This document shows positions 1 through 64,000 of a stretch of DNA of 64,000 bases, piece by piece. Positions within the stretch are counted from its first letter, which is position 1. Each line of letters starts with the position of its first letter. This stretch comes from Halobacillus yeomjeoni (lineage in GTDB: Bacteria; Bacillota; Bacilli; Bacillales; Halobacillaceae). The translations under genes were made by a program, and so were the position numbers. Location: positions 372,001 through 436,000 of the forward strand of contig NZ_JAIVAI010000002.1 in the NCBI RefSeq assembly GCF_020171525.1, read 5' to 3'. The notes below the pieces were generated by a model, which saw nothing but the letters and a program-made list of their open reading frames with translations, did not search any database and had not been told where the DNA came from.

Positions 1-624
1 GACCTTTTCATATGTGACGGTGTACGTCTCAGGGTAAGCTTCTTCAGTCAGTGTCGTGAAATATTCCGCGATCATCGCATCGTAATTGGCGGTATGGCGG
101 AAGACTTTCGCCGCAAGCTGCCGGCGCGTCTCGTAACTCAAGTTATCTGCCTTCAGCCCTTCGATGACTTTTTCATAATCAGCTGGATCGACGACGACTG
201 CGACGTCTTCGAAACTTTTCGCAGCGGCGCGAAGCATCGTCGGTCCGCCGATGTCGATGTTTTCAATGGCATCCGCTTCGGTGACATCCTCTTTCGCGAT
301 CGTTTCTTTGAACGGATACAAGTTTACAGCGACGAGATCGATCGTCTCGATATCCAGTTCTTCCAGCTGACTGATGTGGCCGCTGTTATCTCTTTTTGCG
401 AGCAGTCCGCCATGGACAGCCGGGTGGAGCGTTTTGACGCGTCCATCCATGATTTCCGGAAATTCAGTGATCTCAGAAATCGATCGTACAGGAATCCCCG
501 CTTCTTCGATGCTTCGTTTCGTTCCGCCTGTGGATACTAATTCGTATCCAAGCTCATGTAGTTCTGCTGCGAAATTTGATAGTCCTTGTTTATCGGATAC
601 GCTCAACAGCGCTCGTTTTGTCAT
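1..624 (-). CDS. purH: Bifunctional AICAR transformylase/IMP cyclohydrolase PurH (partial, N-terminal 208 residues)
   Basis: Last two steps of IMP synthesis: formylation of AICAR and ring closure to IMP. The visible protein starts [15 protein letters not shown] and continues with the MGS-like IMP cyclohydrolase domain (STGGT near residue 33, DGRVKTLHP near 60, NLYPF near 100). The AICAR transformylase half lies beyond the window edge, so the gene is incomplete here, not broken. The ATG overlaps the purN stop by 4 nt (ATGA), and GGAGGA lies just upstream inside purN. It is the most distal visible gene of the pur operon. Confidence 0.96.
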
Positions 625-1199
625 ATGGATTCCTCCTTGATCTTCAATGTTCGGATGACACTCGGATAAAGTTTATGTTCAATCGCCTGGATTTTACGGA
701 CGACATCGTCTTTCGTATCTCCGTCCTCGATCCGGACCGCTTCCTGTTCGATGATCGGCCCCGTGTCCATGCCTTCATCGACGAAGTGGACCGTCACACC
801 TGTGATTTTCACTTGTTGATCAAACGCTTGACCAATAGCGTCTTTCCCAGGAAACGCAGGCAATAGCGACGGGTGGATGTTGAGAATCCGGTTGCGGTAA
901 GGTTCCAAAAGCGTCGGTCCGATCAGGCGCATAAAGCCTGCGAGAATGATGTAATCGATCCCCCGCTCCCGGCAATCTTTCAATAACGCTTCTTCATACT
1001 GGACCTTATTTTCATACACATTGGCACTGAAAACGATCGTATCGATTTCATAGTTCTGAGCTTTTTCAATGACAGGAGCCCCGACTCTGTCACACACAAG
1101 CAGCGTCACTTCAGCATCCAGCTCCCCTTTTTGGATGGCGTGGACGATCGCGTCAAAATTCGAACCCGTACCTGATGCAAAAACAGCTAACTTCATCAT
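621..1199 (-). CDS. purN: Phosphoribosylglycinamide formyltransferase PurN
   Basis: Transfers the formyl group of 10-formyl-THF to GAR, the third step of purine synthesis. The 192-residue product shows the FASGTGSNF phosphate-binding start and the catalytic block [12 protein letters not shown] followed by a THF-site region with [11 protein letters not shown] chose the ATG at 1199, which overlaps the purM stop as ATGA; an in-frame GTG lies two codons upstream and another ATG directly follows. Downstream it overlaps purH by 4 nt, so purM, purN and purH are translationally coupled. Confidence 0.95.
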
Positions 1200-2218
1200 A
1201 TCCACTGGATCCCTTCATTGGCTGTGACTTCGCCGATGATCCCGGCTTGTTCTCCTGCCTCATTCAACGCGCGTACGGCTTCGTCCGCTTCCTGAGCTGG
1301 AACGACTGCGACCATGCCGATGCCCATATTGAATACGCCGTACATATCTTCTCCCGTCAAGCTCCCTTGTTGTTGTAAAAAGCGAAATACGTCAGGAATG
1401 TCCCAGCTTCCCTGTTGGATAGACACCCCAAGACCTTCCGGAAGAGTACGCGGAATATTTTCATAAAAACCGCCGCCGGTAATGTGTGCAAGACCTTTGA
1501 TGGATACCGCTTGTCTCAATCGTTGAATCGCACGGACGTAAATCTTCGTCGGCGTAAGCAGTTCTTCTCCCAGTGGACGATCGAATGGAGGATAGGTTTC
1601 TTTATAATCCAAACCTTCTTCTTCCACGATCCGGCGAACGAGCGAAAACCCATTGGAATGGACGCCTGAAGAGGAAAGGCCGATCAGGACGTCGCCAGGT
1701 CGGATCGACTCTCCGGTAATGATGTCGTTTTTATCGGCCATCCCGACGACGAAACCGGCCAGGTCATATTCATCCAGCTCATACATGCCCGGCATTTCCG
1801 CCGTTTCGCCACCGACAAGGGCAGCTCCGGATTGTTCACAGCCATCCGCGATGCCTTTGACGATCTGTTCGATACGCTCGGGATTATTTTTTCCGCAGGC
1901 GATATAATCTAAAAACAAAAGCGGGTCTGCACCTTGTGCGACGATATCGTTGACGCACATCGCCACAGCGTCCACCCCGATCGTGTCGTGCTTATCCATC
2001 AAAAAAGCGAGCTTCAGCTTCGTTCCGACACCGTCCGTTCCGGTGACGAGTACGGGGTGGTCATAGCTCATCCCGCTGATATCGAACAGTCCTGCAAAAG
2101 CCCCGAGACCTCCGAGAACTTCTTTCCTCATCGTTCTCGATACGTGTTTTTTCATGCGGTCGACCGCTTCGTACCCGGCTTCGACGTCGACCCCCGCTTG
2201 TTTATACGATTGACTCAT
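1196..2218 (-). CDS. purM: Phosphoribosylformylglycinamidine cyclo-ligase PurM
   Basis: AIR synthetase: ATP-dependent ring closure of FGAM to AIR. At 340 residues it has normal family length. It shows the PurM/HypE-type ATP-binding features: [17 protein letters not shown] near residue 55, DAVAMCVND near 85, [11 protein letters not shown] near 140 and a Gly-rich [13 protein letters not shown] segment near 245. It starts 18 nt after purF with a good GGAGGGAG ribosome site. Like the rest of the operon it is expected to be under PurR and the guanine riboswitch ahead of purE. Confidence 0.97.
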
Positions 2219-2236
2219 CGCTCTCCCTCCTTCGCG

Positions 2237-3649
2237 TTACGCTTTTTCATATGGATGTACCGTGTTCGGATAAATTTCAGTCGGATAGTTGCCGGTGAAG
2301 CACGCCATACAGCCTCCGTGCTCCATCGATTCCTCCCCTTGATAAATGGCATCATTCAGCCCTTCTGTCGATAAAAATGAAAGACTGTCAGCACCGATTT
2401 GCTGTTCGATTTCTTCGACTGTATTGTTCGCGGCAATCAACTCCCCGCTGTTGGAGGTGTCGATTCCGTAATAGCAAGGATTTTTGATCGGTGGCGATGC
2501 AATCCTGACGTGGACTTCCTTCGCTCCCGCTTCCTTCAGCATTTTCACGATCCGGCGGCTGGTCGTTCCCCGTACGATCGAGTCATCGACCATGACGACA
2601 CGTTTTCCATCAACGATTCCACGGACAGCGGACAACTTCATTTTCACACCCTGCTCCCGCAGCTCCTGGGAAGGCTGGATGAATGTTCGGCCGACATAGC
2701 GGTTTTTGATCAATCCGAGCTCATAAGGGATGCCCGCTTCTTCTGCATACCCGATGGCGGCAGAAATGCTGGAATCAGGAACGCCGGTTACTACATCCGC
2801 TTCGACTGGAGCTTCATTCGCGAGTGCTTTGCCCATCCGCTTTCTGGACGCATGGACGTTTTTCCCATCAAGATCACTGTCAGGACGGGAAAAATACACG
2901 TACTCCATCGAGCAGAGTGTACGCTGGATCGGTGCTGAAAAGCGCTTGGATTCGATGCCGTCATCAGAAATGATCAGCAGTTCCCCCGGTTTCACTTCCC
3001 TTTCATACGTCGCACCGACGACATCGAAGGCACACGTTTCGGATGAAACCATCCATGAATCCCCGAGGTGGCCGAGGCTCAACGGACGAAGACCACGCGG
3101 GTCGTTGGCGACATACATGCGGTCTTCTGTCATCAATAAAAAGGCGTACGCCCCTTTAATCATCGACAGTCCTTCCATGATTGCCTCATCCAAAGGCAGG
3201 TGACGCGCGCGTTTGATCAAGTGAGCGACGACTTCTGTATCCGATGTCGTCTGTAAAATCGATCCCTGCGCCTCGAGCTGGCTTTTCAAAGCCTGGGCGT
3301 TGACGAGGTTGCCGTTATGGGCGAGCGCGAGCCCGCCGGTCTGCGAGCGGAACAAAAGGGGCTGGATGTTTTCATAGCCGCCGTCCCCTGCCGTCGCATA
3401 ACGTACATGACCCATGGATGCATGTCCTACGAGATCATCCAACTGCTGTTGGGAAAAAACTTCGTTGATGAGTCCGTGCCCTTTGGCGAGCTTCAATTCC
3501 TCTCCGTTTGTCGTGACGATTCCAGCACCCTCCTGTCCGCGGTGCTGGAGGGCATGCAGCCCGTAATACGTCAATTGGGCGGAATCCAGGTGACCCCAGA
3601 CACCAAAGATGCCGCACTCTTCATTTAAACCTTTGATTTCACCAAGCAT
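2237..3649 (-). CDS. purF: Amidophosphoribosyltransferase PurF
   Basis: Committed step: PRPP plus glutamine to phosphoribosylamine. The product starts [11 protein letters not shown] followed by CGIFG, so there is an 11-residue propeptide whose removal exposes the N-terminal nucleophile Cys12, as in B. subtilis PurF. The Ntn glutaminase domain is followed by the phosphoribosyltransferase domain with PRPP loop [13 protein letters not shown]. Near the C terminus, Cys-containing segments resemble the Fe-S ligands of the Bacillus enzyme. An upstream in-frame start (3667) was rejected because AAGGAGCT precedes the ATG at 3649 and the propeptide fits only that start. The gene begins 25 nt inside the end of purL. 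Confidence 0.97.
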
Positions 3650-5853
3650 GGAATAGCTCCTTTCCAAGTCTCCTTCAATGTTGTCGTCTGCTCTTCCAAG
3701 ACCGGTTGTTCCCCTGATTTCACACGCAATACTCCGTCATCCGTCACGGTTCCGATACAGCGGGCATCCTTCACCTCACCCTCGAAGGCTTCTTGATGTT
3801 CAGGATTCACCGAGACGATGTAACGGGACTGCGTTTCAGAAAATAGTGCCGTCGTAAGGTCGCCTTCCAAAGCGACATCACAGCCTAGTTCATTTTCAAA
3901 CAGGCTTTCTGCCAGCGCGACTGCAAGTCCACCTTCAGACAAGTCATGCGCAGATGCGACGAAACCTGATTGAATTGCCTTCAGCAACTGCTTTTGACGA
4001 CTCGCTTCTATGTCCAGATCGATGCGGAGTGCTTTGCCGAAATGCTTCCCTTCAAGCATTCCCTGCAGTTCGCTGCCACCGAATTCCGGATAGGTTTCAC
4101 CGATGATATAAATCAAGTCGCCGGCTTTTTTCATATGCGACTGCGTGATGTGTTTCGTTTCTTCGATCAATCCTACCATTCCGACGATCGGTGTCGGGTA
4201 AATGGCATGACCGCCGAACGATTCATTGTATAGAGAAACGTTTCCGCTGATGACCGGTGTGCCGAGTTTCGTACAGGCACTGCTCATCCCTTCCACGCTT
4301 TTTTCCATCTGCCAGAAAATTTCCGGGTTCTCCGGAGAACCGAAGTTGAGGCCGTCCGTCAATCCGAGCGGCCGTCCACCGGAACAGACGATGTTGCGAG
4401 CCGCTTCTGCGACAGCGATTTTTCCGCCCGTTTCCGGATCGAGGTAAATATAGCGGGAGTTGCAATCGGTCGTCATCGCAAGCGCCTTATCCGTACCGCG
4501 TACGCGCAGGACCGCTGCATCCGATCCCGGTCTCACGACAGTATTGGTCTGGACCATGGAATCGTACTGATCATAAACCCACTCTTTGCTTGCGATCGTC
4601 GGCTGTTTAAGCAGATCGAGGAGTGTCTTGCGATAATCACTTACATCCGGAATGTAGTTGTCCATCGCCTGGAACTCTTTATAATACGCAGGTACTCTCC
4701 ACGGCTGGTGGTACACCGGTGCGTCTTCGGCAAGAGAATCGACTGGTACATCCGCAACGGTCTCGCCTTTGTGTGTGAGACGGAAGCGTTTCGTGTCTGT
4801 CACTTCACCGACTGCGACCGCTTCGAGGTCGTATTTTTTGAACACCTGAGCGATCTCTTCTTCACGTCCTTTTTCAACGACGAGAAGCATACGCTCCTGG
4901 GATTCTGACAGCATCATTTCGTATGGCGTCATGTTCAATTCACGCTGTGGAATCAAATCCAGGTTCATCGTCATTCCGGTCCCGGCTTTACTCGCCATTT
5001 CACTGGCGGATGAAGTCAGACCAGCCGCTCCCATATCCTGAATGCCGACAAGAGCGTCATGCTGGATGACATCGAGACACGCTTCGATCAACAGTTTTTC
5101 CATGAACGGATCACCGACCTGGACGGATGGACGCTTTTCTTCGGACTCTTCTGAAAGTTCTTCCGATGCGAAAGTCGCCCCGTGGATGCCGTCCCGTCCG
5201 GTTTTGGCACCGACATACATGACCGTATTGCCGATTCCGGCTGCGATTCCTTTTTGAATGTCTTTATGGTCGATGAGTCCGACACACATCGCATTGACAA
5301 GCGGGTTGCCGTTGTAGGCGTCATCGAATTGAACTTCTCCTCCCACCGTAGGAACACCTACACAGTTGCCGTATCCGGCGATGCCATTTACGACTTCTTC
5401 AAACAGAAACTTCACGCGCGGGTGCTTGAGAGACCCGAATCGTAACGAATTCAATAAAGCGATCGGACGGGCGCCCATCGAAAAGACGTCACGAAGGATG
5501 CCTCCGACACCGGTCGCTGCGCCTTGATAAGGCTCGACGGCGGACGGGTGGTTGTGGCTTTCGATCTTGAAAACGACCGCCTGATCGTCGCCGATATCAA
5601 TGATTCCTGCGCCTTCGCCCGGCCCCTGCAGGACGTGCGGACCTTCCGTCGGAAACTTTTTCAATAAAGGTTTGGAGTTCTTATAACTGCAGTGCTCGGA
5701 CCACATGACCGAGAACAATCCTGTTTCTGTATGATTCGGGCGACGGCCGAGAATTTTCGTGATCGATTTGAATTCTTCGTCGCTCAAACCCATTTCACGA
5801 TAGAGACGTTGTTGTTCGATTTGCTCTGGACTGATTTCAAGCGTTGATGGCAT
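3625..5853 (-). CDS. purL: FGAM synthase large subunit PurL (small type)
   Basis: ATP-dependent amidation of FGAR to FGAM; PurQ supplies ammonia and PurS bridges the complex. The 742-residue length is the small-type PurL that lacks a fused glutaminase, consistent with separate purQ and purS next to it. Motifs: [12 protein letters not shown] at residues 51-62, [13 protein letters not shown] at 96-108 and TGVGGILRD just after. The ATG lies inside the last codons of purQ (17-nt overlap), and the 3' end overlaps purF by 25 nt. Confidence 0.98.
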
Positions 5854-6520
5854 GGTTATTCCTCCAGTGTGTCAAAATGGATTGAAACAGACGTAGACCG
5901 TCCTCATTTCCGATCAGTTTCTCAACGGCACGCTCCGGGTGCGGCATCATGCCAAGCACGTTCCCTGCTTCATTGGTAATCCCAGCGATATCCCCGACAG
6001 AACCGTTCGGATTGTTTTCGTATGTGAAGGCGATTTGATCGTTTTCCAGCAATGTCTGATACGTTTCTTCATCGCAATAATAGTTTCCATCCCCGTGGGC
6101 AATCGGAATGCTGATCTTTTCCTTCTTTTCATAGTGACTCGTAAACATCGTCTCGTTGTTTTCCACAATCAGAGTTTCATAGTGGCACATGAACTTTTGA
6201 TTGACGTTGGAAAGCATCGCTCCTGGTAAAAGCCCCGTCTCGAGCAGCACCTGGAATCCATTGCAGACACCAAGTATCGGCTTTCCTGCTTCCGCTGCCG
6301 CGCGGATCTGCTCAGTCACTTGTGAAGTAGCGGCGATCGCGCCCGAGCGCAGGTAATCCCCATAAGAGAATCCGCCGGGAAGGAGAATGGCATCATAGTC
6401 TGATAGATCCGCTTCCTGATACCAGACAAGATCCGCTTCTTCCCCTAATGCGTCCTTGGCCGCAAAGTACATGTCACGATCACAATTGGAACCTGGAAAT
6501 ACGACGACTGCGAACTTCAA
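5837..6520 (-). CDS. purQ: FGAM synthase glutaminase subunit PurQ
   Basis: Class I glutamine amidotransferase supplying ammonia to PurL. In the 227-residue protein the nucleophile is Cys86 (GVCNGFQ) and the other triad members are His194 and Glu196 (MPHPERAVE). The oxyanion strand [15 protein letters not shown] is at residues 47-61. The start directly abuts the purS stop. Confidence 0.97.
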
Positions 6521-6766
6521 TTAAACAACCTCCTCGATCGTGTACGAGTAATCTTCGATGACAGGGTTAGCGAGCAGTTGATCACACATCCGGTCGATCT
6601 GCTTTTCGATATCGGCCGTATCTTCCATCATCACTTCCATGTATTTGCCGACGCGGACTTCATTGACGTTGTCATACTCCAGGGAACGTAAAGAATTCTG
6701 GACCGCTTTTCCTTGAGGGTCGAGGACCCCTTCTTTCAATGTGATGTGAATTTTTACTTTGCGCAT
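6521..6766 (-). CDS. purS: FGAM synthase structural subunit PurS
   Basis: Small (81 aa) dimeric subunit that holds PurL and PurQ together. It has the typical family start MRKVKIHITLKEGVLDPQGK and the conserved VNEVRVGKYME segment. Its 5' end overlaps the end of purC by 13 nt and its stop abuts purQ. Confidence 0.96.
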   Translation of the reverse strand: MRKVKIHITLKEGVLDPQGKAVQNSLRSLEYDNVNEVRVGKYMEVMMEDTADIEKQIDRMCDQLLANPVIEDYSYTIEEVV

Positions 6767-7473
6767 GTGTTTTCCTCCAGTCGTTGTAAAATCGTTTCAT
6801 ACGTAGAAATCAAATCTCCGATATTTTCACGGAACACGTCTTTATCCATTTTTTCACCGCTGTGGATGTCCCAAAGCCTGCACGTATCCGGTGAAATTTC
6901 ATCGGCGAGCACGATGGTTCCGTCCTTCAGACGTCCGAATTCCAATTTGAAATCGACCAGTTGCAGGTCTGCTTCCTTGAAAAGCTGGATGAGGTGTTCA
7001 TTGATGTTCAAAGCCATTTGTTTGATGTGGGTGAGTTCGTCTTCTGTGATGTCTGTGAGATGGTAGGCATGGACGTCATTGATGAGCGGGTCATCCAATC
7101 TGTCTTCTTTATAAAACAATTCAATGATCGGCGGGGTGAAGCTTGTTTTCTCTTCGATACCGAGGCGGCGTGTAATGCTTCCGGCCGCGACGTTTCTGAC
7201 GACGACTTCAAGAGGGATGATGGTCGTCTGTTTGACCAGCTGTTCTGTATCATTCAAAGCTTCTATAAAGTGGGAGTCGATCTGGTGGAGCTTCAGGTAA
7301 TCGAATACCTTCGAGGTAATCAAGTTGTTCAGGCGTCCTTTGCCCTCGAACTGATCTTTTTTCTTGCCATTAAAAGCGGTGGCATCATTCTTATAGGATA
7401 AAATCAAACGATCGTTTTGATCGGTGCGGTAGACACGTTTCGCTTTGCCTTCATACAACAAAGAACCTTTCAT
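6754..7473 (-). CDS. purC: SAICAR synthase PurC
   Basis: Joins CAIR and aspartate with ATP to form SAICAR. The protein (239 aa) begins MKGSLLYEGKAKRVYRT, the ATP-binding start of the family. It also contains VVRNVAAGSITRR (substrate loop) and a late LADEISPDTCRLWD segment. I chose the ATG at 7473 because GCGAGGTG precedes it; an ATG three codons upstream has no ribosome site. An 81-nt gap separates it from purB. Confidence 0.96.
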   Translation of the reverse strand: MKGSLLYEGKAKRVYRTDQNDRLILSYKNDATAFNGKKKDQFEGKGRLNNLITSKVFDYLKLHQIDSHFIEALNDTEQLVKQTTIIPLEVVVRNVAAGSITRRLGIEEKTSFTPPIIELFYKEDRLDDPLINDVHAYHLTDITEDELTHIKQMALNINEHLIQLFKEADLQLVDFKLEFGRLKDGTIVLADEISPDTCRLWDIHSGEKMDKDVFRENIGDLISTYETILQRLEENTCAK

Positions 7474-7554
7474 CAAGAACACCTCGCATAGATAGTTTAT
7501 CGATGACCTGAGCAGAAACGGATTCCACCCAGGTCATCACAATGTCAAAAATGA

Positions 7555-8847
7555 TTAAAGTCCGATTCGGTCAAAGATACGGTCGACGTTTTTCAAGTGG
7601 TGCTTGTAGTCGAAGCATGCGTCAAGCTGCTCTTCAGACAAGGTCTCTGTGATACGCTCGTCCGCTTCGATCAAGTCACGGAAAGGAACACCGCGTTCCC
7701 AAGCTTCCATCGCTTTCGGCTGGACGAGGTCGTACGCTTCTTCACGGACCATCCCTTCATCGATCAGCGTCAGCAATACACGCTGGGAGAAAATCAGGCC
7801 GTACGTTTTCTCCATATTTTCCTGCATACGCTCAGGGAAGACCGTCAAGTTCTTCACGATGTTCCCGAAACGGTTCAGCATATAGTTGATCGCAATCGTC
7901 GCATCCGGCAAGATGATGCGTTCAGCCGAGGAGTGCGAGATGTCACGTTCATGCCATAGAGGCACATTTTCAAAAGCGGTCATCATTTCCCCGCGCAGCA
8001 CCCGGGCCATTCCGGTCATATTTTCAGACCCGATCGGATTCCGTTTGTGAGGCATGGCTGAAGACCCTTTCTGTCCTTTTGCGAAAAACTCTTCCACTTC
8101 GCGGGTTTCCGTTTTTTGAAGGCCGCGGATTTCAACAGCGATTTTTTCAATCGACGTCGCAATCAAGGCAAGCGTGGATACGTAATGCGCATGACGGTCA
8201 CGCTGTAACGTCTGTGTGGATACAGGCGCAGGCGCAAGACCGAGTTTTCCGCACACATATTCTTCTACGTATGGATCGATGTTGGCGTATGTTCCGACGG
8301 CACCTGAGAGCTTCCCGACTTGGATGTGCTGTATCGCAAGGTCCAGACGTTCCAGGTTACGTTTCATCTCTTCATAATAAAGAGCCAGTTTCAAACCGAA
8401 TGTCGTCGGTTCAGCATGCACACCGTGGGTACGCCCCATCATGACGGTATGTTTATGTTCACGGGCTTTTTCACCCAGGATTTCGATAAAGTTGACTAAA
8501 TCTTTACGGATGATTTCGTTCGCCTGCTTGAGTTGGTAGGAAAGAGCTGTATCGACGACGTCCGTTGATGTCAGGCCGTAGTGGACCCATTTCCGCTCTT
8601 CTCCGACCGTTTCCGATACGGCACGGGTGAAGGCGACGACATCATGACGCGTTTCCGCTTCGATATCGTGGATACGCTCGACATCGAACGAAGCTTTTTC
8701 ACGAAGTTTCTGTACATCATCAGCCGGGATCACTCCAAGCTCACTCCAGGCTTCGCAGGCAAGCAGTTCTACCTCAAGCCATGCCTGGTATCGGTTTTCT
8801 TCTGTCCAAATCGCGCCCATTTCGGGTCTGGTGTAACGTTCTATCAT
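7555..8847 (-). CDS. purB: Adenylosuccinate lyase PurB
   Basis: Cleaves SAICAR in the de novo pathway and adenylosuccinate on the way to AMP. The 430-residue protein carries the fumarase/aspartase signature [11 protein letters not shown] near residue 263, the [12 protein letters not shown] segment near 140 and TSTDVVDTA near 93. The start is preceded by GAGGAAGA. The gene lies between purK and purC in the usual Bacillus order. Confidence 0.98.
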
Positions 8848-8868
8848 CGTCTTCCTCCTCGTTGTTTC

Positions 8869-9993
8869 CTAAAAATGAATATGATTGTCTTTGAATGTTT
8901 GATCGATTTCTTCAAGGGAGTTGCCTACTACTGTGATGTGCCCCATTTTCCGGTTGGTGCGGGCTTCTTTTTTCCCGTAGTCATGGAGATGGATATCCCG
9001 TAATGTCTCCAAATGATCCAGCAGATAACCGCGGTGTTTCCCAAGGACGTTGACCATGACCGCAGCCGGTAAGGTGTGGACGGTCAACAACGGTATGCCG
9101 CAGATGGCTCGCACGTGCTGTTCGAATTGGGAAACGCTGCACGCTTCAATCGTGTAGTGACCTGAATTGTGCGGCCTTGGTGCCATTTCGTTGATGTACA
9201 CTTTTTCATCCCGGACGAACATTTCCACAGCGAATGTACCGACGACACCGATTTTTTCTGCCAAAGCTTTGACCGCTTCGCGTGCCTGATCTCCGACATA
9301 ATCAGAAATACGGGCCGGTACACGTGTTTCGTGTAAAATGTGATTTTTATGGATGTTTTCCCCGATCGGGAAGTAGCTGATCGAACCGTCGAGACCTCTC
9401 GTGAACACTTGGGATATTTCCAAGTCGAACTCCAGCCATTGTTCGACGATGTACGTGCCGCCTTCTTTAATGAAAGCTTCCGCCTGCTCCAGGTAGTCCT
9501 TCCCTTCGAGCTTCAGCTGCCCTTTCCCATCGTAGCCGCCACTGATCGTCTTGATGACGGACGGGTATCCGATCGCTCTCAGTGCGCGGACCAATTCATC
9601 ATAGGAATGGACGATTTCAAACGGTGGAACTTCCAGCCCCGCATCAACCGCCACCTGCTTTTCCTTCGAACGGTTCTGCGTCACTTCCAAAGAGTAAGCC
9701 CCTTGTGGAAGTTTTCCAGCCGCTTCGAACGAACGCGCGACTTCGAGATCGACATTTTCGAATTCATACGTGATGACGTCGCTGATCTCCGCCAACTTTT
9801 CAGCAGCTGCCACATCATCATAAGCCGCTTCGATATGTTCATCGGCGACTTGAGCACATGGACAATCTTCCGTCGGATCCATGACCGCAATCCGATATCC
9901 CATGTGACGGGCCGCTACGGCCATCATTCTTCCTAGCTGTCCTCCACCAAGAATTCCTATCGTCTGTCCAGGTCGTATGATTTCATGACTCAC
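8869..9993 (-). CDS. purK: N5-carboxyaminoimidazole ribonucleotide synthase PurK
   Basis: ATP-grasp enzyme carboxylating AIR to N5-CAIR with bicarbonate. The 374-residue sequence has the N-terminal [12 protein letters not shown] nucleotide-like fold, [12 protein letters not shown] (ATP-grasp loop) near residue 147, and [17 protein letters not shown] near 268. It overlaps the end of purE by 11 nt and works with PurE to make CAIR. Confidence 0.97.
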
Positions 9994-10474
9994 GTAAATC
10001 GCTCCTCATTCCTTCGACTTTATCTACCATGCGAGACCGATAGTCTTCAAGACTCTGTGCTACCTTTTCATCAAAAGCACCGAGCATTTCCGCTGCCAGA
10101 AGTCCGGCATTCTTCGCGCCGGAACTTCCGATCGCAACCGTCGCGACCGGAACCCCTCCAGGCATCTGGACGATTGATAATAAAGAATCGAGTCCCTGCA
10201 GCGCTTTCGACTGGACCGGTACACCGATGACTGGAAGAGTCGTTTTGGATGCGACCATCCCTGGCAGATGAGCGGCTCCGCCTGCACCTGCGATGATCAC
10301 CTTCAGCCCTTTCCCTCTCGCTTCTTCTGCATATGAGAACATATCCTCCGGCGTCCGGTGCGCGGAGATGATTTCTTTTTCAAAAGGGATGTGCAATTCT
10401 TCCAGGACGTCACAGGCATGTTTCATCGTTTCCCAGTCCGATATACTACCCATGATGACACCAACTTCAGCCAT
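9983..10474 (-). CDS. purE: N5-CAIR mutase PurE
   Basis: First gene of the operon; moves the carboxyl group of N5-CAIR to C4 to give CAIR. The 163-residue protein starts [17 protein letters not shown], has the class I SAHRTPE motif near residue 43, [12 protein letters not shown] near 72 and [16 protein letters not shown] near 90. The start is preceded by GAAGGAAG and sits 19 nt after the riboswitch terminator. Confidence 0.98.
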
Positions 10475-10492
10475 TTTATCACTTCCTTCATT

Positions 10493-10539
10493 AAAAAAGC
10501 CTGCTCAACTCCCTCATAAATGAGGAGAGATGAACAGGC
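10493..10539 (-). terminator. Riboswitch-linked intrinsic terminator ahead of purE
   Basis: On the minus strand the arms GCCTGTTCATCTC and GAGTTGAGCAGGC enclose a CCTCATTTATGAGG top stem and are followed by TTTTTT. It lies between the guanine aptamer and purE, as expected for a transcription-terminating OFF switch. Confidence 0.93.
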
Positions 10540-10578
10540 ATACCTGTATCCACGAAAAAATGGACATGCGCGCACTCT

Positions 10579-10646
10579 CCTCATAGTCCGGAAATTTACG
10601 GTTTCCAGGTAGAGACGAACGGGCCCTATTCCCGTCTTATATGAGG
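10579..10646 (-). ncRNA. Guanine-sensing purine riboswitch aptamer (pur operon)
   Basis: The minus strand reads CCTCATATAA, GTCTCTACC, AACCGTAAAT and GACTATGAGG in order, the conserved P1/J1-2/J2-3/J3-1 elements of the purine class. The discriminating base in GACTATG is C, which specifies guanine/hypoxanthine rather than adenine. P1 pairs CCTCATA with TATGAGG. With the terminator downstream it should switch off pur transcription when guanine is high. Confidence 0.96.
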
Positions 10647-10670
10647 ATGGTCTATGCAATTTCTATCTAC

Positions 10671-10700
10671 ATCTTATCAATACGCACTCTACGATGTCAA
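10671..10700 (-). promoter_or_regulatory. SigmaA promoter of the pur operon
   Basis: On the minus strand TTGACA (10700-10695) is followed after 18 nt by TAAGAT (10676-10671). Transcription would start near 10665, just upstream of the aptamer. Confidence 0.85.
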
Positions 10701-10704
10701 CGCG

Positions 10705-10748
10705 AATACGAACATTAAAAAATAATTTACAATTGATTGTTCGTGTTT
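10705..10748 (-). promoter_or_regulatory. Paired PurBoxes (PurR operator) of the pur operon
   Basis: Two inverted copies of the PurR half-site: AATACGAACATT at 10705-10716 on the plus strand and AAACACGAACAAT at 10748-10736 on the minus strand. Both share the CGAAC core, and orientation and spacing resemble B. subtilis PurR control regions. They lie immediately upstream of the -35 box. The repressor gene is not in the window. Confidence 0.85.
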
Positions 10749-10956
10749 ATTGCTTTACAGCATGAAAAACGATCGTTTTCCCTACAGGTTTCATCACTTT
10801 TTCACCATTTTTTACCTCTTCACGGAATACGGGCTCCTCTGCACGACGAATCGGCATGTACCCTTCTTTCTTCATCCGATCGAGGCATTGATCGATCGTT
10901 TCATTCTCTTGGACTTCAAAACGCTTCTTGCTGTTCCTGCTGTTCTTTTTGGGCAT
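10747..10956 (-). CDS. yebG: NETI-motif small protein (YebG-like)
   Basis: 69-residue basic protein of unknown function. The [16 protein letters not shown] motif that names the family is at residues 18-33. Its start lies 41 nt inside the end of the DUF2179 gene, so the two are co-transcribed. In B. subtilis the orthologous pair also precedes purE. Confidence 0.9.
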
Positions 10957-11494
10957 CTCGAATCTTTCCTCTCTTGACGGATTTCACCCAGAATCCACCA
11001 TGGATCTGCTTCGGTTCATACGCTACGATGAACGCTTTCGGGTCGATGTTACGGATCGTTTCATATAAGGAAAGCTCATATTTCCGCGGTGTCAAAATCT
11101 GCATTGCCAAACGGTCGCCTTCCATTCCGTACGCATACCAGCTCGTCACACCATACCCTTTATCACGAAGCTGTTTGGTGAATTGGATGTCCGGGTCTGA
11201 AGATATTACGTTAACCGTAATATAACCCAGAGCGAGCTTCTCTTCAATCTTCATCCCGACGATGACACCTGTTCCGTAACCGACAGCATACGCGATGACG
11301 TTCTCAATCTGATCGAGCCGGTCGAGTACAAGACCAAGACCAAAAATGTACGTCACAATCTCAAACATACTGATGAATGCAGCAAAATAACGCTGCCCTT
11401 TTAACGTAAAAATCATGCGCAATGTAAAAAACGATACATAAACGATGTTGACCACCAAAATGATGGCAATCACCAACCATGGGTTTTCTAACAT
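10916..11494 (-). CDS. yebE: DUF2179/UPF0316 membrane protein (YebE-like)
   Basis: 192 residues. Three hydrophobic segments in the N-terminal third (about 5-25, 35-58, 62-80) are followed by a soluble DUF2179 domain and a charged Gln/Glu-rich tail. Function unknown in this family. The start is preceded by GGAGGG. It overlaps yebG and shares the conserved location ahead of the pur operon. Confidence 0.9.
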
Positions 11495-11641
11495 GCATGC
11501 ACCCTCCTAACCTAAGCTGCTTGCCAAGTCGAACCAGGATATTCACCCAGTTCCCTTTTCTTGCATACACTATAAACCATGATAGGTCGAACGACAATGA
11601 ATTTTCACCGCAAAAACTGACATAATATGGAGGGGTATGTG

Positions 11642-12070
11642 ATGAACAACCAATTCAAGGATTGGAAGTCGAATTTGGACCGATTTTTCGGGCATGATTT
11701 CTGGGGAGATTTCGAAGGGATGATGAAACCTTCGATTCCCTACATCAACATGTATCAGTATGATAATGAAGTGTTATGTTATGCGAGTATCCCAGGGATG
11801 AACCACCCTAAAGACATTGAAGTGTTCGTCGATCATGCGACACTTACGTTGAAAGGAAAAATCGAAATCAACCATCGCGGCGGTCACCAGATCAAAGCTG
11901 AGATCGCGGATGGAACGTTTGAACGGACCATCGACCTGCCTTTCCCTGTAAGGAGCGACAAGATCGATGCGACGTATAAGAACGGCTTGTTGATTGTCCA
12001 GCTTCATCGGTATATCTCTGATCATACGCGTCAGAACCCGGTTCAAATACGTCATCTTGAAGATGAATAA
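11642..12070 (+). CDS. Hsp20/alpha-crystallin family small heat shock protein
   Basis: 142 residues. The alpha-crystallin domain spans about residues 40-130, with the sheet segment YASIPGM, the FERTIDLPFPV segment and the terminal DATYKNGLLIV strand typical of sHSPs. The ATG at 11642 follows GGAGGGG; an in-frame ATG five codons upstream lacks a ribosome site. A terminator follows directly, so it is monocistronic. It could be a chaperone or a CotM/CotP-like spore coat member of the family; the sequence does not decide. Confidence 0.88.
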   Translation: MNNQFKDWKSNLDRFFGHDFWGDFEGMMKPSIPYINMYQYDNEVLCYASIPGMNHPKDIEVFVDHATLTLKGKIEINHRGGHQIKAEIADGTFERTIDLPFPVRSDKIDATYKNGLLIVQLHRYISDHTRQNPVQIRHLEDE

Positions 12071-12096
12071 AAGGCAGCCATGATGGCTGCCTTTTT
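12071..12096 (+). terminator. Terminator after the Hsp20 gene
   Basis: AAGGCAGCCA/TGATGGCTGCC hairpin followed by TTTTT. Confidence 0.9.
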
Positions 12097-12131
12097 GTGT
12101 ATTGGAACCGTAAATAGTACGATCCACGTAT

Positions 12132-12317
12132 TCATGTATGTTTCTTTGAATCAATTTTTGCCAAATGGCTCAATAACAATTGGCAGCAGATGAGGCACAA
12201 AACAAAAAGGATGCCCGGCTCACCTGTACCCCATATGGAAGTGACCGCTGCAAACACCAGCACGGAGGCCACAATCCATAGAACCATATAAATGAAAATG
12301 CTTATGACTGTACTCAT
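12132..12317 (-). CDS. Small two-helix membrane protein, unknown
   Basis: 61 residues with two hydrophobic spans (about 4-26 and 33-51) and a polar Lys-rich end (KIDSKKHT). Start supported by AGGAAGGT upstream. I do not recognise a family. It precedes no obvious partner; the next minus-strand gene upstream ends 32 nt away and is also a small membrane protein. Confidence 0.6.
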   Translation of the reverse strand: MSTVISIFIYMVLWIVASVLVFAAVTSIWGTGEPGILFVLCLICCQLLLSHLAKIDSKKHT

Positions 12318-12348
12318 ACAAAACCTTCCTGACAGATATTACTCTTAA

Positions 12349-12564
12349 CTACTTGTTGTTCTTATTGAAATGGAAAAAGGCAAAAACACAACCTGCATAC
12401 AGAGGTGCGAGGATGGAGATGAATATGATGCCTTGGTATATCTTTTTCTTATCATATAAGTCCTGATATGCAGCGAAGTACAATAACCAGGAAATGAGCG
12501 CTGTCGCTGCAATGATATAGTGGAGTTTTTCTTCGCTCAGACGACTTTTGTTTTTACTGTTCAA
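12349..12564 (-). CDS. Small membrane protein, unknown (TTG start)
   Basis: 71 residues, two hydrophobic segments (about 16-33 and 42-63) flanked by basic and Asn/Lys-rich ends. The TTG start is supported by GAGGAGAGGTG upstream; the ATG inside that ribosome site is out of frame and stops after five codons. Probably one unit with the next small membrane gene. Family not recognised. Confidence 0.6.
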   Translation of the reverse strand: MNSKNKSRLSEEKLHYIIAATALISWLLYFAAYQDLYDKKKIYQGIIFISILAPLYAGCVFAFFHFNKNNK

Positions 12565-12636
12565 AATACATCACCTCTCCTCTACCTATACCCTGTATAC
12601 GATTCGAATATACTTTCGTTTCATAGAATACGTCTA

Positions 12637-13203
12637 TCACACTTTGAGCGAACCTCGGAAGCCTCTTGCCGCATAGTAGGATTCTGCTCCGTTGTGATAA
12701 ACAAACACCGTATCATAGCGGCGGTCACAAAAGAGCGACCCGCCAAGCTTCCTGATCATATCAGGTGTCTGCACCCAGCTCGAAGTTTTCGTATCGAACT
12801 CTCCAAGTTCCTGAAGGTCACGGTATTGTTGTTCCGTCAAAATTTCAACGCCTATCGCTTCCGCCAGATCGACCGCGCTGTTTTCCGGTTTGTGTTTCTT
12901 TCTTGATTCCAGCGCTTCGCGGTCGTAACAGACACTTCTCCGGCCCTTTGGACTTTGAGCAGAACAATCAAAAAATATGTACTCTCCCGACTGTTCGTCC
13001 TGCCCCACCACATCCGGTTCTCCTTCTGTTCTCTCCATCTCATGCAGGGTCCATAGCTTTGCAGGATTCGATTCGAGTTTAGCGTGTACATCTTCCCACT
13101 CGATATTCGGATGGCGGTTCATGTTTTTCTCAAAACGGGCTTTCAACGTATTCAGAAGTTCGCCACGTTGTGCAGATGACAGACTCACATTTTCTTTTCC
13201 CAT
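12637..13203 (-). CDS. DUF4256 domain-containing protein
   Basis: 188 residues. Resembles DUF4256 proteins: an N-terminal helical LLNTLKARFEKNMNRHP segment, WTLHEMERTEGEPDVVG near residue 55, FDCSAQSPKGRRSVCYDREAL near 80, and a C-terminal RRYDTVFVYHNGAESYY segment. Function of the family is unknown. The ATG at 13203 follows AAAGGAGAG; the longer ORF start has no ribosome site. Confidence 0.85.
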   Translation of the reverse strand: MGKENVSLSSAQRGELLNTLKARFEKNMNRHPNIEWEDVHAKLESNPAKLWTLHEMERTEGEPDVVGQDEQSGEYIFFDCSAQSPKGRRSVCYDREALESRKKHKPENSAVDLAEAIGVEILTEQQYRDLQELGEFDTKTSSWVQTPDMIRKLGGSLFCDRRYDTVFVYHNGAESYYAARGFRGSLKV

Positions 13204-13271
13204 AGGAACTCTCTCCTTTTTCAAGGGTTACGATTGTAAAACTGACTTACAAGGAGATAATCGAATCTTGG

Positions 13272-13850
13272 CTAGCTCTTCACAAATCCTTCTTTGAACA
13301 AACCATACCATTCCTTTAAACCTTCACCTTCCAACACATGCAGGTCCTCCAATATGTCCCTTGAAAATTCTAATGCTCCCGAACCGTTCGCTGTGATCAG
13401 AAATCCATCACTTACGGACTGTGCATTTATATAGTTTTCATCTCCACGGTATTCAGGCGCACTCTCTTTCAGGTAAGGCAGCGAATTGCCTGTATGTTCA
13501 TGATCGTCCAGAAACCCATGCTTCCCTAAAAAGGTCGTTGCATCACAAATCGCCGCTACAGGAATATCCCGCTCCATACAGGCACCGACAAGCTCCACTG
13601 CCTTCTGATTCTTTTCCTCTCTCCAGCCGGTTCCACCAGGGATGATCAACATCGCAATTTCTTTTAAAGAAACGTCTTCCATTGAGAAATCCGGCAGAAC
13701 AGTCAGCCCACCCATAGATATCTTAGGTTGATCGTCAATCGCTACGGCCTTCACCTGATAGCCTGTCCCATGTTTATTGATCTCTGCAGTCACATAACCT
13801 GCTTCCCAATCAGCAAAACCATCCGTAACAAACACCAAAACTTGTTTCAT
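13272..13850 (-). CDS. DJ-1/PfpI-type glutamine amidotransferase-like protein
   Basis: 192 residues with the DJ-1/PfpI fold markers: FVTDGFADWEAGYV at the start, LIIPGGTGW near residue 88, and the nucleophile-elbow Cys in AAICDATTFLG near 118. Such proteins act as stress-linked hydrolases, deglycases or chaperones; the substrate cannot be read from sequence. It is the last of a set of short minus-strand genes and starts 36 nt after the VOC gene upstream. Confidence 0.88.
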   Translation of the reverse strand: MKQVLVFVTDGFADWEAGYVTAEINKHGTGYQVKAVAIDDQPKISMGGLTVLPDFSMEDVSLKEIAMLIIPGGTGWREEKNQKAVELVGACMERDIPVAAICDATTFLGKHGFLDDHEHTGNSLPYLKESAPEYRGDENYINAQSVSDGFLITANGSGALEFSRDILEDLHVLEGEGLKEWYGLFKEGFVKS

Positions 13851-13885
13851 TCCATGCCCCTTCCGACGAAATGAGAATTCATCGT

Positions 13886-14263
13886 TTATTTACTTCCTTC
13901 CATTACCGCAAAGTAATGCTCTTCATCATCGGAAAAATTGAAGACTTTCCCTATCGGCATTTGGACAATCTTACCGACCTTTACATTCTTACTTTTCAAC
14001 TCTTCATGCAGCTGATTCAGATCCTCAGTGAAAAACATCAAAGAAGGGGTATCAAGATTCAATTCCGGAGACATTTCGGCAACCTTTTTCTTATCGTGAA
14101 GTACGATTGTCGTTTCTGCTTCTTTACTTGGAGCTATTTCAATCCACCTCATACCATCATTCGCTTCATCAACAACCACAAAACCCAGCTTTTCCGTCCA
14201 AAACCTCACAGATTCATCCTGATTATCGACATACAACATCACTTGTCCTAATTGAGTGAACAT
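13886..14263 (-). CDS. VOC (glyoxalase/bleomycin-resistance fold) protein
   Basis: 125 residues. One VOC module: beta strand FTQLGQVMLYVDNQDESVRFW, LGFVVV, a central MRWIEIAPS segment, and a C-terminal IGKVFNFSDDEEHYFAVME strand. GAGAGGGGAAAA lies upstream of two adjacent ATGs; the second (14263) was taken. Enzyme or antibiotic-binding role cannot be told apart. Probably co-transcribed with the DJ-1 gene. Confidence 0.8.
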   Translation of the reverse strand: MFTQLGQVMLYVDNQDESVRFWTEKLGFVVVDEANDGMRWIEIAPSKEAETTIVLHDKKKVAEMSPELNLDTPSLMFFTEDLNQLHEELKSKNVKVGKIVQMPIGKVFNFSDDEEHYFAVMEGSK

Positions 14264-14388
14264 CATTTTTCCCCTCTCGAATGAGTTATACTCTAGTATT
14301 CGTTATCGGGGTGGAGAACCCTCCTCTATAATATGAAATGCGCAATATCTCATAGGAATCACATAGAGGGAGTGAAGTTTATAGGTGT

Positions 14389-14835
14389 TTATGCCTTTTT
14401 CAAGCTTCGAATCCTAAATAAGATCAATATGCCTATCAATGCTCCGATTCCTAAGAAGACATATACCTCTTCATTGGAGTCAGTATGATAGGGCATACCT
14501 CCATATGTATATTCTTTAAGTCTTACTGCTTTTACCAGCGTCCCGTCGCGATCTTTTACTGCAATGGCTTTGTCTGAAGATACTCCACTAATCTTATAGT
14601 AAGAGGTTCCTTCCTGCAGTGTATTAGAGTAATTACCACGTTCCTGCGCCATATCATTGTATGCGGTAACTTCACCTATTTCCTCTTCAACCTCTGACAC
14701 CGGCTCTTCAGTAATCTCGTACACATAACCATCCCAGACGACAAAGTGATATGCCCAGCTCGTCGCACCGCTCGATATCGGATGAACCATCAGAGCGAAT
14801 AAGAATAGGAAACAAACGGCCATAAATCTTTTCAT
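14389..14835 (-). CDS. Membrane-anchored exported protein, unknown
   Basis: 148 residues. N-terminal signal peptide (MKRFMAVCFLFLFALMV, likely cut after SSGA), an acidic extracytoplasmic domain with several Tyr residues, then a C-terminal membrane segment (about 124-141) and a basic RIRSLKKA tail. Ribosome site GGGGGTGATGG. No family recognised. It is part of a run of small membrane or secreted genes between 14.4 and 17.2 kb. Confidence 0.7.
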   Translation of the reverse strand: MKRFMAVCFLFLFALMVHPISSGATSWAYHFVVWDGYVYEITEEPVSEVEEEIGEVTAYNDMAQERGNYSNTLQEGTSYYKISGVSSDKAIAVKDRDGTLVKAVRLKEYTYGGMPYHTDSNEEVYVFLGIGALIGILILFRIRSLKKA

Positions 14836-14868
14836 TCCATCACCCCCACATCTATTTCACTCATTCCG

Positions 14869-15345
14869 CTACATATCTAAGTACATTCTGGAATGAAGGT
14901 TTTGGAAACCTTTCTTTTTGTAAAAATCCAATGCGCCTGAATTGAATGTGTACACCTGCAGTTCAATTCTATAAATCTTTCTTTCACGACTCCACATGAC
15001 GACGCGATCGAGAAGCATTTTCCCTGTTCCCATGCCTTGGTCACCTTTCCTGACCACCAAGCTGTTCAGCTCGACCCATTTCCTTTTCTTAAGGACCGGA
15101 AAAGAACTCGATTCCATTACGGCACATTCCGCAAAACCGATGATGCGATCTGCAGTTTCAGCCACAACTAAATATTTATCATCTTCTTCGATTTGCTTTT
15201 GGATGTACTCGAAAGGTCTTACCTCACCCTCAGGCTCGATGAATAACTCTGGATATTCCATTCTGTGCATGTCATCCAGTTCTTTATATAACCCCAGCAT
15301 ATTTTGGTAGTCTGCTAATCTTGCTTCTCTGAGCGTAATATCCAT
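14869..15345 (-). CDS. GNAT-family N-acetyltransferase
   Basis: 158 residues with the GNAT core: ITLREARLADYQNML start, an acetyl-CoA loop VVRKGDQGMGTGKMLLDRV (R/Q-x-x-G-x-G/A type) near residue 100, and the late ELQVYTFNSGALDFYKKKGF segment near 130. Start preceded by AAGGAGTC. Acceptor unknown. Confidence 0.88.
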   Translation of the reverse strand: MDITLREARLADYQNMLGLYKELDDMHRMEYPELFIEPEGEVRPFEYIQKQIEEDDKYLVVAETADRIIGFAECAVMESSSFPVLKKRKWVELNSLVVRKGDQGMGTGKMLLDRVVMWSRERKIYRIELQVYTFNSGALDFYKKKGFQNLHSRMYLDM

Positions 15346-15404
15346 TGGATCAGACTCCTTATTTAGTAATGTATTATGAGATTTATTGAAAACACAGCTT
15401 GGAC

Positions 15405-15713
15405 TTATGCTGCGGTATACTTCAAAGTGACTGCGTTCAATAGAATAGTTACAATCAGAAGCACTGCTGAAGCGGCAGAAACAGCATACATCGTGTCCAT
15501 AAGAGCTGCCCAGTCCTGAACTACTACCTTATGATATGTATAAAAAAGTTGAAAACAAAGTGAAATGCCACAGGCACTGAAACTGAGAATAGACACAGCC
15601 ATCCAATGCCTGCTGCCTCGTTTCTTATCTTTCATAAGACTGACTACAGGGACGCCCCATGCAATTATCCCTAACACAAGGCTTCCAATATTCAACCAGC
15701 CGAAATCAATCAT
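15405..15713 (-). CDS. Small membrane protein with three hydrophobic segments, unknown
   Basis: 102 residues; hydrophobic spans at about 8-24, 38-58 and 72-96. The KDKKRGSRHW loop sits between the first two. Ribosome site GAAGGAGATT. Family not recognised. Next gene upstream (36 nt away) is another small membrane protein. Confidence 0.7.
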   Translation of the reverse strand: MIDFGWLNIGSLVLGIIAWGVPVVSLMKDKKRGSRHWMAVSILSFSACGISLCFQLFYTYHKVVVQDWAALMDTMYAVSAASAVLLIVTILLNAVTLKYTAA

Positions 15714-15749
15714 AACTAATCTCCTTCGTTGTATGTTGCTGCTATGAAG

Positions 15750-15914
15750 TTAGTTGAACGTACTACCTTCCTTCACACTCTTTAATAACTTTATGATTTC
15801 TTCATTTTGTGCCACTTGCTGTTCAGAGTTGTTTTTTATGATTTGAATCCATCGAATTACAAGTGCCACCAGAATGACAAGTAACAAATTAATTGCTGCG
15901 CCGATCATGAACAT
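15750..15914 (-). CDS. Single-span small membrane protein, unknown
   Basis: 54 residues starting MFMIGAAINLLLVILVALVI, then RWIQIIKNNSEQQ and a Gln/Glu/Lys-rich tail. The start at 15914 follows GAGGGGG; the longer ORF start lacks a site. It looks like a one-helix anchor with a short cytoplasmic coiled segment, a form common in Bacillus next to small membrane partners. Confidence 0.65.
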   Translation of the reverse strand: MFMIGAAINLLLVILVALVIRWIQIIKNNSEQQVAQNEEIIKLLKSVKEGSTFN

Positions 15915-16035
15915 CAGTCCACCCCCTCTATGCCTTATATGTATACTTTTCACTTATAAGAAGGTTTACTTTTATTCATTTCACTTCTCACAAGTCTATA
16001 ACCTGCCTCATTAGATCGGACAAATTTATCACATA

Positions 16036-16206
16036 CTACAAGCTTGTTAAAAATGAACGGACAAATAATATGAATAAACTAATGACTAAAATGACATTAG
16101 AAATACGACTTACCATTTTGTTTTCATACATTTTATTCAAAAGATAAAAAAATCCAACCACCCAGACACCATGCTGGAAAAACGTGACGATGATGTTCCA
16201 AAGCAT
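16036..16206 (-). CDS. Putative 56-residue two-helix membrane protein (start uncertain)
   Basis: The frame from 16206 to the TAG at 16036 encodes MLWNIIVTFFQHGVWVVGFF, then YLLNKMYENKM and a second hydrophobic span ending RSFLTSL. The hydrophobic pattern looks like a real two-span protein. The only good ribosome site (GAGGAGAAGGG) is about 20 nt upstream and points to an ATG in another frame that ends after 29 codons, so a start-proximal frameshift is possible. The open frame extends upstream as GHGFLFLL without a standard start. Confidence 0.4.
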   Translation of the reverse strand: MLWNIIVTFFQHGVWVVGFFYLLNKMYENKMVSRISNVILVISLFILFVRSFLTSL

Positions 16207-16272
16207 AAGTAGAAATAGAAATCCATGTCCCTTCTCCTCACTATTTAGTAGATTAGATGATAACCCTACACA

Positions 16273-16449
16273 TTAATTTACTAATGAAACAAAAACATCC
16301 ACAAAAAAAGGTGCCACCAAAAAGAACACAAACACGCCCAGAACAATTAGTAAAGGTGTGCTCATTGATTTTGACTCATTTAATTTATCCAGCTTACCAT
16401 TCATACTCTTCAATTCCCTCAGGATTTCCCTTCCAAGCTCGTCCGACAT
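16273..16449 (-). CDS. Small membrane protein with N-terminal polar helix (58 aa)
   Basis: ATG at 16449 preceded by AAGGAGGGGTGAA. It encodes MSDELGREILRELKSMN, a short charged helix, then a hydrophobic span (about 32-55) and stop TAA at 16273. One-helix anchor protein of unknown function. It lies in the same block of small membrane genes and shares their strand. Confidence 0.65.
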   Translation of the reverse strand: MSDELGREILRELKSMNGKLDKLNESKSMSTPLLIVLGVFVFFLVAPFFVDVFVSLVN

Positions 16450-16498
16450 TTCACCCCTCCTTCAACCATTAAACACCCTATCATTAAGAACCCGGGTT

Positions 16499-16861
16499 TC
16501 ATTTAAACATGTAAACTAGTTTTAGTATTATGTAATACAAGACGGAACACACTGTAGTGAGAATTATGGCGAAAAGCTGATCATCCCCTTTGAAGAATTC
16601 CGTCAAAATCAATATCCCTCCAAGAAGTCCTCCTGCGCTAATGTACATACAAAGTTCTAATAAAAACGAAAGCCTGTTCGTTGCTCTCTCCTTAAGGAAC
16701 CATTCAATGAGAATCGCTGTCGGGATACCTATACAAAGGTATAGAGGAAAAAAGATGATGAAAATCATGCTCGAGCTATCGAATCCGCTTCTACTTAACA
16801 AATTAATGACTATAGCTAAGGAAATGGTTGAGAATAAGGCAGCCACCAACTTATAAAACAC
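16499..16861 (-). CDS. Four-helix membrane protein, unknown (GTG start)
   Basis: 120 residues with four hydrophobic spans (about 4-21, 32-53, 68-88, 96-117). The GTG start overlaps the end of the preceding gene by 11 nt and is preceded by GAGGAAGAT, so it is translationally coupled to it. No family recognised. Confidence 0.65.
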   Translation of the reverse strand: MFYKLVAALFSTISLAIVINLLSRSGFDSSSMIFIIFFPLYLCIGIPTAILIEWFLKERATNRLSFLLELCMYISAGGLLGGILILTEFFKGDDQLFAIILTTVCSVLYYIILKLVYMFK

Positions 16862-17195
16862 GCTCAGATCTTCCTCTCTTTACACGAAGATATAAGGAGC
16901 GCATTAATTGAAAGCTATAAAATGCACCAAGTACTACTCCTAGATAAAACAAAAAATTTAGGCTGAGCATACCAGCATCAACCCTTTCCACTCGTTGCGG
17001 CTCCAAGCCGAAATAGGCTGGTAGAGGTGGTTCACGTAAGGAAGATTTCTGATGGACATACGTAAAAGGATACCCTAACGCCAGCCCGCCCAGTTCACTT
17101 GTATCCTGCCTCGTTTCAATAAGTTCTCTGTCAAAAGCTGCAGAGAAGAATGTACACATTAATGCAAGAACGATTGCTGCGATTGCTTTTTTCAT
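16851..17195 (-). CDS. Exported or membrane protein, unknown
   Basis: 114 residues: an N-terminal signal-like helix (MKKAIAAIVLALMCTFFSAA), an extracytoplasmic loop with conserved-looking GYPFTYV and Pro-rich EPPLPAYFG, a C-terminal membrane span near 78-98 and a basic end. The ATG at 17195 follows GGGAGGCC. Overlap with the next membrane gene suggests the two products act together. Confidence 0.65.
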   Translation of the reverse strand: MKKAIAAIVLALMCTFFSAAFDRELIETRQDTSELGGLALGYPFTYVHQKSSLREPPLPAYFGLEPQRVERVDAGMLSLNFLFYLGVVLGAFYSFQLMRSLYLRVKRGRSERVL

Positions 17196-17365
17196 GAGGC
17201 CTCCCTTAGATTTCGATTTTTGAACATATGAATACAAGTATTCAAACATTCAAATACCAATTATTTCAAAACACACATGCAATCTCAATCTTTTTCAAGA
17301 AAAAAGACTAACCTCTATTTGAGATTAGCCGCTCCTTAGCAGTGTTTATCACAATACACCCACCA

Positions 17366-17737
17366 TTATCTGTGTTGATCAATAAGAATAGGGTTTCCAT
17401 CAGGATCTTCAATGGTGAAGCTTCCCGGACCTTCACTATTGTCATCTGCTTTAGTCAGGATACTGATGCCTTTTTCTTCAAGTTGTTTTTGAAGTTCCCG
17501 AACATCTGTAAAAGACTCAAGATTCTCCGCATTTTGATCCCACCCAGGATTGAAAGTCAGGATGTTTTTCTCGAACATACCTTGAAAAAGTCCAATCACA
17601 CTGTTTCCATTCTTCATTATGAGCCAGTTTTGAGCAGGATCGCCTCCTAGAGGTTCAAACCCTAATTTCTCATAAAATTCTTTGGATTTGTTTATGTCTT
17701 CCACATTTAAACTTACAGAAAAAGCACCAAGTTCCAT
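17366..17737 (-). CDS. VOC family protein
   Basis: 123 residues, one VOC module: [27 protein letters not shown] start, [18 protein letters not shown] in the middle, and a C-terminal [17 protein letters not shown] strand with the metal-site-like Asp/Glu pattern. Ribosome site AAGGAGGAG. Likely a glyoxalase-like enzyme of unknown substrate; monocistronic by spacing. Confidence 0.85.
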
Positions 17738-17834
17738 ACGCTCTCCTCCTTAAAATATACTTCACCTTAATTACTTGTTCGCTTCTTATTAACAAGATTC
17801 CTCTCTATCTATTTCGAACTAATAAAAATAAAAA

Positions 17835-17861
17835 GACGACGCTGCACCAGCAACGCCGCCC
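17835..17861 (-). terminator. Terminator after the NCS2 permease gene
   Basis: Minus strand GGCGGCGTTGC/GCAGCGTCGTC stem with TGGT loop, followed by TTTTTATTTTTATT. Confidence 0.88.
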
Positions 17862-17880
17862 TATCTATCTTATAAACTTC

Positions 17881-19215
17881 TTAAGCCAGGAAAACGAAAT
17901 ACAGAATGAAGATAAAGAACAAACCATACATAATCGGGTGGATTTCCTTGATGCGCCCTTTCAATAACATCGTGATCGGGTAGAAGATGAAGCCGATCGC
18001 AATCCCTGTTGCGATGCTGTACGTGAGTGGCATCGCAGCGATCGTCAGGAACGCCGGCACACCGATTTCAAACTGATCCCAGTCGATGTTTTTTAATGTC
18101 GAAGCCATCAAGACACCGACGATGATCAATGCTGGTGCCGTCACTTCTGCTGTGATGACCGCAAGTAGCGGTGAGAAAAACAGTGCGAGCAGGAAGAATC
18201 CTGCCGTTACAATGGAAGAGAAACCGGTACGTCCACCCGCTCCTACACCAGCTGTCGATTCAATATAAGAAGTCGTCGTGGAAGTTCCGACTACTGCACC
18301 TACAACTGTCGCTGCAGAGTCTGAGAACAAGGCACGACCTGCACGTGGCAGTTTGTTGTTTTTCATGAATCCTGCCTGTGTAGACACGGCTACGAGCGTT
18401 CCTGCTGTATCAAAGAAATCGACGAATAAGAAAGTCAAAATGACCACGAGCATTTCAATAGTGAAAATATCCCCGAAGTGCGTCAATGCCGCCCCGAACG
18501 TGGGAGCTACACTTGGTGCTGGTGAAACGACGTCACCGAAACCTGTCGGTGGTGCAATCAGTCCTGTGATCATACCAGCGATGGAAGTCAAAATCATTCC
18601 GTAGAAAATACCGCCTTTGATTCCGACAGCCATCAGCATCACGGATACGATCAACCCGAAGATGGCAAGCAGTGTCGGACCTGCCGTCAGATCGCCGAGC
18701 TGGACGAGTGTTGCGTCACTGTTCTGTACGATTCCTGAATTTTGAAAGCCGATGAAAGCGATGAACAAGCCGATTCCAGCTCCTACCGCAAGCTTCAAGT
18801 TCGCCGGTATGGCATCGATGATCATTTGGCGCAGGCCGGTCACTGTCAATACGATAAAAATAAGTCCAGATGCCAAAACGCCTGCAAGCGCCGTCTGCCA
18901 AGGAATGCCGTACCCTAATACGACCGTGTAAGCGAAGAATGCATTCAATCCCATACCTGGTGCGAGCGCAATCGGGTATCTCGCGAATAACCCCATGATC
19001 AAAGTACCCACTGCCGCTGCAATCGCTGTTGCCGTGAAGACGGCTCCTTTATCAATCCTTGTCACACCTTCCGGAAGCTGCTCGATTCCATCAAGCGCTA
19101 GTACCGATGGGTTGACGAACAGGATGTAAGCCATCGCCAAAAACGTCGTCAAACCTGCCATAAACTCTGTCCGGTAGTTGGTCCCAAACTTCTTGAACTC
19201 AAAAAATTCTTTCAT
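17881..19215 (-). CDS. pbuG: NCS2-family guanine/hypoxanthine permease (PbuG-like)
   Basis: Imports guanine or hypoxanthine across the membrane. 444 residues, about 12-14 hydrophobic spans, with AzgA/PbuG-type markers: FGTNYRTEFMAGLTTFLAMAYI start, APGMGLNAFFAYTVV near residue 85, GIGLFIAFIGFQ near 140 and DFFDTAGTLV near 265. The ATG at 19215 follows GGGGAGGAAA; the longer frame was rejected. A guanine riboswitch with terminator and PurBoxes lies upstream, and the order next to guaA is that of B. subtilis pbuG. Confidence 0.92.
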   Translation of the reverse strand: MKEFFEFKKFGTNYRTEFMAGLTTFLAMAYILFVNPSVLALDGIEQLPEGVTRIDKGAVFTATAIAAAVGTLIMGLFARYPIALAPGMGLNAFFAYTVVLGYGIPWQTALAGVLASGLIFIVLTVTGLRQMIIDAIPANLKLAVGAGIGLFIAFIGFQNSGIVQNSDATLVQLGDLTAGPTLLAIFGLIVSVMLMAVGIKGGIFYGMILTSIAGMITGLIAPPTGFGDVVSPAPSVAPTFGAALTHFGDIFTIEMLVVILTFLFVDFFDTAGTLVAVSTQAGFMKNNKLPRAGRALFSDSAATVVGAVVGTSTTTSYIESTAGVGAGGRTGFSSIVTAGFFLLALFFSPLLAVITAEVTAPALIIVGVLMASTLKNIDWDQFEIGVPAFLTIAAMPLTYSIATGIAIGFIFYPITMLLKGRIKEIHPIMYGLFFIFILYFVFLA

Positions 19216-19340
19216 GATTCCATTTCCTCCCCTAAGTTGAAACAGCCTTTGTCTCTTTTTATCTCGTACCCTTCTGTTCTCTATGTGCATCCTGAAGCGG
19301 ATGACTTTTACAAGATGGGTACATTATTTACAAAACAAAC

Positions 19341-19374
19341 AAAAAAACACCCCTGGAATAAGCTCCAGGAGTGT
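19341..19374 (-). terminator. Riboswitch terminator ahead of the NCS2 permease
   Basis: Minus strand ACACTCCTGGAGC/TCCAGGGGTGT hairpin followed by TTTTTTTG, about 125 nt upstream of the permease ATG. Confidence 0.9.
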
Positions 19375-19442
19375 CTACGAATCTATGCAAAGGAAGAATG
19401 AACGGACCGGAGGGATACGAATCCCCCGGTATATAGCTCATT

Positions 19443-19518
19443 CACCTGCGTAGTCGGACCAATTTACGGTAGTCCGGTAGAAACTCATGGGCCATATTCC
19501 CAAAATTATACGAAGGTG
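19443..19518 (-). ncRNA. Guanine riboswitch aptamer (permease gene)
   Basis: Minus strand order: CACCTTCGTATAA, GGGAATATGGCCC, GTTTCTACCGG, ACCGTAAAT and CCGACTACGCAGGTG. These are the conserved purine-aptamer joining regions, with C at the specificity position (GACTA). P1 pairs CACCTTCGTA with TACGCAGGTG with one mismatch. Confidence 0.95.
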
Positions 19519-19541
19519 TTTCGGATATTGAATTTTCTTTT

Positions 19542-19570
19542 ATACTACATAATTCAACTCGTTTCGTCAA
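19542..19570 (-). promoter_or_regulatory. SigmaA promoter of the permease gene
   Basis: Minus strand TTGACG (19570-19565), 17-nt spacer, TAGTAT (19547-19542), just upstream of the aptamer. Confidence 0.8.
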
Positions 19571-19574
19571 CCCT

Positions 19575-19618
19575 GTTTCCGAACATTAAAGTTGAATTAT
19601 TCAATAATCGTTCGTTTA
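19575..19618 (-). promoter_or_regulatory. Paired PurBoxes upstream of the permease promoter
   Basis: GTTTCCGAACATT on the plus strand at 19575-19587 and, inverted, TAAACGAACGATT at 19618-19606. The first is a near-perfect match to the B. subtilis PurBox. The second overlaps the end of guaA. Arrangement mirrors the pair ahead of purE, so PurR repression plus riboswitch control is inferred. Confidence 0.82.
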
Positions 19619-21154
19619 TTCCCACTCGATGGTTGCAGGCGGCTTACTCGTGACATCGTAAACGACCCGGTTGATGTGATCGACTTCATTGACGATCCGC
19701 GTGGAGATTTTCTCTAATACGTCCCATGGGATACGTGCCCAATCCGAAGTCATTCCATCGATGGATGTTACCGCACGGATGCCGATCGTGTAATCATACG
19801 TACGCTCATCACCCATGACACCTACGGAACGGATGTCCGGTAGTACCGTGAAGTACTGCCAAATGTCACGGTCGAGTCCCGCCTTTTTGATTTCATCACG
19901 CAGAACCGCATCGGATTCACGGACGATCTCAAGCTTCTCTTCCGTGATCGCTCCTAGTACACGGATCGCAAGTCCCGGCCCAGGGAATGGCTGACGCCAG
20001 ACGATATGTTCCGGCACCCCAAGCTCTGTACCGAGTGCACGCACTTCGTCTTTGAACAACGTATTCAACGGCTCGATCAGCTGGAACTCCATATCTTCCG
20101 GAAGACCACCGACATTGTGGTGAGATTTGATTGTCTGCGCTGTTTCTGTACCACTTTCGATGATATCCGTGTAAAGCGTTCCTTGAGCAAGGAAATCGAT
20201 GTCTTTCAATTTCTCGGCTTCATCATCAAAAACATAGATGAATTCGTTCCCGATGATTTTTCGTTTCTCTTCAGGGTCGGATACCCCGGCAAGTTTATTC
20301 ATGAAACGCTCCTGTGCATCGACCTTGATGATGTTCATATTGAATCCATCGCCAAGGGTTCGCATTACGTCATCGGCTTCATTTTTACGAAGCAGACCGT
20401 GATCGACGAAAATACACGTCAGCTGATCTCCGATCGCTTTATGGATCAAAGCTGCAACGACAGAAGAGTCGACGCCTCCGCTTAATGCGCACAATACTTT
20501 ACGGTCGCCGACCTGTTCACGGATTTTTTCAACTTCCATTTCGACGACATGTTCCATCGTCCAATCGTCTTTCGCTTCACATACATCGAAGACGAAACTG
20601 CGAAGAATATCATTACCGTATTCGGAGTGGCGGACTTCCGGGTGGAACTGCACGCCATACATCTTCTTCTCGGGATGACTCATCGCCGCAACCGGGCAGG
20701 ACGGGCTCGTCGCATCGATTTGGAAGCCTTCCGGCGGGTCGATGACCTTATCGCTGTGACTCATCCAGACCGTTTGATCTTTCGGTGTCTTGCTGAAAAT
20801 CAACGGGTCTTCTGCGATTTTGATCTCCGCTTTTCCATATTCACGCTCTTTCGCACGTTCGACTTTTCCATCATAGTGGTGCGTCATCAGCTGCATACCA
20901 TAGCAGATACCAAGTACCGGGATGCCCAGCTCGAACAATTCTTCATCGCAGCGGAAACTGTTTTCCCCATACACACTGTTCGGCCCTCCGGATAAAATGA
21001 TTCCGCTCGGGTTCAGTTCTTTGATTTCCTCGATGCTCATCTTATGTGAATGCAGTTCACTGTAAACGCCGAATTCACGGATACGGCGTGTGATCAGCTG
21101 GTTGTACTGACTGCCGAAATCGAGCACGAGAATCATGCCTTGTACTTGTTCCAT
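19616..21154 (-). CDS. guaA: GMP synthase (glutamine-hydrolysing)
   Basis: Converts XMP to GMP. 512 residues: N-terminal class I amidotransferase with nucleophile Cys84 ([10 protein letters not shown]) and His171/Glu173 (FHPEV), then the ATP pyrophosphatase domain with P-loop [13 protein letters not shown] (SGGVDS at 225-230), and a dimerisation domain ending PPATIEWE. Ribosome site GAAGGAGTG. Preceded by a separate guanine riboswitch, with a GC-rich repeat element inserted between switch and gene. Confidence 0.98.
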
Positions 21155-21210
21155 TTATGTCCACTCCTTCATAACTTATTCTAACTATACCTTGTACAAT
21201 AATAGTGGTG

Positions 21211-21328
21211 GAGGCGGCTGTGGAAATGGTCCGCTTTCCGCGGGCGGCGATGAGCCTCCTCGTTTCACTGCGGGGTCTCACCTGGACCGTTTTTCCCGCA
21301 GGAGTCTCCCCATTTCCACAGCCACCTC
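21211..21328. repeat. GC-rich stem-loop repeat, copy A (in the guaA leader)
   Basis: The ends GGCGGCTGTGGAAATGG and CCATTTCCACAGCCACC are near-perfect inverted repeats. The core reads CCGCTTTCCGCGGGCGGCG, TGAGCCTCCTCG, CTGCGGGGTCTCACC and TTCCCGCAGGAGTCTCC. The core is almost identical to the copy at 51993-52102 and related to that at 28097-28220. Confidence 0.85.
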
Positions 21329-21411
21329 TTCTCCTTAACTGTATAGAAAAAAGTAAAGCAATTCCTTCTTTATTATTGACTCACTTTATACCTGGCGTCG
21401 ATCCTTGGATA

Positions 21412-21477
21412 ATAAAAAAACAAAAAATGGATTCCTGCCTACTTTCCCGTAAAACGAAAAACGAAGGCAGAAATCCA
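21412..21477 (-). terminator. Riboswitch terminator ahead of guaA
   Basis: Minus strand TGGATTTCTGCC and GGCAGGAATCCA pair around a 26-nt loop, followed by TTTTTTGTTTTTTT. It lies between the aptamer and the repeat element. Confidence 0.88.
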
Positions 21478-21507
21478 GTCATGTCGATACACGTCTCGTG
21501 ATTCCCA

Positions 21508-21577
21508 CCTTCATAGTCAGGGCATTTACGGTGCCCCGGTAGAGACTCTCGAGCCGATTCTCGAGGATATACGAAGG
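21508..21577 (-). ncRNA. Guanine riboswitch aptamer (guaA)
   Basis: Minus strand order: CCTTCGTATA, GAGTCTCTACC, GCACCGTAAATGCCC and GACTATGAAGG. The specificity base is C. P1 pairs CCTTCGTA with TATGAAGG. It is the third guanine aptamer in 11 kb. Confidence 0.95.
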
Positions 21578-21600
21578 AAGAATGCATTTGATTGTCATCC

Positions 21601-21629
21601 ATTCTATCAACCGTATGTGCAGGAATCAA
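21601..21629 (-). promoter_or_regulatory. Probable SigmaA promoter of guaA
   Basis: Minus strand TTGATT (21629-21624), 17-nt spacer, TAGAAT (21606-21601). It overlaps the end of the upstream transglutaminase gene. No PurBox was seen here. Confidence 0.65.
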
Positions 21630-23836
21630 GACAATGCTTTTTTAATTAAATTTTCCCATAATTCAGTAACCTTACCCCATTCTTTGCTTTGATCTTCATT
21701 TCGGTACAAGGTCCGCTCATAGGAATTCGTCAAACGCCTCATTTCATTGGTCTGGAAATGAGTGTCGACCATCCGGGCATACTCTCTGAGCGTTTGATCG
21801 GGATTCCGCTTGATACCTTTGTGGTTGAGCACCGTCAACAAGTACGTGTAGGCTTTTTCATAAGTCTTTTCATCTTTATTTCTGCGGTACCGCCAAATCA
21901 ACCAGGCGGTCATCCAACGGTACCGGGTGAAATACAGAACGAGGCCTGCGGCTGCGGCTCCTGCCAACGTCCACCACACCCATGCATAGCTGCGGTCTGA
22001 AGCACTTCCGAGCGCAGCATCGGATCCGTTTGATGCACTGTCTTCGACTTGCTGTGGATTACCGATCTCTGAATCCGTTGTGGAATCATCCTCTTCAGTG
22101 GCTGCTCCATCTTCGTCTTCATCATTGATATCACTGTAAAAATCAGCATTGTTCGTAAACCCTTGGGTAGGCTCGAATGGAACCCAGCCGATGTCCGGGA
22201 AATACACTTCGACCCAGGAATGGGCATTCGAACTTGTCACTTGATAAAGGTTTTGTATATCCCCGTCGCCATTTGCTGTCGTATCGATTTTTTCTCCACC
22301 TGTAAATCCTTTTACCCAGCGCGCAGGAATCCCCTGCGAGCGCAGCATGACGACCATTGAAGTGGAGTAATTATCACAATACCCATATTGCGTCTCGAAC
22401 AAAAACTGATCGACATAATCCTGATTCTTCTTTGGAACCGGGACATTATCGGTCGTGTATTCGAACCCATTGGCAGAAAAATAGGTTTCGACCGCTTTTG
22501 CACGATCGTACCGGTTCTCTTTATCTTTCATGATTTGCCCAGCGAGATTCTTCACCCTGTTCGGCAGGCTGTCCGGAAGCTGCAAGTACTTTCCCTGAAT
22601 TTCCTCAGGATCTTCGGAGTCCGCCGCGCGGAGCTGCTGGTATTCAAAAGAAGGAAAATCATAGCGAACGACATACTCCCCGAGACGCCCAGGCGAATCC
22701 CCTTTGACCGTATCGATTTCCCCTGTATTTTCATGGACCCGGAAACGATAGCCAGGTGGAATGATCTCTTCATTCAACGAAGATAAACCATAAGGATAGA
22801 CAAGCTTATTGAATGAAGCCCCTCGTTCCATACGGATGAACGAAGACTTCTCTTCTGTTTCCACTTGGTCTGTGAAGGTTTTATACTCCACATTGCCTAC
22901 GTCATTGACCGGCTGTGCAAGGGTATCTTCCCACCCTTTTCCGGTATAGGTGTCTTTCGATTCGATCCTCCAATACCTTCGTCCATCCGCAAGTGCTTTG
23001 AAAACAGGGGTGTCGTCCTGGACGAACGATCCGCCCAGCCGGCTGTCGTTTTCACCGTAACCGACTTTTTGAATCGCTCCACCGCCGCCTGGACCAGCTC
23101 CTGCTCCTCCCGCTGCACTTTCAATGTAAGGTACAGGATCCGGCCATTGCGGATCCAGTTTGGGTGAGGCGTAACCAGCGATGGTCGAGAACAAAGTGAT
23201 CAGGACGAGTGGAAGCACCCATATATGCGCTTTTCTGAAATTCGAGACAGAGATGGACTCTTTGTCCATTTCCTTTAAGAAACTTGATAAGCCGAGTGCG
23301 AGCATCGCTAACACAAACGTACGTACAATCGCCCACTGACCGTCATACACCGTAAACGTATCAAGGACGGTGACATAGACGATCGTCATGACGACGAATA
23401 AAAACATGCGCTTTGCGATGACGAACCAATAATAAAGCAGATAACTCATCAGCCAGAGCAGAATCAAGAACAACAGACTTCTGAACAACGGCGTCATCTG
23501 CCACCATTCCCTCGTCTGAATCACCTCGGCGTTGAAAAGGATCTGCTCATAGACGATCGTCATCCATTCCATACTGAAAATCCGCTCTCCGATATACAAG
23601 CCATCAATGATGAAGGCCATTCCGATCAGCTTCAAAGGCATGGACAGCCACCATTGAACCTGAAGGAAAGAGATGAAGAAACAAAAGGCACCGTAGATAT
23701 AAAATACAGATACATCTTCGGTCTCGGTAACGGTTTCCAGCGGTCTCAGCCACTCACAAAACAAAAGAAAACCGATGGCGTAGATGACGAAACGGTAGAT
23801 GAACGTCATCCTCCCTTGGTTGTGTCCATCCATCAT
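21626..23836 (-). CDS. yebA: Membrane transglutaminase-like protein (YebA-like)
   Basis: 736 residues: about five to six membrane spans in the first 220 residues, a large extracytoplasmic part, then a transglutaminase core with the Cys in QYGYCDNYSTSMVVML, the His in SSNAHSWVEVYFP and WVPFEPTQGF. A Glu/Asp-rich linker (ATEEDDSTT) precedes a further span and a cytoplasmic DUF4129-like tail. It shares an operon with DUF58 and MoxR genes, overlapping the DUF58 stop as ATGA. The family is linked to envelope protein processing or folding; substrate unknown. Confidence 0.92.
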   Translation of the reverse strand: MMDGHNQGRMTFIYRFVIYAIGFLLFCEWLRPLETVTETEDVSVFYIYGAFCFFISFLQVQWWLSMPLKLIGMAFIIDGLYIGERIFSMEWMTIVYEQILFNAEVIQTREWWQMTPLFRSLLFLILLWLMSYLLYYWFVIAKRMFLFVVMTIVYVTVLDTFTVYDGQWAIVRTFVLAMLALGLSSFLKEMDKESISVSNFRKAHIWVLPLVLITLFSTIAGYASPKLDPQWPDPVPYIESAAGGAGAGPGGGGAIQKVGYGENDSRLGGSFVQDDTPVFKALADGRRYWRIESKDTYTGKGWEDTLAQPVNDVGNVEYKTFTDQVETEEKSSFIRMERGASFNKLVYPYGLSSLNEEIIPPGYRFRVHENTGEIDTVKGDSPGRLGEYVVRYDFPSFEYQQLRAADSEDPEEIQGKYLQLPDSLPNRVKNLAGQIMKDKENRYDRAKAVETYFSANGFEYTTDNVPVPKKNQDYVDQFLFETQYGYCDNYSTSMVVMLRSQGIPARWVKGFTGGEKIDTTANGDGDIQNLYQVTSSNAHSWVEVYFPDIGWVPFEPTQGFTNNADFYSDINDEDEDGAATEEDDSTTDSEIGNPQQVEDSASNGSDAALGSASDRSYAWVWWTLAGAAAAGLVLYFTRYRWMTAWLIWRYRRNKDEKTYEKAYTYLLTVLNHKGIKRNPDQTLREYARMVDTHFQTNEMRRLTNSYERTLYRNEDQSKEWGKVTELWENLIKKALS

Positions 23837-25098
23837 GTATTCACCTCAAATTCTCGCTGCGTCAGCTGTTCTTCTGAAAGGACATTGACAAGTATTCCAT
23901 GATTCTTAAGCTGTTTGATCAGCTGATGATCCTGAAACGACATCTGCTCTTGCGGCCGGATATAGAAAAATATCAACCTCCGGCATTTCTTCGCCAGTTT
24001 CAACAGCGATTGATGGATGTCCGAGTTCAACTGATGACTGACAACCATTGAAATGATCCCTGACGGCAGCTGAGTGCGCTCTCTGTCCAGTTGCTGGGCA
24101 AAGGGTGTCCGGCCGATGGGGCGGATTTTAGCCAGCTGCCCTTGAATTCTTTGTTTATGGGAGTAATCTTTTTGAAAAGGAAAATAACTGCGCTGATCCC
24201 CCAGAGTCAAGAATCCTAACTGAGACGATGTTTGATGAAGTTCATCAAGCAGCGACGCACTGAACTCCACCGCTCCCTCAAAGCTGAGCGGGCTCATAAC
24301 CGGATCATATACAGCATTCAAGATGATCAACATGTCGACACTTTTTTCCTGCTCGAACTCTTTGGTCATCATTTCATTTTTACGTGCTGTCGTTTTCCAG
24401 TCGACCCAGGCAAACCGGTCCCCAGGCATATACTCACGTACCCCTGTGACGATATTCGTATTTTTTTCATTCAGTTTGAAAGAAGGACTCGATCCCTGTT
24501 CAAAACTGTACACACGCTCGTGCAGATGAACAGGACGCTGATAAGGAAAAACGAGCAGGGACGTGTCATGATGATACACATGTTCTTTTTTGACAAAGCC
24601 GAAAAAGTCTCCAGTTTTCACCCGCACAGCCTGGAGGATATGTTCTCCGCGTGGAAGCTTATCCACAGAAAATCGATAGCGGATTTTCGTTTTGAACCAA
24701 GGAAAAACGACCCGCTTCACTTTCCTTATATACCGTCCGGACTCGGGGTCATTCATATATCGGAATTTTTCCACGTGTGTATCCTGTCTCTGCAGAGAGT
24801 CGGGAAAGAATTCTTCTATGACACAATAGTGAATAGGAAACGGATAACGTCGTGTAAGCGTGACCTCGACATCGACCGTTTCTCCTGCTGTGGCTACTCT
24901 TTTGGACAACTTACGCTCCACTTTCCAATTGTTCATCGGATACAGGAGTACACCGATCATATAGAGTAAAAAGGGTAAAAAGGCATAAAAAAGAAACCAG
25001 CTTACGAAGCCTCCTTGAAACATCGCATAAGAAAATAAAACGCCGAACAACAGACTTACGACGATCAGTTTAGCGATGAAGCTGATGGACTGTCTCAT
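23833..25098 (-). CDS. yeaD: DUF58 (von Willebrand-like) protein (YeaD-like)
   Basis: 421 residues. Two N-terminal membrane spans are followed by an extracytoplasmic-type beta region, then the DUF58 core with VREYMPGDRFAWVDWKTTARKNEMM (the family hallmark near residue 225) and a VWA-like domain with LIILNAVYD. Overlaps both neighbours by 4 nt (ATGA), so the three genes form a coupled operon with MoxR as probable chaperone-ATPase partner. Confidence 0.92.
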   Translation of the reverse strand: MRQSISFIAKLIVVSLLFGVLFSYAMFQGGFVSWFLFYAFLPFLLYMIGVLLYPMNNWKVERKLSKRVATAGETVDVEVTLTRRYPFPIHYCVIEEFFPDSLQRQDTHVEKFRYMNDPESGRYIRKVKRVVFPWFKTKIRYRFSVDKLPRGEHILQAVRVKTGDFFGFVKKEHVYHHDTSLLVFPYQRPVHLHERVYSFEQGSSPSFKLNEKNTNIVTGVREYMPGDRFAWVDWKTTARKNEMMTKEFEQEKSVDMLIILNAVYDPVMSPLSFEGAVEFSASLLDELHQTSSQLGFLTLGDQRSYFPFQKDYSHKQRIQGQLAKIRPIGRTPFAQQLDRERTQLPSGIISMVVSHQLNSDIHQSLLKLAKKCRRLIFFYIRPQEQMSFQDHQLIKQLKNHGILVNVLSEEQLTQREFEVNT

Positions 25099-26060
25099 TC
25101 ACTGATATTCCTCTGGACAGGAATTGACGTCGTAGACAACAGCTCCTGAACAACACTTTCTGGTGTAGTCCCTTCAAACTTGGCTTCTGATGTCAGAATC
25201 ATCCGGTGACATAATACGAAAGGAGCCATGTATTGGACATCATCAGGGACGACATAATCACGATCATGGATGAATGCATAAGCTTTTGCAGCCTTCATCA
25301 ATGCGATCGATCCACGAGGGCTGACACCGAGATAGACTCCTTGATGATTTCTCGTGCCAGTCACCAGTTCGACGATGTAATGGTTGATGGTACGGTCGAC
25401 ATAAACATCTTCCACTTCTTTTTGTAAATCGACGAGCTCATCACGGGTCAAAACAGAAGTGATTTCGTGAATCGGATGCTTCCCAGATGTCTTCGAAAGC
25501 ATCTCCATCTCCTGCTTCGCTGTCGGATACCCCATCTTCATTTTAATCAAAAAACGATCCAGCTGAGCCTCTGGCAGCGGGTATGTCCCTTCATATTCAA
25601 TCGGGTTCTGCGTCGCCATAACGAAAAACGGATCACTTAAAGAAACTGTATTTCCATCGACAGTCAGACTTGTTTCTTCCATCCCCTCAAGCAGTGCCGA
25701 CTGCGTTTTGGGAGATGTCCGGTTGATTTCATCTGCAAGGACGATATTCCCTAAAATAGGACCTGGACGGAATTCGAATTCCAGCGTTTTCGGATTATAT
25801 ATAGATACACCTGTGACATCAGAAGGAAGCAGGTCGGGTGTGAACTGAATCCGTTTAAAATCACAATCCAATGATTTTGCCAGAGTCTTCACAAGCATCG
25901 TCTTTCCGACCCCCGGGACGTCTTCCAGTAGAACGTGCCCTCTCGCCAGCAAAGCGACAAGACTGAGTAAGGCCGCGTCTTCCTTTCCGATCATCACTTT
26001 ATTGATATTTTTCATCACTTCAGATATCTTAGGTTGAAATAAAAAAGTATGCTGCGTCAA
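25095..26060 (-). CDS. yeaC: MoxR-family AAA+ ATPase (YeaC-like)
   Basis: First gene of the transglutaminase/DUF58 operon. Walker A EDVPGVGKTMLVKTL, Walker B NIVLADEINRTSPKTQSALLEGMEE and sensor 1 VMATQNPIE are clear. I prefer the TTG at 26060 (321 aa), which has AGGAG at 8 nt; the frame can extend to an ATG at 26108 (337 aa), but that ATG has only a poor ribosome site. MoxR ATPases act as metal-insertion or assembly chaperones for VWA-type partners; the exact substrate here is unknown. Confidence 0.93.
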   Translation of the reverse strand: MTQHTFLFQPKISEVMKNINKVMIGKEDAALLSLVALLARGHVLLEDVPGVGKTMLVKTLAKSLDCDFKRIQFTPDLLPSDVTGVSIYNPKTLEFEFRPGPILGNIVLADEINRTSPKTQSALLEGMEETSLTVDGNTVSLSDPFFVMATQNPIEYEGTYPLPEAQLDRFLIKMKMGYPTAKQEMEMLSKTSGKHPIHEITSVLTRDELVDLQKEVEDVYVDRTINHYIVELVTGTRNHQGVYLGVSPRGSIALMKAAKAYAFIHDRDYVVPDDVQYMAPFVLCHRMILTSEAKFEGTTPESVVQELLSTTSIPVQRNISE

Positions 26061-26596
26061 TCGATGTTCTCCTCTCTTTAACACTCCATTTTCAGAATAC
26101 TCACTCATATCCTAACTATACTACATCCACGCTTATGGGACAAAATATGTAATTCCATGGATAGAAATTGAAACGTTTTTTGAATTAGTGTTCATTATCG
26201 TATACTTTTTGTAAAAAATTAGGTATAATCATAAAGAAATAAAACAACGCAGGAGGTGTTCATAGTACGAACGCGTTCCATCCTCTTTCCTTTCACCCTC
26301 AAACACTTTTCACCACACAAAAAAGAGCCCTGGTGCACCACCAAGACTCTCCGCCCTCCTAATCCTATACCTATACAAACCTTCGTCTCTTATGTTCTTT
26401 ATCTATTACGGATGGCTTAGTTCTAAAATATCATAACCATTCTTCTTTTCCCACTATTTTTAGCAAAATATACCTTTTTTTCTTAAAAAATATTTAAAAT
26501 AACATACTAAATGCATGTATTTTTGTAAATATATGTTTCACAGATGTATTTTTCGGGTATTCGTTAGCTAACCAAAGTACAACGGAGGGGACCAAC
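26061..26596. other. Gene-poor stretch with unexplained expression signals
   Basis: AT-rich, no convincing gene. On the plus strand GGTATAATC (26222) is followed by a strong AGGAGGT (26251-26257), but no ATG, GTG or TTG stands at a normal distance. On the minus strand a terminator-like hairpin lies at 26319-26349. The remainder, 26350-26580, shows nothing I can name. Confidence 0.5.
26319..26349 (-). terminator. Terminator-like hairpin without an assigned gene
   Basis: Minus strand GAGTCTTGGTG/CACCAGGGCTC followed by TTTTTTG. No minus-strand gene ends just upstream of it, so it may end a small RNA or attenuate the yeaC operon leader. Confidence 0.6.
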
Positions 26597-26761
26597 TTGC
26601 TGGAATCTCACATGTTAGAATTACAAATCGAGTCGGTTCGAAGTCAAATGTATGAAGCCTATAAACAGGAAAATGCTTATGAACAAGCCTTGAAACTCTC
26701 TCAAAAACTGGACGAGCTCTTGAATGAATTTGAAGGTTTGACGAAGCAGGTGTGTGTATAA
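26597..26761 (+). CDS. Spo0E-like aspartyl-phosphate phosphatase
   Basis: 54-residue protein from a TTG start preceded by CGGAGGGG. Two predicted helices; the second carries the family signature SQKLDELLNEF near residues 34-44. Spo0E-type proteins dephosphorylate Spo0A~P and delay sporulation. A bidirectional terminator follows directly. The gene is too short for a 60-codon cutoff. Confidence 0.85.
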   Translation: MLESHMLELQIESVRSQMYEAYKQENAYEQALKLSQKLDELLNEFEGLTKQVCV

Positions 26762-26764
26762 ATG

Positions 26765-26794
26765 AAAAAAAGCCCTCTTGAAGGGCTTTTTTTT
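26765..26794. terminator. Bidirectional terminator (Spo0E-like gene / ring-cleaving dioxygenase)
   Basis: AAAAAAGCCCTCTTGAAGGGCTTTTTTTT, T-runs on both strands, between convergent genes. Confidence 0.92.
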
Positions 26795-27782
26795 AGTTTT
26801 CATATTCTTTTTCAAACGTTTTCGTACTTCTGACCGTATCAATCGGGCGGACGTAGTCTTCGATTTCTTTCCGCTTCGGCTCAAGCATCGGTGGAAGCGA
26901 AAGCATTTCTCCCAGTGTTTCGTAAGGCTCATCCCCCATGAAACCAGGACCATCCGTCGCGAATTCGAATAGTATTTGTGGAGCGACTTTCGCATAGAGA
27001 GATTCAAAGTAGTGACGGTTCACATACCCGGAAGTCCGGAATCCGAATTTCGGCAGCCGCTCGATCCACTCTTCCAGTGCATTTCGATCCTCCACCCTGA
27101 ATGCCGCATGGTGGACAGTTCCAAATCCTTGACGAGCAGGTGGAAGTACGTTGTTGAACTCAACGATGACCTGCGCTCCGTTTCCTCCTTCTCCCACTTC
27201 GAACAAATGGAATACTCCCTCTGTGTCGATTTCTTTGAACAAAAGAACTTCTTCCATCATTTTTTTGAAGTACTTGATTTCATCCACGCGTACATGAAGA
27301 GGACCAAGGCCTGTAATTGCGTACTCCAGCGGAATCGGTCCTTTCTGCCATGGTGTACCTGCTGGGACTCCCTGGTCGTTTTCATCGGACACCAGTTCGT
27401 AAGCCTGGCCGTCAAAATCAAAGAACGGAAGCACCTGCTTACCGAAACGTTCTTGGATACCCCTGTGATCCACGTCCAACCGATCGAACCGCTTCACCCA
27501 GTATTCAAGAGCTGCGTCACTTGGTACTCGGAAAGACGTCCGGGAAATTTCATTCGTTCCGTGTGCCCCTTTCGGAATTCCCGGAAAATCAAAAAACGTC
27601 ATATCGGTACCAGCACTCCCTTTGTCATCGGCGAAAAACAAATGATACGTCTCGATGTCATCCTGGTTGACCGTCTTTTTGACCAGTCTCATCCCCAACA
27701 CATACGTGAAAAATTCATAGTTTTTTTCAGCACTGCTTGTAATCGCAGTTACGTGGTGAATACCCTTCAGTCCGTTTTTCAT
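26793..27782 (-). CDS. Ring-cleaving dioxygenase (MhqA/MhqO-type tandem VOC protein)
   Basis: 329 residues with two VOC modules: the first begins GIHHVTAITSSAEKNYEFF, the second LGPLHVRVDEIKYFKKMM. Putative metal ligands are His in GIHHVTA, His in VHHAAFRV and Glu in ILFEFATDGPGF. Such enzymes extradiol-cleave hydroquinone-type substrates and are induced by quinones in B. subtilis. Ribosome site CGGAGGGA. A palindrome like the MhqR box overlaps the transcription start, so quinone-responsive control is likely. Confidence 0.88.
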   Translation of the reverse strand: MKNGLKGIHHVTAITSSAEKNYEFFTYVLGMRLVKKTVNQDDIETYHLFFADDKGSAGTDMTFFDFPGIPKGAHGTNEISRTSFRVPSDAALEYWVKRFDRLDVDHRGIQERFGKQVLPFFDFDGQAYELVSDENDQGVPAGTPWQKGPIPLEYAITGLGPLHVRVDEIKYFKKMMEEVLLFKEIDTEGVFHLFEVGEGGNGAQVIVEFNNVLPPARQGFGTVHHAAFRVEDRNALEEWIERLPKFGFRTSGYVNRHYFESLYAKVAPQILFEFATDGPGFMGDEPYETLGEMLSLPPMLEPKRKEIEDYVRPIDTVRSTKTFEKEYEN

Positions 27783-27828
27783 GTTCGATCCCTCCGTGAG
27801 TTAGTATTTCTATATTGAATGCAATTAT

Positions 27829-27848
27829 TTATCTCGAATTCAAGATAA
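27829..27848. promoter_or_regulatory. MhqR-type operator palindrome
   Basis: TTATCTCGAATTCAAGATAA, an 18-of-20-matching palindrome close to the B. subtilis MhqR site (TATCTCGAATTCGAGATA as I recall it). It lies just downstream of the -10 box, where binding would block initiation. Confidence 0.75.
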
Positions 27849-27876
27849 TTGTATAATAAGTATGAAATATTGTCAA
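27848..27876 (-). promoter_or_regulatory. SigmaA promoter of the ring-cleaving dioxygenase gene
   Basis: Minus strand TTGACA (27876-27871), 17-nt spacer, TACAAT (27853-27848). Confidence 0.85.
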
Positions 27877-27928
27877 TTCGAGACTTTTTCAGCCATTTCA
27901 AGAGATTATCAAATCTCCTTTTCAGTAA

Positions 27929-28294
27929 GGCTCTGTTAAAGTCTGTTGTTGATATTTTAAACGATTACTAAATCGTCACCGTCTGGAATTAGGGGTCCGA
28001 TTTGTTATTAACTCAGAGCATGGGATGGCAGGGAAAACAGTCCGTAGTTAGTGTACCGGACTTTGGTAATGACCTTTCCGACCCTCCTACTTTGAAGAGG
28101 CGGCCTTTTAGAATGGCGAGACTCCTGTGGGATAAAGGTACATCGTGAGACCCCGGAAGGCGTAGCCTGAGGAGGCTCACGGCACCCCACGGAAAGGGAG
28201 TCATTCTAAAAGGCCGCCTCATACAAATTTCAAGACAGAACGAGGGGATACAAGCTTCAAGGTGAAATAACAACACCAAGCAATAACAGAGCCT
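27929..28294. mobile_element. MITE-like nonautonomous element, 366 bp, with 6-bp target duplication
   Basis: Ends are inverted repeats: the first 11 bp (AGGCTCTGTTA) are perfect and 25 of the first 32 match. The element is flanked on both sides by TCAGTA (27923-27928 and 28295-28300), a direct 6-bp duplication. It has no transposase ORF. A GC-rich stem-loop element occupies its centre. Confidence 0.85.
28097..28220. repeat. GC-rich stem-loop repeat, copy B (inside the MITE)
   Basis: Arms GAGGCGGCCTTTTAGAATG and CATTCTAAAAGGCCGCCTC are perfect inverted repeats of 19 bp. The core contains CGAGACTCCTGTGGGA, GTGAGACCCCGGAAGGCG and CTGAGGAGGCTCAC, the same blocks as copies A and D in reverse orientation. 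Confidence 0.85.
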
Positions 28295-28299
28295 TCAGT

Positions 28300-28332
28300 A
28301 AAAAAGAGGCTCCTTTCATAGGAACCTCTCTT
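28300..28332 (-). terminator. Terminator after the YvbH-like gene
   Basis: Minus strand GAGGTTCCT/AGGAGCCTC followed by TTTTTT. The MITE target site touches its distal end. Confidence 0.85.
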
Positions 28333-28357
28333 TATAAACTATCAAACAAGCGTTTGA

Positions 28358-28972
28358 TTAATTTTGTATATACTTTTCAAATACGTCTTTGAAGTCTTTC
28401 TGTGTGTGCTCCTGATGCTTTTCTTCGAACCACTTGTACGCGAACGTTGCAATTTGTTCAAACTCATTTGAAATATCATTGTCATGGAAACGATTATCTT
28501 TGATCAGTCCTGTTGCCGTTCCTATACTGTCTTTTGCAAACTCACTATGCAGACGGTTTTCTTCCTGAATGTGAGAAATGGCAAGAAGAGACTTGTATAA
28601 ATCAGCAATCACTTCTCCCTCGTCCTTGGCGATATCGATGCTGAACACTTTATTCCCCATGGTGAACTTGATTTCCAAATCCAAATCGATTGTGCCTGCA
28701 GTTTCAATGGATACATCTTTGATGTGGTTTTGGTAATAATCATAGCGGTAAATATTCCATTTGCTGCTTGACGCCTTTTCTCCGTCCAGGTGAATCAGCG
28801 CCCGGTTCGTAAAGCAATACTCATCCGATTTCGACTTGATCAGAAAGTGAATCTTCTCTCCATCCTCCGTCAAAACGAAATCATCGGATTGGGTCTTATC
28901 AAAATCTTCTTTACTGATGATCCGGCCGATGTCGCTCAGACCTAACGCGTCACTGGCAATTTTCTTGAACAT
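28358..28972 (-). CDS. PH-like domain protein resembling YvbH
   Basis: 204 residues. The N-terminal part (about 1-125) looks like a bacterial PH domain (FVLTEDGEKIHFLIKSKSDEYCFTNRALIH, then alternating beta strands to GNKVFSIDIAKDEGE). The C-terminal part (about 130-200) is helical and acidic, like the YvbH oligomerisation region. Function unknown. Ribosome site GGGGGAA. Assignment rests on pattern recognition only. Confidence 0.7.
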   Translation of the reverse strand: MFKKIASDALGLSDIGRIISKEDFDKTQSDDFVLTEDGEKIHFLIKSKSDEYCFTNRALIHLDGEKASSSKWNIYRYDYYQNHIKDVSIETAGTIDLDLEIKFTMGNKVFSIDIAKDEGEVIADLYKSLLAISHIQEENRLHSEFAKDSIGTATGLIKDNRFHDNDISNEFEQIATFAYKWFEEKHQEHTQKDFKDVFEKYIQN

Positions 28973-29051
28973 TGCTTCATTCCCCCTGTCTTAATCGCTC
29001 ACCTTTTAAGGTTTCTATGCCATAAGGCAGAATCCTCCCAAAAAACCTTTA

Positions 29052-29423
29052 TCAGCTGTTGAATTCAATCAAATTCCCATCAGGGTCACTGATAAATACC
29101 TGGTGCCAGCCGGTCTTACTATTAGGTTTATCCAAAATTTCTACTTCATAGGCTTCCATTCTATGTATGAATTTTTCTATATCAGATACTCGAATTGCAA
29201 AATGTCCGTCACGTGAATCCAGTGCCGTCGTGCCCCGGAGGGTCTTCCCTTCTTCGTGGACGATCAAATGAATCTGCGTGTTTCCTACTTGATACCAGGC
29301 TCCCGGAAAATCAAAGCCCGGCCGCTCATCACTTTCTTCAAATCCTAAGACACTCCCGTAGAAATGCTTCGCTTTTTCAATGTCAGTCACCAACAGAGAC
29401 ACATGATGAATTCCTGCGTACAT
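29052..29423 (-). CDS. VOC family protein (glyoxalase-like)
   Basis: 123 residues from MYAGIHHVSLLVTDIEKAKHFY: one VOC module with LGFEESDERPGF, a Trp-containing WYQVGNTQIHLIVHE strand, HFAIRV and the final VFISDPDGNLIEF. Putative metal ligands His7, His in HLIV and Glu near the end. The ORF could start 26 codons earlier, but GAAGGGA precedes this ATG and family alignment starts here. The product could be a lyase or dioxygenase; substrate unknown. Confidence 0.85.
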   Translation of the reverse strand: MYAGIHHVSLLVTDIEKAKHFYGSVLGFEESDERPGFDFPGAWYQVGNTQIHLIVHEEGKTLRGTTALDSRDGHFAIRVSDIEKFIHRMEAYEVEILDKPNSKTGWHQVFISDPDGNLIEFNS

Positions 29424-29715
29424 GAAATCATTCCCTTCATTAAATTGAGTACATTCATAACCAGCCGTTCTCGTTTCTTCTATTATATAGCTTTCATTCA
29501 CAAGGAACCAACAAATGCTCCTATATTGACTCGTCTAAACCGTTGTATTCATCGTTTTTCGTCCTAGTATCTTCTACAAAACTAACAATAGGCTGTTGAA
29601 TTCCGCTAGAGTACCGACACCCGTCCATTCCATTGCCACTTGTTGGACATATATTACTATTGAGTCAAAAGGAATCTCTGCGCTTTTGACAAAAAATACA
29701 CAAGGAGTGAAATAG

Positions 29716-30468
29716 ATGAGAAAAAATACAGGTTGTGGACGTGGACACGACAAATGTCCTCCCCACCCGAAGAATGACGTAGCCAAAAACTCCAGGAGCT
29801 TACAGACGGAAGTTTATGTACAGCCTTTCGGCGATGAAGAAAAAACAGTCGTTCTTCAAGATGTCTTTATTCAGTCTTTGACTGAGGCAGACTTCCACTT
29901 GCCTACACACGCAACGGATATTAAAACGATCCGTAAAAACGTGCGCTTGACACAATGTAAAGCGATTCCGGTTATTGACAACAATCTAGCTGTCAAACTA
30001 TTCGTTGAGGGTATCGTGCACAAAAATATCCAGTACGTCGAAGATGGAACAGGTAATGTGAAAGATTACAGCATCGATGTTCCATTCAGAGCATATCACA
30101 AAGTTACATTGGCAAAGCCAATAACTGAGAGGTTCTACAGCTCGAAAAACAGCAACACATTCGAATACCGAGAGCTTGCTGATGATGGTATGGGCGCGGA
30201 TCGCTGCGAATTCGGATCATTGACATTCGAAATCAATAACGAGCCAATCCAATGCAAACTATTGGCATCAGCTGTCAACCAGCTTGATATTGTCAGCGAT
30301 TTTGATAACTGGGGACGTTTCAGAAAAGTGACAGAAAAGATGGATATCATCCTTCTGGTCAAACTTACCCAGTTACAGCAACGCTCCAGCGGCGGTGCTG
30401 ATGAGGAAAATGGCGAAGGCTCACAATCAACTGCTGCACAAGAATTCAGAAGAAGATTGGGTATCTAA
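29716..30468 (+). CDS. CsxC/SPOCS-like spore-surface protein (member 1)
   Basis: 250 residues. Cys/His-rich N terminus (CGRGHDKCPPHP), then a beta-rich region with the family core: IRKNVRLTQCKAIP, a LFVEGIVHKNIQY strand, DVPFRAYHKVTL, and a late QCKLLASAVNQLDIV segment. The tail is polar (SSGGADEENGEGS). The same LTQC...KNIQY signature occurs in two neighbouring genes. Resembles DUF3794/SPOCS and CsxC-type exosporium proteins; identity by motif recall, so moderate confidence. Ribosome site AAGGAGTG. CATATATTA upstream (29649) resembles a SigmaK -10, but I see no matching -35. Confidence 0.65.
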   Translation: MRKNTGCGRGHDKCPPHPKNDVAKNSRSLQTEVYVQPFGDEEKTVVLQDVFIQSLTEADFHLPTHATDIKTIRKNVRLTQCKAIPVIDNNLAVKLFVEGIVHKNIQYVEDGTGNVKDYSIDVPFRAYHKVTLAKPITERFYSSKNSNTFEYRELADDGMGADRCEFGSLTFEINNEPIQCKLLASAVNQLDIVSDFDNWGRFRKVTEKMDIILLVKLTQLQQRSSGGADEENGEGSQSTAAQEFRRRLGI

Positions 30469-30478
30469 TAAGAAATAA

Positions 30479-30505
30479 AGACGACTCTGATTAGAGTCGT
30501 CTTTA
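30479..30505. terminator. Bidirectional terminator between convergent spore-surface genes
   Basis: GACGACTCTGATTAGAGTCGTC with AAA and TTTAT flanks. Confidence 0.82.
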
Positions 30506-30507
30506 TC

Positions 30508-32118
30508 TTATTCTAAACATCTTATATATTGTTCCTGCAACAGATCGATACATAAACCGGCGCAGCCTTGCAGGTGGACACTGCTGTCTTTCTCCTCCAC
30601 GCTGCCATTCCAAACTAATTCCGAAGATTTCAAATCGCTTGTTATTGGATGAGAGTATTTTTGGAACTGTTCAAGGTGGAAACCCTCTGACTCTTTGAAT
30701 ATATATTCGTTATGATGGCTTTTCGGGAAATCAGGAAGCGTCTTCCAATTGACGTTTACGACTTTTTCCCAATAGACCGGGAACTTTTTCGTATGAACGG
30801 ACCCTTTCCCATGTTTACTGACATACTCGATGTCAACTTGAAAGATCCCGCTGATAAAAACCTTGGATGAAGGAGCTGCTGTTTTCGCATGAACGGAAAG
30901 GACCTCCCACTCTATCTTTGATAGTTCACACAATCCTTCCATGCTTAACGATTCTATAATGTCGATTTCCACTTGGAGGCGAGCTAAAAGAACGGGAACC
31001 TTGATTATAGAAGTTTCTTTTTCTTCACAACATTCCTCATAAGAATCATCTTCATCACAATGTTCATTGGATGGACAGCATGGGTCATCCGAAGATGCTG
31101 CCTCATAAGAGGAAGACTCCGATGAGCACATGATTTCCTCAAGGAGCTCTGGGAATTTGTGGGAAGATACGGTATCAGCGTTACAACGATCACTTGATGA
31201 CTCTTGATATTCCTCGAAGGAGTCAATAGTTTCTTCTACAAATGAAGAAGACTCCTCATAGAATTCTGGAGAGCTGTCAACACTGTGTGACGACTCATCA
31301 TAGAATGCGGAAGATTCCTCTATAATCGAAGAAGATTCTTCATAATAATCTACTTCTCCACTCTCAGTTGAAGGCTTTTCATATCTTTCTTCAAAAGCAT
31401 CGGAACTTGGTGACGGATCTCCATACGAGTCAGGAGATGCGGATGGTGATTCTTCCAACATCGAGGAAATCTCCTCATAAATCGTTTCACTGTCATCGAC
31501 TTCCCCTTCTGTACCAGCTACATATTCTTTCCCTTGTACAGAATAAAAACTTTTAATCCCATCATATTTTATCGATGAAGTACTCTCAAACGAGGAGGCG
31601 ATGTCAGCTAAGAATCCAAAATCATCCGAACCACCGCCGTAGCCCGCAGTAAAACCAGGGCTTTCTCCATCCTCTTCAATATAAGAGGATGAAGATTCTC
31701 TATTTCTACCTAAATTCTCCAACCCACGGTCATAAATACTCCTGTCAGAAGAAGGATCTTCAAACAAAGATAGGATTTCACCGAATAAAGTATCTTTTTT
31801 TATATATTGATCATCTTTTCTACCAGCACCGTCAATCATTTCTTCTCTATATTTATGGCTGGAGTCATAGAAATGATTGGTTTGATCCGGTGCTGGCGGG
31901 ATGACGATAGAACCCCCCCCTTCTCTGGACCTCTCCGGGGTATAGACACGCTTCTTTTCCGCTCGATCAATATTTTCAATATGTTCCTGGTGAATAGAAG
32001 AAGGCATTGTAAAGCTTGCAGAATCATTCCTGCCGGCTTTGGCAGATGGGGCGCGGCTGGACGATTGACGGTTGCTCCAACGAGTTTGAATGAATGTGTT
32101 TTTATCTTTTTTCATCAT
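30508..32118 (-). CDS. Ser/Glu-rich spore-surface protein with C-terminal CsxC/SPOCS-like domain (member 4)
   Basis: 536 residues in three parts. Residues 1-90 are basic and Ser/Arg-rich (QSSSRAPSAKAGRND). Residues about 90-365 are low-complexity, acidic, with repeated EESSS/YEESS/DESS units, ending in a Cys-rich patch (DDPCCPSNEHCDEDD). Residues about 370-536 form a folded domain with KVPVLLARLQVEIDI, FISGIFQVDIEY and GCAGLCIDLLQEQYIRCLE, a divergent version of the neighbouring family. It follows member 2 by 68 nt on the same strand, so an operon is likely. Two adjacent ATGs; weak ribosome site. Confidence 0.65.
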   Translation of the reverse strand: MMKKDKNTFIQTRWSNRQSSSRAPSAKAGRNDSASFTMPSSIHQEHIENIDRAEKKRVYTPERSREGGGSIVIPPAPDQTNHFYDSSHKYREEMIDGAGRKDDQYIKKDTLFGEILSLFEDPSSDRSIYDRGLENLGRNRESSSSYIEEDGESPGFTAGYGGGSDDFGFLADIASSFESTSSIKYDGIKSFYSVQGKEYVAGTEGEVDDSETIYEEISSMLEESPSASPDSYGDPSPSSDAFEERYEKPSTESGEVDYYEESSSIIEESSAFYDESSHSVDSSPEFYEESSSFVEETIDSFEEYQESSSDRCNADTVSSHKFPELLEEIMCSSESSSYEAASSDDPCCPSNEHCDEDDSYEECCEEKETSIIKVPVLLARLQVEIDIIESLSMEGLCELSKIEWEVLSVHAKTAAPSSKVFISGIFQVDIEYVSKHGKGSVHTKKFPVYWEKVVNVNWKTLPDFPKSHHNEYIFKESEGFHLEQFQKYSHPITSDLKSSELVWNGSVEEKDSSVHLQGCAGLCIDLLQEQYIRCLE

Positions 32119-32186
32119 CCTTCGAAAGGTGTTTTTCCAAAAAACATCCTTTCTCTCCCCCTTTCCTCATGAATATAAAAATTCAA

Positions 32187-32948
32187 TTAATCGTCATATT
32201 CACAATCATTCGTCGTAGAAGCCACACGGATTTGCTGATCCTGCAGCACTTTCAAACGGAGATCAAGCACCATTTTTTCTTCCACTTTTGTAAAGTAACC
32301 CTCATGGAAAGGCGCATGCCCCGGGAGCGGTACACGATCGAGCGCTTCATCCCATTCAATAATACTGCTTGAGATCAATTCACAATACGGCAGCTCATTG
32401 TAAAACTGACGGCTTTCCTGATGGAATTGGGAAAGGTCGCTTGAAATGAGCTCATCTTTCTCAGGGAATCCGGACGGAAGCGATTTAGACACAGCAAAAT
32501 CGAATTCTTCTCTGCTGTTATGATGCGGCATAACCGGCATAGATAAAAAGTCTCTGATTTCCGTTACGCATTCAAAAGGAATATCAACAGTATAAGAATG
32601 CAGATCTGAAGTGACAGATTTCGGTGTACTCTCCTCGATTTCATGAGCAGGGCTTGCGTATTGAATATTTTTTCTCACAAACCCTTTGATGAAGAGCTTA
32701 TGAGTAGGAAGCAGCAAACGGCATTGAGTTAAAGCCACTCTTTTCTTGATGTCTTTGATTTCAAGGACAGGTTCAGGGAACTTGATGGTTTCATCCAAAT
32801 TGATTTGTAAATCCAATTCCGCCAGGACGACAGGCACTTTAGAAATGATTTTCCCGATACTTACTGCCGGCTTCACCGGTGTATTATCACAATGATGAAG
32901 GTTCGCTGTACCTTTGCAGTCGAACTTGTGCAAATCTTTTTGAGTCAT
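32187..32948 (-). CDS. CsxC/SPOCS-like spore-surface protein (member 2)
   Basis: 253 residues. Family core: KVPVVLAELDLQINLDETI, then DIKKRVALTQCRLLLP, LFIKGFVRKNIQYASP and DIPFECVTEI. A C-terminal block SDLSQFHQES, LPYCELISS and IIEWDEALDR is almost the same as in member 3, so the two are recent duplicates. Two Cys in the leader (CKGTANLHHC). Ribosome site GAGGGGG. CATACGAT about 45 nt upstream resembles a SigmaE -10, but the -35 is unclear. Confidence 0.68.
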   Translation of the reverse strand: MTQKDLHKFDCKGTANLHHCDNTPVKPAVSIGKIISKVPVVLAELDLQINLDETIKFPEPVLEIKDIKKRVALTQCRLLLPTHKLFIKGFVRKNIQYASPAHEIEESTPKSVTSDLHSYTVDIPFECVTEIRDFLSMPVMPHHNSREEFDFAVSKSLPSGFPEKDELISSDLSQFHQESRQFYNELPYCELISSSIIEWDEALDRVPLPGHAPFHEGYFTKVEEKMVLDLRLKVLQDQQIRVASTTNDCEYDD

Positions 32949-33195
32949 TTATTTTCCCCCTCAAAAATTATACTTCATCGTATGAGGGATAAACGTCTAT
33001 GTTACTTAAAATAATTGTCTTCAAGGAGGCATAAGGGCGTTAGCCCTTGGTGTGTGTAGGGTTTTCTTGAAAAGAAATATTTTGAATTAAGGATGTCCCA
33101 GCGCCAGGACTTGCTTGATGACTCGTCCTACTTGTAAGAAAACACTCCTTTTTCATATGAAAATCATCTCACCTTTAAAAATGTCCTAAAATAAA

Positions 33196-33222
33196 ACCAC
33201 CCCATACATCCGAGGTGGTTAT
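33196..33222 (-). terminator. Terminator after spore-surface member 3
   Basis: Minus strand AACCACCTCGG/TGGGGTGGTT followed by TTATTTTAGG, near the end of the downstream gene. Confidence 0.75.
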
Positions 33223-33229
33223 GCCTGAT

Positions 33230-33991
33230 TTAAAATACTCCGAAGCTTACTTGCTGACTTTGCAACACTCTGATGTGGAATGACAACATCATCTTCTCCA
33301 GCACGTGATGGAAGTAGCCTTCATCTTCAGGACCATCTCCAAGGCTTCGTCTGTCAGTAGCCTCATCCCACTCGATGATTTCACTGGAAACAAGTTCGCA
33401 GAATGGAAGATCGTTGTAATGTTGAGAACTCTGCTGGTGGAACTGAGAAAGATCGCTAGATAAATACTTATCTTTTTCAGGGAACCCATTACCTAGATCC
33501 TGTGAACGGAAGAAGTCGAACTCTCTTCTTGTGTTTCGGGTCGGTAATAAAACTTCATTCGCCAATTCGACCGTAGCCATACATTCAAAAGGAATGTTTG
33601 TAGTCAAAGATTTCATTTCAGAAGAGATGCATTCCCCTTTTTCATTGTGAGTAGGAGAAGCGTATTGAATATTCTTCCTTACGAACCCTTTGATGAACAG
33701 AGGGAACGGTCCTGTGGAACGGTCGTTATCGGAATCCGAAGACGGTGTCATAAGACGGCACTGAGTGAGGACGACTCTCTTCTTGATATCTTTGATTTCC
33801 AACACAGGGTGTTCAAATTCAATGTTCGCTACTAAATGGCTTGTAATAGTAAAGTTACCCAATACAACTGGAAGTTTTACCGGCACACCAGCTCCGATTG
33901 TAGTCGGTGGACTAGTAATTTCTACTCCGCGGCATTGTTCAACATTGGCGGACGTATTCAAATTGACACATTGTTTATTTTCGTTACTCAT
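33230..33991 (-). CDS. CsxC/SPOCS-like spore-surface protein (member 3)
   Basis: 253 residues from MSNENKQCVNLN. Contains KLPVVLGNFTITSHL, DIKKRVVLTQCRLMTP, LFIKGFVRKNIQYASP, NIPFECMATVEL and the SDLSQFHQQS, LPFCELVSS and IIEWDEATDR block shared with member 2. An acidic insert (SSDSDNDRST) interrupts the core. The ATG at 33991 follows AAAGGAGGAAA; the longer ORF start was rejected. CATAACATA upstream resembles a SigmaK -10 with an AC only 14 nt away. Divergent from the actin gene. Confidence 0.7.
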   Translation of the reverse strand: MSNENKQCVNLNTSANVEQCRGVEITSPPTTIGAGVPVKLPVVLGNFTITSHLVANIEFEHPVLEIKDIKKRVVLTQCRLMTPSSDSDNDRSTGPFPLFIKGFVRKNIQYASPTHNEKGECISSEMKSLTTNIPFECMATVELANEVLLPTRNTRREFDFFRSQDLGNGFPEKDKYLSSDLSQFHQQSSQHYNDLPFCELVSSEIIEWDEATDRRSLGDGPEDEGYFHHVLEKMMLSFHIRVLQSQQVSFGVF

Positions 33992-34130
33992 GAGTTTTTC
34001 CTCCTTTGAAATAACCTCCCTGTATGTTATGCGTTCTGAAATGCCGTGCATAGTTATATGTATTAGAACAATAGCGGATTTTTATAATAAACGCCTTTTC
34101 TCATTTTTCCATCAAGTTTGAGAAGGACCA

Positions 34131-34161
34131 GCACACAAATCCGCCCATTTTGCATAGGCTA
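34131..34161 (+). promoter_or_regulatory. SigmaK-like promoter ahead of the actin-like gene
   Basis: CACAC (-35 type, AC at 34135-34136), 16-nt spacer, CATAGGCTA (34153-34161), matching the SigmaK -10 form CATAnnnTA. Transcription would begin near 34168, right at the ribosome site AGGAGGT (34169-34175); the short leader is a caveat. Confidence 0.6.
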
Positions 34162-34183
34162 ATTCATCAGGAGGTCGATCAAC

Positions 34184-35374
34184 ATGTCAAAGAACAACAT
34201 TTTTGCTGTGGACGTCGGAAACAGCTGGTATAAAGTCATCGCTTCCGACGAAGGCGAGTTGGTGGAATATCAACTCCCGAATGCCATCGCTTTATTTGAT
34301 GAAGAATTTTACGAAAAACCATATGACGACGAAGATATAGACTTTGAAGAAAACTTGATCGTCGAAGTGAAAAGTGCGTCTGTCAAAGACCGGCGTGAAA
34401 TCTATTACATCGGGAAGGCAGCGATGAGACAACGCAATGTCAGCCTCACTGCTTTCAATAACCAAAAAATTGATGAAGAACGGACTTATATCCTTCTACA
34501 TTCGATCATCGCGTATCATGCAGCTCTCTCCAGCCCGTCGGAAACCGAAATCAATTATTACATCGATCAATTAGCTGTCTCCCTTCCCACAACCCAATAT
34601 AAAGAGAAGAAATCCGTTTTCAAAGACCGCTTGAAAGGCGTGCACACCGTCATCTTCCATAAAGCACCTGGGATCCAGGATCCTAAAGAAATTGCTGTGA
34701 AAATCCACATTGATGATGTCATCATCGGTGCAGAAGGGGCTCTAGCTTACTTGAGCCTTACTCGGGACCCTGATACGTTGAACGTCTATAATGATGATCT
34801 GGTCAAAGACTCACGGAAAGGAATCATCATCGGGGATTTAGGCGGGGATTCAGTCGACTTTGTCGGGATCAAGAACAACAAGCCCGTTGCCTCTGTGGAA
34901 GGGGAACAATTCGGCATCAATCAATTTTTAGATAATATCATTCAAAAAGTCAGTAAAAATGAACTCTACAAATTCAACTCCAGATCCGAGCTTGAGGAGA
35001 AATTGGCAGCTGGTCAATCTGAATGGTATGTAGAGCCATTTGCAGGTGTGAAGAAGGATATAAGCAAATACATCATCCCTCAGCTGAAAGCAATGGCCAT
35101 CAAGTACCTGGAACACTTCGACCGGGTCAGGAGCAGCTCGAATGAAATTAACGGAGCTGTTCAGTATATCGCTGTTGGAGGTGCTGCCGAAATTGCCATG
35201 AGGCAGATCAAAGAAGCGGCGGTCAAATGGAGTGAACGGGGACGCCCGATCGAGTTGTATTTCCCTGAAAACATGGCAAAACTGAACGTCCAAGGGTTAT
35301 TCATCTTAGCTAAAATGAATCAACTGAAGAAAGAAAAGAACAATGAAACTGAATTTGTGCTGTCAAAAAATTAA
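34184..35374 (+). CDS. ParM/StbA (Alp7A-type) actin-like ATPase
   Basis: 396 residues with the actin-fold nucleotide site: phosphate-1 loop DVGNSWYK at 10-17, phosphate-2 loop GDLGGDSVDFV at 217-227 and adenosine loop IAVGGAAEI at 329-337. The FPENMAKLNVQGLFILAK end is typical of plasmid actins of Gram-positive bacteria. Ribosome site AGGAGGT. Plasmid relatives build dynamic filaments that move DNA with a small adaptor. Here it is chromosomal, among spore-surface genes, with a SigmaK-like promoter, and no repeated parC-like sites were seen. The 35387 gene follows after 12 nt. Confidence 0.85.
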   Translation: MSKNNIFAVDVGNSWYKVIASDEGELVEYQLPNAIALFDEEFYEKPYDDEDIDFEENLIVEVKSASVKDRREIYYIGKAAMRQRNVSLTAFNNQKIDEERTYILLHSIIAYHAALSSPSETEINYYIDQLAVSLPTTQYKEKKSVFKDRLKGVHTVIFHKAPGIQDPKEIAVKIHIDDVIIGAEGALAYLSLTRDPDTLNVYNDDLVKDSRKGIIIGDLGGDSVDFVGIKNNKPVASVEGEQFGINQFLDNIIQKVSKNELYKFNSRSELEEKLAAGQSEWYVEPFAGVKKDISKYIIPQLKAMAIKYLEHFDRVRSSSNEINGAVQYIAVGGAAEIAMRQIKEAAVKWSERGRPIELYFPENMAKLNVQGLFILAKMNQLKKEKNNETEFVLSKN

Positions 35375-35386
35375 AGGGTGAGTATT

Positions 35387-35755
35387 ATGTCAAGAATTTA
35401 CAGGGATTACTTCAGTCATACTCTACTCACAATTCCTGACACGTTCATCGATGTCAAGACAGGGGATTCCCAGACTGTCGCCCCTAAAGTCATAGAGGAG
35501 ATCGAATACCATTCCAAGAACAATACACTGCAGCACCTGATCTTCTCTGCTCTTCAGAGTTATCTCTATGAGAAACGGAATACGTCCGTAGCTACGAGTG
35601 ACGTACTGCTCCAGTTGTTGGAAATAAAAAGAATGTTGAATGGTGGAGGCGGGAATCCTCACGAAGTGAGTAAAAGAACACATGAAAAACCACCTGTGTC
35701 TGAAAAGGTGGATTTGAAAGAGATCGAGGACCTTCTCGAAGCATTCGGGGGATAA
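35387..35755 (+). CDS. Small partner of the actin-like protein, unknown (ParR/Alp7R-sized)
   Basis: 122 residues from MSRIYRDYFSHTLL, ribosome site AAAGGGTGA, 12 nt after the actin gene. The N-terminal half is mixed beta/alpha (LTIPDTFIDVKTGD), then a helical LQHLIFSALQSYLYEK segment, a Gly-rich hinge (NGGGGNP) and an acidic C-terminal helix DLKEIEDLLEAFGG. The position matches that of adaptors in plasmid par operons, and the amphipathic C-terminal helix could bind the filament. No homology was recognised, so the role is inference. Confidence 0.6.
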   Translation: MSRIYRDYFSHTLLTIPDTFIDVKTGDSQTVAPKVIEEIEYHSKNNTLQHLIFSALQSYLYEKRNTSVATSDVLLQLLEIKRMLNGGGGNPHEVSKRTHEKPPVSEKVDLKEIEDLLEAFGG

Positions 35756-35766
35756 CTTATGTATCA

Positions 35767-35797
35767 AAGGCAGCCTGGTGGATGCAGGCTGCCTTCT
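35767..35797. terminator. Terminator between the actin operon and the CotY/Z-like gene
   Basis: GGCAGCCTGGTGGATGCAGGCTGCC hairpin with a TTCTTTG tail on the plus strand. Confidence 0.8.
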
Positions 35798-35829
35798 TTG
35801 TTGATTCGTAAATAATTCCGACGAGAAGA

Positions 35830-36390
35830 CTAGCACAAATATACGGCAGGAAGACAAGTGACCGCACAAAAACAAGATAGATCGACATTGATGCAGATTC
35901 CTGTACCTACTAAATCATCCAAGTATTTGTGATCTACTTGGTCGCAGGCGGAACGTTTCGGGCACTTTCCATCCTTACCTTTTTCATGCTTCAAGTCAGA
36001 TTTGAACACAAGCAATTCGAGGACAGCACATTTTTTATCCAAGTCTTTCACTTTGAATATGAATGTCTCGACGCATTTGAACTTCGTTTTCTTAGAGTGG
36101 CATGTGTAGGTGGTAACTCCAGTCCCTTTATAAGGGTGACATCCGCAATATAACATGACCGGAACCGTGTTTTTCTTTACCTTCTTCTTTTCGCCTAACA
36201 AATCTTCAATCGATCTTTTGCAGGACGTGTGGCAGTCATTATGTTTTTCTGCTGCTTCCTGTGCATATAGAATCGCATCCAGAACATCTTCTACACAGTT
36301 TTTATAATGTTTCGTTTTGCCACAGTCATTTTTATAATCGTCTTTAGATTCGTAGTCGTAACTCTCACTTAAATATTCGTTGAAACTCAT
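35830..36390 (-). CDS. CotY/CotZ (ExsY)-family spore outer-layer protein
   Basis: 186 residues, very Cys-rich. The N-terminal NCVEDVLDAILYAQEAAEKH matches the start of the CotY/CotZ/ExsY family, followed by HTSCKRSIEDLL, VPVMLYCGCHPY and a FKVKDLDKKCAVLELLVF beta block. The end is Cys-rich (CFCAVTCLPAVYLC). Family members self-assemble into crosslinked sheets of the spore crust or exosporium. Ribosome site CGGAGGAG. It closes the spore-surface island and is convergent with the actin operon. Confidence 0.85.
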   Translation of the reverse strand: MSFNEYLSESYDYESKDDYKNDCGKTKHYKNCVEDVLDAILYAQEAAEKHNDCHTSCKRSIEDLLGEKKKVKKNTVPVMLYCGCHPYKGTGVTTYTCHSKKTKFKCVETFIFKVKDLDKKCAVLELLVFKSDLKHEKGKDGKCPKRSACDQVDHKYLDDLVGTGICINVDLSCFCAVTCLPAVYLC

Positions 36391-36520
36391 TTGATTTTTT
36401 CACTCCTCCGATTAATGGCTCAAAACATTATACGTAATCGTACCTTTTTTGATTGAGAAGAATGCCCAGTTCATAAGATTAATGAGAAGGAAAAAATCGA
36501 GACAACTCTTTATTCAACCA

Positions 36521-36562
36521 AAAAGAAAGGTGACAAGCTCAAGTCCTGTCACCTTTCTTTTT
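36521..36562 (-). terminator. Terminator after the four-helix membrane protein gene
   Basis: AAAGAAAGGTGACA and TGTCACCTTTCTTT pair around a short loop, T-run on either strand. Confidence 0.88.
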
Positions 36563-36977
36563 ATAAATTGAACAACATGAAAATGGACGCCAAAGGAATC
36601 CCGCTTAGGAAAGCGAGAGATATAAAAACAACTCCCTTGACTTGCTGCTTGTAATTCTCCTCAACCGATTGAACCGTTTCCTGTCCCTTCATGAACACCT
36701 TGGCTAACACCGTGAGCCATACGATGACCATTAGTCCGATAGATATATACACCGCACCTGTAGAGAGTGTACTGTTTTCCAAACTCGCAAACGCCACTAC
36801 GATCAATACGATGGGAACGATTTCTACAATGGCTGACGATATGAAAAATTTCGTCTGCTCCTTCTGTATTAAATTTTCGTCCAATTTGCTTTCTGAGAGC
36901 CTCGTCATCATTTTACTGGATACGAAAGCAATTCCGATGACAGCAATGACGCTGGCCAATAAAAATAGAAATTCCAT
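36561..36977 (-). CDS. Four-helix membrane protein, unknown
   Basis: 138 residues from MEFLFLLASVIAVIGIAFV; four hydrophobic spans (about 2-20, 46-62, 71-92, 114-136) with short polar loops. The ATG at 36977 follows AAGGAGGAAA; a 35-codon extension upstream has no ribosome site. No family recognised. Stands alone. Confidence 0.65.
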   Translation of the reverse strand: MEFLFLLASVIAVIGIAFVSSKMMTRLSESKLDENLIQKEQTKFFISSAIVEIVPIVLIVVAFASLENSTLSTGAVYISIGLMVIVWLTVLAKVFMKGQETVQSVEENYKQQVKGVVFISLAFLSGIPLASIFMLFNL

Positions 36978-37184
36978 AGTTTCCTCCTTACCCAATTCAG
37001 TCCATCCCTCATTGTAAGCGGGCAAACTACTCCTATCTATGGTAATTCCAACATCACAAGGATTATATTTCCAAATTAACAACTTTTAAAGTGTCTTCAT
37101 AGTCATAGTTATGTTCATTTCTCTACTTGCTCCATGGGTCTGCTCTTATGGACTTGATTTCGGAATGTTATTAAAATATTGGGG

Positions 37185-37262
37185 CGTGGGGGAGGGTTCG
37201 CTTTCCTGCGGGCAAACCGGCAAGCTTCCCGCGGAGGAGATCAACTTCTACCCTTTTAAGCC
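37185..37262. repeat. Possible decayed copy C of the GC-rich stem-loop repeat
   Basis: GTTCGCTTTCCTGCGGG and TTCCCGCGGAGGAGATC echo the CGCTTTCCGCGGGC and CCCGCAGGAGTCTCC blocks of copies A and D, but most of the core is missing. The rest of 36978-37410 shows no gene. Confidence 0.35.
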
Positions 37263-37410
37263 AGAGAAAAATCCTCCTCTCTCAAGTTCAATTCTTAGGA
37301 ACCAATCATAGTCTTCTGTGTGAAATTCACCTTTATCTGGTAAAAAGACGTTTCTTCCATACATTAAATGGAAATAGTACCATAACCCATTATTTAGGAG
37401 GGAATATCAA

Positions 37411-37953
37411 ATGGATATCCGCGAATTGCTTGATGAAAAAAGAGCTGTATTTGAACTGGAAAACGAAATCCAAAGGAACACACAGGAAGTTTTTGACTAC
37501 ATCAAAGACTTGACGAATCAATTATGTGCCGGCCAGCCTGATGCGATTTTGAACCTTGAAGGAAATACAATTTCCGTCGCCGCTTACAACAGCATGTTAG
37601 GTGCGACCAAAATAGAAGATGTGTCCATTCTCCGTGATTCTGACTTGATTCCGGAATCCGGGATTGAAGCCTTAGAGGAAACAACGAACTGGAAGAAGGT
37701 TGCGCTCCAGGAAGGAAGAAATGAATATATCACAGGTCTGATCGTATTTGAATCGAAGCATGATTCTCTTGGAATCGAGCAGGAAATCGGCCGTCTGTAT
37801 GTGAACAAAGACAAGAAGATTACGTTCAAAGGACTCGTTGGCGGTAATCGAATTGAAATCATTGAACCGAATGAAATTGATGCCCGCCTGCCTGAAATTC
37901 TGCAGTCCTGCCTTGAAGATGCATTCTTTGAAGGTTGCTCATACTGGACTTGA
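37411..37953 (+). CDS. Acidic soluble protein, unknown
   Basis: 180 residues, strongly acidic (MDIRELLDEKRAVFELENEIQ), helical N terminus, mixed middle with GRLYVNKDKKITFKGLVGG, and a C-terminal LPEILQSCLEDAFFEGCSYW. No membrane span or signal. Ribosome site TAGGAGGG. Followed by a strong terminator, so monocistronic. No family recognised. Confidence 0.7.
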   Translation: MDIRELLDEKRAVFELENEIQRNTQEVFDYIKDLTNQLCAGQPDAILNLEGNTISVAAYNSMLGATKIEDVSILRDSDLIPESGIEALEETTNWKKVALQEGRNEYITGLIVFESKHDSLGIEQEIGRLYVNKDKKITFKGLVGGNRIEIIEPNEIDARLPEILQSCLEDAFFEGCSYWT

Positions 37954-38012
37954 GAACAGTCCCATATTGATACACCATGACGCTTCCATTACAATACCCC
38001 CCAATAAGTTTG

Positions 38013-38043
38013 AGCCCCTGGTCAGGCAGACCAGGGGCTTTTA
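38013..38043 (+). terminator. Terminator after the 37411 gene
   Basis: AGCCCCTGGTC/GACCAGGGGCT hairpin followed by TTTTAATTT. Confidence 0.92.
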
Positions 38044-38056
38044 ATTTCAGTGAGTA

Positions 38057-38785
38057 TCATTTACTCCTATTAATTACATAGAAAAGGGTAAATAAAAAAA
38101 CAACCCCCGCCAGAATATACGAGCTGTACACCACCAGAGGGACATCTACATTCTGATTTTTCACACCGATTCCAATGAATGCCCAGACAAACACAAGTGG
38201 ATATATCCAGTCCTGCTCATTTTTCAGGAAATATAGTGCCAACCCTGTTCCCGCTGCCAAAAGGATGAAAGTCCATACTGAATCTGACACTCCAAACCCA
38301 GTCCATCCTGTATAAGTGAGGTAATAGCTGATGTTTGCGATGGTTGCCACACTGATCCATCCTAAATAAATGGAAAATGGGAGAGTATCAAAAAATGAGG
38401 CGTCCACCGTTTTCAACTTTCCATAAAGCCGGATGAGACTTAGGAGTAACAGCACCATAACAATGACTGACAGACCGAAGAGCTCGTAATGCCACATAAA
38501 AATCCAGAGAATATTAAGAAGGCTGCTCAATACAAAAAGTCCGTGGGTCGATTGATAAACGGGAAGGTCTCTACGGCTCGATGGTAATTGACGAAGCACC
38601 CAAATACCTAAAAGAATGTAGATCAACCCCCAGATACTGAACACATAGCCCGCCGGTGTGAACAAGACATTCAACTGATTCGATATCTCTCCCGTGGTTT
38701 TCCCGTTCAAAGGCAGAGCATTCGCCAATCCATTCACAACTACAACGAGAAGCAACGCTGCTGTATTGATTATAAACTTCCTCAT
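38057..38785 (-). CDS. TspO/MBR-related Trp-rich membrane protein
   Basis: 242 residues with about seven to eight hydrophobic spans, Trp-rich (FSIWGLIYILLGIWV, WIFMWHYELFG, YLGWISVATIANISYYL, YTGWTGFG). It resembles the longer 'tryptophan-rich sensory protein' forms in Bacillus rather than the 160-residue TspO itself. Ligand unknown; TspO relatives bind porphyrins. The ATG at 38785 follows GGGGGTGG. Confidence 0.75.
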   Translation of the reverse strand: MRKFIINTAALLLVVVVNGLANALPLNGKTTGEISNQLNVLFTPAGYVFSIWGLIYILLGIWVLRQLPSSRRDLPVYQSTHGLFVLSSLLNILWIFMWHYELFGLSVIVMVLLLLSLIRLYGKLKTVDASFFDTLPFSIYLGWISVATIANISYYLTYTGWTGFGVSDSVWTFILLAAGTGLALYFLKNEQDWIYPLVFVWAFIGIGVKNQNVDVPLVVYSSYILAGVVFLFTLFYVINRSK

Positions 38786-38862
38786 TTCACCACCCCCAGC
38801 TAATAGCAACTATGATTTATAGTATTCCTTCTCTACACTTTTAAAAACATTCACCCCACAAG

Positions 38863-38906
38863 AAAAGGCCGATGAGAAATCCATGGATTTCTCATCGGCC
38901 TTTTTT
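38863..38906. terminator. Terminator after the PRPP synthetase paralogue
   Basis: AAAAGGCCGATGAGAAATCC and GGATTTCTCATCGGCCTTTT form a perfect long hairpin, with T-rich ends on both strands. Confidence 0.93.
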
Positions 38907-38908
38907 AC

Positions 38909-39853
38909 TTAATCAAACAGCACACTGACAGAGTCTTCATGCTGAACCCGCAATAAAGCATCCGCAAAAAGCGGCGCTACGGAGAGAGAAGTGATTTTTT
39001 CAATCTTTTTATTTTCAGGCAGAAGGATAGAATTGGTCACGACCAGCTCTTTGATTTGTGAGCTATCAATCTCTGTAACTGCAGGATCGGATAAAACAGC
39101 GTGTGTCCCGCAGGCATAGATGTCACGAACTCCATTTTCTACGAGTGCTTTCGCTGCCAGAGTGATGGTTTTACCCGTATCGATCATATCATCCACGATG
39201 ATGGCATTCTTTCCTTCAATCGACCCTACCACATTCATCACTTCATCGCTGTCAGGATGAGCTTTTCGATTATCAATGAATGCAATCGGGGCATCCAGGT
39301 AATTGGCCATTTTTCTAGTTCGACTCAATCCACTCGTCGCCGGCGCAACGACCACTACATCATCGAGATTTTTTTCTTTGTAGTAATCAGCCAGAATCGG
39401 AATGCCCTGAAGCTGATCGACTGGAATATTGAAAAAGCCTTCGATCTGCGGAGCATGCATGTCCAGGGTGATGACCCTTGAAACCCCTGATTTTTCCAGC
39501 AAATCAGCGATCAGTTTCGCCGTAATCGGTTCCCGGGCGCGGGCTTTTCGATCCTGACGGGCATACCCGTAATAAGGGATGACCACATTGATCGTCCTGG
39601 CTGAAGCTCTCTTCATCGCATCGATCATTATCAGAAGCTCCATCAGGTTTTCGTTTACAGGCTGTGATGTAGTTTGTATCAGATAAACATCCGTACCTCG
39701 GACACTCTCTTCAATTCTGATTTGAATTTCACCGTCACTAAAACGTACAACCGAGCTTTCTCCTAAGGGAACCTCCAACTTTTCAGAGATTTCCTGCGCT
39801 AAAGGGACGTTGGAATTCAATGCAAACAGTTTCATTTGTGATTTGGATCGCAT
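38909..39853 (-). CDS. prs: Divergent ribose-phosphate pyrophosphokinase (Prs paralogue)
   Basis: 314 residues, overall Prs fold: [44 protein letters not shown], the catalytic His in [11 protein letters not shown], and a PRPP loop [12 protein letters not shown]. Differences from the housekeeping enzyme as I know it: the flexible loop reads [11 protein letters not shown] instead of [21 protein letters not shown] replaces the Lys-Arg-Arg-type loop, and GKT replaces AGT in the PRPP loop. It makes PRPP, or has altered regulation or activity. Ribosome site GGAGAGGTCG. It lies far from the usual gcaD-prs context. Confidence 0.85.
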
Positions 39854-40181
39854 TTCGACCTCTCCTCTCTTTTCCGATTCAGACTCCTATGTACCAAGAA
39901 TCTTCACGAGCCATGCCTCCAAAATAAACAGGAGGATATTGAAATCATTATATCATAAACGGTTATTCAGGTTGGGTTGGAAGGATGTTCAAGCTCACGA
40001 CTCCTTTAGTACTATTCACAAAAGTGACCAGGAAAAAACGTTGCTACCCTCTTCTACAAAAAGAACTTCCTACGATAGGGAGTTTCAGGGACTGCTTTCT
40101 ACCAGATTACAAGATCGTATACACCTTGAAAATGCATCTGTCGCTGCCGGACCTGTCCACTACGATTTTATGACAATGACC
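39854..40181. other. Leader and intergenic stretch upstream of the Prs paralogue
   Basis: On the minus strand TATAAT (39952-39947) gives a possible -10 with a poor -35, leaving a leader of about 85 nt containing a small CCTCC/GGAGG hairpin. No gene seen elsewhere in the stretch. Confidence 0.4.
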
Positions 40182-40213
40182 AAAGCCAACCTCTTATGCA
40201 GAAGGTTGGCTTT
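40182..40213 (-). terminator. Terminator after the 40231 gene
   Basis: AAAGCCAACCT/AGGTTGGCTTT hairpin; T-run only three to four bases on the minus strand. Confidence 0.65.
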
Positions 40214-40230
40214 CAAATTTGTTTAAAAAA

Positions 40231-40656
40231 CTATTTTTCCATACCTCCATGGACTTCCACCACAAATGCATAGCTTTCAAAACCTTCCTCGTCTTCAATA
40301 AGTACATCAAAGACATAGACTCCCTGTTCACCAGGGAGTTTGATTGTGTTCTCTTGGATGGGCTCTGTTTTCATCAATTCATCTCCATCCCATTGCTGCA
40401 ATGTGAGATTTCGCAACGAATGACCTTCGCGTACGACTTCCAAAGCTGCGTGGGGCGGGATGACATCAGGGTCTTCCATCATATGCTTCAACCGATCAGA
40501 CATTTTTTCCTGATAGATTTCTTCTTTCCCCGGACCAAGCGCTCCAACCGAATATACTTCAAACTCATGATTGATCAGAAGTTCAGGTGGTTCTTTTATA
40601 TAGGCGTCTCGCAGAAGATCCAGCTGGTATTTTCTGTTCAATTCAAACCAATTCAT
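40231..40656 (-). CDS. Soluble protein, unknown
   Basis: 141 residues from MNWFELNRKYQLDLLRDAY. The C-terminal half reads as a beta-sandwich (LRNLTLQQWDGDELM, NTIKLPGEQGVYVFDVLIEDEEGFESYAFVVEV), like Ig-like or DUF modules, but no signal peptide is present. The ATG at 40656 follows GGGGGCG; the 12-codon extension was rejected. No family recognised. Confidence 0.65.
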   Translation of the reverse strand: MNWFELNRKYQLDLLRDAYIKEPPELLINHEFEVYSVGALGPGKEEIYQEKMSDRLKHMMEDPDVIPPHAALEVVREGHSLRNLTLQQWDGDELMKTEPIQENTIKLPGEQGVYVFDVLIEDEEGFESYAFVVEVHGGMEK

Positions 40657-40772
40657 AGTTGTACGCCCCCGGTTCTGTCCATTTGTACTCATTATAGAAC
40701 GATGCTTGTAAGTACACTACTTGAAATATTCACCAACCAAAATGTCTGCTTCCGAAAAGCTATATTAATCGA

Positions 40773-42392
40773 TTAGTTGAAAAAATCTTTAATTCTTTCA
40801 AGTGTCTGAACAGAATCCAAAGACGCATCATGGAACGCCACATGACCATCCGGGCGAATGAAGAGAATATGTCCTTTTTTCATTCCGAGCTTTTTCTCCA
40901 AGTGACGGTGTACATCATAGATGATCGGGAGGTCTTTTTCTCTAGTCGTCACTGTCCCACCTCTTGCAACCAGAATTACTTGAAGGAGATCAGGGAAGGC
41001 TTCGTTGACTGCCTCATAAAAAGAATAAGCTTCATCTATCACATGTTCTTCCTGGCAATCGATGTAAATGAGGCACAGGTGGCCATACCTTGAAATGAGA
41101 GGATACAATCGTTCATCTGTCGTCCCATCAAAAAACATCAAATAATCAGGGACACGCTCTCCCGCCTGGACGGCTCGTTTTGGAAGGGAAGAATCTTTCA
41201 ATGACCGGTTACAGGAGGTGTGATCATAATCATTTTGGATATGGGACATTTGGTTGGCGACTCTCTTTTGGACCCAGCCTTGAGTTAACGCCGCTTTCCC
41301 TGTCCAATTCCTCAGCTTTCCTTTCGCCCCCTTCATGGTGACGACTTTCAGCATTCTGGATGTTTCCTTCAGGACATCCTTTCCGATCGGGTAGCGCTCC
41401 TCGTGATAAGTATTCAAAAAAGCATCACCTGCATACCCTTTGAGGACGAGTTCCAGCTTCCATGCAATATTCACTGCATCCTGTAAGCCAAGATTCATCC
41501 CCTGTCCTCCCATCGGATTGTGGATATGCGCTGCATCACCGACAAAAAACACATGTCCGCTCCGGTAGTTGGGCACCTGGCGATGGGCTGTTCCGAAATT
41601 GGACAGCCACTTTGGGTTCCGGATTTCATAAGATGTAGGCAGAATCGTATCCATACTTTCCTGTACTTCATCCAGCGTCGGCTCATCTTTGTGCGGCAGC
41701 CCCTGCTTGGAACGGTCGAGCCCCACCACCCGGTAACTGCCATCTTTGTAAGGGAAGAAACCTACAGCACCCCGATCGTTCAAGTGCATTTGAATGTAAA
41801 TCTCTTTCATTTCAGGAATGTCCACGTCTCCCAGGAAAAACGTGTATCCCTCATCCTCACCAGCAAAATCCACGTCTAAAGCTTTCCGCACCGGGCTGTG
41901 GGCTCCGTCACAGGCAAGTAAGTACTTTGCAAAATACTGTTTCTTTCCCCCTTTGAAATCAGCTTTCACAAACACCCCTTTTTCTGTATCCTCCAACTCG
42001 GTGACTTCATGCTCCCTGTTCACTTTCCCTCCCAAGGAAGATAAGTGCTCTTCCAGGATCTCCTCTGTTTCACTCTGAGGAATGACCAGCATGTATGGAT
42101 ATCGACTTTGGATATGATAGAGTTCGACGATGGAAGGGCTGTCTCCACCCAAATGCAGTTTGGCACCAGGACCGGGGTACCCCCGCTCCAGAAATGGTTT
42201 GTGTACGCCAAGAAGTTCGAACATTTCAAGCGTCCTCGCCTGGATACCCAGCGCTTTCGATAAAGTCGAAGGCTCGGCATTCTTCTCGATGCAAGTGACG
42301 TCCACACCTCTTTTCTGCAATTCGTTGGCCGCCATAAGACCAGCCGGCCCCGCTCCTACAATCAATACATCGGTTTCGATTACGGAAGTCAT
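40773..42392 (-). CDS. FAD-dependent aromatic monooxygenase (PheA/TfdB-MhpA type)
   Basis: 539 residues from MTSVIETDVLIVGAGPAGLMAANEL (FAD GxGxxG), with the DG motif LLACDGAHSPVRKAL near residue 165 and the second FAD motif VFFVGDAAHIHNPMGGQGMNLGLQDA near 285. A C-terminal thioredoxin-like domain (about 400-539) is typical of the phenol-hydroxylase group. Uses NAD(P)H and O2 to hydroxylate an aromatic ring; substrate unknown. The ATG at 42392 follows AAGGAG at 8 nt. Confidence 0.9.
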   Translation of the reverse strand: MTSVIETDVLIVGAGPAGLMAANELQKRGVDVTCIEKNAEPSTLSKALGIQARTLEMFELLGVHKPFLERGYPGPGAKLHLGGDSPSIVELYHIQSRYPYMLVIPQSETEEILEEHLSSLGGKVNREHEVTELEDTEKGVFVKADFKGGKKQYFAKYLLACDGAHSPVRKALDVDFAGEDEGYTFFLGDVDIPEMKEIYIQMHLNDRGAVGFFPYKDGSYRVVGLDRSKQGLPHKDEPTLDEVQESMDTILPTSYEIRNPKWLSNFGTAHRQVPNYRSGHVFFVGDAAHIHNPMGGQGMNLGLQDAVNIAWKLELVLKGYAGDAFLNTYHEERYPIGKDVLKETSRMLKVVTMKGAKGKLRNWTGKAALTQGWVQKRVANQMSHIQNDYDHTSCNRSLKDSSLPKRAVQAGERVPDYLMFFDGTTDERLYPLISRYGHLCLIYIDCQEEHVIDEAYSFYEAVNEAFPDLLQVILVARGGTVTTREKDLPIIYDVHRHLEKKLGMKKGHILFIRPDGHVAFHDASLDSVQTLERIKDFFN

Positions 42393-42491
42393 CTTAGACA
42401 CTCCTTTTTCCAGCTCGATCTTGAGACGAATCTACCATACGATACCCTTCTTCACTTGAAACATGCATCTGTAGACATATTAAAGGTGAAT

Positions 42492-42523
42492 AAAAAGACA
42501 GCCCGGCGGCCGGACTGTCTTTT
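42492..42523 (-). terminator. Terminator after the SDR gene
   Basis: AAAAGACAGTCCGGC/GCCGGGCTGTCTTTTT hairpin on the minus strand. Confidence 0.9.
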
Positions 42524-42537
42524 ACACCTTGTACTTT

Positions 42538-43188
42538 TTATAATGCAGCAATGGCGTCTTCGACCTTGTCGGTTCCTCCGACAACTTGAAACTCCTTGCC
42601 GATTGTAGAATCATTTTGAAGGGAAGCTAAAATGACTTTCGCTACATCCTCGCGGGGAATCTCCCCTCGTTCAACTTCTTCAGCCGCTTTCACCTGACCG
42701 CTTCCTTCCTCATTCGTCAAACGGCCCGGGTGAATGATCGTATAATCCAAATCGGTTTTTCTCAACCAATCATCTGCGTAATGCTTGGCGACGACATAAG
42801 GGGCAAAGGAAGGAGGAGCTTCCTGGATCTTTTCTCGTGTCGTATCGAATGAGCTGATCATGATATAACGGTTCACACCTGTCGCTTTCGACGCTTCAAT
42901 CGTTTTCACTGCCGCATCCAAGTCGATGAGCATGGTCTTATCCGGTCCCGTATTCGGGCCTGACCCTGCAGTGAATACGACAGCATCCACACCTTCAAAC
43001 GCCTTTGCAATCGTATCCGGATCGTCCTCGAGATCGACGACGACCGTCTCCGCCCCTAAATCCTTAAAGTAGGAGGCCTGCTCTTCTTTCCGGATCATGG
43101 CTTTCGCTTCCAGATCGTCACTTTCCTGAATGAATTTCACAAGGTGCTTTCCAACTTGACCGTTGGCACCTATTACAAGTACTTTCAT
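42538..43188 (-). CDS. NAD(P)-binding SDR-type protein (YhfK-like)
   Basis: 216 residues, atypical SDR: MKVLVIGANGQVGKHLV Rossmann start, DLEDDPDTIAKAFEGVDAVVFTAGSG near residue 60, ISSFDT, YVVAKHYADDWLRKTDLDYTIIHPGRL (Tyr-x-x-x-Lys-like YVVAK). C terminus EFQVVGGTDKVEDAI. Resembles NmrA-like/YhfK family proteins of unknown substrate. The ATG at 43188 follows AAAGGGATGAG. Confidence 0.88.
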   Translation of the reverse strand: MKVLVIGANGQVGKHLVKFIQESDDLEAKAMIRKEEQASYFKDLGAETVVVDLEDDPDTIAKAFEGVDAVVFTAGSGPNTGPDKTMLIDLDAAVKTIEASKATGVNRYIMISSFDTTREKIQEAPPSFAPYVVAKHYADDWLRKTDLDYTIIHPGRLTNEEGSGQVKAAEEVERGEIPREDVAKVILASLQNDSTIGKEFQVVGGTDKVEDAIAAL

Positions 43189-43268
43189 CTTCTCATCCCT
43201 TTCTTCGTTCCTACCCTTTATGTATCCAAAATCACGGGGAAGAAAACCGTGCATTTATGAGTTTGGTC

Positions 43269-43356
43269 GATAAATAAAAATTCTCGCTGATAAAACATGG
43301 TAGAATGGTTGATAAATAAAAATCCCCGCCGATAAATAAGAAATTCCGCTGATAAA
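43269..43356. repeat. Tandem GATAAA repeat, about 20-nt period
   Basis: GATAAA starts at 43269, 43289, 43311, 43331 and 43351 (spacings 20, 22, 20, 20). Between them lie variants of TAAAAATTCTCGCT and TAAGAAATTCCGCT. Not coding. Confidence 0.75.
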
Positions 43357-43458
43357 AGCCCCACCACCCCTCCCTCCCCACCTTTTCCTGCATACAATTC
43401 AACAAAAAACAGCATTTCTTCAGAGATTATTCATACACTGCCATAGAGGTGAAAATAA

Positions 43459-43899
43459 GTGGCCAGAATAAAATATAACAACAGCGACATTGCATTGATG
43501 GCAAGAATGATGAGGGCGGAAGCCGAAGGAGAAGGCCGGCTTGGGATGCTGATGGTCGGAAACGTCATCGTCAATCGAGTCAAAGCCGACTGCCTGGATT
43601 TTGAAGGATTAAGATCCGTACCGGATGTGATTTATCAAGTCCAGGGCGGAAACTATTCCTTTGAAGCTGTCCAGAAAGGAAATGTGTTTTATAACCGCGC
43701 GAGAAGCGCGGAAAAAAGATTAGCCAAACAAACATTGAAATATTGGAGACAGCACCCTTCCAAGTATGCCCTATGGTACTTCAACCCTTACGCCCCATGC
43801 CCTGACACCTGGTATGGGCAGCCTTTTACCGGGCAGTACAAAAAACATTGTTATTATGAACCCCAGGCGAATACGTGCCCGGGAGCCTATCGATGGTGA
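43459..43899 (+). CDS. cwlJ: Cell wall hydrolase, SleB/CwlJ family
   Basis: 146 residues: the SleB catalytic core starts directly (IALMARMMRAEAEGEG, the family Glu), continues GMLMVGNVIVNRVKADC, VIYQVQGGNYSFEAV, and ends in the CwlJ-type ALWYFNPYAPCPDTWYGQ and HCYYEPQANTCPGAYRW. There is no signal peptide, as in CwlJ. It degrades spore cortex during germination in a coat-located position. GTG start with AGAGGTG. No gerQ is visible next to it. Confidence 0.92.
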   Translation: MARIKYNNSDIALMARMMRAEAEGEGRLGMLMVGNVIVNRVKADCLDFEGLRSVPDVIYQVQGGNYSFEAVQKGNVFYNRARSAEKRLAKQTLKYWRQHPSKYALWYFNPYAPCPDTWYGQPFTGQYKKHCYYEPQANTCPGAYRW

Positions 43900-43909
43900 C
43901 CACAATAAA

Positions 43910-43956
43910 AGAAAGACCTTATGACAATGGAAGCCTCCACGTCATAAGGTCTTTCT
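43910..43956. terminator. Bidirectional terminator between cwlJ and topB
   Basis: AGAAAGACCTTATGAC/GTCATAAGGTCTTTCT hairpin with T-rich flanks between convergent genes. Confidence 0.9.
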
Positions 43957-43958
43957 CT

Positions 43959-46100
43959 TTAAGATTTATTTTGAAAATCAAACTTGATCTTATACTCTTC
44001 ATCCAGCATCAAAGCGGTACTGAAAGGCTTCTTCCCTTTGAATCCTTTCAACACTTTCGTACGTTTCTTTTCGCACAACGTTTTGATCATGTTGTTCGTG
44101 AGCGACTTTCCAGCCAGTCTCTTCGGAAAACTCACCTTACACCCTTCCTTATAGGCGGAACACGCGTAAAATTTATATCGATCCATGATCGATCCCGTGG
44201 AACAACGCGGGCATTTGGCAATCGGTTGATTCCAGTTCTTTTTCGTCTTTTCTCCGGTGCTCCTGACTTGTACATCCTTGATCGATCCCGGTGTTTCCTG
44301 GATCAACTTCTCGATGAACTGACCGGTCTGCTTGAGGAATACCTGCTTGGACCCTTCACCATTGCCGATTTTCCTTAAATACGCCTCCCACTTCGCTGTA
44401 AGCGATGGACTCGATAACAACGTTCCTTCAATCGCCTCACAGAGCATGATCCCTTTAGCTGTGACATACACGTTGTTCTTTTTCACTTCGATATACTTCT
44501 GGGCTTTGATGGTTTCAATGATACTCGAACGGGTAGCTTCAGTTCCAAGCCCCTCGACTTCTTTTAAAATCTCCACATCAGTCTCATCGTCCATGAGCTT
44601 TCCGCACGTTTTCATCATGTTGATGAGCTGCCCTTCGGTATAAGGTTTCGGCGGTTGAGTCATGCTTTCCTTGATCCCCACTCGTGCACCGACTTCTTCC
44701 CCCTGCTGGACTTCCGGTAACAAAGTTTCTTTTCCATCCTTCGATTTCGACGGTTTCGGAAACAGCTCTTTCCATCCCTGGCTCACTTCTCTTTTGCCCG
44801 TAGATTTGAAAGGAAGATCGTTCACATTTGTATAAAGAGTGGTCTCTTCATAGATATAATCCGTGTGGAACATCGATAGAGTCGTAGCAAGAATCTCGTT
44901 ATAAATATTTTGTTCATCACGGCTCAAACCGCTCAGCTTCTTCTGCGTCGGGACCGACTTTGTCGGAATGATCGCATAGTGTTCCTGAACCTTACTATTG
45001 TTCACATAACGCTTGTTCGGTTTCAAAGATACAGGTGTGAAAGAGACGTTCAAAGCTTCCTGGTATCCCTTCACGTTATTCACGACGTACGCGAACTCAT
45101 TCTCTGTAATGTAATTACAATCGGTCCTCGGGTAGGTGACCAATCGCTTTTCATAGAGTTTCTGCACCGTCTTCAAAACTTGTGAAGGGTTATATTTCCA
45201 ACGTCTATTCGCCACACTCTGCAAAGTGGACAGGGAATGGAGCTTAGGGGACTTCTGGTACTTCGTTTTTTTGTCGACCTTTTGGACATTCCCGGTCAAG
45301 TCTTCCTTTTCCTTCAGCCCATGCTCGTCCATGAGCGCCTGCACCTTGGCTTTATCTTTATCCTTGATTTTCGCCAGACCTTTGTAGGTCCCTTTTTCCG
45401 CCTTGAACAATCCTTCGATTTGATAAAAGGGTTCGGAGACGAAGTTCTCAATTTCCTTGTGCCTCTGATAAATCAGATAGACCGTCGGGGACTGCACCCT
45501 TCCGATCGATAAGTGACTCTCAAACCCTTTTTTTTGTAAAAGCAGTGTGAAAAGGCGGCTCGCATTGATGCCGACAAGCCAATCACTGATCTGCCGTGCT
45601 TTCGCTTCATCGAACAATCGCAGGTCCTTTTCGTTATCACGCAAGTTCTTAAACCCTTTTCGAACTTCATCTTTTTCAAGAGAATTGATCCATAGACGCT
45701 GGACCGGCTTCCCTTTTACCCCTGTCAAACGGAGGATACTGTAAAATATATTGGATCCTTCCCGGTCGACGTCGGCGGCATTCACAATGACATCCGCTTG
45801 CTGGAACAACTTTTTCACCGCCTGGAACTGCTCCCACTTCCCCTTCGACACTTTTTCATGGAAGCGGTCTGGAACGATCGGCAGCTGCTCCAGTTTCCAC
45901 CTCTTCCACTCCGGTTTATAGTCATGAGGTTCTTTCAACTCAACAAGATGGCCTACGCCCCAGGTGATCGTCGCTCCACTTGGAAATGTTTCGTCCGGTT
46001 TCAATTGTATGTAGGTTTTCGTTTTTTCCTGAACCGTGAAGGCCTCTGCATAGGCTTTTGCCTGCGAGGGTTTTTCGGCTAAGATGACCACGTTCGGCAT
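43959..46100 (-). CDS. topB: DNA topoisomerase III (TopB)
   Basis: 713 residues, type IA topoisomerase: Toprim start MPNVVILAEKPSQAKAYAEAF, VNAADVDREGSNIFYSI (acidic triad), QISDWLVGINASRLFT, catalytic Tyr in LVTYPRTDCNYI near residue 320, and a C-terminal zinc-type motif (CPRCSTGSIMDRYKFYACSA). Relaxes and decatenates DNA. The ATG at 46100 follows GTGGAGGGA; the longer start is weaker. Confidence 0.95.
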   Translation of the reverse strand: MPNVVILAEKPSQAKAYAEAFTVQEKTKTYIQLKPDETFPSGATITWGVGHLVELKEPHDYKPEWKRWKLEQLPIVPDRFHEKVSKGKWEQFQAVKKLFQQADVIVNAADVDREGSNIFYSILRLTGVKGKPVQRLWINSLEKDEVRKGFKNLRDNEKDLRLFDEAKARQISDWLVGINASRLFTLLLQKKGFESHLSIGRVQSPTVYLIYQRHKEIENFVSEPFYQIEGLFKAEKGTYKGLAKIKDKDKAKVQALMDEHGLKEKEDLTGNVQKVDKKTKYQKSPKLHSLSTLQSVANRRWKYNPSQVLKTVQKLYEKRLVTYPRTDCNYITENEFAYVVNNVKGYQEALNVSFTPVSLKPNKRYVNNSKVQEHYAIIPTKSVPTQKKLSGLSRDEQNIYNEILATTLSMFHTDYIYEETTLYTNVNDLPFKSTGKREVSQGWKELFPKPSKSKDGKETLLPEVQQGEEVGARVGIKESMTQPPKPYTEGQLINMMKTCGKLMDDETDVEILKEVEGLGTEATRSSIIETIKAQKYIEVKKNNVYVTAKGIMLCEAIEGTLLSSPSLTAKWEAYLRKIGNGEGSKQVFLKQTGQFIEKLIQETPGSIKDVQVRSTGEKTKKNWNQPIAKCPRCSTGSIMDRYKFYACSAYKEGCKVSFPKRLAGKSLTNNMIKTLCEKKRTKVLKGFKGKKPFSTALMLDEEYKIKFDFQNKS

Positions 46101-46148
46101 GGTCCCTCCACTCCCTTCATCCATCACCCCCTGTTTATGGGGTGAAAA

Positions 46149-46175
46149 GGAGAGTAAAGACAGGCTTTACTCTCC
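46149..46175 (-). terminator. Terminator after the alanyl-tRNA editing gene
   Basis: GGAGAGTAAAG/CTTTACTCTCC hairpin followed by TTTTC on the minus strand. Confidence 0.8.
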
Positions 46176-46218
46176 TCTAAGATTTATATGGTAAAAATAT
46201 CAACTTTCTAAACTATCA

Positions 46219-47403
46219 TTATAACAGTTCTTTCACCTTTTGAGCGAAATCGGCTCCATTTAAGAGGTTCCTTCCACCACCCTGTACAAAATGCGGTTTC
46301 CCACCGCCTTTCCCTTCAATGAGGGGCATCGTCTGCTTAGCGATTTCATTCATATTCCGTTCAATATTCTCCCCATGAGCCAGTACGAACTGAAGCTGAT
46401 GTTCCTGTTCACTGACAAGGATTAAATAAACATCCGGTGCTTCTTCGATAATTGTTTTTCCAAGAGACTGCAGCGATTTGATCGAGCGGTTGTTGAAGAC
46501 GCGATGAACCACTCCGTCTTCCGGTATTTCTGATATGATTTCCAGTGCTTCGTATTGAAGCAGCCGCTCTTCCAACTCCGCAATTTCCTTATCTTTTTCC
46601 TTGCTGGACTGAATGATTGCCGAGACTTCCTCGACAAGCTGTTCCTCCGGTCTTGAAATCAACTGTTTCATTTCAGTCAGAACCTGATGTTTCTCACCAA
46701 GCTTTTGTCGCACCCGATGACCACAGGCGAACTCCAGACGTACCTGCCCTTTGCTCTTTGTCCATCCCAAAAATTTGACGGCCATGACTTCGCCGGTGGA
46801 ATGCGGGTGTGTGCCCCCGCAGCCATTGTAATCGGTATCCGGAATGATCACTAGGCGAACGTCATCCTCGACAGCAAGCTGCTTACGAAGCGGATACGCC
46901 CCCGCTTCTTCTACAGACATCCATTTCGTTTCCACAGGAAGATTCTCCAGAATGATTTCGTTCACCTGTTGTTCAGCTTTTTCCAAAAGGTCATTAGAGA
47001 GGTAGTCGGTATCCAAATCGATCGTAACGGTCTCTTTACCCAGGTGGAAACTGGTCGTCGGGATTCCGAACCGATCATCAAAAACCGCACTGATGATGTG
47101 CTGTCCCGTGTGCTGCTGCATATGATCAAAGCGTCGTTCCCGATCGACCTCTCCACTCCATTTTTCTGTATCGGCCGGAAGCTTTCCGCTTACGTAATGA
47201 CGGATCTCCCCCTCGACTTCTTCCACATCCACGACCTGCATTCCATTCAATACACCCGTGTCGTGCGGCTGGCCGCCACCTGTCGGATAAAAGGCCGTTT
47301 CTTCCAGCACGATATAATGACCGCGGGCATCCTGATCTGTTTTTACCAGCGTCGTTTCAAATGTCATCTTATATGGATCTTCATAGTAAAGTTTTTGCGT
47401 CAT
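46219..47403 (-). CDS. Alanyl-tRNA editing protein (AlaX-type with DHHA1)
   Basis: 394 residues. The AlaRS-like editing domain has FYPTGGGQPHDTG, the zinc-binding HMQQHTGQHI (HxxxH) near residue 95 and CGGTHPHSTGEV near 193; a coiled linker (EKDKEIAELEERLLQYEAL) leads to a DHHA1 domain with GKGGGKPHFVQGGG. It hydrolyses Ser- or Gly-mischarged tRNA-Ala. The order lacks the catalytic ligase part of AlaRS, so it is a free-standing editor. Confidence 0.93.
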   Translation of the reverse strand: MTQKLYYEDPYKMTFETTLVKTDQDARGHYIVLEETAFYPTGGGQPHDTGVLNGMQVVDVEEVEGEIRHYVSGKLPADTEKWSGEVDRERRFDHMQQHTGQHIISAVFDDRFGIPTTSFHLGKETVTIDLDTDYLSNDLLEKAEQQVNEIILENLPVETKWMSVEEAGAYPLRKQLAVEDDVRLVIIPDTDYNGCGGTHPHSTGEVMAVKFLGWTKSKGQVRLEFACGHRVRQKLGEKHQVLTEMKQLISRPEEQLVEEVSAIIQSSKEKDKEIAELEERLLQYEALEIISEIPEDGVVHRVFNNRSIKSLQSLGKTIIEEAPDVYLILVSEQEHQLQFVLAHGENIERNMNEIAKQTMPLIEGKGGGKPHFVQGGGRNLLNGADFAQKVKELL

Positions 47404-47471
47404 CGTCTGTTCCCCCTATGTATGTCTGACCATATCGTAACACGTTTACCTCCATCCGCATTCTAATGCAC

Positions 47472-47507
47472 AAAAAAGGACGCACCACTCGAAGTGGTGC
47501 GTCCTTT
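47472..47507 (-). terminator. Terminator after the VOC gene
   Basis: GGACGCACCAC/GTGGTGCGTCC hairpin followed by TTTTTTG on the minus strand. Confidence 0.92.
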
Positions 47508-47526
47508 GAACGTCAGAGGGCTTCCT

Positions 47527-48021
47527 TTAGTAAGCTCCTTCAGAATAAGTCAATTCATAGCTGTGCGTATAGATTTCGAAGATGTTGCCGAAAGGATCTT
47601 CCACATATACCATCTTGAATGGTTTTTCACCAGGGTAATACTCGCGGATCGGCATGCGCTGCTTCCCACCATGCTCTTTGATTTTCTCAACGATTCCTTC
47701 GATATCCGGATCCTGGACACAGAAGTGGAAAATGCCCGTCTTCCAATATTCGAAATTGTTTTCAGGCTGTTCATTATGAGGAAATTCAAACAGTTCGATT
47801 CCGATTTTATCACCAGTCGCCAAGTGGGCGATTCTGAATTTCTCCCAGTCATTGCCGAATACGTCACGGCACATCTGACCGATCGGAGTATCGTCATTCT
47901 GTACTTCTGAAGGCTCCATGATGACATACCAGCCGAAAACTTCAGTATAGAATTTTACAGCCTCCTCGACATTTGGTACGGAAAGTCCTATATGAGAAAA
48001 TGTTCTTGGATAAGGATACAT
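47527..48021 (-). CDS. VOC family protein (lactoylglutathione lyase-like)
   Basis: 164 residues: RTFSHIGLSVPNVEEAVKFYTEVFGW start (first metal His), KIGIELFEFPHNEQP (Glu), GIFHFCVQDPDIEG (His), and VYVEDPFGNIFEIYTHSYE (Glu). All four metal-site positions are present, so it is probably an active metalloenzyme. Divergent from an HxlR-type regulator gene 119 nt away, which likely controls it. Ribosome site AAGGAGGAA. Confidence 0.87.
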   Translation of the reverse strand: MYPYPRTFSHIGLSVPNVEEAVKFYTEVFGWYVIMEPSEVQNDDTPIGQMCRDVFGNDWEKFRIAHLATGDKIGIELFEFPHNEQPENNFEYWKTGIFHFCVQDPDIEGIVEKIKEHGGKQRMPIREYYPGEKPFKMVYVEDPFGNIFEIYTHSYELTYSEGAY

Positions 48022-48082
48022 TTTTATTCCTCCTTGATTTTAATTTCTACATCAGACATTATAATTGTTGGTGAAAGATCAC

Positions 48083-48124
48083 GTAAGTATGCACTTTTTT
48101 GTAAGACACTAACCTGAAGGTAAG
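48083..48124. promoter_or_regulatory. Probable HxlR operator region (GTAAG repeats)
   Basis: Three GTAAG units at 48083, 48101 and 48120 (18-19 nt apart) between divergent genes. The first two also form CTTACAAAAAAGTGCATACTTAC on the minus strand. On the minus strand TTACGT and TATAAT, 17 nt apart, give a promoter for the VOC gene overlapping these repeats. Confidence 0.5.
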
Positions 48125-48140
48125 AAAAGGTGGTTATAGT

Positions 48141-48473
48141 ATGGATACCCCGATCGATAGAGAAGGAAAACTGAAATGTTCGATTGAATATACGTTGAAT
48201 AAAATCGGAGGCAAATGGAAAACCGTCATTCTATGGCATTTGGGGGTCGATGGAACCCTGAGGTACAACGAACTGAGAAGGCTGCTCCCTGGTGTTTCTC
48301 ATAAAGTGCTGACCCAGCAGCTGAAGGAACTCGAAGAGGATGGTTTTATCAACCGCGTCCAGTATAATACGATTCCTCCAAAGGTTGAATATTCAATGAC
48401 CGATCTTGGAAATACACTCATGCCGATCCTTGAACAGATGCACATTTGGGGAACGGAACACGGTCTCACCTAA
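48141..48473 (+). CDS. HxlR-family transcriptional regulator
   Basis: 110 residues, winged helix: C-x-IEYTLNKIGGKWKTVILWHL start, GTLRYNELRRLLPGVSHKVLTQQLKELEEDGFINR recognition region and KVEYSMTDLG wing. The single N-terminal Cys13 is in the position used for thiol-based sensing by B. subtilis relatives (YodB, CatR, HypR). Divergent from the VOC gene, so quinone- or aldehyde-sensing control of that gene is inferred. Confidence 0.9.
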   Translation: MDTPIDREGKLKCSIEYTLNKIGGKWKTVILWHLGVDGTLRYNELRRLLPGVSHKVLTQQLKELEEDGFINRVQYNTIPPKVEYSMTDLGNTLMPILEQMHIWGTEHGLT

Positions 48474-48545
48474 GACCTAAGCGTAAACGAGCAAGTTCAC
48501 GGCCTGCTTGAGCAAGGCGGGCATGAACTTGCTTTCATTAGAGGA

Positions 48546-48574
48546 ACACCCCGATTAGAGGGTGTATTTTTTTT
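48546..48574 (+). terminator. Terminator after the HxlR gene
   Basis: ACACCCC/GGGTGT hairpin followed by ATTTTTTTT. A second long hairpin (GCAAGTTCA/TGAACTTGC, about 48490-48532) lies between gene and terminator without a T-run. Confidence 0.85.
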
Positions 48575-48576
48575 GC

Positions 48577-48711
48577 TTATTTTTTCACATCTAATACTTT
48601 TGTCCTGCAAACATTCAACACTTCTATGAGTTCTTCGGCAGTGTTTGAAGGCTCAGTCATAAGCTTAGGACGACATCTAAACTCTTCAGAAGACCGCGTT
48701 TCTTTATTCAC
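48577..48711 (-). CDS. Possible 44-residue small protein (low confidence)
   Basis: GTG at 48711 close to AAAGGGGGAGG encodes MNKETRSSEEFRCRPKLM, then an EPSNTAEELIEVLNVC helix and a Lys-rich end. TTGCAA and TACAAT upstream (about 19 nt apart) could be a promoter. No homology recognised; the ribosome site is very close to the GTG, so this may be chance. Confidence 0.3.
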   Translation of the reverse strand: MNKETRSSEEFRCRPKLMTEPSNTAEELIEVLNVCRTKVLDVKK

Positions 48712-48795
48712 CTCCCCCTTTCCCCAAGAAGGTCAAATTCCCTAAATTGTAAAAATATTAGAAAAAGTTGTTGCAATTTTATCCAGGTCAACGTA

Positions 48796-48838
48796 AACTG
48801 TTCCATAACAGTTAATAAAAATTATTTCTGTTATAACA
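48796..48838 (+). promoter_or_regulatory. Two palindromic operator-like sites upstream of the glyoxylate genes
   Basis: AACTGTTCCATAACAGTT (48796-48813) and CTGTTATAACA (48828-48838) are palindromes sharing the TGTT...AACA core. A third (AACTGTTATATATCAGTT, 48984-49001) precedes aceB. The regulator is not identified. Confidence 0.6.
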
Positions 48839-48852
48839 AAGGAGGAGTTAAA

Positions 48853-48972
48853 ATGAAAAAATCAAATCACACGCTTACCGTTTCCTGCCCTCAATGTGGA
48901 TCAGAAGTAAAGTCTCAAGCTTATACGTACATGATGGAATGTGATCGCTGCCTATCCAAAAAAGATGAGTAA
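48853..48972 (+). CDS. Small zinc-ribbon protein (YhfH-like), 39 aa
   Basis: ATG preceded by AAAGGAGGAG. The product has two CxxC pairs, SCPQCGSE near residues 11-18 and ECDRCLSKK near 29-37, that could bind one zinc. It resembles YhfH-family small proteins. It ends 71 nt before aceB and sits between palindromic sites, so it may share regulation with the glyoxylate genes. Confidence 0.7.
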   Translation: MKKSNHTLTVSCPQCGSEVKSQAYTYMMECDRCLSKKDE

Positions 48973-48983
48973 AGTTATGCACC

Positions 48984-49001
48984 AACTGTTATATATCAGT
49001 T
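48984..49001 (+). promoter_or_regulatory. Third palindromic site, directly before aceB
   Basis: AACTGTTATATATCAGTT, with AACTG/CAGTT arms, 43 nt upstream of the aceB ATG. Confidence 0.55.
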
Positions 49002-49043
49002 TTTAATTTCTAAGTATATACTATAACAAAAGGAGGCGGATAC

Positions 49044-50636
49044 ATGGAAACAAAAACAAGCAATTGGAAGGTGAATGGAGACATATCCCCTTCCTTTGCA
49101 GAAATATTGACCCCCGAAGCCCTTGATTTTCTTGAACAGCTTCACCAACGTTTCAACCCCACGAGATTAGAATTGCTGAACCGCAGAAAAGAGGTTCAGG
49201 AACAGTTGAACCAAGGTGTCAAACCTTCCTTCCCCAAAGAGTCTGCTCACATCAGAGAAACAGACTGGAGGATCGCCCCTCTCCCCCATGATCTGCAGGA
49301 TCGCAGGGTGGAAATTACAGGACCTGTCGACCGGAAAATGGTCATCAATGGATTGAATTCGGGCGCGAAGGTGTTCATGGCTGATTTTGAAGATGCGAAC
49401 TCCCCTACATGGAACAACACCATCCAGGGGCAGATCAACTTACGAGATGCAAACAGAAGAAGCATCACCTTCCAAAATGCTCAAGGAAAGACTTACGAGT
49501 TGAAAGAAGAAACAGCCACCCTGATGGTCCGGCCGAGAGGATGGCATCTCGATGAAAAGCATATGTCTCTGAACGGCGAGCCCGCTTCAGCAAGCTTGAT
49601 CGATTTCGGCCTTTATTTCTTTCATAATGCGAAACAGCTTCTGGAAAACGGCTCAGGCCCTTACTTTTATCTTCCGAAGCTTGAGAATCATCACGAAGCA
49701 AGGCTTTGGAATGATGTCTTCATTTTCGCTCAGGAGTCGCTCGGAATTCCGACCGGGTCGATCAAGGCTACCGTCTTACTCGAGACGATCCTCGCCGCAT
49801 TCGAAATGGATGAAATCCTGTTTGAGTTGAAAGAACACTCGGCTGGATTGAACTGTGGACGGTGGGATTACATCTTCAGCTACTTAAAGAAATTCCGCCA
49901 GGATCCGAATGTCATCCTGCCTGACCGGTCCGAAGTCACGATGACCAGCCCGTTCATGAGAGCGTACTCTCTCCTGACGATTCAGACTTGTCATCGCCGC
50001 GGGGCCCCGGCTATCGGCGGAATGGCCGCACAGATTCCTGTGAAAAACGATGAACGACGCAACACCGAAGCTTTTGAAAAAGTCACGTCAGATAAACTCC
50101 GCGAGGTTACGGATGGCCACGACGGGACGTGGGTCGCCCACCCGGGCATGGTTCAGACCGCGATGGATGTTTTTAACAAAAATATGCGGACTCCGAACCA
50201 AATCAACTATCTAAGAAATGACCTTCACATCACAGAAAACGACCTCCTGGAAGTCCCTGAAGGATCGATCACAGAGCAAGGGGTGCGGACGAACATCAAT
50301 GTCGGTATCCAATACATGGCCTCCTGGCTTTCCGGACGAGGCGCCGCTCCGATCCACAACCTGATGGAAGACGCCGCTACCGCAGAAATATCACGCGCGC
50401 AGCTATGGCAGTGGATCCGTCATCCTCAAGGAATTTTGAACGATGGCAGAAAAGTCACGTTCGAATTGTTCGAGCAGTGGAAGCAGGAAGAAATGATCGC
50501 AATCCAACAGGAAGTGGGTCATCAAACCTTTGAAAACGGCCCGTACAAAGAAGCGGAAGCTTTATTCGAAAAACTGATCCGTGACGATGATTTTGCAGAG
50601 TTTTTGACAATTGAAGCCTATGGGCAACTATCTTAA
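49044..50636 (+). CDS. aceB: Malate synthase A
   Basis: Condenses glyoxylate and acetyl-CoA to malate. 530 residues, usual for the A form. Catalytic and binding segments: [14 protein letters not shown] (near residue 112), [12 protein letters not shown] (near 155), [19 protein letters not shown] (near 235), [12 protein letters not shown] and [10 protein letters not shown]. Ribosome site AAGGAGGC. Followed by aceA after 13 nt. The shunt lets the cell grow on acetate or fatty acids. Confidence 0.97.
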
Positions 50637-50649
50637 GGGGGAATCGGAA

Positions 50650-51945
50650 ATGACAAATGAACGTATAGAGAAACTGAAACAAGAATGGCAGGATGAAAAC
50701 CGCTGGGGAAATGTGACACGTCCATATGAAGCGGAGGAAGTGATCCGTCTCAGAGGTTCAATGGATATTAAACATACCCTTGCTGAAAAAGGGGCCGAAA
50801 AACTGTGGCGTCTCCTTCATGAAGAAAACTACGTACACGCTCTCGGAGCTTTGACCGGAAATCAGGCGATGCAGCAAGTGAAAGCTGGACTGAAGGCCAT
50901 CTACCTTAGCGGATGGCAAGTGGCGGCGGATGCGAACTTATCCGGTCACATGTATCCGGACCAGAGCTTGTATCCGGCAAACAGTGTGCCTCAAGTCGTG
51001 AAACGCATCAACCAGGCGCTTCAGCGTGCCGATCAGATTCATCATATGGAAGGGAAAACGGATATCGATTGGTTTGCTCCTATCGTGGCTGACGCCGAAG
51101 CAGGTTTCGGAGGACAGTTGAATGTATTCGAGTTGATGAAAGGAATGATTGAAGCGGGTGCTTCTGCTGTTCACTTCGAGGATCAGCTTTCTTCCGAGAA
51201 AAAATGTGGACACCTTGGCGGTAAAGTTCTGCTGCCTACTCAAACGGCTGTGAGAAATTTGATTTCTGCACGTTTCGCAGCGGATGTGATGGGCGTTCCG
51301 ACAATCATCATCGCCCGTACAGACGCGAATGCTGCTGACTTGATCACCAGCGATATCGATCCCGCTGATGCTCCATTCCTGACCGGTGAACGTACCGCGG
51401 AAGGATTCTATAAAACTCGCGCCGGACTCGACCAAGCGATTGCCAGAGGGCTTTCCTACGCTCCTTACGCGGATTTGGTATGGTGTGAAACATCTGAGCC
51501 GAATTTAGAGGAAGCAAGACAGTTCGCGGAAGCCATCCACCGCGAGTATCCAGGCAAATTACTCGCTTACAACTGCTCTCCATCTTTCAACTGGAAGAAA
51601 AAACTCGATGATGAAACGATCGCTCATTTCCAACAAGAACTGAGCAAGATGGGCTATAAGTTCCAATTCGTTACGCTTGCAGGTTTCCACGCATTGAATC
51701 ACAGCATGTTCGAATTGTCCAGACAGTACAGAGACAGAGGCATGGAAGCTTATTCAGAACTGCAGCAGGCAGAGTTCGCAAGCGAAAAACACGGCTATTC
51801 AGCGACACGCCACCAGCGTGAAGTGGGTACAGGATACTTTGATGAAGTCGCCCAAGTCATTTCCGGCGGTACATCTTCTACCGTCGCTTTGAAAGGCTCC
51901 ACCGAAGCTGAACAATTTACCGAAGATAAGGTTCCTACAACTTAA
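50650..51945 (+). CDS. aceA: Isocitrate lyase
   Basis: Splits isocitrate into glyoxylate and succinate. 431 residues from [14 protein letters not shown]. Catalytic loop [15 protein letters not shown] with the active-site Cys near residue 180; [25 protein letters not shown] and [10 protein letters not shown] segments also match. The ATG at 50650 follows GGGGGAATCGG; an earlier in-frame ATG overlaps the end of aceB and is not preferred. Confidence 0.97.
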
Positions 51946-51992
51946 GGAACTTCCCATATAAAAAAGGATTGATATAAAAGCAGATTGAAAGC

Positions 51993-52102
51993 AGGCGGAG
52001 GAAATGGTCCGCTTTCCGCGGGCGGCGGTGAGCCTCCTCGTTTCACTGCGGGGTCTCACCACTTCCGCTATTCCCGCAGGAGTCTCCCCATTTCCACCGC
52101 CT
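51993..52102. repeat. GC-rich stem-loop repeat, copy D
   Basis: Arms AGGCGGAGGAAATGG and CCATTTCCACCGCCT; the core is nearly identical to copy A (CCGCTTTCCGCGGGCGGCG, TGAGCCTCCTCGTTTCACTG, CGGGGTCTCACC, CCCGCAGGAGTCTCC). Downstream of aceA. Confidence 0.85.
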
Positions 52103-52284
52103 CTTTCTCATAATCTGTGCATCATTCATATTTCAGAGAATGCAAGCTCATTTATTGACGAAGAATAATATTTTTCTAATCAGAACTTTGTAATAAGCCT
52201 CCTTTGTCGGTGGCTTTTTTGGTGCCTTAAAATCAATGCCCACTCCTACTCAACCGTTTTACAATCGTAAAAAAATCCATAGAA

Positions 52285-52327
52285 AAACACCTTCAATATC
52301 ATCCATTTGACGACATTGAAGGTGTTT
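52285..52327. terminator. Terminator after the prolyl hydroxylase gene
   Basis: AAACACCTTCAAT/ATTGAAGGTGTTT hairpin with a T-run on the minus strand. The rest of 51946-52383 holds only repeat D. Confidence 0.8.
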
Positions 52328-52383
52328 CATTGATACGTTATTTATCTAAGAAACGACTGTACTAGTACAGAAAACAATTACAC

Positions 52384-53013
52384 TTAACGATACTGTTTTC
52401 TTCTCACCCACATCGTCGCTGCCCATTTTTCTCCTGTTATTACAGGGGAGCCTCCATGAAGTGTACGTTCATTCATGGATGGGTCGGAATAAAAGTACTC
52501 AAAATAGACTCCCATCCCTTTTTGAGGGGAGATGGATAGATTCATATTGGGGAAGTACGTTTCCCCTCCCTCTTCTACATCATTCAAATAAAGGACCAGC
52601 GTACTGATTCTAGGATTATGTGTGCCATTGTGTTTTGGTTTGAAGTAGTCATAATGAGCTTTATATTCTTGCCCGGGTTTATAATTCAGGATGTGCAGTC
52701 CTTCTCCATGCTCGACGGGTACGTTCATAATTTGTGCCATCCGCTTTTCAACCCTTGAAGTGATATCGTCTTCCGGAAGAAAAGCGCCACTGCTTGTGCG
52801 GATATCGCTCACTTCATGCCGTGATCCGATTTTGGAACGGTTGATTCTGTCTTTGGAAAGACGGATCAGTTCTTCACACTCCGCATCACTTACCACGTTT
52901 CCCAGCACAACAATTTTAGGATCTTCCATTTTAGCGATGATTGAAATCTCACGGTCTGCGGTCACAATCTTGTTCCCCGTGTGGTCGAAAATTGAAGTTT
53001 CTTTCACTTGCAT
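52384..53013 (-). CDS. 2-oxoglutarate/Fe(II) prolyl 4-hydroxylase-type enzyme
   Basis: 209 residues from MQVKETS. Double-stranded beta-helix core with Fe ligands His120 and Asp122 (AHYDYF) and His186 (TLHGGSPV), and Lys196 for the 2-oxoglutarate carboxylate. It resembles the Bacillus anthracis prolyl 4-hydroxylase in size and motifs. Substrates may be proline-rich or collagen-like proteins; none are in this window. An eight-codon upstream ORF ends 2 nt before this ATG. Confidence 0.9.
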   Translation of the reverse strand: MQVKETSIFDHTGNKIVTADREISIIAKMEDPKIVVLGNVVSDAECEELIRLSKDRINRSKIGSRHEVSDIRTSSGAFLPEDDITSRVEKRMAQIMNVPVEHGEGLHILNYKPGQEYKAHYDYFKPKHNGTHNPRISTLVLYLNDVEEGGETYFPNMNLSISPQKGMGVYFEYFYSDPSMNERTLHGGSPVITGEKWAATMWVRRKQYR

Positions 53014-53015
53014 GG

Positions 53016-53039
53016 TCACTTTTTCATCAACCTTTTCAT
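53016..53039 (-). CDS. Possible leader peptide MKRLMKK upstream of the hydroxylase
   Basis: ATG at 53039 about 12 nt after AGAGGAT; stop TGA at 53018-53016. The downstream gene has no ribosome site of its own except AAGG inside this ORF, so translational coupling is plausible. Confidence 0.3.
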   Translation of the reverse strand: MKRLMKK

Positions 53040-53160
53040 ATTAATGATATCCTCTTAGATTGATAGGATACAACTCATATTTTATCACCTATTTACTATT
53101 TTTTCTTTATTTTTCATAAAAATCCCAAAATAAAAGTGAATAGAATATAAGTAAGGTTTA

Positions 53161-55533
53161 TTAGTCAGTGGTATGTCTCTTGAGGACATTAGAAGGCTTG
53201 TCTCCCTCCTCGTTAAATAGATCACTTTCTCCAAAAACAATAAATGAATCTTTCGCCCTCGAAACAGCTACATTCAACAGGGTTTTATCTTCATCGAAGT
53301 TCAATTCTTCAAATGAACCTCTTCTATAGACACTGGAAAACAAGACGACCGGGCTTGAAGATCCCTGCATCATGTGAATAGTACCGACTGTAATGTTCTT
53401 GAGCCCCTTTTTCTTTAGAATCTTTTTTATTTCGTGCATTTGTTCAGTAAAAGGGGTGACTATTGCAACCAAAACAGAAAGATCTTCTTCCTCATAAAAA
53501 GATTGAAGCTCTTGTTGATTCTCTAGAATCCATTCCACAATGTGTTGTGCTTCATCCGTGTTGGACAACCCTGTGTGGTGTTTTGTGACTTCCCCATCAA
53601 CATCAATGAAACCCATGTGATGAAAAGGATAGTTTTGATAACTTTCCCGTACAGGAATCAACCAATCTTGATAAACCAGTTCGTCGCAGAAATTGATCAC
53701 CTCTGGAACGCTTCTCCGATGTTCAGTTAAAAACATCCCTTTCACATCAGGATGCACTTGAAAGGAACTGAGTCTTTGGAAAACACGCAGGGCGGATCCA
53801 CCACTTGCCAACAGGTCCATATCCTCTGTTAATTCTTTATTCCAGCCTTGATTTAAAAGATTAGCTAAATCAAAGGTTCTAGTTATATTTCGAATAGGTG
53901 TTGCCTGATGAATATCACCTACAGCTACTATTTTTTTGGCAAAAGGAACAATACCTGCAGCCATTTCAGGTAACATCTGCCCTGACTCGTCTATCATAAG
54001 TAAGTCTATAGATTCATAGCTTGGTTCCTTATTCTCTTTTGTGAAAAATTTTGGTAAGTCAAAAGCAGACACTACTAAAATTGAAAACAATTTCATTAGA
54101 GATGGTCCAAACGACAGAATGTCTTCTTCATCCTGATCCATGATCCACCGTGCTTCCCAATATTTTACCGATAGACAAAAAGCTCGTTTGCGAAGCTTGA
54201 GATCGATCGTTTTCGCCATCACTGACCTTACTTTCTCATTTATATCGTCAATATTGTGCGAGCTCAACCACCTCAACACTTCTTCTTCATTACCCTGTTG
54301 AAGTATGTCCACAGCCTCTTTGATTTCAGATACGGTATGCCAAAGTTCGTTATGAATCACTTCAACAGCTTCATTTAAGGAGGAGCAATGATGAATAAAA
54401 TATGCATTTGTGTTTTGCAGGAATTCTTCTCTCGACTTAGCCCGGATGTCAGGGTTACTGATTGTTTCTTTAAAATGATTTAAGAAATTCACGCCCTTAA
54501 GGGAGGAGTCTTCCCTTTCTTCGTTTCCTAAATACAATGCGTAATGATCGAGAGAATGAATCCACCTCTTTTCTATCAGAGATGAATCTGCACACTCAAA
54601 ATCCTGCGCGATATCCAAAGACGTAAAGCGATCATGAGCTGTCGCTGTTAATACTTGTGGATTCTTTTGTTCTAACAAAGCGCTTTCCACATAAAGAGAA
54701 GAAGCGATACAATTCAACATCATTGATTTTCCGGTACCTGGTGGACCATTGATTGCAAGCACTCCTCCTTCATATTCTTCAAAAATATAATATAGCGCTT
54801 GACGTTGTGAAGTAGACAACGCATCATTCCCTGGAAAATGCCCCAGGTGTCTTGGGTGGGAGTCTAAGAATAAATCGTCCCACGGGAGTGATATTGGAGA
54901 GTCATCTTGATAGGTAATCATCTGCCTATATATTTCAGGCAGTTCCCCCTCCCCTTTTCGGCTCATATCATCCAGGACGGATATCAAATCCCCTTTATTA
55001 CCAAGGCCTTCTTTCCTAATTGAAATGGATGAGTGTTCAACCGTTTCAAAGTCCTCATGTTGGAATGTTTCCAACGATTGTCCACTTACATACTTAAAAA
55101 GGCTCGAGGCAAACGTCCAATAATCATCCCAGGTAGGAAAGGTTAACTTTCTTCCTTGATAAAATTCTTCATAATCCTCTACATACCCTATCGAGGGGTC
55201 TCCTGTCCGAGAAGGAGCAAGGTAGTATGTGGTCATCCATGGTATATCCCGTTCATGAGGTGAAAGATAACCAGAAGAGTGAAGAATTGCAGGAATCCAT
55301 AGGGGAGCAATATAAACTTCAGCATTATTACAGAGGAGCAGAGGGTTGATGAGGACCTCAAGCTCCTTTTCTTCCCTCCCATCGAAAAGCCTTTGTACAA
55401 CCCCCGATGGAAGAACTCCACACCGAATATCTTCTATAGAAAGTTGGACAGCTCCATGAGAAATGTCCTGATACCGTGTTCCGTACCGCTCAGCATCAAT
55501 CAGACTCGTGCGAAAATAACTTGTATAATCCAT
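53161..55533 (-). CDS. Superfamily 1 (Dna2/Upf1-like) helicase, orphan
   Basis: 790 residues. Unknown N-terminal domain (1-235), then TSQRQA (Q-type motif, 241), Walker A GPPGTGKS at 263-270, an inserted helical region, Walker B LLMIDE at 511-516, motif III VAVGDIHQATPI near 537, motif IV-like TEHRRS, VGTIHMMQGSSSPVV (motif V) and NVAVSRAKDSFIVFG (motif VI). SF1B DNA or RNA helicase. It is alone between unrelated genes; similar large helicases occur in defence islands, but no partner is visible here. Confidence 0.87.
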   Translation of the reverse strand: MDYTSYFRTSLIDAERYGTRYQDISHGAVQLSIEDIRCGVLPSGVVQRLFDGREEKELEVLINPLLLCNNAEVYIAPLWIPAILHSSGYLSPHERDIPWMTTYYLAPSRTGDPSIGYVEDYEEFYQGRKLTFPTWDDYWTFASSLFKYVSGQSLETFQHEDFETVEHSSISIRKEGLGNKGDLISVLDDMSRKGEGELPEIYRQMITYQDDSPISLPWDDLFLDSHPRHLGHFPGNDALSTSQRQALYYIFEEYEGGVLAINGPPGTGKSMMLNCIASSLYVESALLEQKNPQVLTATAHDRFTSLDIAQDFECADSSLIEKRWIHSLDHYALYLGNEEREDSSLKGVNFLNHFKETISNPDIRAKSREEFLQNTNAYFIHHCSSLNEAVEVIHNELWHTVSEIKEAVDILQQGNEEEVLRWLSSHNIDDINEKVRSVMAKTIDLKLRKRAFCLSVKYWEARWIMDQDEEDILSFGPSLMKLFSILVVSAFDLPKFFTKENKEPSYESIDLLMIDESGQMLPEMAAGIVPFAKKIVAVGDIHQATPIRNITRTFDLANLLNQGWNKELTEDMDLLASGGSALRVFQRLSSFQVHPDVKGMFLTEHRRSVPEVINFCDELVYQDWLIPVRESYQNYPFHHMGFIDVDGEVTKHHTGLSNTDEAQHIVEWILENQQELQSFYEEEDLSVLVAIVTPFTEQMHEIKKILKKKGLKNITVGTIHMMQGSSSPVVLFSSVYRRGSFEELNFDEDKTLLNVAVSRAKDSFIVFGESDLFNEEGDKPSNVLKRHTTD

Positions 55534-55840
55534 CTAATACTTCCTTCCGTTTATGCCTAAAGACTTAGGTGATTAGGAGTCGATATACACTATTTAACTA
55601 GTAAAAATTATGCATACCTTCTATGTATCCATATTTAATCTTCAAGAAACTCCTTAATGGTCTATCACCATTTAAGTAGTAACAAACGGAGGCGAGATGG
55701 CAGGAAATAAGGGGCACTTGTTTCTGATGAAATGAATTCATTTAAATGGTTTTTACACCCTTTAATGGATTATTATGTTTATTTTATAAAAAAGAGCGGG
55801 AAGGAGTTACTATAACTTTTTTAAAAGGAAGACAATAGTA
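55534..55840. other. Intergenic stretch without a recognised gene
   Basis: AT-rich. A 12-codon ORF (55697-55735) has a good GGAGGCGAG site but no other support. I see no clear SigmaB promoter for the downstream stress gene. Confidence 0.5.
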
Positions 55841-56404
55841 ATGGATAAAAAAATTATCGGCGGCGTATTCAACACGATTGATGATGCTGAAAAGGCGATT
55901 AGAGGACTGAAAGATGAAGGATTCGGAAGTGAAGACCTGACAGTTTTCGCAAAAGACAAAGATCAGATCCATGAAATTGAAGAAGAAACAGACACAGATG
56001 TTTCTAAAAATAAAACCGGCAGAGGCAAAAATTCCGGACTTGGTGCCGGGTATGGCGCAGCTTCTGGGGGAGTTCTCGGTGGAATTGCCGGTTGGATTGC
56101 AGGAATCGGGTTGTTGACGATCCCTGGTGTCGGCGCTGTAGCAGCTGCCGGACCACTGGCAACCATTCTTTCCGGTGCTGGAGTCGGTGCAGGAAGTGGC
56201 GGTATCGTAGGTGCACTGGTTGGAGCAGGTATCCCGGAAGAACAGGCTAAACAATATGAAAAAGATTTGAAAGACGGGAAAGTCATTGTACTTGTTGAAA
56301 CACCTGCAGAAAAACACAATGCAGTTTACCGTACGTTTATTGACAATAAAACAGAAAACTCTGCGATGTATCCAAAAGGGGTAGTTTCAGAATCCTACCG
56401 GTAA
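55841..56404 (+). CDS. General stress protein with YflT (17M-like) domain
   Basis: 187 residues. The N-terminal module KIIGGVFNTIDDAEKAIRGLKDEGF and DLTVFAKDKD matches the general-stress 17M/YflT domain. A Gly/Ala-rich hydrophobic middle follows (GAGYGAASGGVLGGIAGWIAGIG) that could insert into a membrane, then an AIPEEQAKQYEKDLKDGK-like second small domain. Ribosome site AAAGGAAG. Role in stress not known in detail. Confidence 0.85.
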   Translation: MDKKIIGGVFNTIDDAEKAIRGLKDEGFGSEDLTVFAKDKDQIHEIEEETDTDVSKNKTGRGKNSGLGAGYGAASGGVLGGIAGWIAGIGLLTIPGVGAVAAAGPLATILSGAGVGAGSGGIVGALVGAGIPEEQAKQYEKDLKDGKVIVLVETPAEKHNAVYRTFIDNKTENSAMYPKGVVSESYR

Positions 56405-56470
56405 TTGATTAATTTCGCTTGTCTCTCATCAAGTATTCAATGGCCGTTTTTAAGACAAACAGAACATCAA

Positions 56471-56504
56471 ATGCCCTGCAAATGTCATGACATTTGCAGG
56501 GCAT
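56471..56504. terminator. Perfect 34-nt palindrome, bidirectional terminator
   Basis: ATGCCCTGCAAATGTCA and its exact reverse complement abut each other. Lies between the stress gene and rlmD, which converge. T-runs are short. Confidence 0.7.
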
Positions 56505-56526
56505 TATCCATTTAAACATGAACATT

Positions 56527-57963
56527 TTATTTCCGAATCAATTTCGCAACAGACTCCACATGATAAGTCTGCGGGAACATATCCACGGGCTGAATCTCTT
56601 CAACTTTATACCCGTGCTTCACCAAATACTTCAAATCCCGTGCCTGCGTTTCAGGATTGCATGAGACATAGACCATCCGCGCAGGCTTGAGTTTCGCAAC
56701 GCTGGATAAGAACGCTTCGTCGCTTCCACTTCTCGGCGGGTCCATGATGACCACTTCGGCTTTCTCACCTCTCGCTGCCATTTCGACCATGAACTCACCA
56801 GCGTCCCCCTGATAGAACCGGGCGTTTTTCACTCCGTTCCTCTTGGAGTTTCGGATGGCATCCTTAACCGCATCTTTATTGAGTTCCACCCCGATGACCT
56901 TACCGGCTTCTTTACTGGCGACAAGTCCAATCGTACCGATGCCGCAGTAGGCATCAATCACCGTTTCTTTCCCGGTGAGTTCAGCCATTTCTATCGCTTT
57001 TCCATATAATTTTTCCGTTTGTGATGGATTGATCTGATAAAAAGACTTTGCTGAAATCTCGAACTTCAAACCGCACAAAGTATCGGTAATAGTCCCTTTT
57101 CCGAACAGGACTTTTTCCTGATCGCCGAGCACGACACTGGTATCCCGTTTATTCACGTTCAGGAGCATCGTCGTAATTTCAGGGTGCGCTGCTCTTACTG
57201 TTTTCACGAATTTATTTTTCCCTTTAAACTCAGAAGATGCCGCCACCAGGACGACCATGATTTCCCCGCTCACTTTGCCGACTTTGATCAGCACATGACG
57301 CAGAAATCCCCTGCCGGTGTCTTCATTGTAAGGCTGCATTTTGGAGTTCCGCATATAGTCTTTGATCGTCTCTACAATCTCATCCGCTTTTGGATCTTGG
57401 ATCAGACAGCGGTCTATCGGGATGATTTCGTGTGTGTTTTGAGCGTATAACCCTCCGATGACCTGGCGCTGCTGGTTCTGACCGAACGTCGTGTGGCTCT
57501 TGTTCCGGTAATCATACGGATAATCCATCGTCAAAATCGGATTCGGCTTCCCGAAAGGCTTCATGAGGGCATCAATGGTTTTCTGCTTGAAACGGGCTTG
57601 AGCGTCGTTACTCATGTGCTGAAGCTGACATCCTCCGCACTCATAATAGTAAGGGCAAGGCGGCTCGACTCGACCTTCGGCCGACTCGATCACACGCTTC
57701 AATTCTGCGTTCTCGAACTTTCCTTGCTTCGTCACCGTCACTTCCGCCTTCTCTCCTGGAAGAAGCTGCGGGACCTCCAGCTGTTTACCCTGCCACTCTG
57801 CAAGACCTTTCCCTTCATTCGTCAGTCCTGTGCACGTAACTTCAGCCGTCATGGTTTTTTGCCCACGGCTGCGAGCGGGAGGAGAGTTCTTTGTGTTTCT
57901 TTTCCGTGAAAGATTGGTGTTATTTTTGTTGGTCTTATAGGTTTTGTTCTTTCTTTTACTCAT
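56527..57963 (-). CDS. rlmD: 23S rRNA (uracil-C5)-methyltransferase RlmD
   Basis: 478 residues. A very basic N-terminal tail (KRKNKTYKTNKNNTNL) and TRAM domain are followed by the 4Fe-4S cysteines (PCPYYYECGGCQLQHM), the SAM fold DAYCGIGTIGLVAS, VIMDPPRSGSD and the catalytic Cys in YVSCNPETQARDL. Family members modify U1939 or U747 of 23S rRNA. The ATG at 57963 follows AGGACG. Convergent with the stress gene. Confidence 0.93.
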   Translation of the reverse strand: MSKRKNKTYKTNKNNTNLSRKRNTKNSPPARSRGQKTMTAEVTCTGLTNEGKGLAEWQGKQLEVPQLLPGEKAEVTVTKQGKFENAELKRVIESAEGRVEPPCPYYYECGGCQLQHMSNDAQARFKQKTIDALMKPFGKPNPILTMDYPYDYRNKSHTTFGQNQQRQVIGGLYAQNTHEIIPIDRCLIQDPKADEIVETIKDYMRNSKMQPYNEDTGRGFLRHVLIKVGKVSGEIMVVLVAASSEFKGKNKFVKTVRAAHPEITTMLLNVNKRDTSVVLGDQEKVLFGKGTITDTLCGLKFEISAKSFYQINPSQTEKLYGKAIEMAELTGKETVIDAYCGIGTIGLVASKEAGKVIGVELNKDAVKDAIRNSKRNGVKNARFYQGDAGEFMVEMAARGEKAEVVIMDPPRSGSDEAFLSSVAKLKPARMVYVSCNPETQARDLKYLVKHGYKVEEIQPVDMFPQTYHVESVAKLIRK

Positions 57964-58145
57964 AGGCACGTCCTGTCTTTCTTAATCTATGCCCCTCATT
58001 ATAAACCACCCGTCGCTCACGGTAAAATGATCGATTGTAATAGGTGCCGATAAAATAGACAGCCGGAAAACTACCCGGCATGTAATTGAAGAATTGAAAA
58101 ACTATCAAAAGTACTATAATCTTGTATTGATAATTTTTCGTTTAT

Positions 58146-58451
58146 TTAACCAGAGCGTGTTTTTTTGGATTTTTTCCTTCTATCTAAAAAAGCACGTATA
58201 TTGGTCTTTAGTGAAGCATATACCCCTACCGCTGCGTTGCCGTAAAAAGCTCCCATAAATATGCCTGAAGCCAAATTGTTGGGGTGAGCTATGAAAATGG
58301 AAATAATAAACCCTAATCCACTCGCAATTGAAGGAACGGATGCTTTAGCTACAGGGAGCATATATTTAATGATTTGTGTGACAATCAAAATTACCGGGAC
58401 AGCAATCAAAGCATCCCAAATATTTGTATGTATAATAGGAAATTCTTCCAA
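58146..58451 (-). CDS. Small holin-like membrane protein, unknown
   Basis: 101 residues from a TTG preceded by GGGGGGG (the frame could be read from an ATG at 58475, without a ribosome site). Three hydrophobic spans (about 13-30, 38-57, 62-82) and a basic RRKKSKKTRSG end, resembling phage-type holins in shape. No lysis gene is next to it, so a holin role is only a resemblance. Confidence 0.55.
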   Translation of the reverse strand: MEEFPIIHTNIWDALIAVPVILIVTQIIKYMLPVAKASVPSIASGLGFIISIFIAHPNNLASGIFMGAFYGNAAVGVYASLKTNIRAFLDRRKKSKKTRSG

Positions 58452-58616
58452 TATAATCCCCCCCCCTCTGTCCATCTATTCATTTCTTCATTATGCTTTT
58501 TATTAGTAGTATGAATAAAAGAAAGGAGAATATACTTCCCCTCCTTCATATCTCCATTGCAGTCTTCAAATACTTTTCCTCAATTTAATCTCAATCGAAA
58601 AATTGAACAGAAATCA

Positions 58617-58650
58617 AAAAAGACTACCCAGATAAGTTGGAGTAGTCTTT
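58617..58650 (-). terminator. Terminator after the nitroreductase gene
   Basis: AAGACTACTCC/GGGTAGTCTT hairpin followed by TTTTTTG on the minus strand. Confidence 0.85.
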
Positions 58651-58693
58651 TCGTGAATGGGACGAGCGAATACATCACCATTGTCATTAATCT

Positions 58694-59329
58694 TTATTTC
58701 CACTCTGTAATCTCATCAACAGGTAACCGCACAGACGCATGACCATCGTCTGCAGCTTTCCCCATCGATAACAGCATCACAGGATAGTATCGATTTTCAT
58801 CCAAGCCGAGAGCATCTGCAATTTTATCCTTCTCATAGCCACCCATCGGGTTGGTATCATAGCCGTACTCACGTGCGACAAGCATCAACTGCATAGATAC
58901 TAATCCAGCATCGATCAGATTCATTTCTCGATACTGTCTTTCCGTCAGCTGTTCAATCAAACCTCTGATGGCTGGCACTTGATAGTCTCTTACATCAGCA
59001 GGCATTTTTCCTTCTTCGACAGCTTGGTTATAGATCGGTTCCAGGTAGTCCAAGCTTTGCATATCCACGAAGACGGCAACAACGGCCGAAGATGTTTCTA
59101 CTTGAGTCTCGTTGAACATCGCAAGCGGCTTCAACGTCTCTTTCCCTTCCTCGCTGTCGATCACGACGAATCTCCAAGGCTGCAGGTTCACTGAAGACGG
59201 AGCGAGTGTTGCTTTCTCCAGCATTTCTGTCATTTCTTCTTTGCTGATTTTCACGGATGGATCATACTTACGTATGGAGCGTCGCCCCGTGAGGATTTCA
59301 TTAAAATCGTTGATTCTTGTTTGTGTCAT
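58694..59329 (-). CDS. Nitroreductase family protein (YodC-like)
   Basis: 211 residues, FMN flavoprotein: LTGRRSIRKYDPSVKIS start (FMN phosphate Arg), ATLAPSSVNLQPWRFVVIDS (SxxxxQPW), MQLMLVAREYGYDTNPMGGY (near residue 155) and LGLDENRYYPVMLLSMGKA. Reduces quinone or nitro compounds with NAD(P)H. It starts 13 nt after the MarR gene stop, so the regulator likely controls it. Confidence 0.92.
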   Translation of the reverse strand: MTQTRINDFNEILTGRRSIRKYDPSVKISKEEMTEMLEKATLAPSSVNLQPWRFVVIDSEEGKETLKPLAMFNETQVETSSAVVAVFVDMQSLDYLEPIYNQAVEEGKMPADVRDYQVPAIRGLIEQLTERQYREMNLIDAGLVSMQLMLVAREYGYDTNPMGGYEKDKIADALGLDENRYYPVMLLSMGKAADDGHASVRLPVDEITEWK

Positions 59330-59342
59330 GGCTCATTCTCCT

Positions 59343-59774
59343 TTAATCTATTTGTTTCACATTGTTTTGCACTTTATTTAACAGTTCTGATAAAACCGTC
59401 CGTTCTTCTTCAGAAAAGCCGTTAAAGACTTTTGATATGAAACTTTCTTTTTCAGTACAATAACACTCGATTTTCCTCCGCCCTTCCGTTGTCAACTGAA
59501 CGAAGGTTACCCGGTTATCTTCAGGGTTTCTGCGACGGGAAATGATCTCTTTCTCTTCCAGCTGTTTCAAGTGCCTGGTTACCGCAGCACCATCAATATT
59601 CACTTGCTGCTTCAGTGCAGTCTGTGTAATCTCATCCACTTTCATCAACTTGTGCAGAATTTCCAAACGCGATTGACTGATTCCTGTACAGCGTTCGAAT
59701 TTCGGACTCATCTGCTTATATATTTCATTCAGCTGCAGGATGATCTTCTGTTCCTGATCGTAGAATTCCGTCAT
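59343..59774 (-). CDS. MarR-family transcriptional regulator
   Basis: 143 residues. Winged helix with VDEITQTALKQQVNIDGAAVTRHLKQLEEKEIISRRRNPEDNRVTFVQLT, the MarR HTH and wing. One Cys in FERCTGISQ and one in IECYCTEKE could sense oxidants. The ATG at 59774 follows AAAAGGGGG; the ORF extends 12 codons upstream without a ribosome site. Probable autoregulator of this operon. Confidence 0.9.
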   Translation of the reverse strand: MTEFYDQEQKIILQLNEIYKQMSPKFERCTGISQSRLEILHKLMKVDEITQTALKQQVNIDGAAVTRHLKQLEEKEIISRRRNPEDNRVTFVQLTTEGRRKIECYCTEKESFISKVFNGFSEEERTVLSELLNKVQNNVKQID

Positions 59775-59791
59775 CAAATCCCCCTTTTCTA

Positions 59792-59817
59792 TCAATGATT
59801 GACGCATCAATCATTGA
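59792..59817. promoter_or_regulatory. MarR operator palindrome
   Basis: TCAATGATTGA and TCAATCATTGA, perfect 11-bp inverted repeats with a 4-nt spacer, immediately downstream of the promoter. Confidence 0.75.
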
Positions 59818-59827
59818 CCCGTCAACT

Positions 59828-59856
59828 AATATAGTAGATTTGAGTTTTCACGTCAA
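59828..59856 (-). promoter_or_regulatory. SigmaA promoter of the MarR-nitroreductase operon
   Basis: Minus strand TTGACG (59856-59851), 17-nt spacer, TATATT (59833-59828). Confidence 0.75.
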
Positions 59857-60008
59857 AGGATTGGTTTTATCCCTTCTTAAGCTGAGAGTCAATTAATTAG
59901 AAGCGTAGAGGTTGAGTTGAAGCACCTTATGCACGGTTCAAGCTATTTCCTATCCTCTGTGATACCATAATGAAGTTAAAAGTTTGAAACAGAAATGGAG
60001 CATCAATC

Positions 60009-61424
60009 ATGGTACAACAAGCCAGACGAGGCTATACCTTGTTCATCAGCATATACGTCATCATGTATTTTATTGTCTCTTTCACAGAAGGAGAAACATT
60101 GTCGACCACCCTTTCTTTATTTGGTCTCGCAGCTTTTTTGATCGGGTACGTTTTCCTCCCAGTCAAACAGGCATCGATATCGTTGTTACTGCTCGCCATC
60201 GCTTTGATTGTTCATGCATCCGCAGGTACGTCGCTCATAGAAGCGAGTGTCTCCGGCTTCACGATCATGAGCGGACTGATTGCACTATTATTGATCGTAC
60301 CTACGATCAGCTGGGTGTTGGAAGAAAAACCGTACATCAAATCCGTCATCAACTTCGCGCAGAATCTGCTTGATACGAGCCGGAAATTTTACTTCGGGAT
60401 GATGGTCATCACTCAAATCATCTCCTACTTTCTATTGTTCGGTTCGATTCCTATGGTCTACGGGATGATCAACGATTTTTTAAGCAATCAAAAAGGAGAA
60501 GTATGGGAGAACTATAAAGGAACAGCCTTACTGCGGGCGTTTTCCTTAACGACGATGTGGGTCGTGAGTATCCCGAGTTTCATCTTCGCCGTCCAGGCGC
60601 TTGATGCATCGTTATCTTTAGCGATCTTACAAGGGTTTTTCATATCCTTTGCCGGCATCCTGTTATCGGTCGTGTTCTCTCACTATCAAGAACGCCATTA
60701 TGGAGTCGATCTTACAGCAGGTATCCAGGAGGAGCTCGCTAGAATTGAAGATGAGAAAAAGCAGGCTGCAGCAGGGAACCGCGAGGCAGTCGAGTTTGTC
60801 ATTCTATTTGTCACCTTGTTCGGTTCCATCTTTCTTCTCAATGCGTTTTGGGACGTCCAGCTGCTGCTCATCATTCCTATCGTCATCGTCGCGTGGGTCC
60901 TCCTCTACTTTATCGTCCGTAAGAGGATTAGCGCAGTCAAAGACCACGGAAAAATATATATCACTAAAAATATCCCGGACAAAGCGCAGCAGTTCTCGAT
61001 TCTATTGGCAGCCGGATTTTTAATCGATGCCGTGAACCAATCAGGATATGGGGAATATATCATTGATGGTCTCTTTTATATTACGGATGCCGTCCCTTTC
61101 TTGAATTTCCTATGGGTCCTCCCTTTCGTCGTCATCCTATTAGGTTTTATCGGCCTTGGTCCATTGACGGTGATCGTCCTCGTATCAGGGATTTTACAAG
61201 GGATCGATCTGCCTTACCCACCGGAAATCGTCGTCCTCGGCATCACATCCGGCAGTGTCATATCGATCATGCTATCACCGTTGATTTTACCATCGATCAT
61301 CTTAAGTTCTGTGAACCGTCTCAGCATCATCAAGAACGGTTTGTTATTCAACTTCAAGTACGCCATTGCTTTTTATGTGATGGTACAGATTTATCTGCAG
61401 CTGTTTGTGCTGTTTTTCTTATAA
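60009..61424 (+). CDS. Multi-pass membrane protein, unknown (about 12 spans)
   Basis: 471 residues with regularly spaced hydrophobic helices, a cytoplasmic charged loop near residues 242-260 (EELARIEDEKKQAAAGNRE) and a late LPFLNFLWVLPFVVILLGFIGLGPLTVIV-type re-entrant-looking stretch with conserved Gly and Pro. The shape (two halves of about six spans with Gly/Pro-rich loops) suggests a secondary transporter. I do not recognise the family. Ribosome site TGGAG. Followed by a terminator, so monocistronic. Confidence 0.75.
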   Translation: MVQQARRGYTLFISIYVIMYFIVSFTEGETLSTTLSLFGLAAFLIGYVFLPVKQASISLLLLAIALIVHASAGTSLIEASVSGFTIMSGLIALLLIVPTISWVLEEKPYIKSVINFAQNLLDTSRKFYFGMMVITQIISYFLLFGSIPMVYGMINDFLSNQKGEVWENYKGTALLRAFSLTTMWVVSIPSFIFAVQALDASLSLAILQGFFISFAGILLSVVFSHYQERHYGVDLTAGIQEELARIEDEKKQAAAGNREAVEFVILFVTLFGSIFLLNAFWDVQLLLIIPIVIVAWVLLYFIVRKRISAVKDHGKIYITKNIPDKAQQFSILLAAGFLIDAVNQSGYGEYIIDGLFYITDAVPFLNFLWVLPFVVILLGFIGLGPLTVIVLVSGILQGIDLPYPPEIVVLGITSGSVISIMLSPLILPSIILSSVNRLSIIKNGLLFNFKYAIAFYVMVQIYLQLFVLFFL

Positions 61425-61434
61425 GCGAAAAAAA

Positions 61435-61466
61435 AAGGTGAACCTGCCATAGGTTCACCTTTTTTA
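61435..61466 (+). terminator. Terminator after the 60009 gene
   Basis: AGGTGAACC/GGTTCACCT hairpin followed by TTTTTTATT. Confidence 0.92.
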
Positions 61467-61496
61467 TTCGCTCTATTTTAATTGATTTTTAAACCG

Positions 61497-61603
61497 CCCC
61501 AGGAGTCTCGCCATTCTAAAAGTCAGCCTCATACAAAGCCCGGGTCGAAAAGAGCTGATACGAGTTCACCTGTGAAATAACAACACCAAGTAAAAGAGCG
61601 CCT
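61497..61603. repeat. Truncated MITE/stem-loop copy E
   Basis: CCAGGAGTCTCGCCATTCTA matches one arm of copy B (inside the MITE). The next part, CTCATACAAA and GTGAAATAACAACACCAAG, matches the right half of the MITE. The left half and terminal repeat are missing or decayed. Confidence 0.7.
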
Positions 61604-61698
61604 TTTTATTATCAAAGTCTTTCATCTTCAAATCCAGTCTATAAAATCAAACTTTAAGTTGTCACAAATGCTAAATAATGATACATTCTAATAAATAG

Positions 61699-61740
61699 TA
61701 TGACATAATACGCTATTAAAAATTAATAGTATGACACATT
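61699..61740 (+). promoter_or_regulatory. Paired CcpN-like operator sites
   Basis: TATGACATAAT (61699-61709) and TATGACACATT (61730-61740), each within a longer shared TAGTATGACA, 31 nt apart. They are near matches (10 of 11 each) to the CcpN motif TRTGHYATAYW of B. subtilis as I recall it. Upstream of the PPDK regulator gene. Confidence 0.55.
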
Positions 61741-61828
61741 AAAACAGCAGACCATGCGGACAGAAAACCTATATCAGGCCTTACCTGCCTCGGCTGCTCT
61801 TAATAATCTTAAGATAGGGAGATGAATA

Positions 61829-62647
61829 GTGACGAATAAAGAAACGGTATATGTCGTGTCAGACTCTGTCGGGGAAACAGCAGAATTAATGGTAAAAGCT
61901 GTCGCGAGTCAATTTTTCGGGCAGGAAGTTGAAATCAAGCACTTTTCCTATGTCGAAGACAAACAGGACATTACGAATGTCATCACGATGTCCAAATACA
62001 GCCTTTCCATCATCGCTTACACCATCGTCGTTCCAGAGCTTAAGCATTATCTCGATCAAAAAGCTGCAGAAGAAGGCGTAATCGCAGTCGACTTGATGCA
62101 CCCGCTGATGAATGCATTCACTCAAAAATTCAACATGGAACCGAATCGTCAGCCGGGCCAGATGAGGAAGTTGGATGAGAACTATTTCAAACGAGTAGAA
62201 GCCATCGAGTTTGCCGTGAAATATGATGACGGCCAGGAAGTACGGGGGTTAAAGCAGGCGGACATCGTCCTCGTCGGGATTTCACGGACATCAAAGACCC
62301 CTCTTTCCATGTACTTAGCAAACAAGACGTTCAAGGTGGCCAACGTCCCCCTCATACCGGAGATCCAACCTCCTAAAGAGCTTTTCTCGATACCCAGGAA
62401 AAAGTGTGTCGGGTTGATCATATCACCTGAGAAACTGTACGAAATACGAACAGAACGATTGAAAAGTCTGGGATTAACAAGTTCCGCCAATTATGCTTCA
62501 TTAGATCGAATCCTTGAAGAATTAACGTGTGCTGAAAACATTATGAAAAAAATCGGATGTCCCATCATTGATGTGTCCAATAAGGCCATTGAAGAGACAG
62601 CCGATCAAATATTAGCCATATTTAATAAAAGGGAGAGCTTTGCATAA
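61829..62647 (+). CDS. Pyruvate, phosphate dikinase regulatory protein (DUF299, YqfL-like)
   Basis: Bifunctional serine/threonine kinase and phosphotransferase that switches PPDK off with ADP and on with phosphate. 272 residues: VYVVSDSVGETAELMVKAVASQF start, P-loop-like GISRTSKTPLSMYLAN near residue 150, and a C-terminal IIDVSNKAIEETADQIL. GTG start with AGGGAGATG. Its stop overlaps the ppdK start by 1 nt (TAATG), a tight coupling of regulator and target. Confidence 0.94.
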   Translation: MTNKETVYVVSDSVGETAELMVKAVASQFFGQEVEIKHFSYVEDKQDITNVITMSKYSLSIIAYTIVVPELKHYLDQKAAEEGVIAVDLMHPLMNAFTQKFNMEPNRQPGQMRKLDENYFKRVEAIEFAVKYDDGQEVRGLKQADIVLVGISRTSKTPLSMYLANKTFKVANVPLIPEIQPPKELFSIPRKKCVGLIISPEKLYEIRTERLKSLGLTSSANYASLDRILEELTCAENIMKKIGCPIIDVSNKAIEETADQILAIFNKRESFA

Positions 62648-64000
62648 TGGATAACCAATTCGTTTTCATGTTTGACCAATCAGGTAGCAGTAAGAAAGAA
62701 CTTTTAGGCGGAAAAGGTGCGAACCTTGCCGAAATGACCAAAATCGGATTACCAGTACCCTATGGCTTTACGATTACGACCGCTGCTTGTAATGCCTATT
62801 ACGATGCAGGACAGAAGATTCCCGCTGAAGCCGAAACTCAAGTGTTGGAAGCCCTTCAAAAATTAGAAGAGAAAACAGGTAAAGAGCTTGGGAATCCTTC
62901 CAACCCACTCCTCGTATCTGTCCGTTCAGGTGCCGTCCATTCCATGCCCGGGATGATGGATACCGTTTTGAACCTCGGAATGAACGACGAAACCGTCAAA
63001 GGGATGGCGGAACTGACCAACAATCCCCGCTTCGCTTATGATTCCTACCGCCGTTTCATTCAGATGTTCAGTGATGTCGTCCTTGATGTAGACAACTATC
63101 ACTTTGAGCATCAGTTAGAAACGATCCGCGAAGAAAAAGGCTACCATTCTGATACAGAAATCACAGCCGAAGAATGGAAACATGTGATTGAGGAATTCAA
63201 GAAGATCGTTCTTACAAATGCAGAAAGAAGTTTCCCGGAGGATCCAAAGGAACAGTTATTCCTTACCATCAATGCCGTGTTCGATTCATGGAACAACCAG
63301 CGCGCACGTCTTTACCGACGCCTTAACAATATCCCTGGCCACCTCGGTACAGCGGTAAACATACAAAGCATGGTGTTCGGTAATATGGGGGATGACTCTG
63401 GCACGGGTGTCGCTTTCACCCGCAACCCATCCACCGGTGAGGCGAAACTTTACGGAGAATATTTGATCAACGCCCAAGGAGAAGACGTTGTCGCAGGGAT
63501 CCGTACGCCACAGCCGATCTCCAGACTCCAGGAAGACATGCCCGATGTCTATCAGCAGCTAGTGGAGACGTGTGATTTACTGGAAAGTCACTACAAGGAT
63601 ATGCAGGATATTGAATTCACAGTGGAACGAGGGAAACTATTCATCCTTCAGACACGTACTGGGAAACGAACAGCTCAAGCAGCGATTCGTATTGCGGTTG
63701 AATTAGTGAAAGAAGAAATCATGGATCAACGAGAAGCCCTTTTACGTGTCGATCCCGACCAGCTCAACCAGCTGCTCCATCACCGTATCGACCCTGACCA
63801 TCAAATGACGCAGCTGGCGAAAGGACTTCCAGCTTCTCCGGGAGCCGCCACAGGCGAGGTCGTCTTTGATGCAGATGAAGCCGAAGAATTATCCAAAGCA
63901 GGTAAAAAGGTCATTCTTGTCCGTCCGGAAACTACACCGGATGATATACACGGAATCGTAGCATCCCAAGCTACGGTTACGAGCCGCGGTGGAATGACGA
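62647..64000 (+). CDS. ppdK: Pyruvate, phosphate dikinase PpdK (partial, N-terminal 451 residues)
   Basis: Interconverts pyruvate, ATP and phosphate with PEP, AMP and pyrophosphate. Visible part: MDNQFVFMFDQSGSS, LLGGKGANLAEMTKIGLPVPYGFTI (ATP-grasp start), VSVRSGAVHSMPGMMDTVLNLG near residue 95, GTGVAFTRNPSTGEAKLYGEY near 255, and the swivelling domain start GLPASPGAATGEVVF. The window ends at SRGGMT, just before the catalytic His that should follow. No defect seen. Confidence 0.96.
   Translation, partial: MDNQFVFMFDQSGSSKKELLGGKGANLAEMTKIGLPVPYGFTITTAACNAYYDAGQKIPAEAETQVLEALQKLEEKTGKELGNPSNPLLVSVRSGAVHSMPGMMDTVLNLGMNDETVKGMAELTNNPRFAYDSYRRFIQMFSDVVLDVDNYHFEHQLETIREEKGYHSDTEITAEEWKHVIEEFKKIVLTNAERSFPEDPKEQLFLTINAVFDSWNNQRARLYRRLNNIPGHLGTAVNIQSMVFGNMGDDSGTGVAFTRNPSTGEAKLYGEYLINAQGEDVVAGIRTPQPISRLQEDMPDVYQQLVETCDLLESHYKDMQDIEFTVERGKLFILQTRTGKRTAQAAIRIAVELVKEEIMDQREALLRVDPDQLNQLLHHRIDPDHQMTQLAKGLPASPGAATGEVVFDADEAEELSKAGKKVILVRPETTPDDIHGIVASQATVTSRGGMT

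Follow-up and report, generated by a model that had tools for sequence, protein, structure and literature searches.

Why should an actin of the class that moves plasmids sit among genes for spore-surface proteins, and would it act there on DNA or on the spore? The genes for this actin and a small partner lie between CsxC-family genes and a CotZ gene in the 64-kb stretch of DNA analysed here (the window), part of a Halobacillus-type chromosome. We lean, by a little more than even chances, towards a domesticated partition actin that, with a new adaptor, would help the mother cell to assemble the outer envelope of the spore at a late stage.

The gene module and its actin

The features of the locus, with the genes of 29716..36390 lying in the open reading frame (ORF) list where the initial annotation had placed them, are as follows.

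29716..30468, + strand: CsxC-family protein (csx250), 250 aa; NCBIfam E 1e-47
30508..32118, - strand: 536-aa protein (csx536); CsxC match E 3e-5, below the cut-off
32187..32948, - strand: CsxC-family protein (csx253), 253 aa; NCBIfam E 3e-80; its orthologue co-occurs with the actin
33230..34051, - strand: CsxC-family protein (csx273), 273 aa, divergent from the actin gene; NCBIfam E 2e-74
34131..34161, + strand: sigma-K-like promoter; GCACA (34131-34135), 16-bp gap, GCATAGGCTA (34152-34161)
34184..35374, + strand: Alp7A/ParM-type actin, 396 aa; Pfam ALP_N and Alp7A_like_C, PHROG
35378..35755, + strand: partner protein, 125 aa from GTG 35378 or 122 aa from ATG 35387
35767..35795, + strand: terminator-like hairpin of 11 pairs, 3' of the partner gene (consensus scan only)
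35830..36390, - strand: CotZ-family spore coat protein, 186 aa; Pfam E 3e-51

Four CsxC-like genes had been proposed. With the NCBIfam threshold of 135 bits as the criterion for membership, three belong to the family (162.5, 269.2, and 250.3 bits), and the 536-aa protein, at 24.3 bits, does not; the N-terminal part of the latter is rich in Ser, Asp, and Glu, and its C-terminal part is divergent CsxC-like. The gene described as CotY/CotZ-like encodes a CotZ family member (174.3 bits against a Pfam cut-off of 24). As had also been claimed, neither replication nor mobile genes were seen in the 24-42 kb ORF list or in family scans of ten proteins.

The actin matches Pfam ALP_N (E 1e-13) and Alp7A_like_C (E 2e-6), both above the curated cut-offs, and a PHROG 'partition protein' family (E 5e-24). 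Pfam StbA_N (PF06406) gave no match, and this profile was silent on its controls too. Alignment to Alp7A placed the three nucleotide loops, which are intact (D10, G12-N13-S14, and Y16-K17; D218-LGGD-222; V331-GGA-334) and, together with E184, invariant across 41 aligned orthologues, in agreement with the earlier description of a complete ParM/Alp7A-type actin. Which of the loop positions and E184 are catalytic is our presumption. By sequence and fold, the protein belongs to the ParM/Alp class of actin-fold ATPases, and it is expected from these features to form nucleotide-dependent filaments. The partner gene, whose ORF begins 3 bp past the actin stop codon, was likewise present as first described.

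Conservation of the module and its promoter

A single scan recovered 75 actin loci under 17 Bacillales genus names, so that the linkage with CsxC-like and CotY/Z genes extends well past one strain. Profiles detected the partner in 72 of the 75 loci and csx253 also in 72, with contig ends accounting for four of the six misses. Clustering places a CotZ homologue close to the actin in 55 of 73 loci and finds none in the other 18; by score, the homologue exceeds 100 bits in 46/75. In turn, csx273 is absent or below 100 bits in 12/75. The comparison also shows purifying selection. Several loci are on contigs of about 4 Mb, and one (L097) is on a complete chromosome. The combination of a conserved chromosomal actin of the partition class and an adjacent partner is that of the domesticated partition actins cParM and FcmB/CorM.

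An actin with an unrelated housekeeping or mobile-element role might merely adjoin the CsxC genes, which do also occur without it: the CsxC cut-off is passed by 37 of 398 genomes of the class, only 5 of which have an orthologous actin, and genome G517 carries csx253, csx536, and csx250 while lacking csx273, actin, and partner. These genomes indicate that the actin is dispensable for a CsxC layer. In 20 stretches examined for a different actin next to CsxC genes elsewhere, the actin profile matched two, one without CsxC on the stretch (L150) and one with a CsxC fragment (L152). Such hitch-hiking is nevertheless highly improbable. The module content stays constant while the flanks change, with non-module flanking genes recurring in at most 12 of 73 loci, and among 44 family genomes the 22 that have an actin orthologue are exactly those with a csx253 orthologue, a perfect co-occurrence with patchy presence in three genera. 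A sporulation-type promoter upstream of the actin and the lack of a plasmid or phage orthologue (see below) speak against this reading as well.

The sigma-K-like promoter is found upstream of 72 of 73 actin genes compared to 10 of 798 control ORFs. As the start codons of these control ORFs are uncurated, a second, start-free control was added, in which the pattern occurred in 30 of 38,703 tiled 75-mers. The letters of the consensus used in the pattern are those that we assume for sigma-K; the element sizes and the gap were taken from a figure legend (PMC517825). Elsewhere in the module, the pattern precedes csx253 in 20/72 cases, csx273 in 7/63, csx250 in 10/61, csx536 in 6/70, cotZ in 2/46, and the partner in 0/72, where shuffles give 5-8% and start codons are again uncurated; with this simple pattern, the csx and cotZ signals are weak or at background, and we draw no conclusion on the promoters of these genes. 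Transcription of the actin gene is predicted to be SigK dependent, and the conservation of the promoter argues against expression confined to vegetative cells.

The location among spore-surface genes and the late-type promoter would also suit an actin that is itself a structural building block, its filaments forming part of the exosporium or of an appendage, rather than a transient assembly tool, and one chromosomal ParM forms filaments that remain stable after hydrolysis (PMC12270681). Such a structural role is unlikely, as the invariant nucleotide-binding residues and E184 suggest ATP cycling and the presence of a dedicated partner points to a system that carries cargo.

Comparison with DNA partition systems

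No orthologue of the actin is present among 72,556 plasmids, where 23 actin matches share only 24-32% identity with the window actin, and no phage relatives were found. The partner has no match on plasmids at E values up to 1. The 132-bp region upstream of the actin (34052-34183) contains no repeats, and the sole repeat within 33900-34300 is a 13-nt sequence that occurs twice within the actin gene. The same repeat tool detected a six-copy array upstream of a chromosomal actin paralogue in the same genome and, ahead of six plasmid actins, repeats of two copies, although these regions were longer (401-2177 bp versus 132 bp). When equal 300-bp upstream regions were compared, the mean repeat count for the window and 72 loci was 2.68 versus 2.63 after resampling, while the ten regions of the paralogue set, one of which (L023) groups with a plasmid actin, reached 5.90 versus 3.28. 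Seven plasmid regions separated only modestly by this crude count (4.43 versus 3.49 resampled, with a maximum of 6), so that the plasmid repeat evidence leans on the repeats in longer regions, mostly two-copy. Iterons of a repeated centromere are missing from the upstream regions of the actin genes, consistent with the initial annotation, and the actin gene is no close relative of a plasmid partition locus. With no upstream repeats, plasmid orthologue, plasmid partner, or phage relatives, a plasmid-partition reading was rejected.

The plasmid relatives carry a ParR-type adaptor and upstream repeats, as does the chromosomal paralogue; the window actin shows neither. The partner consists of an N-domain of strands and helices, a low-confidence linker, and a conserved C-terminal helix with the motif EIEDLLEAFGG. 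Neither Pfam nor NCBIfam has a family that it matches at E values up to 1, and scans of its homologues gave scattered weak matches only, namely DUF7923 in 8 of 56 (best E 0.005) and 22 NCBIfam families with one member each. Against an alignment of 16 ParR-type adaptors, hhalign scored the partner at 1.2%, whereas the comparison of plasmid adaptors with the partners of the paralogue set reached 99.9%. By these profiles, the partner does not belong to the ParR-type adaptor family found beside the plasmid relatives. The net charge of the N-domain (mean -1.9, 56 sequences) was also compared with that of adaptors and set aside as too weak a discriminator.

The partner could still be a very divergent DNA-binding adaptor, with filaments that, late in sporulation, move or tether the chromosomal DNA of the mother cell. 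The actin is of the partition class, the actin-then-small-gene order recurs in 7 of 8 plasmid stretches, and the N-domain in the partner model (pLDDT 69) has a strand then two helices, loosely like a ribbon-helix-helix unit, with extra strands ahead of the helices. Fold searches with the model gave no confident match, and this domain could have a remote DNA-binding fold. Against this, the upstream regions show no excess of repeats, the partner profile does not align with those of ParR-type adaptors, a chromosomal actin equipped with an adaptor of that type and with repeats is already present in the genome, and the actin is linked to CsxC genes. We consider DNA segregation improbable.

A proposed role in outer spore envelope assembly

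The initial annotation had suggested a late mother-cell role in organising the spore outer layer or an appendage. The link to spores is well supported by the 75 loci and their promoters; the specific role at the outer layer or an appendage is one that we infer. For a domesticated actin serving the envelope, we propose that an ancestor of these bacteria domesticated an actin of the plasmid-partition type, which became tied to a CsxC/CotZ outer-spore-layer module. Actin and partner would be made as an operon, late in the mother cell, from the sigma-K-type promoter. The actin would form ATP-dependent filaments on which the C-terminal helix of the partner, at the end of a flexible linker, could dock as ParR tails do. 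The N-domain, lying outside the ParR-type family, would hold a new cargo, most likely part of the envelope (CsxC/CotZ or the outer surface of the forespore), and the filaments would position the assembly of the outer layer around the spore or act as a scaffold for it. Against this, sporulation genes can lie in clusters even where their products do not interact physically.

Several known systems resemble parts of this scheme. Alp7A of Bacillus subtilis plasmid pLS20 (PDB 5ec0) is about 20% identical to the window actin, but the latter is chromosomal and lacks an upstream repeat array, and its partner is unlike the adaptors that accompany the plasmid relatives. MamK (PDB 5ljv) is a bacterial actin that organises a cell structure, the magnetosomes. 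The PDB entry CorM/CorR (9rmi) is probably the same system as FcmB/FcmC. The nearest precedent is FcmB/FcmC of filamentous cyanobacteria, where a plasmid-partition actin and its downstream partner have become chromosomal genes with a domesticated role that does not concern DNA (PMC12645912). Like the window actin, the chromosomal ParMs (Dh-cParM1, PDB 8x1i, and Cb-cParM) are actins of the partition class with conserved chromosomal genes, in some cases in Bacillus, and a role beyond plasmids is suspected; the conserved neighbours of Cb-cParM include, according to a figure legend, a 'sporulation-specific' amidase (PMC12270681). CsxC, the family to which the actin-neighbouring proteins belong, is known from the Clostridium sporogenes exosporium, and the passages on CsxC considered here do not mention linkage to an actin (PMC4942563). 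Among the literature matches listed (titles and abstract openings, with subscription journals mostly outside), none tied a ParM to the spore surface.

It is still not well understood how the exosporium is assembled into a shell that encloses the forespore (PMC6222130). A conserved actin with a private partner in an exosporium-type gene module would provide a direct, testable handle on shell assembly, and the second, ordinary-looking partition-type actin with its repeat array in the same genome offers a built-in control. If true, this would add to FcmB/FcmC another independent example in which a machine for plasmid partition has come to serve in building the cell, with the adaptor apparently exchanged in the present case. 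The fuller claim, an actin cytoskeleton dedicated to the endospore outer layer whose DNA adaptor was swapped for a new family coupling filaments to exosporium-type proteins late in the mother cell, we hold tentatively, at slightly below even chances. Our analysis suggests that a former plasmid-moving machine has been recruited to build the outer shell of the spore in many relatives of Bacillus.

Composition and conservation of the module

The initial annotation placed an actin gene and a small partner amid CsxC-like and CotY/CotZ-like spore-surface genes. These genes are real and lie where it put them, on a 461-kb contig of the 3.27-Mb host genome (the window being contig positions 372001-436000). 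The module spans 29.7-36.4 kb, the csx genes being numbered by protein length in amino acids:

csx250, + strand, CsxC family
30508-32118, - strand, csx536, CsxC-like
csx253, - strand, CsxC family
csx273, - strand, CsxC family
34184-35374, + strand, actin of the Alp7A/ParM class, 396 aa
35378-35755, + strand, partner, 122-125 aa
35830-36390, - strand, cotZ

The actin and partner are transcribed away from csx273, and a terminator-like hairpin follows the partner gene. Family scans gave a clear CotZ assignment for the cotZ product. As to the four CsxC-like genes originally proposed, three exceed the NCBIfam CsxC cut-off, and csx536 matches the family only weakly. The csx536 product has a long Ser/Asp/Glu-rich stretch, with repeats at the DNA level (31228-31486), and its clear homologues range from 317 to 667 aa, a length variation expected of a disordered surface protein.

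A single scan across genomes of named species recovered 75 loci; their titles carry the names of 17 Bacillales genera (Halobacillus, Bacillus, Cytobacillus, Mesobacillus, Rossellomorea, Niallia, Neobacillus, Metabacillus, Priestia, Lederbergia, Solibacillus, Sporosarcina, Oceanobacillus, Pontibacillus, Thalassobacillus, Ornithinibacillus, and Compostibacillus), three odd names, and one MAG. The odd names, one record each, are Pseudomonas sp. ISL-84 (L071), Chryseobacterium sp. ISL-80 (L107), and Paenibacillus sp. FSL R5-0490 (L093), probably mislabelled or contaminated assemblies. Linkage of the actin with CotY/Z and CsxC-like genes, which the initial annotation proposed to look for in complete Bacillaceae genomes, is not a single-strain arrangement, and its range is wider than a reading of one sequence could reveal.

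By profile search, the partner is present in 72 of the 75 loci (L086 and L138 stop short of its position, and in L140 it is broken), as is csx253 (the contigs of L105 and L134 break off there, and L135 truly lacks it), followed by csx536 (71), csx273 (63), csx250 (61), and CotZ at >100 bits (46). When every ORF of at least 90 aa from 73 loci was clustered, with L133 and L140 excluded for split actin frames, actin was found in 73, CsxC in 71, partner in 69, and CotZ in 55, the next commonest gene reaching 12. As module genes occur in 55 to 73 of 73 loci and others in at most 12, the module is preserved as a unit in varying genomic surroundings.

Some copies are damaged. In L135 (Ornithinibacillus halotolerans), csx253, csx536, and csx250 were not found, csx273 is a weak remnant, the actin frame is split, and the promoter is altered; the whole module may be decaying, or the sequence may be poor. 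Split actin frames also occur in L133 and in L140 (Bacillus sp. J33), the latter with cotZ as well as the partner apparently broken; decay and poor sequence are indistinguishable from these two sequences.

Co-inheritance of the actin and CsxC genes

Among 44 family genomes, an orthologous actin (at least 71% identity) occurs in 22, one copy being cut by a contig end, and exactly these 22 carry a strong csx253 orthologue (E <1e-100); G021 and G030 have only a csx250-type gene. Presence of the module is patchy inside three genera. Several of these genomes are also in the 75-locus scan, and therefore the counts are not additive. Of 299 order-level genomes, a sample overlapping that of the family, 23 contain the orthologous actin (E <1e-200) and 24 the csx253 orthologue (>350 bits), and every one of the 23 has both. 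The exception, G517, has csx253, csx536, and csx250 and lacks csx273, actin, partner, and cotZ over a 17-kb stretch. Across 398 class-level genomes, actin orthologue and partner are confined to the same five, and 37 pass the CsxC cut-off. It is thus the actin that depends on a CsxC context; the CsxC genes do not depend on the actin. Judged from these genome comparisons, the module is conserved on chromosomes and co-inherited.

A 3.7-kb contig (L152, G148:C89) encodes a divergent actin of 360 aa with a CsxC fragment at the contig end, which might be a second, independent actin-CsxC pairing.

Comparison with plasmid partition systems

Against 72,556 plasmids the actin matched 23 records, all at 24-32% identity, so a closely identical plasmid partition locus, which would have counted against the initial reading, was not found. 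The partner had no match in the plasmid set, and a phage search gave none. In a FastTree tree, 41 spore-locus actins (those of the module) group as a single clade with a support of 0.80; its stem measures 1.46, and the mean distance is 0.57 inside the clade versus 4.7 to other actins.

The host genome has a second chromosomal Alp-type actin (395 aa) with a plasmid-type adaptor of 200 aa (L047:5050-6849; G000:C4:51049-52848) and an upstream array at L047:6938-7121. This paralogue locus has the appearance of a complete partition-type system on the chromosome; FtsX-like and M23-peptidase-like genes were seen nearby by eye. Of the 44 family genomes, 41 have distant matches of the paralogue type, that of G037 grouping with a plasmid actin.

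A small gene follows the actin in seven of eight fetched plasmid stretches (L172 stops 165 bp past the actin). Six of the seven products and the paralogue's partner are mutually similar, with starts like 'TISFRLPxDTP', and we read them as putative ribbon-helix-helix ParR-type adaptors. Such motifs were predicted for Desulfitobacterium ParRs in PMC12270681. A profile of 56 spore-locus partners did not match the adaptor family of the plasmid relatives (hhalign, 1.2%), whereas plasmid adaptors reached 99.9% with the partners of the paralogue set, and the actins themselves matched at 99.6%. Upstream repeats comprise a six-copy 33-nt array at the paralogue and two-copy repeats at six plasmid actins; consistent with the initial annotation, which had seen no iteron-like repeats, none occur in the 132 bp upstream of the window actin, the regions compared being of differing length. 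In equal 300-bp regions, a crude repeat count gave 5.90 (resampled, 3.28) for ten paralogue-set regions, 4.43 (3.49) for seven plasmids, and 2.68 (2.63) for the window taken together with 72 spore loci, these 73 being at the resampled level. Plasmid relatives and the host paralogue have similar adaptors and upstream repeats; the spore-locus actin shows neither of these two defining partition parts. We class the actin as a putative domesticated partition actin and its partner as a candidate new protein family.

Late-sporulation-type promoter and predicted role

Upstream of the actin recurs GGTACTTGCACA, then a gap, then GCATAGGATTCA. The pattern GCAC-N16-19-CATAnnnT precedes the actin in 72 of 73 regions (window plus 72 loci), compared with 10 of 798 other ORFs in the same loci, whose starts are uncurated, and 30 of 38,703 tiled 75-mers. 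The sole exception is L135, with its split actin frame and missing csx253. The sigma K consensus includes the letters AC and CATA, and the gap in the window promoter is 16 bp. Sigma K promoters are described as having a -35 element of five nucleotides, a -10 element of ten, and a gap of 14-16 bp (Eichenberger et al. 2004, PMC517825). SigK is above cut-off in all 22 actin-bearing family genomes; the three of 44 without it also lack the actin. No comparable simple pattern stood out upstream of cotZ or of most csx genes. By its sequence, the actin promoter is of the late-sporulation type.

A literature search at the level of titles and abstract openings found no paper linking a ParM to the spore surface. 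ParMs encoded on chromosomes, including some that are conserved in Bacillus, have been described as being of unknown role, and according to a figure legend the conserved neighbours of Clostridium cParM include a 'sporulation-specific' amidase (PMC12270681). A plasmid-derived actin pair, FcmB/FcmC, is reported to control cyanobacterial cell shape (PMC12645912). CsxC was discovered in the Clostridium sporogenes exosporium (PMC4942563), and an exosporium is reported for Bacillus horneckiae (PMC7693761), of which strain 1P01SC bears the module (L090).

The CsxC half standing alone in G517 (L185, G517:C1:2604000-2621000) is a natural experiment on what the actin half contributes. From gene context and promoter, the new job of the actin would probably be building the outer spore layer.
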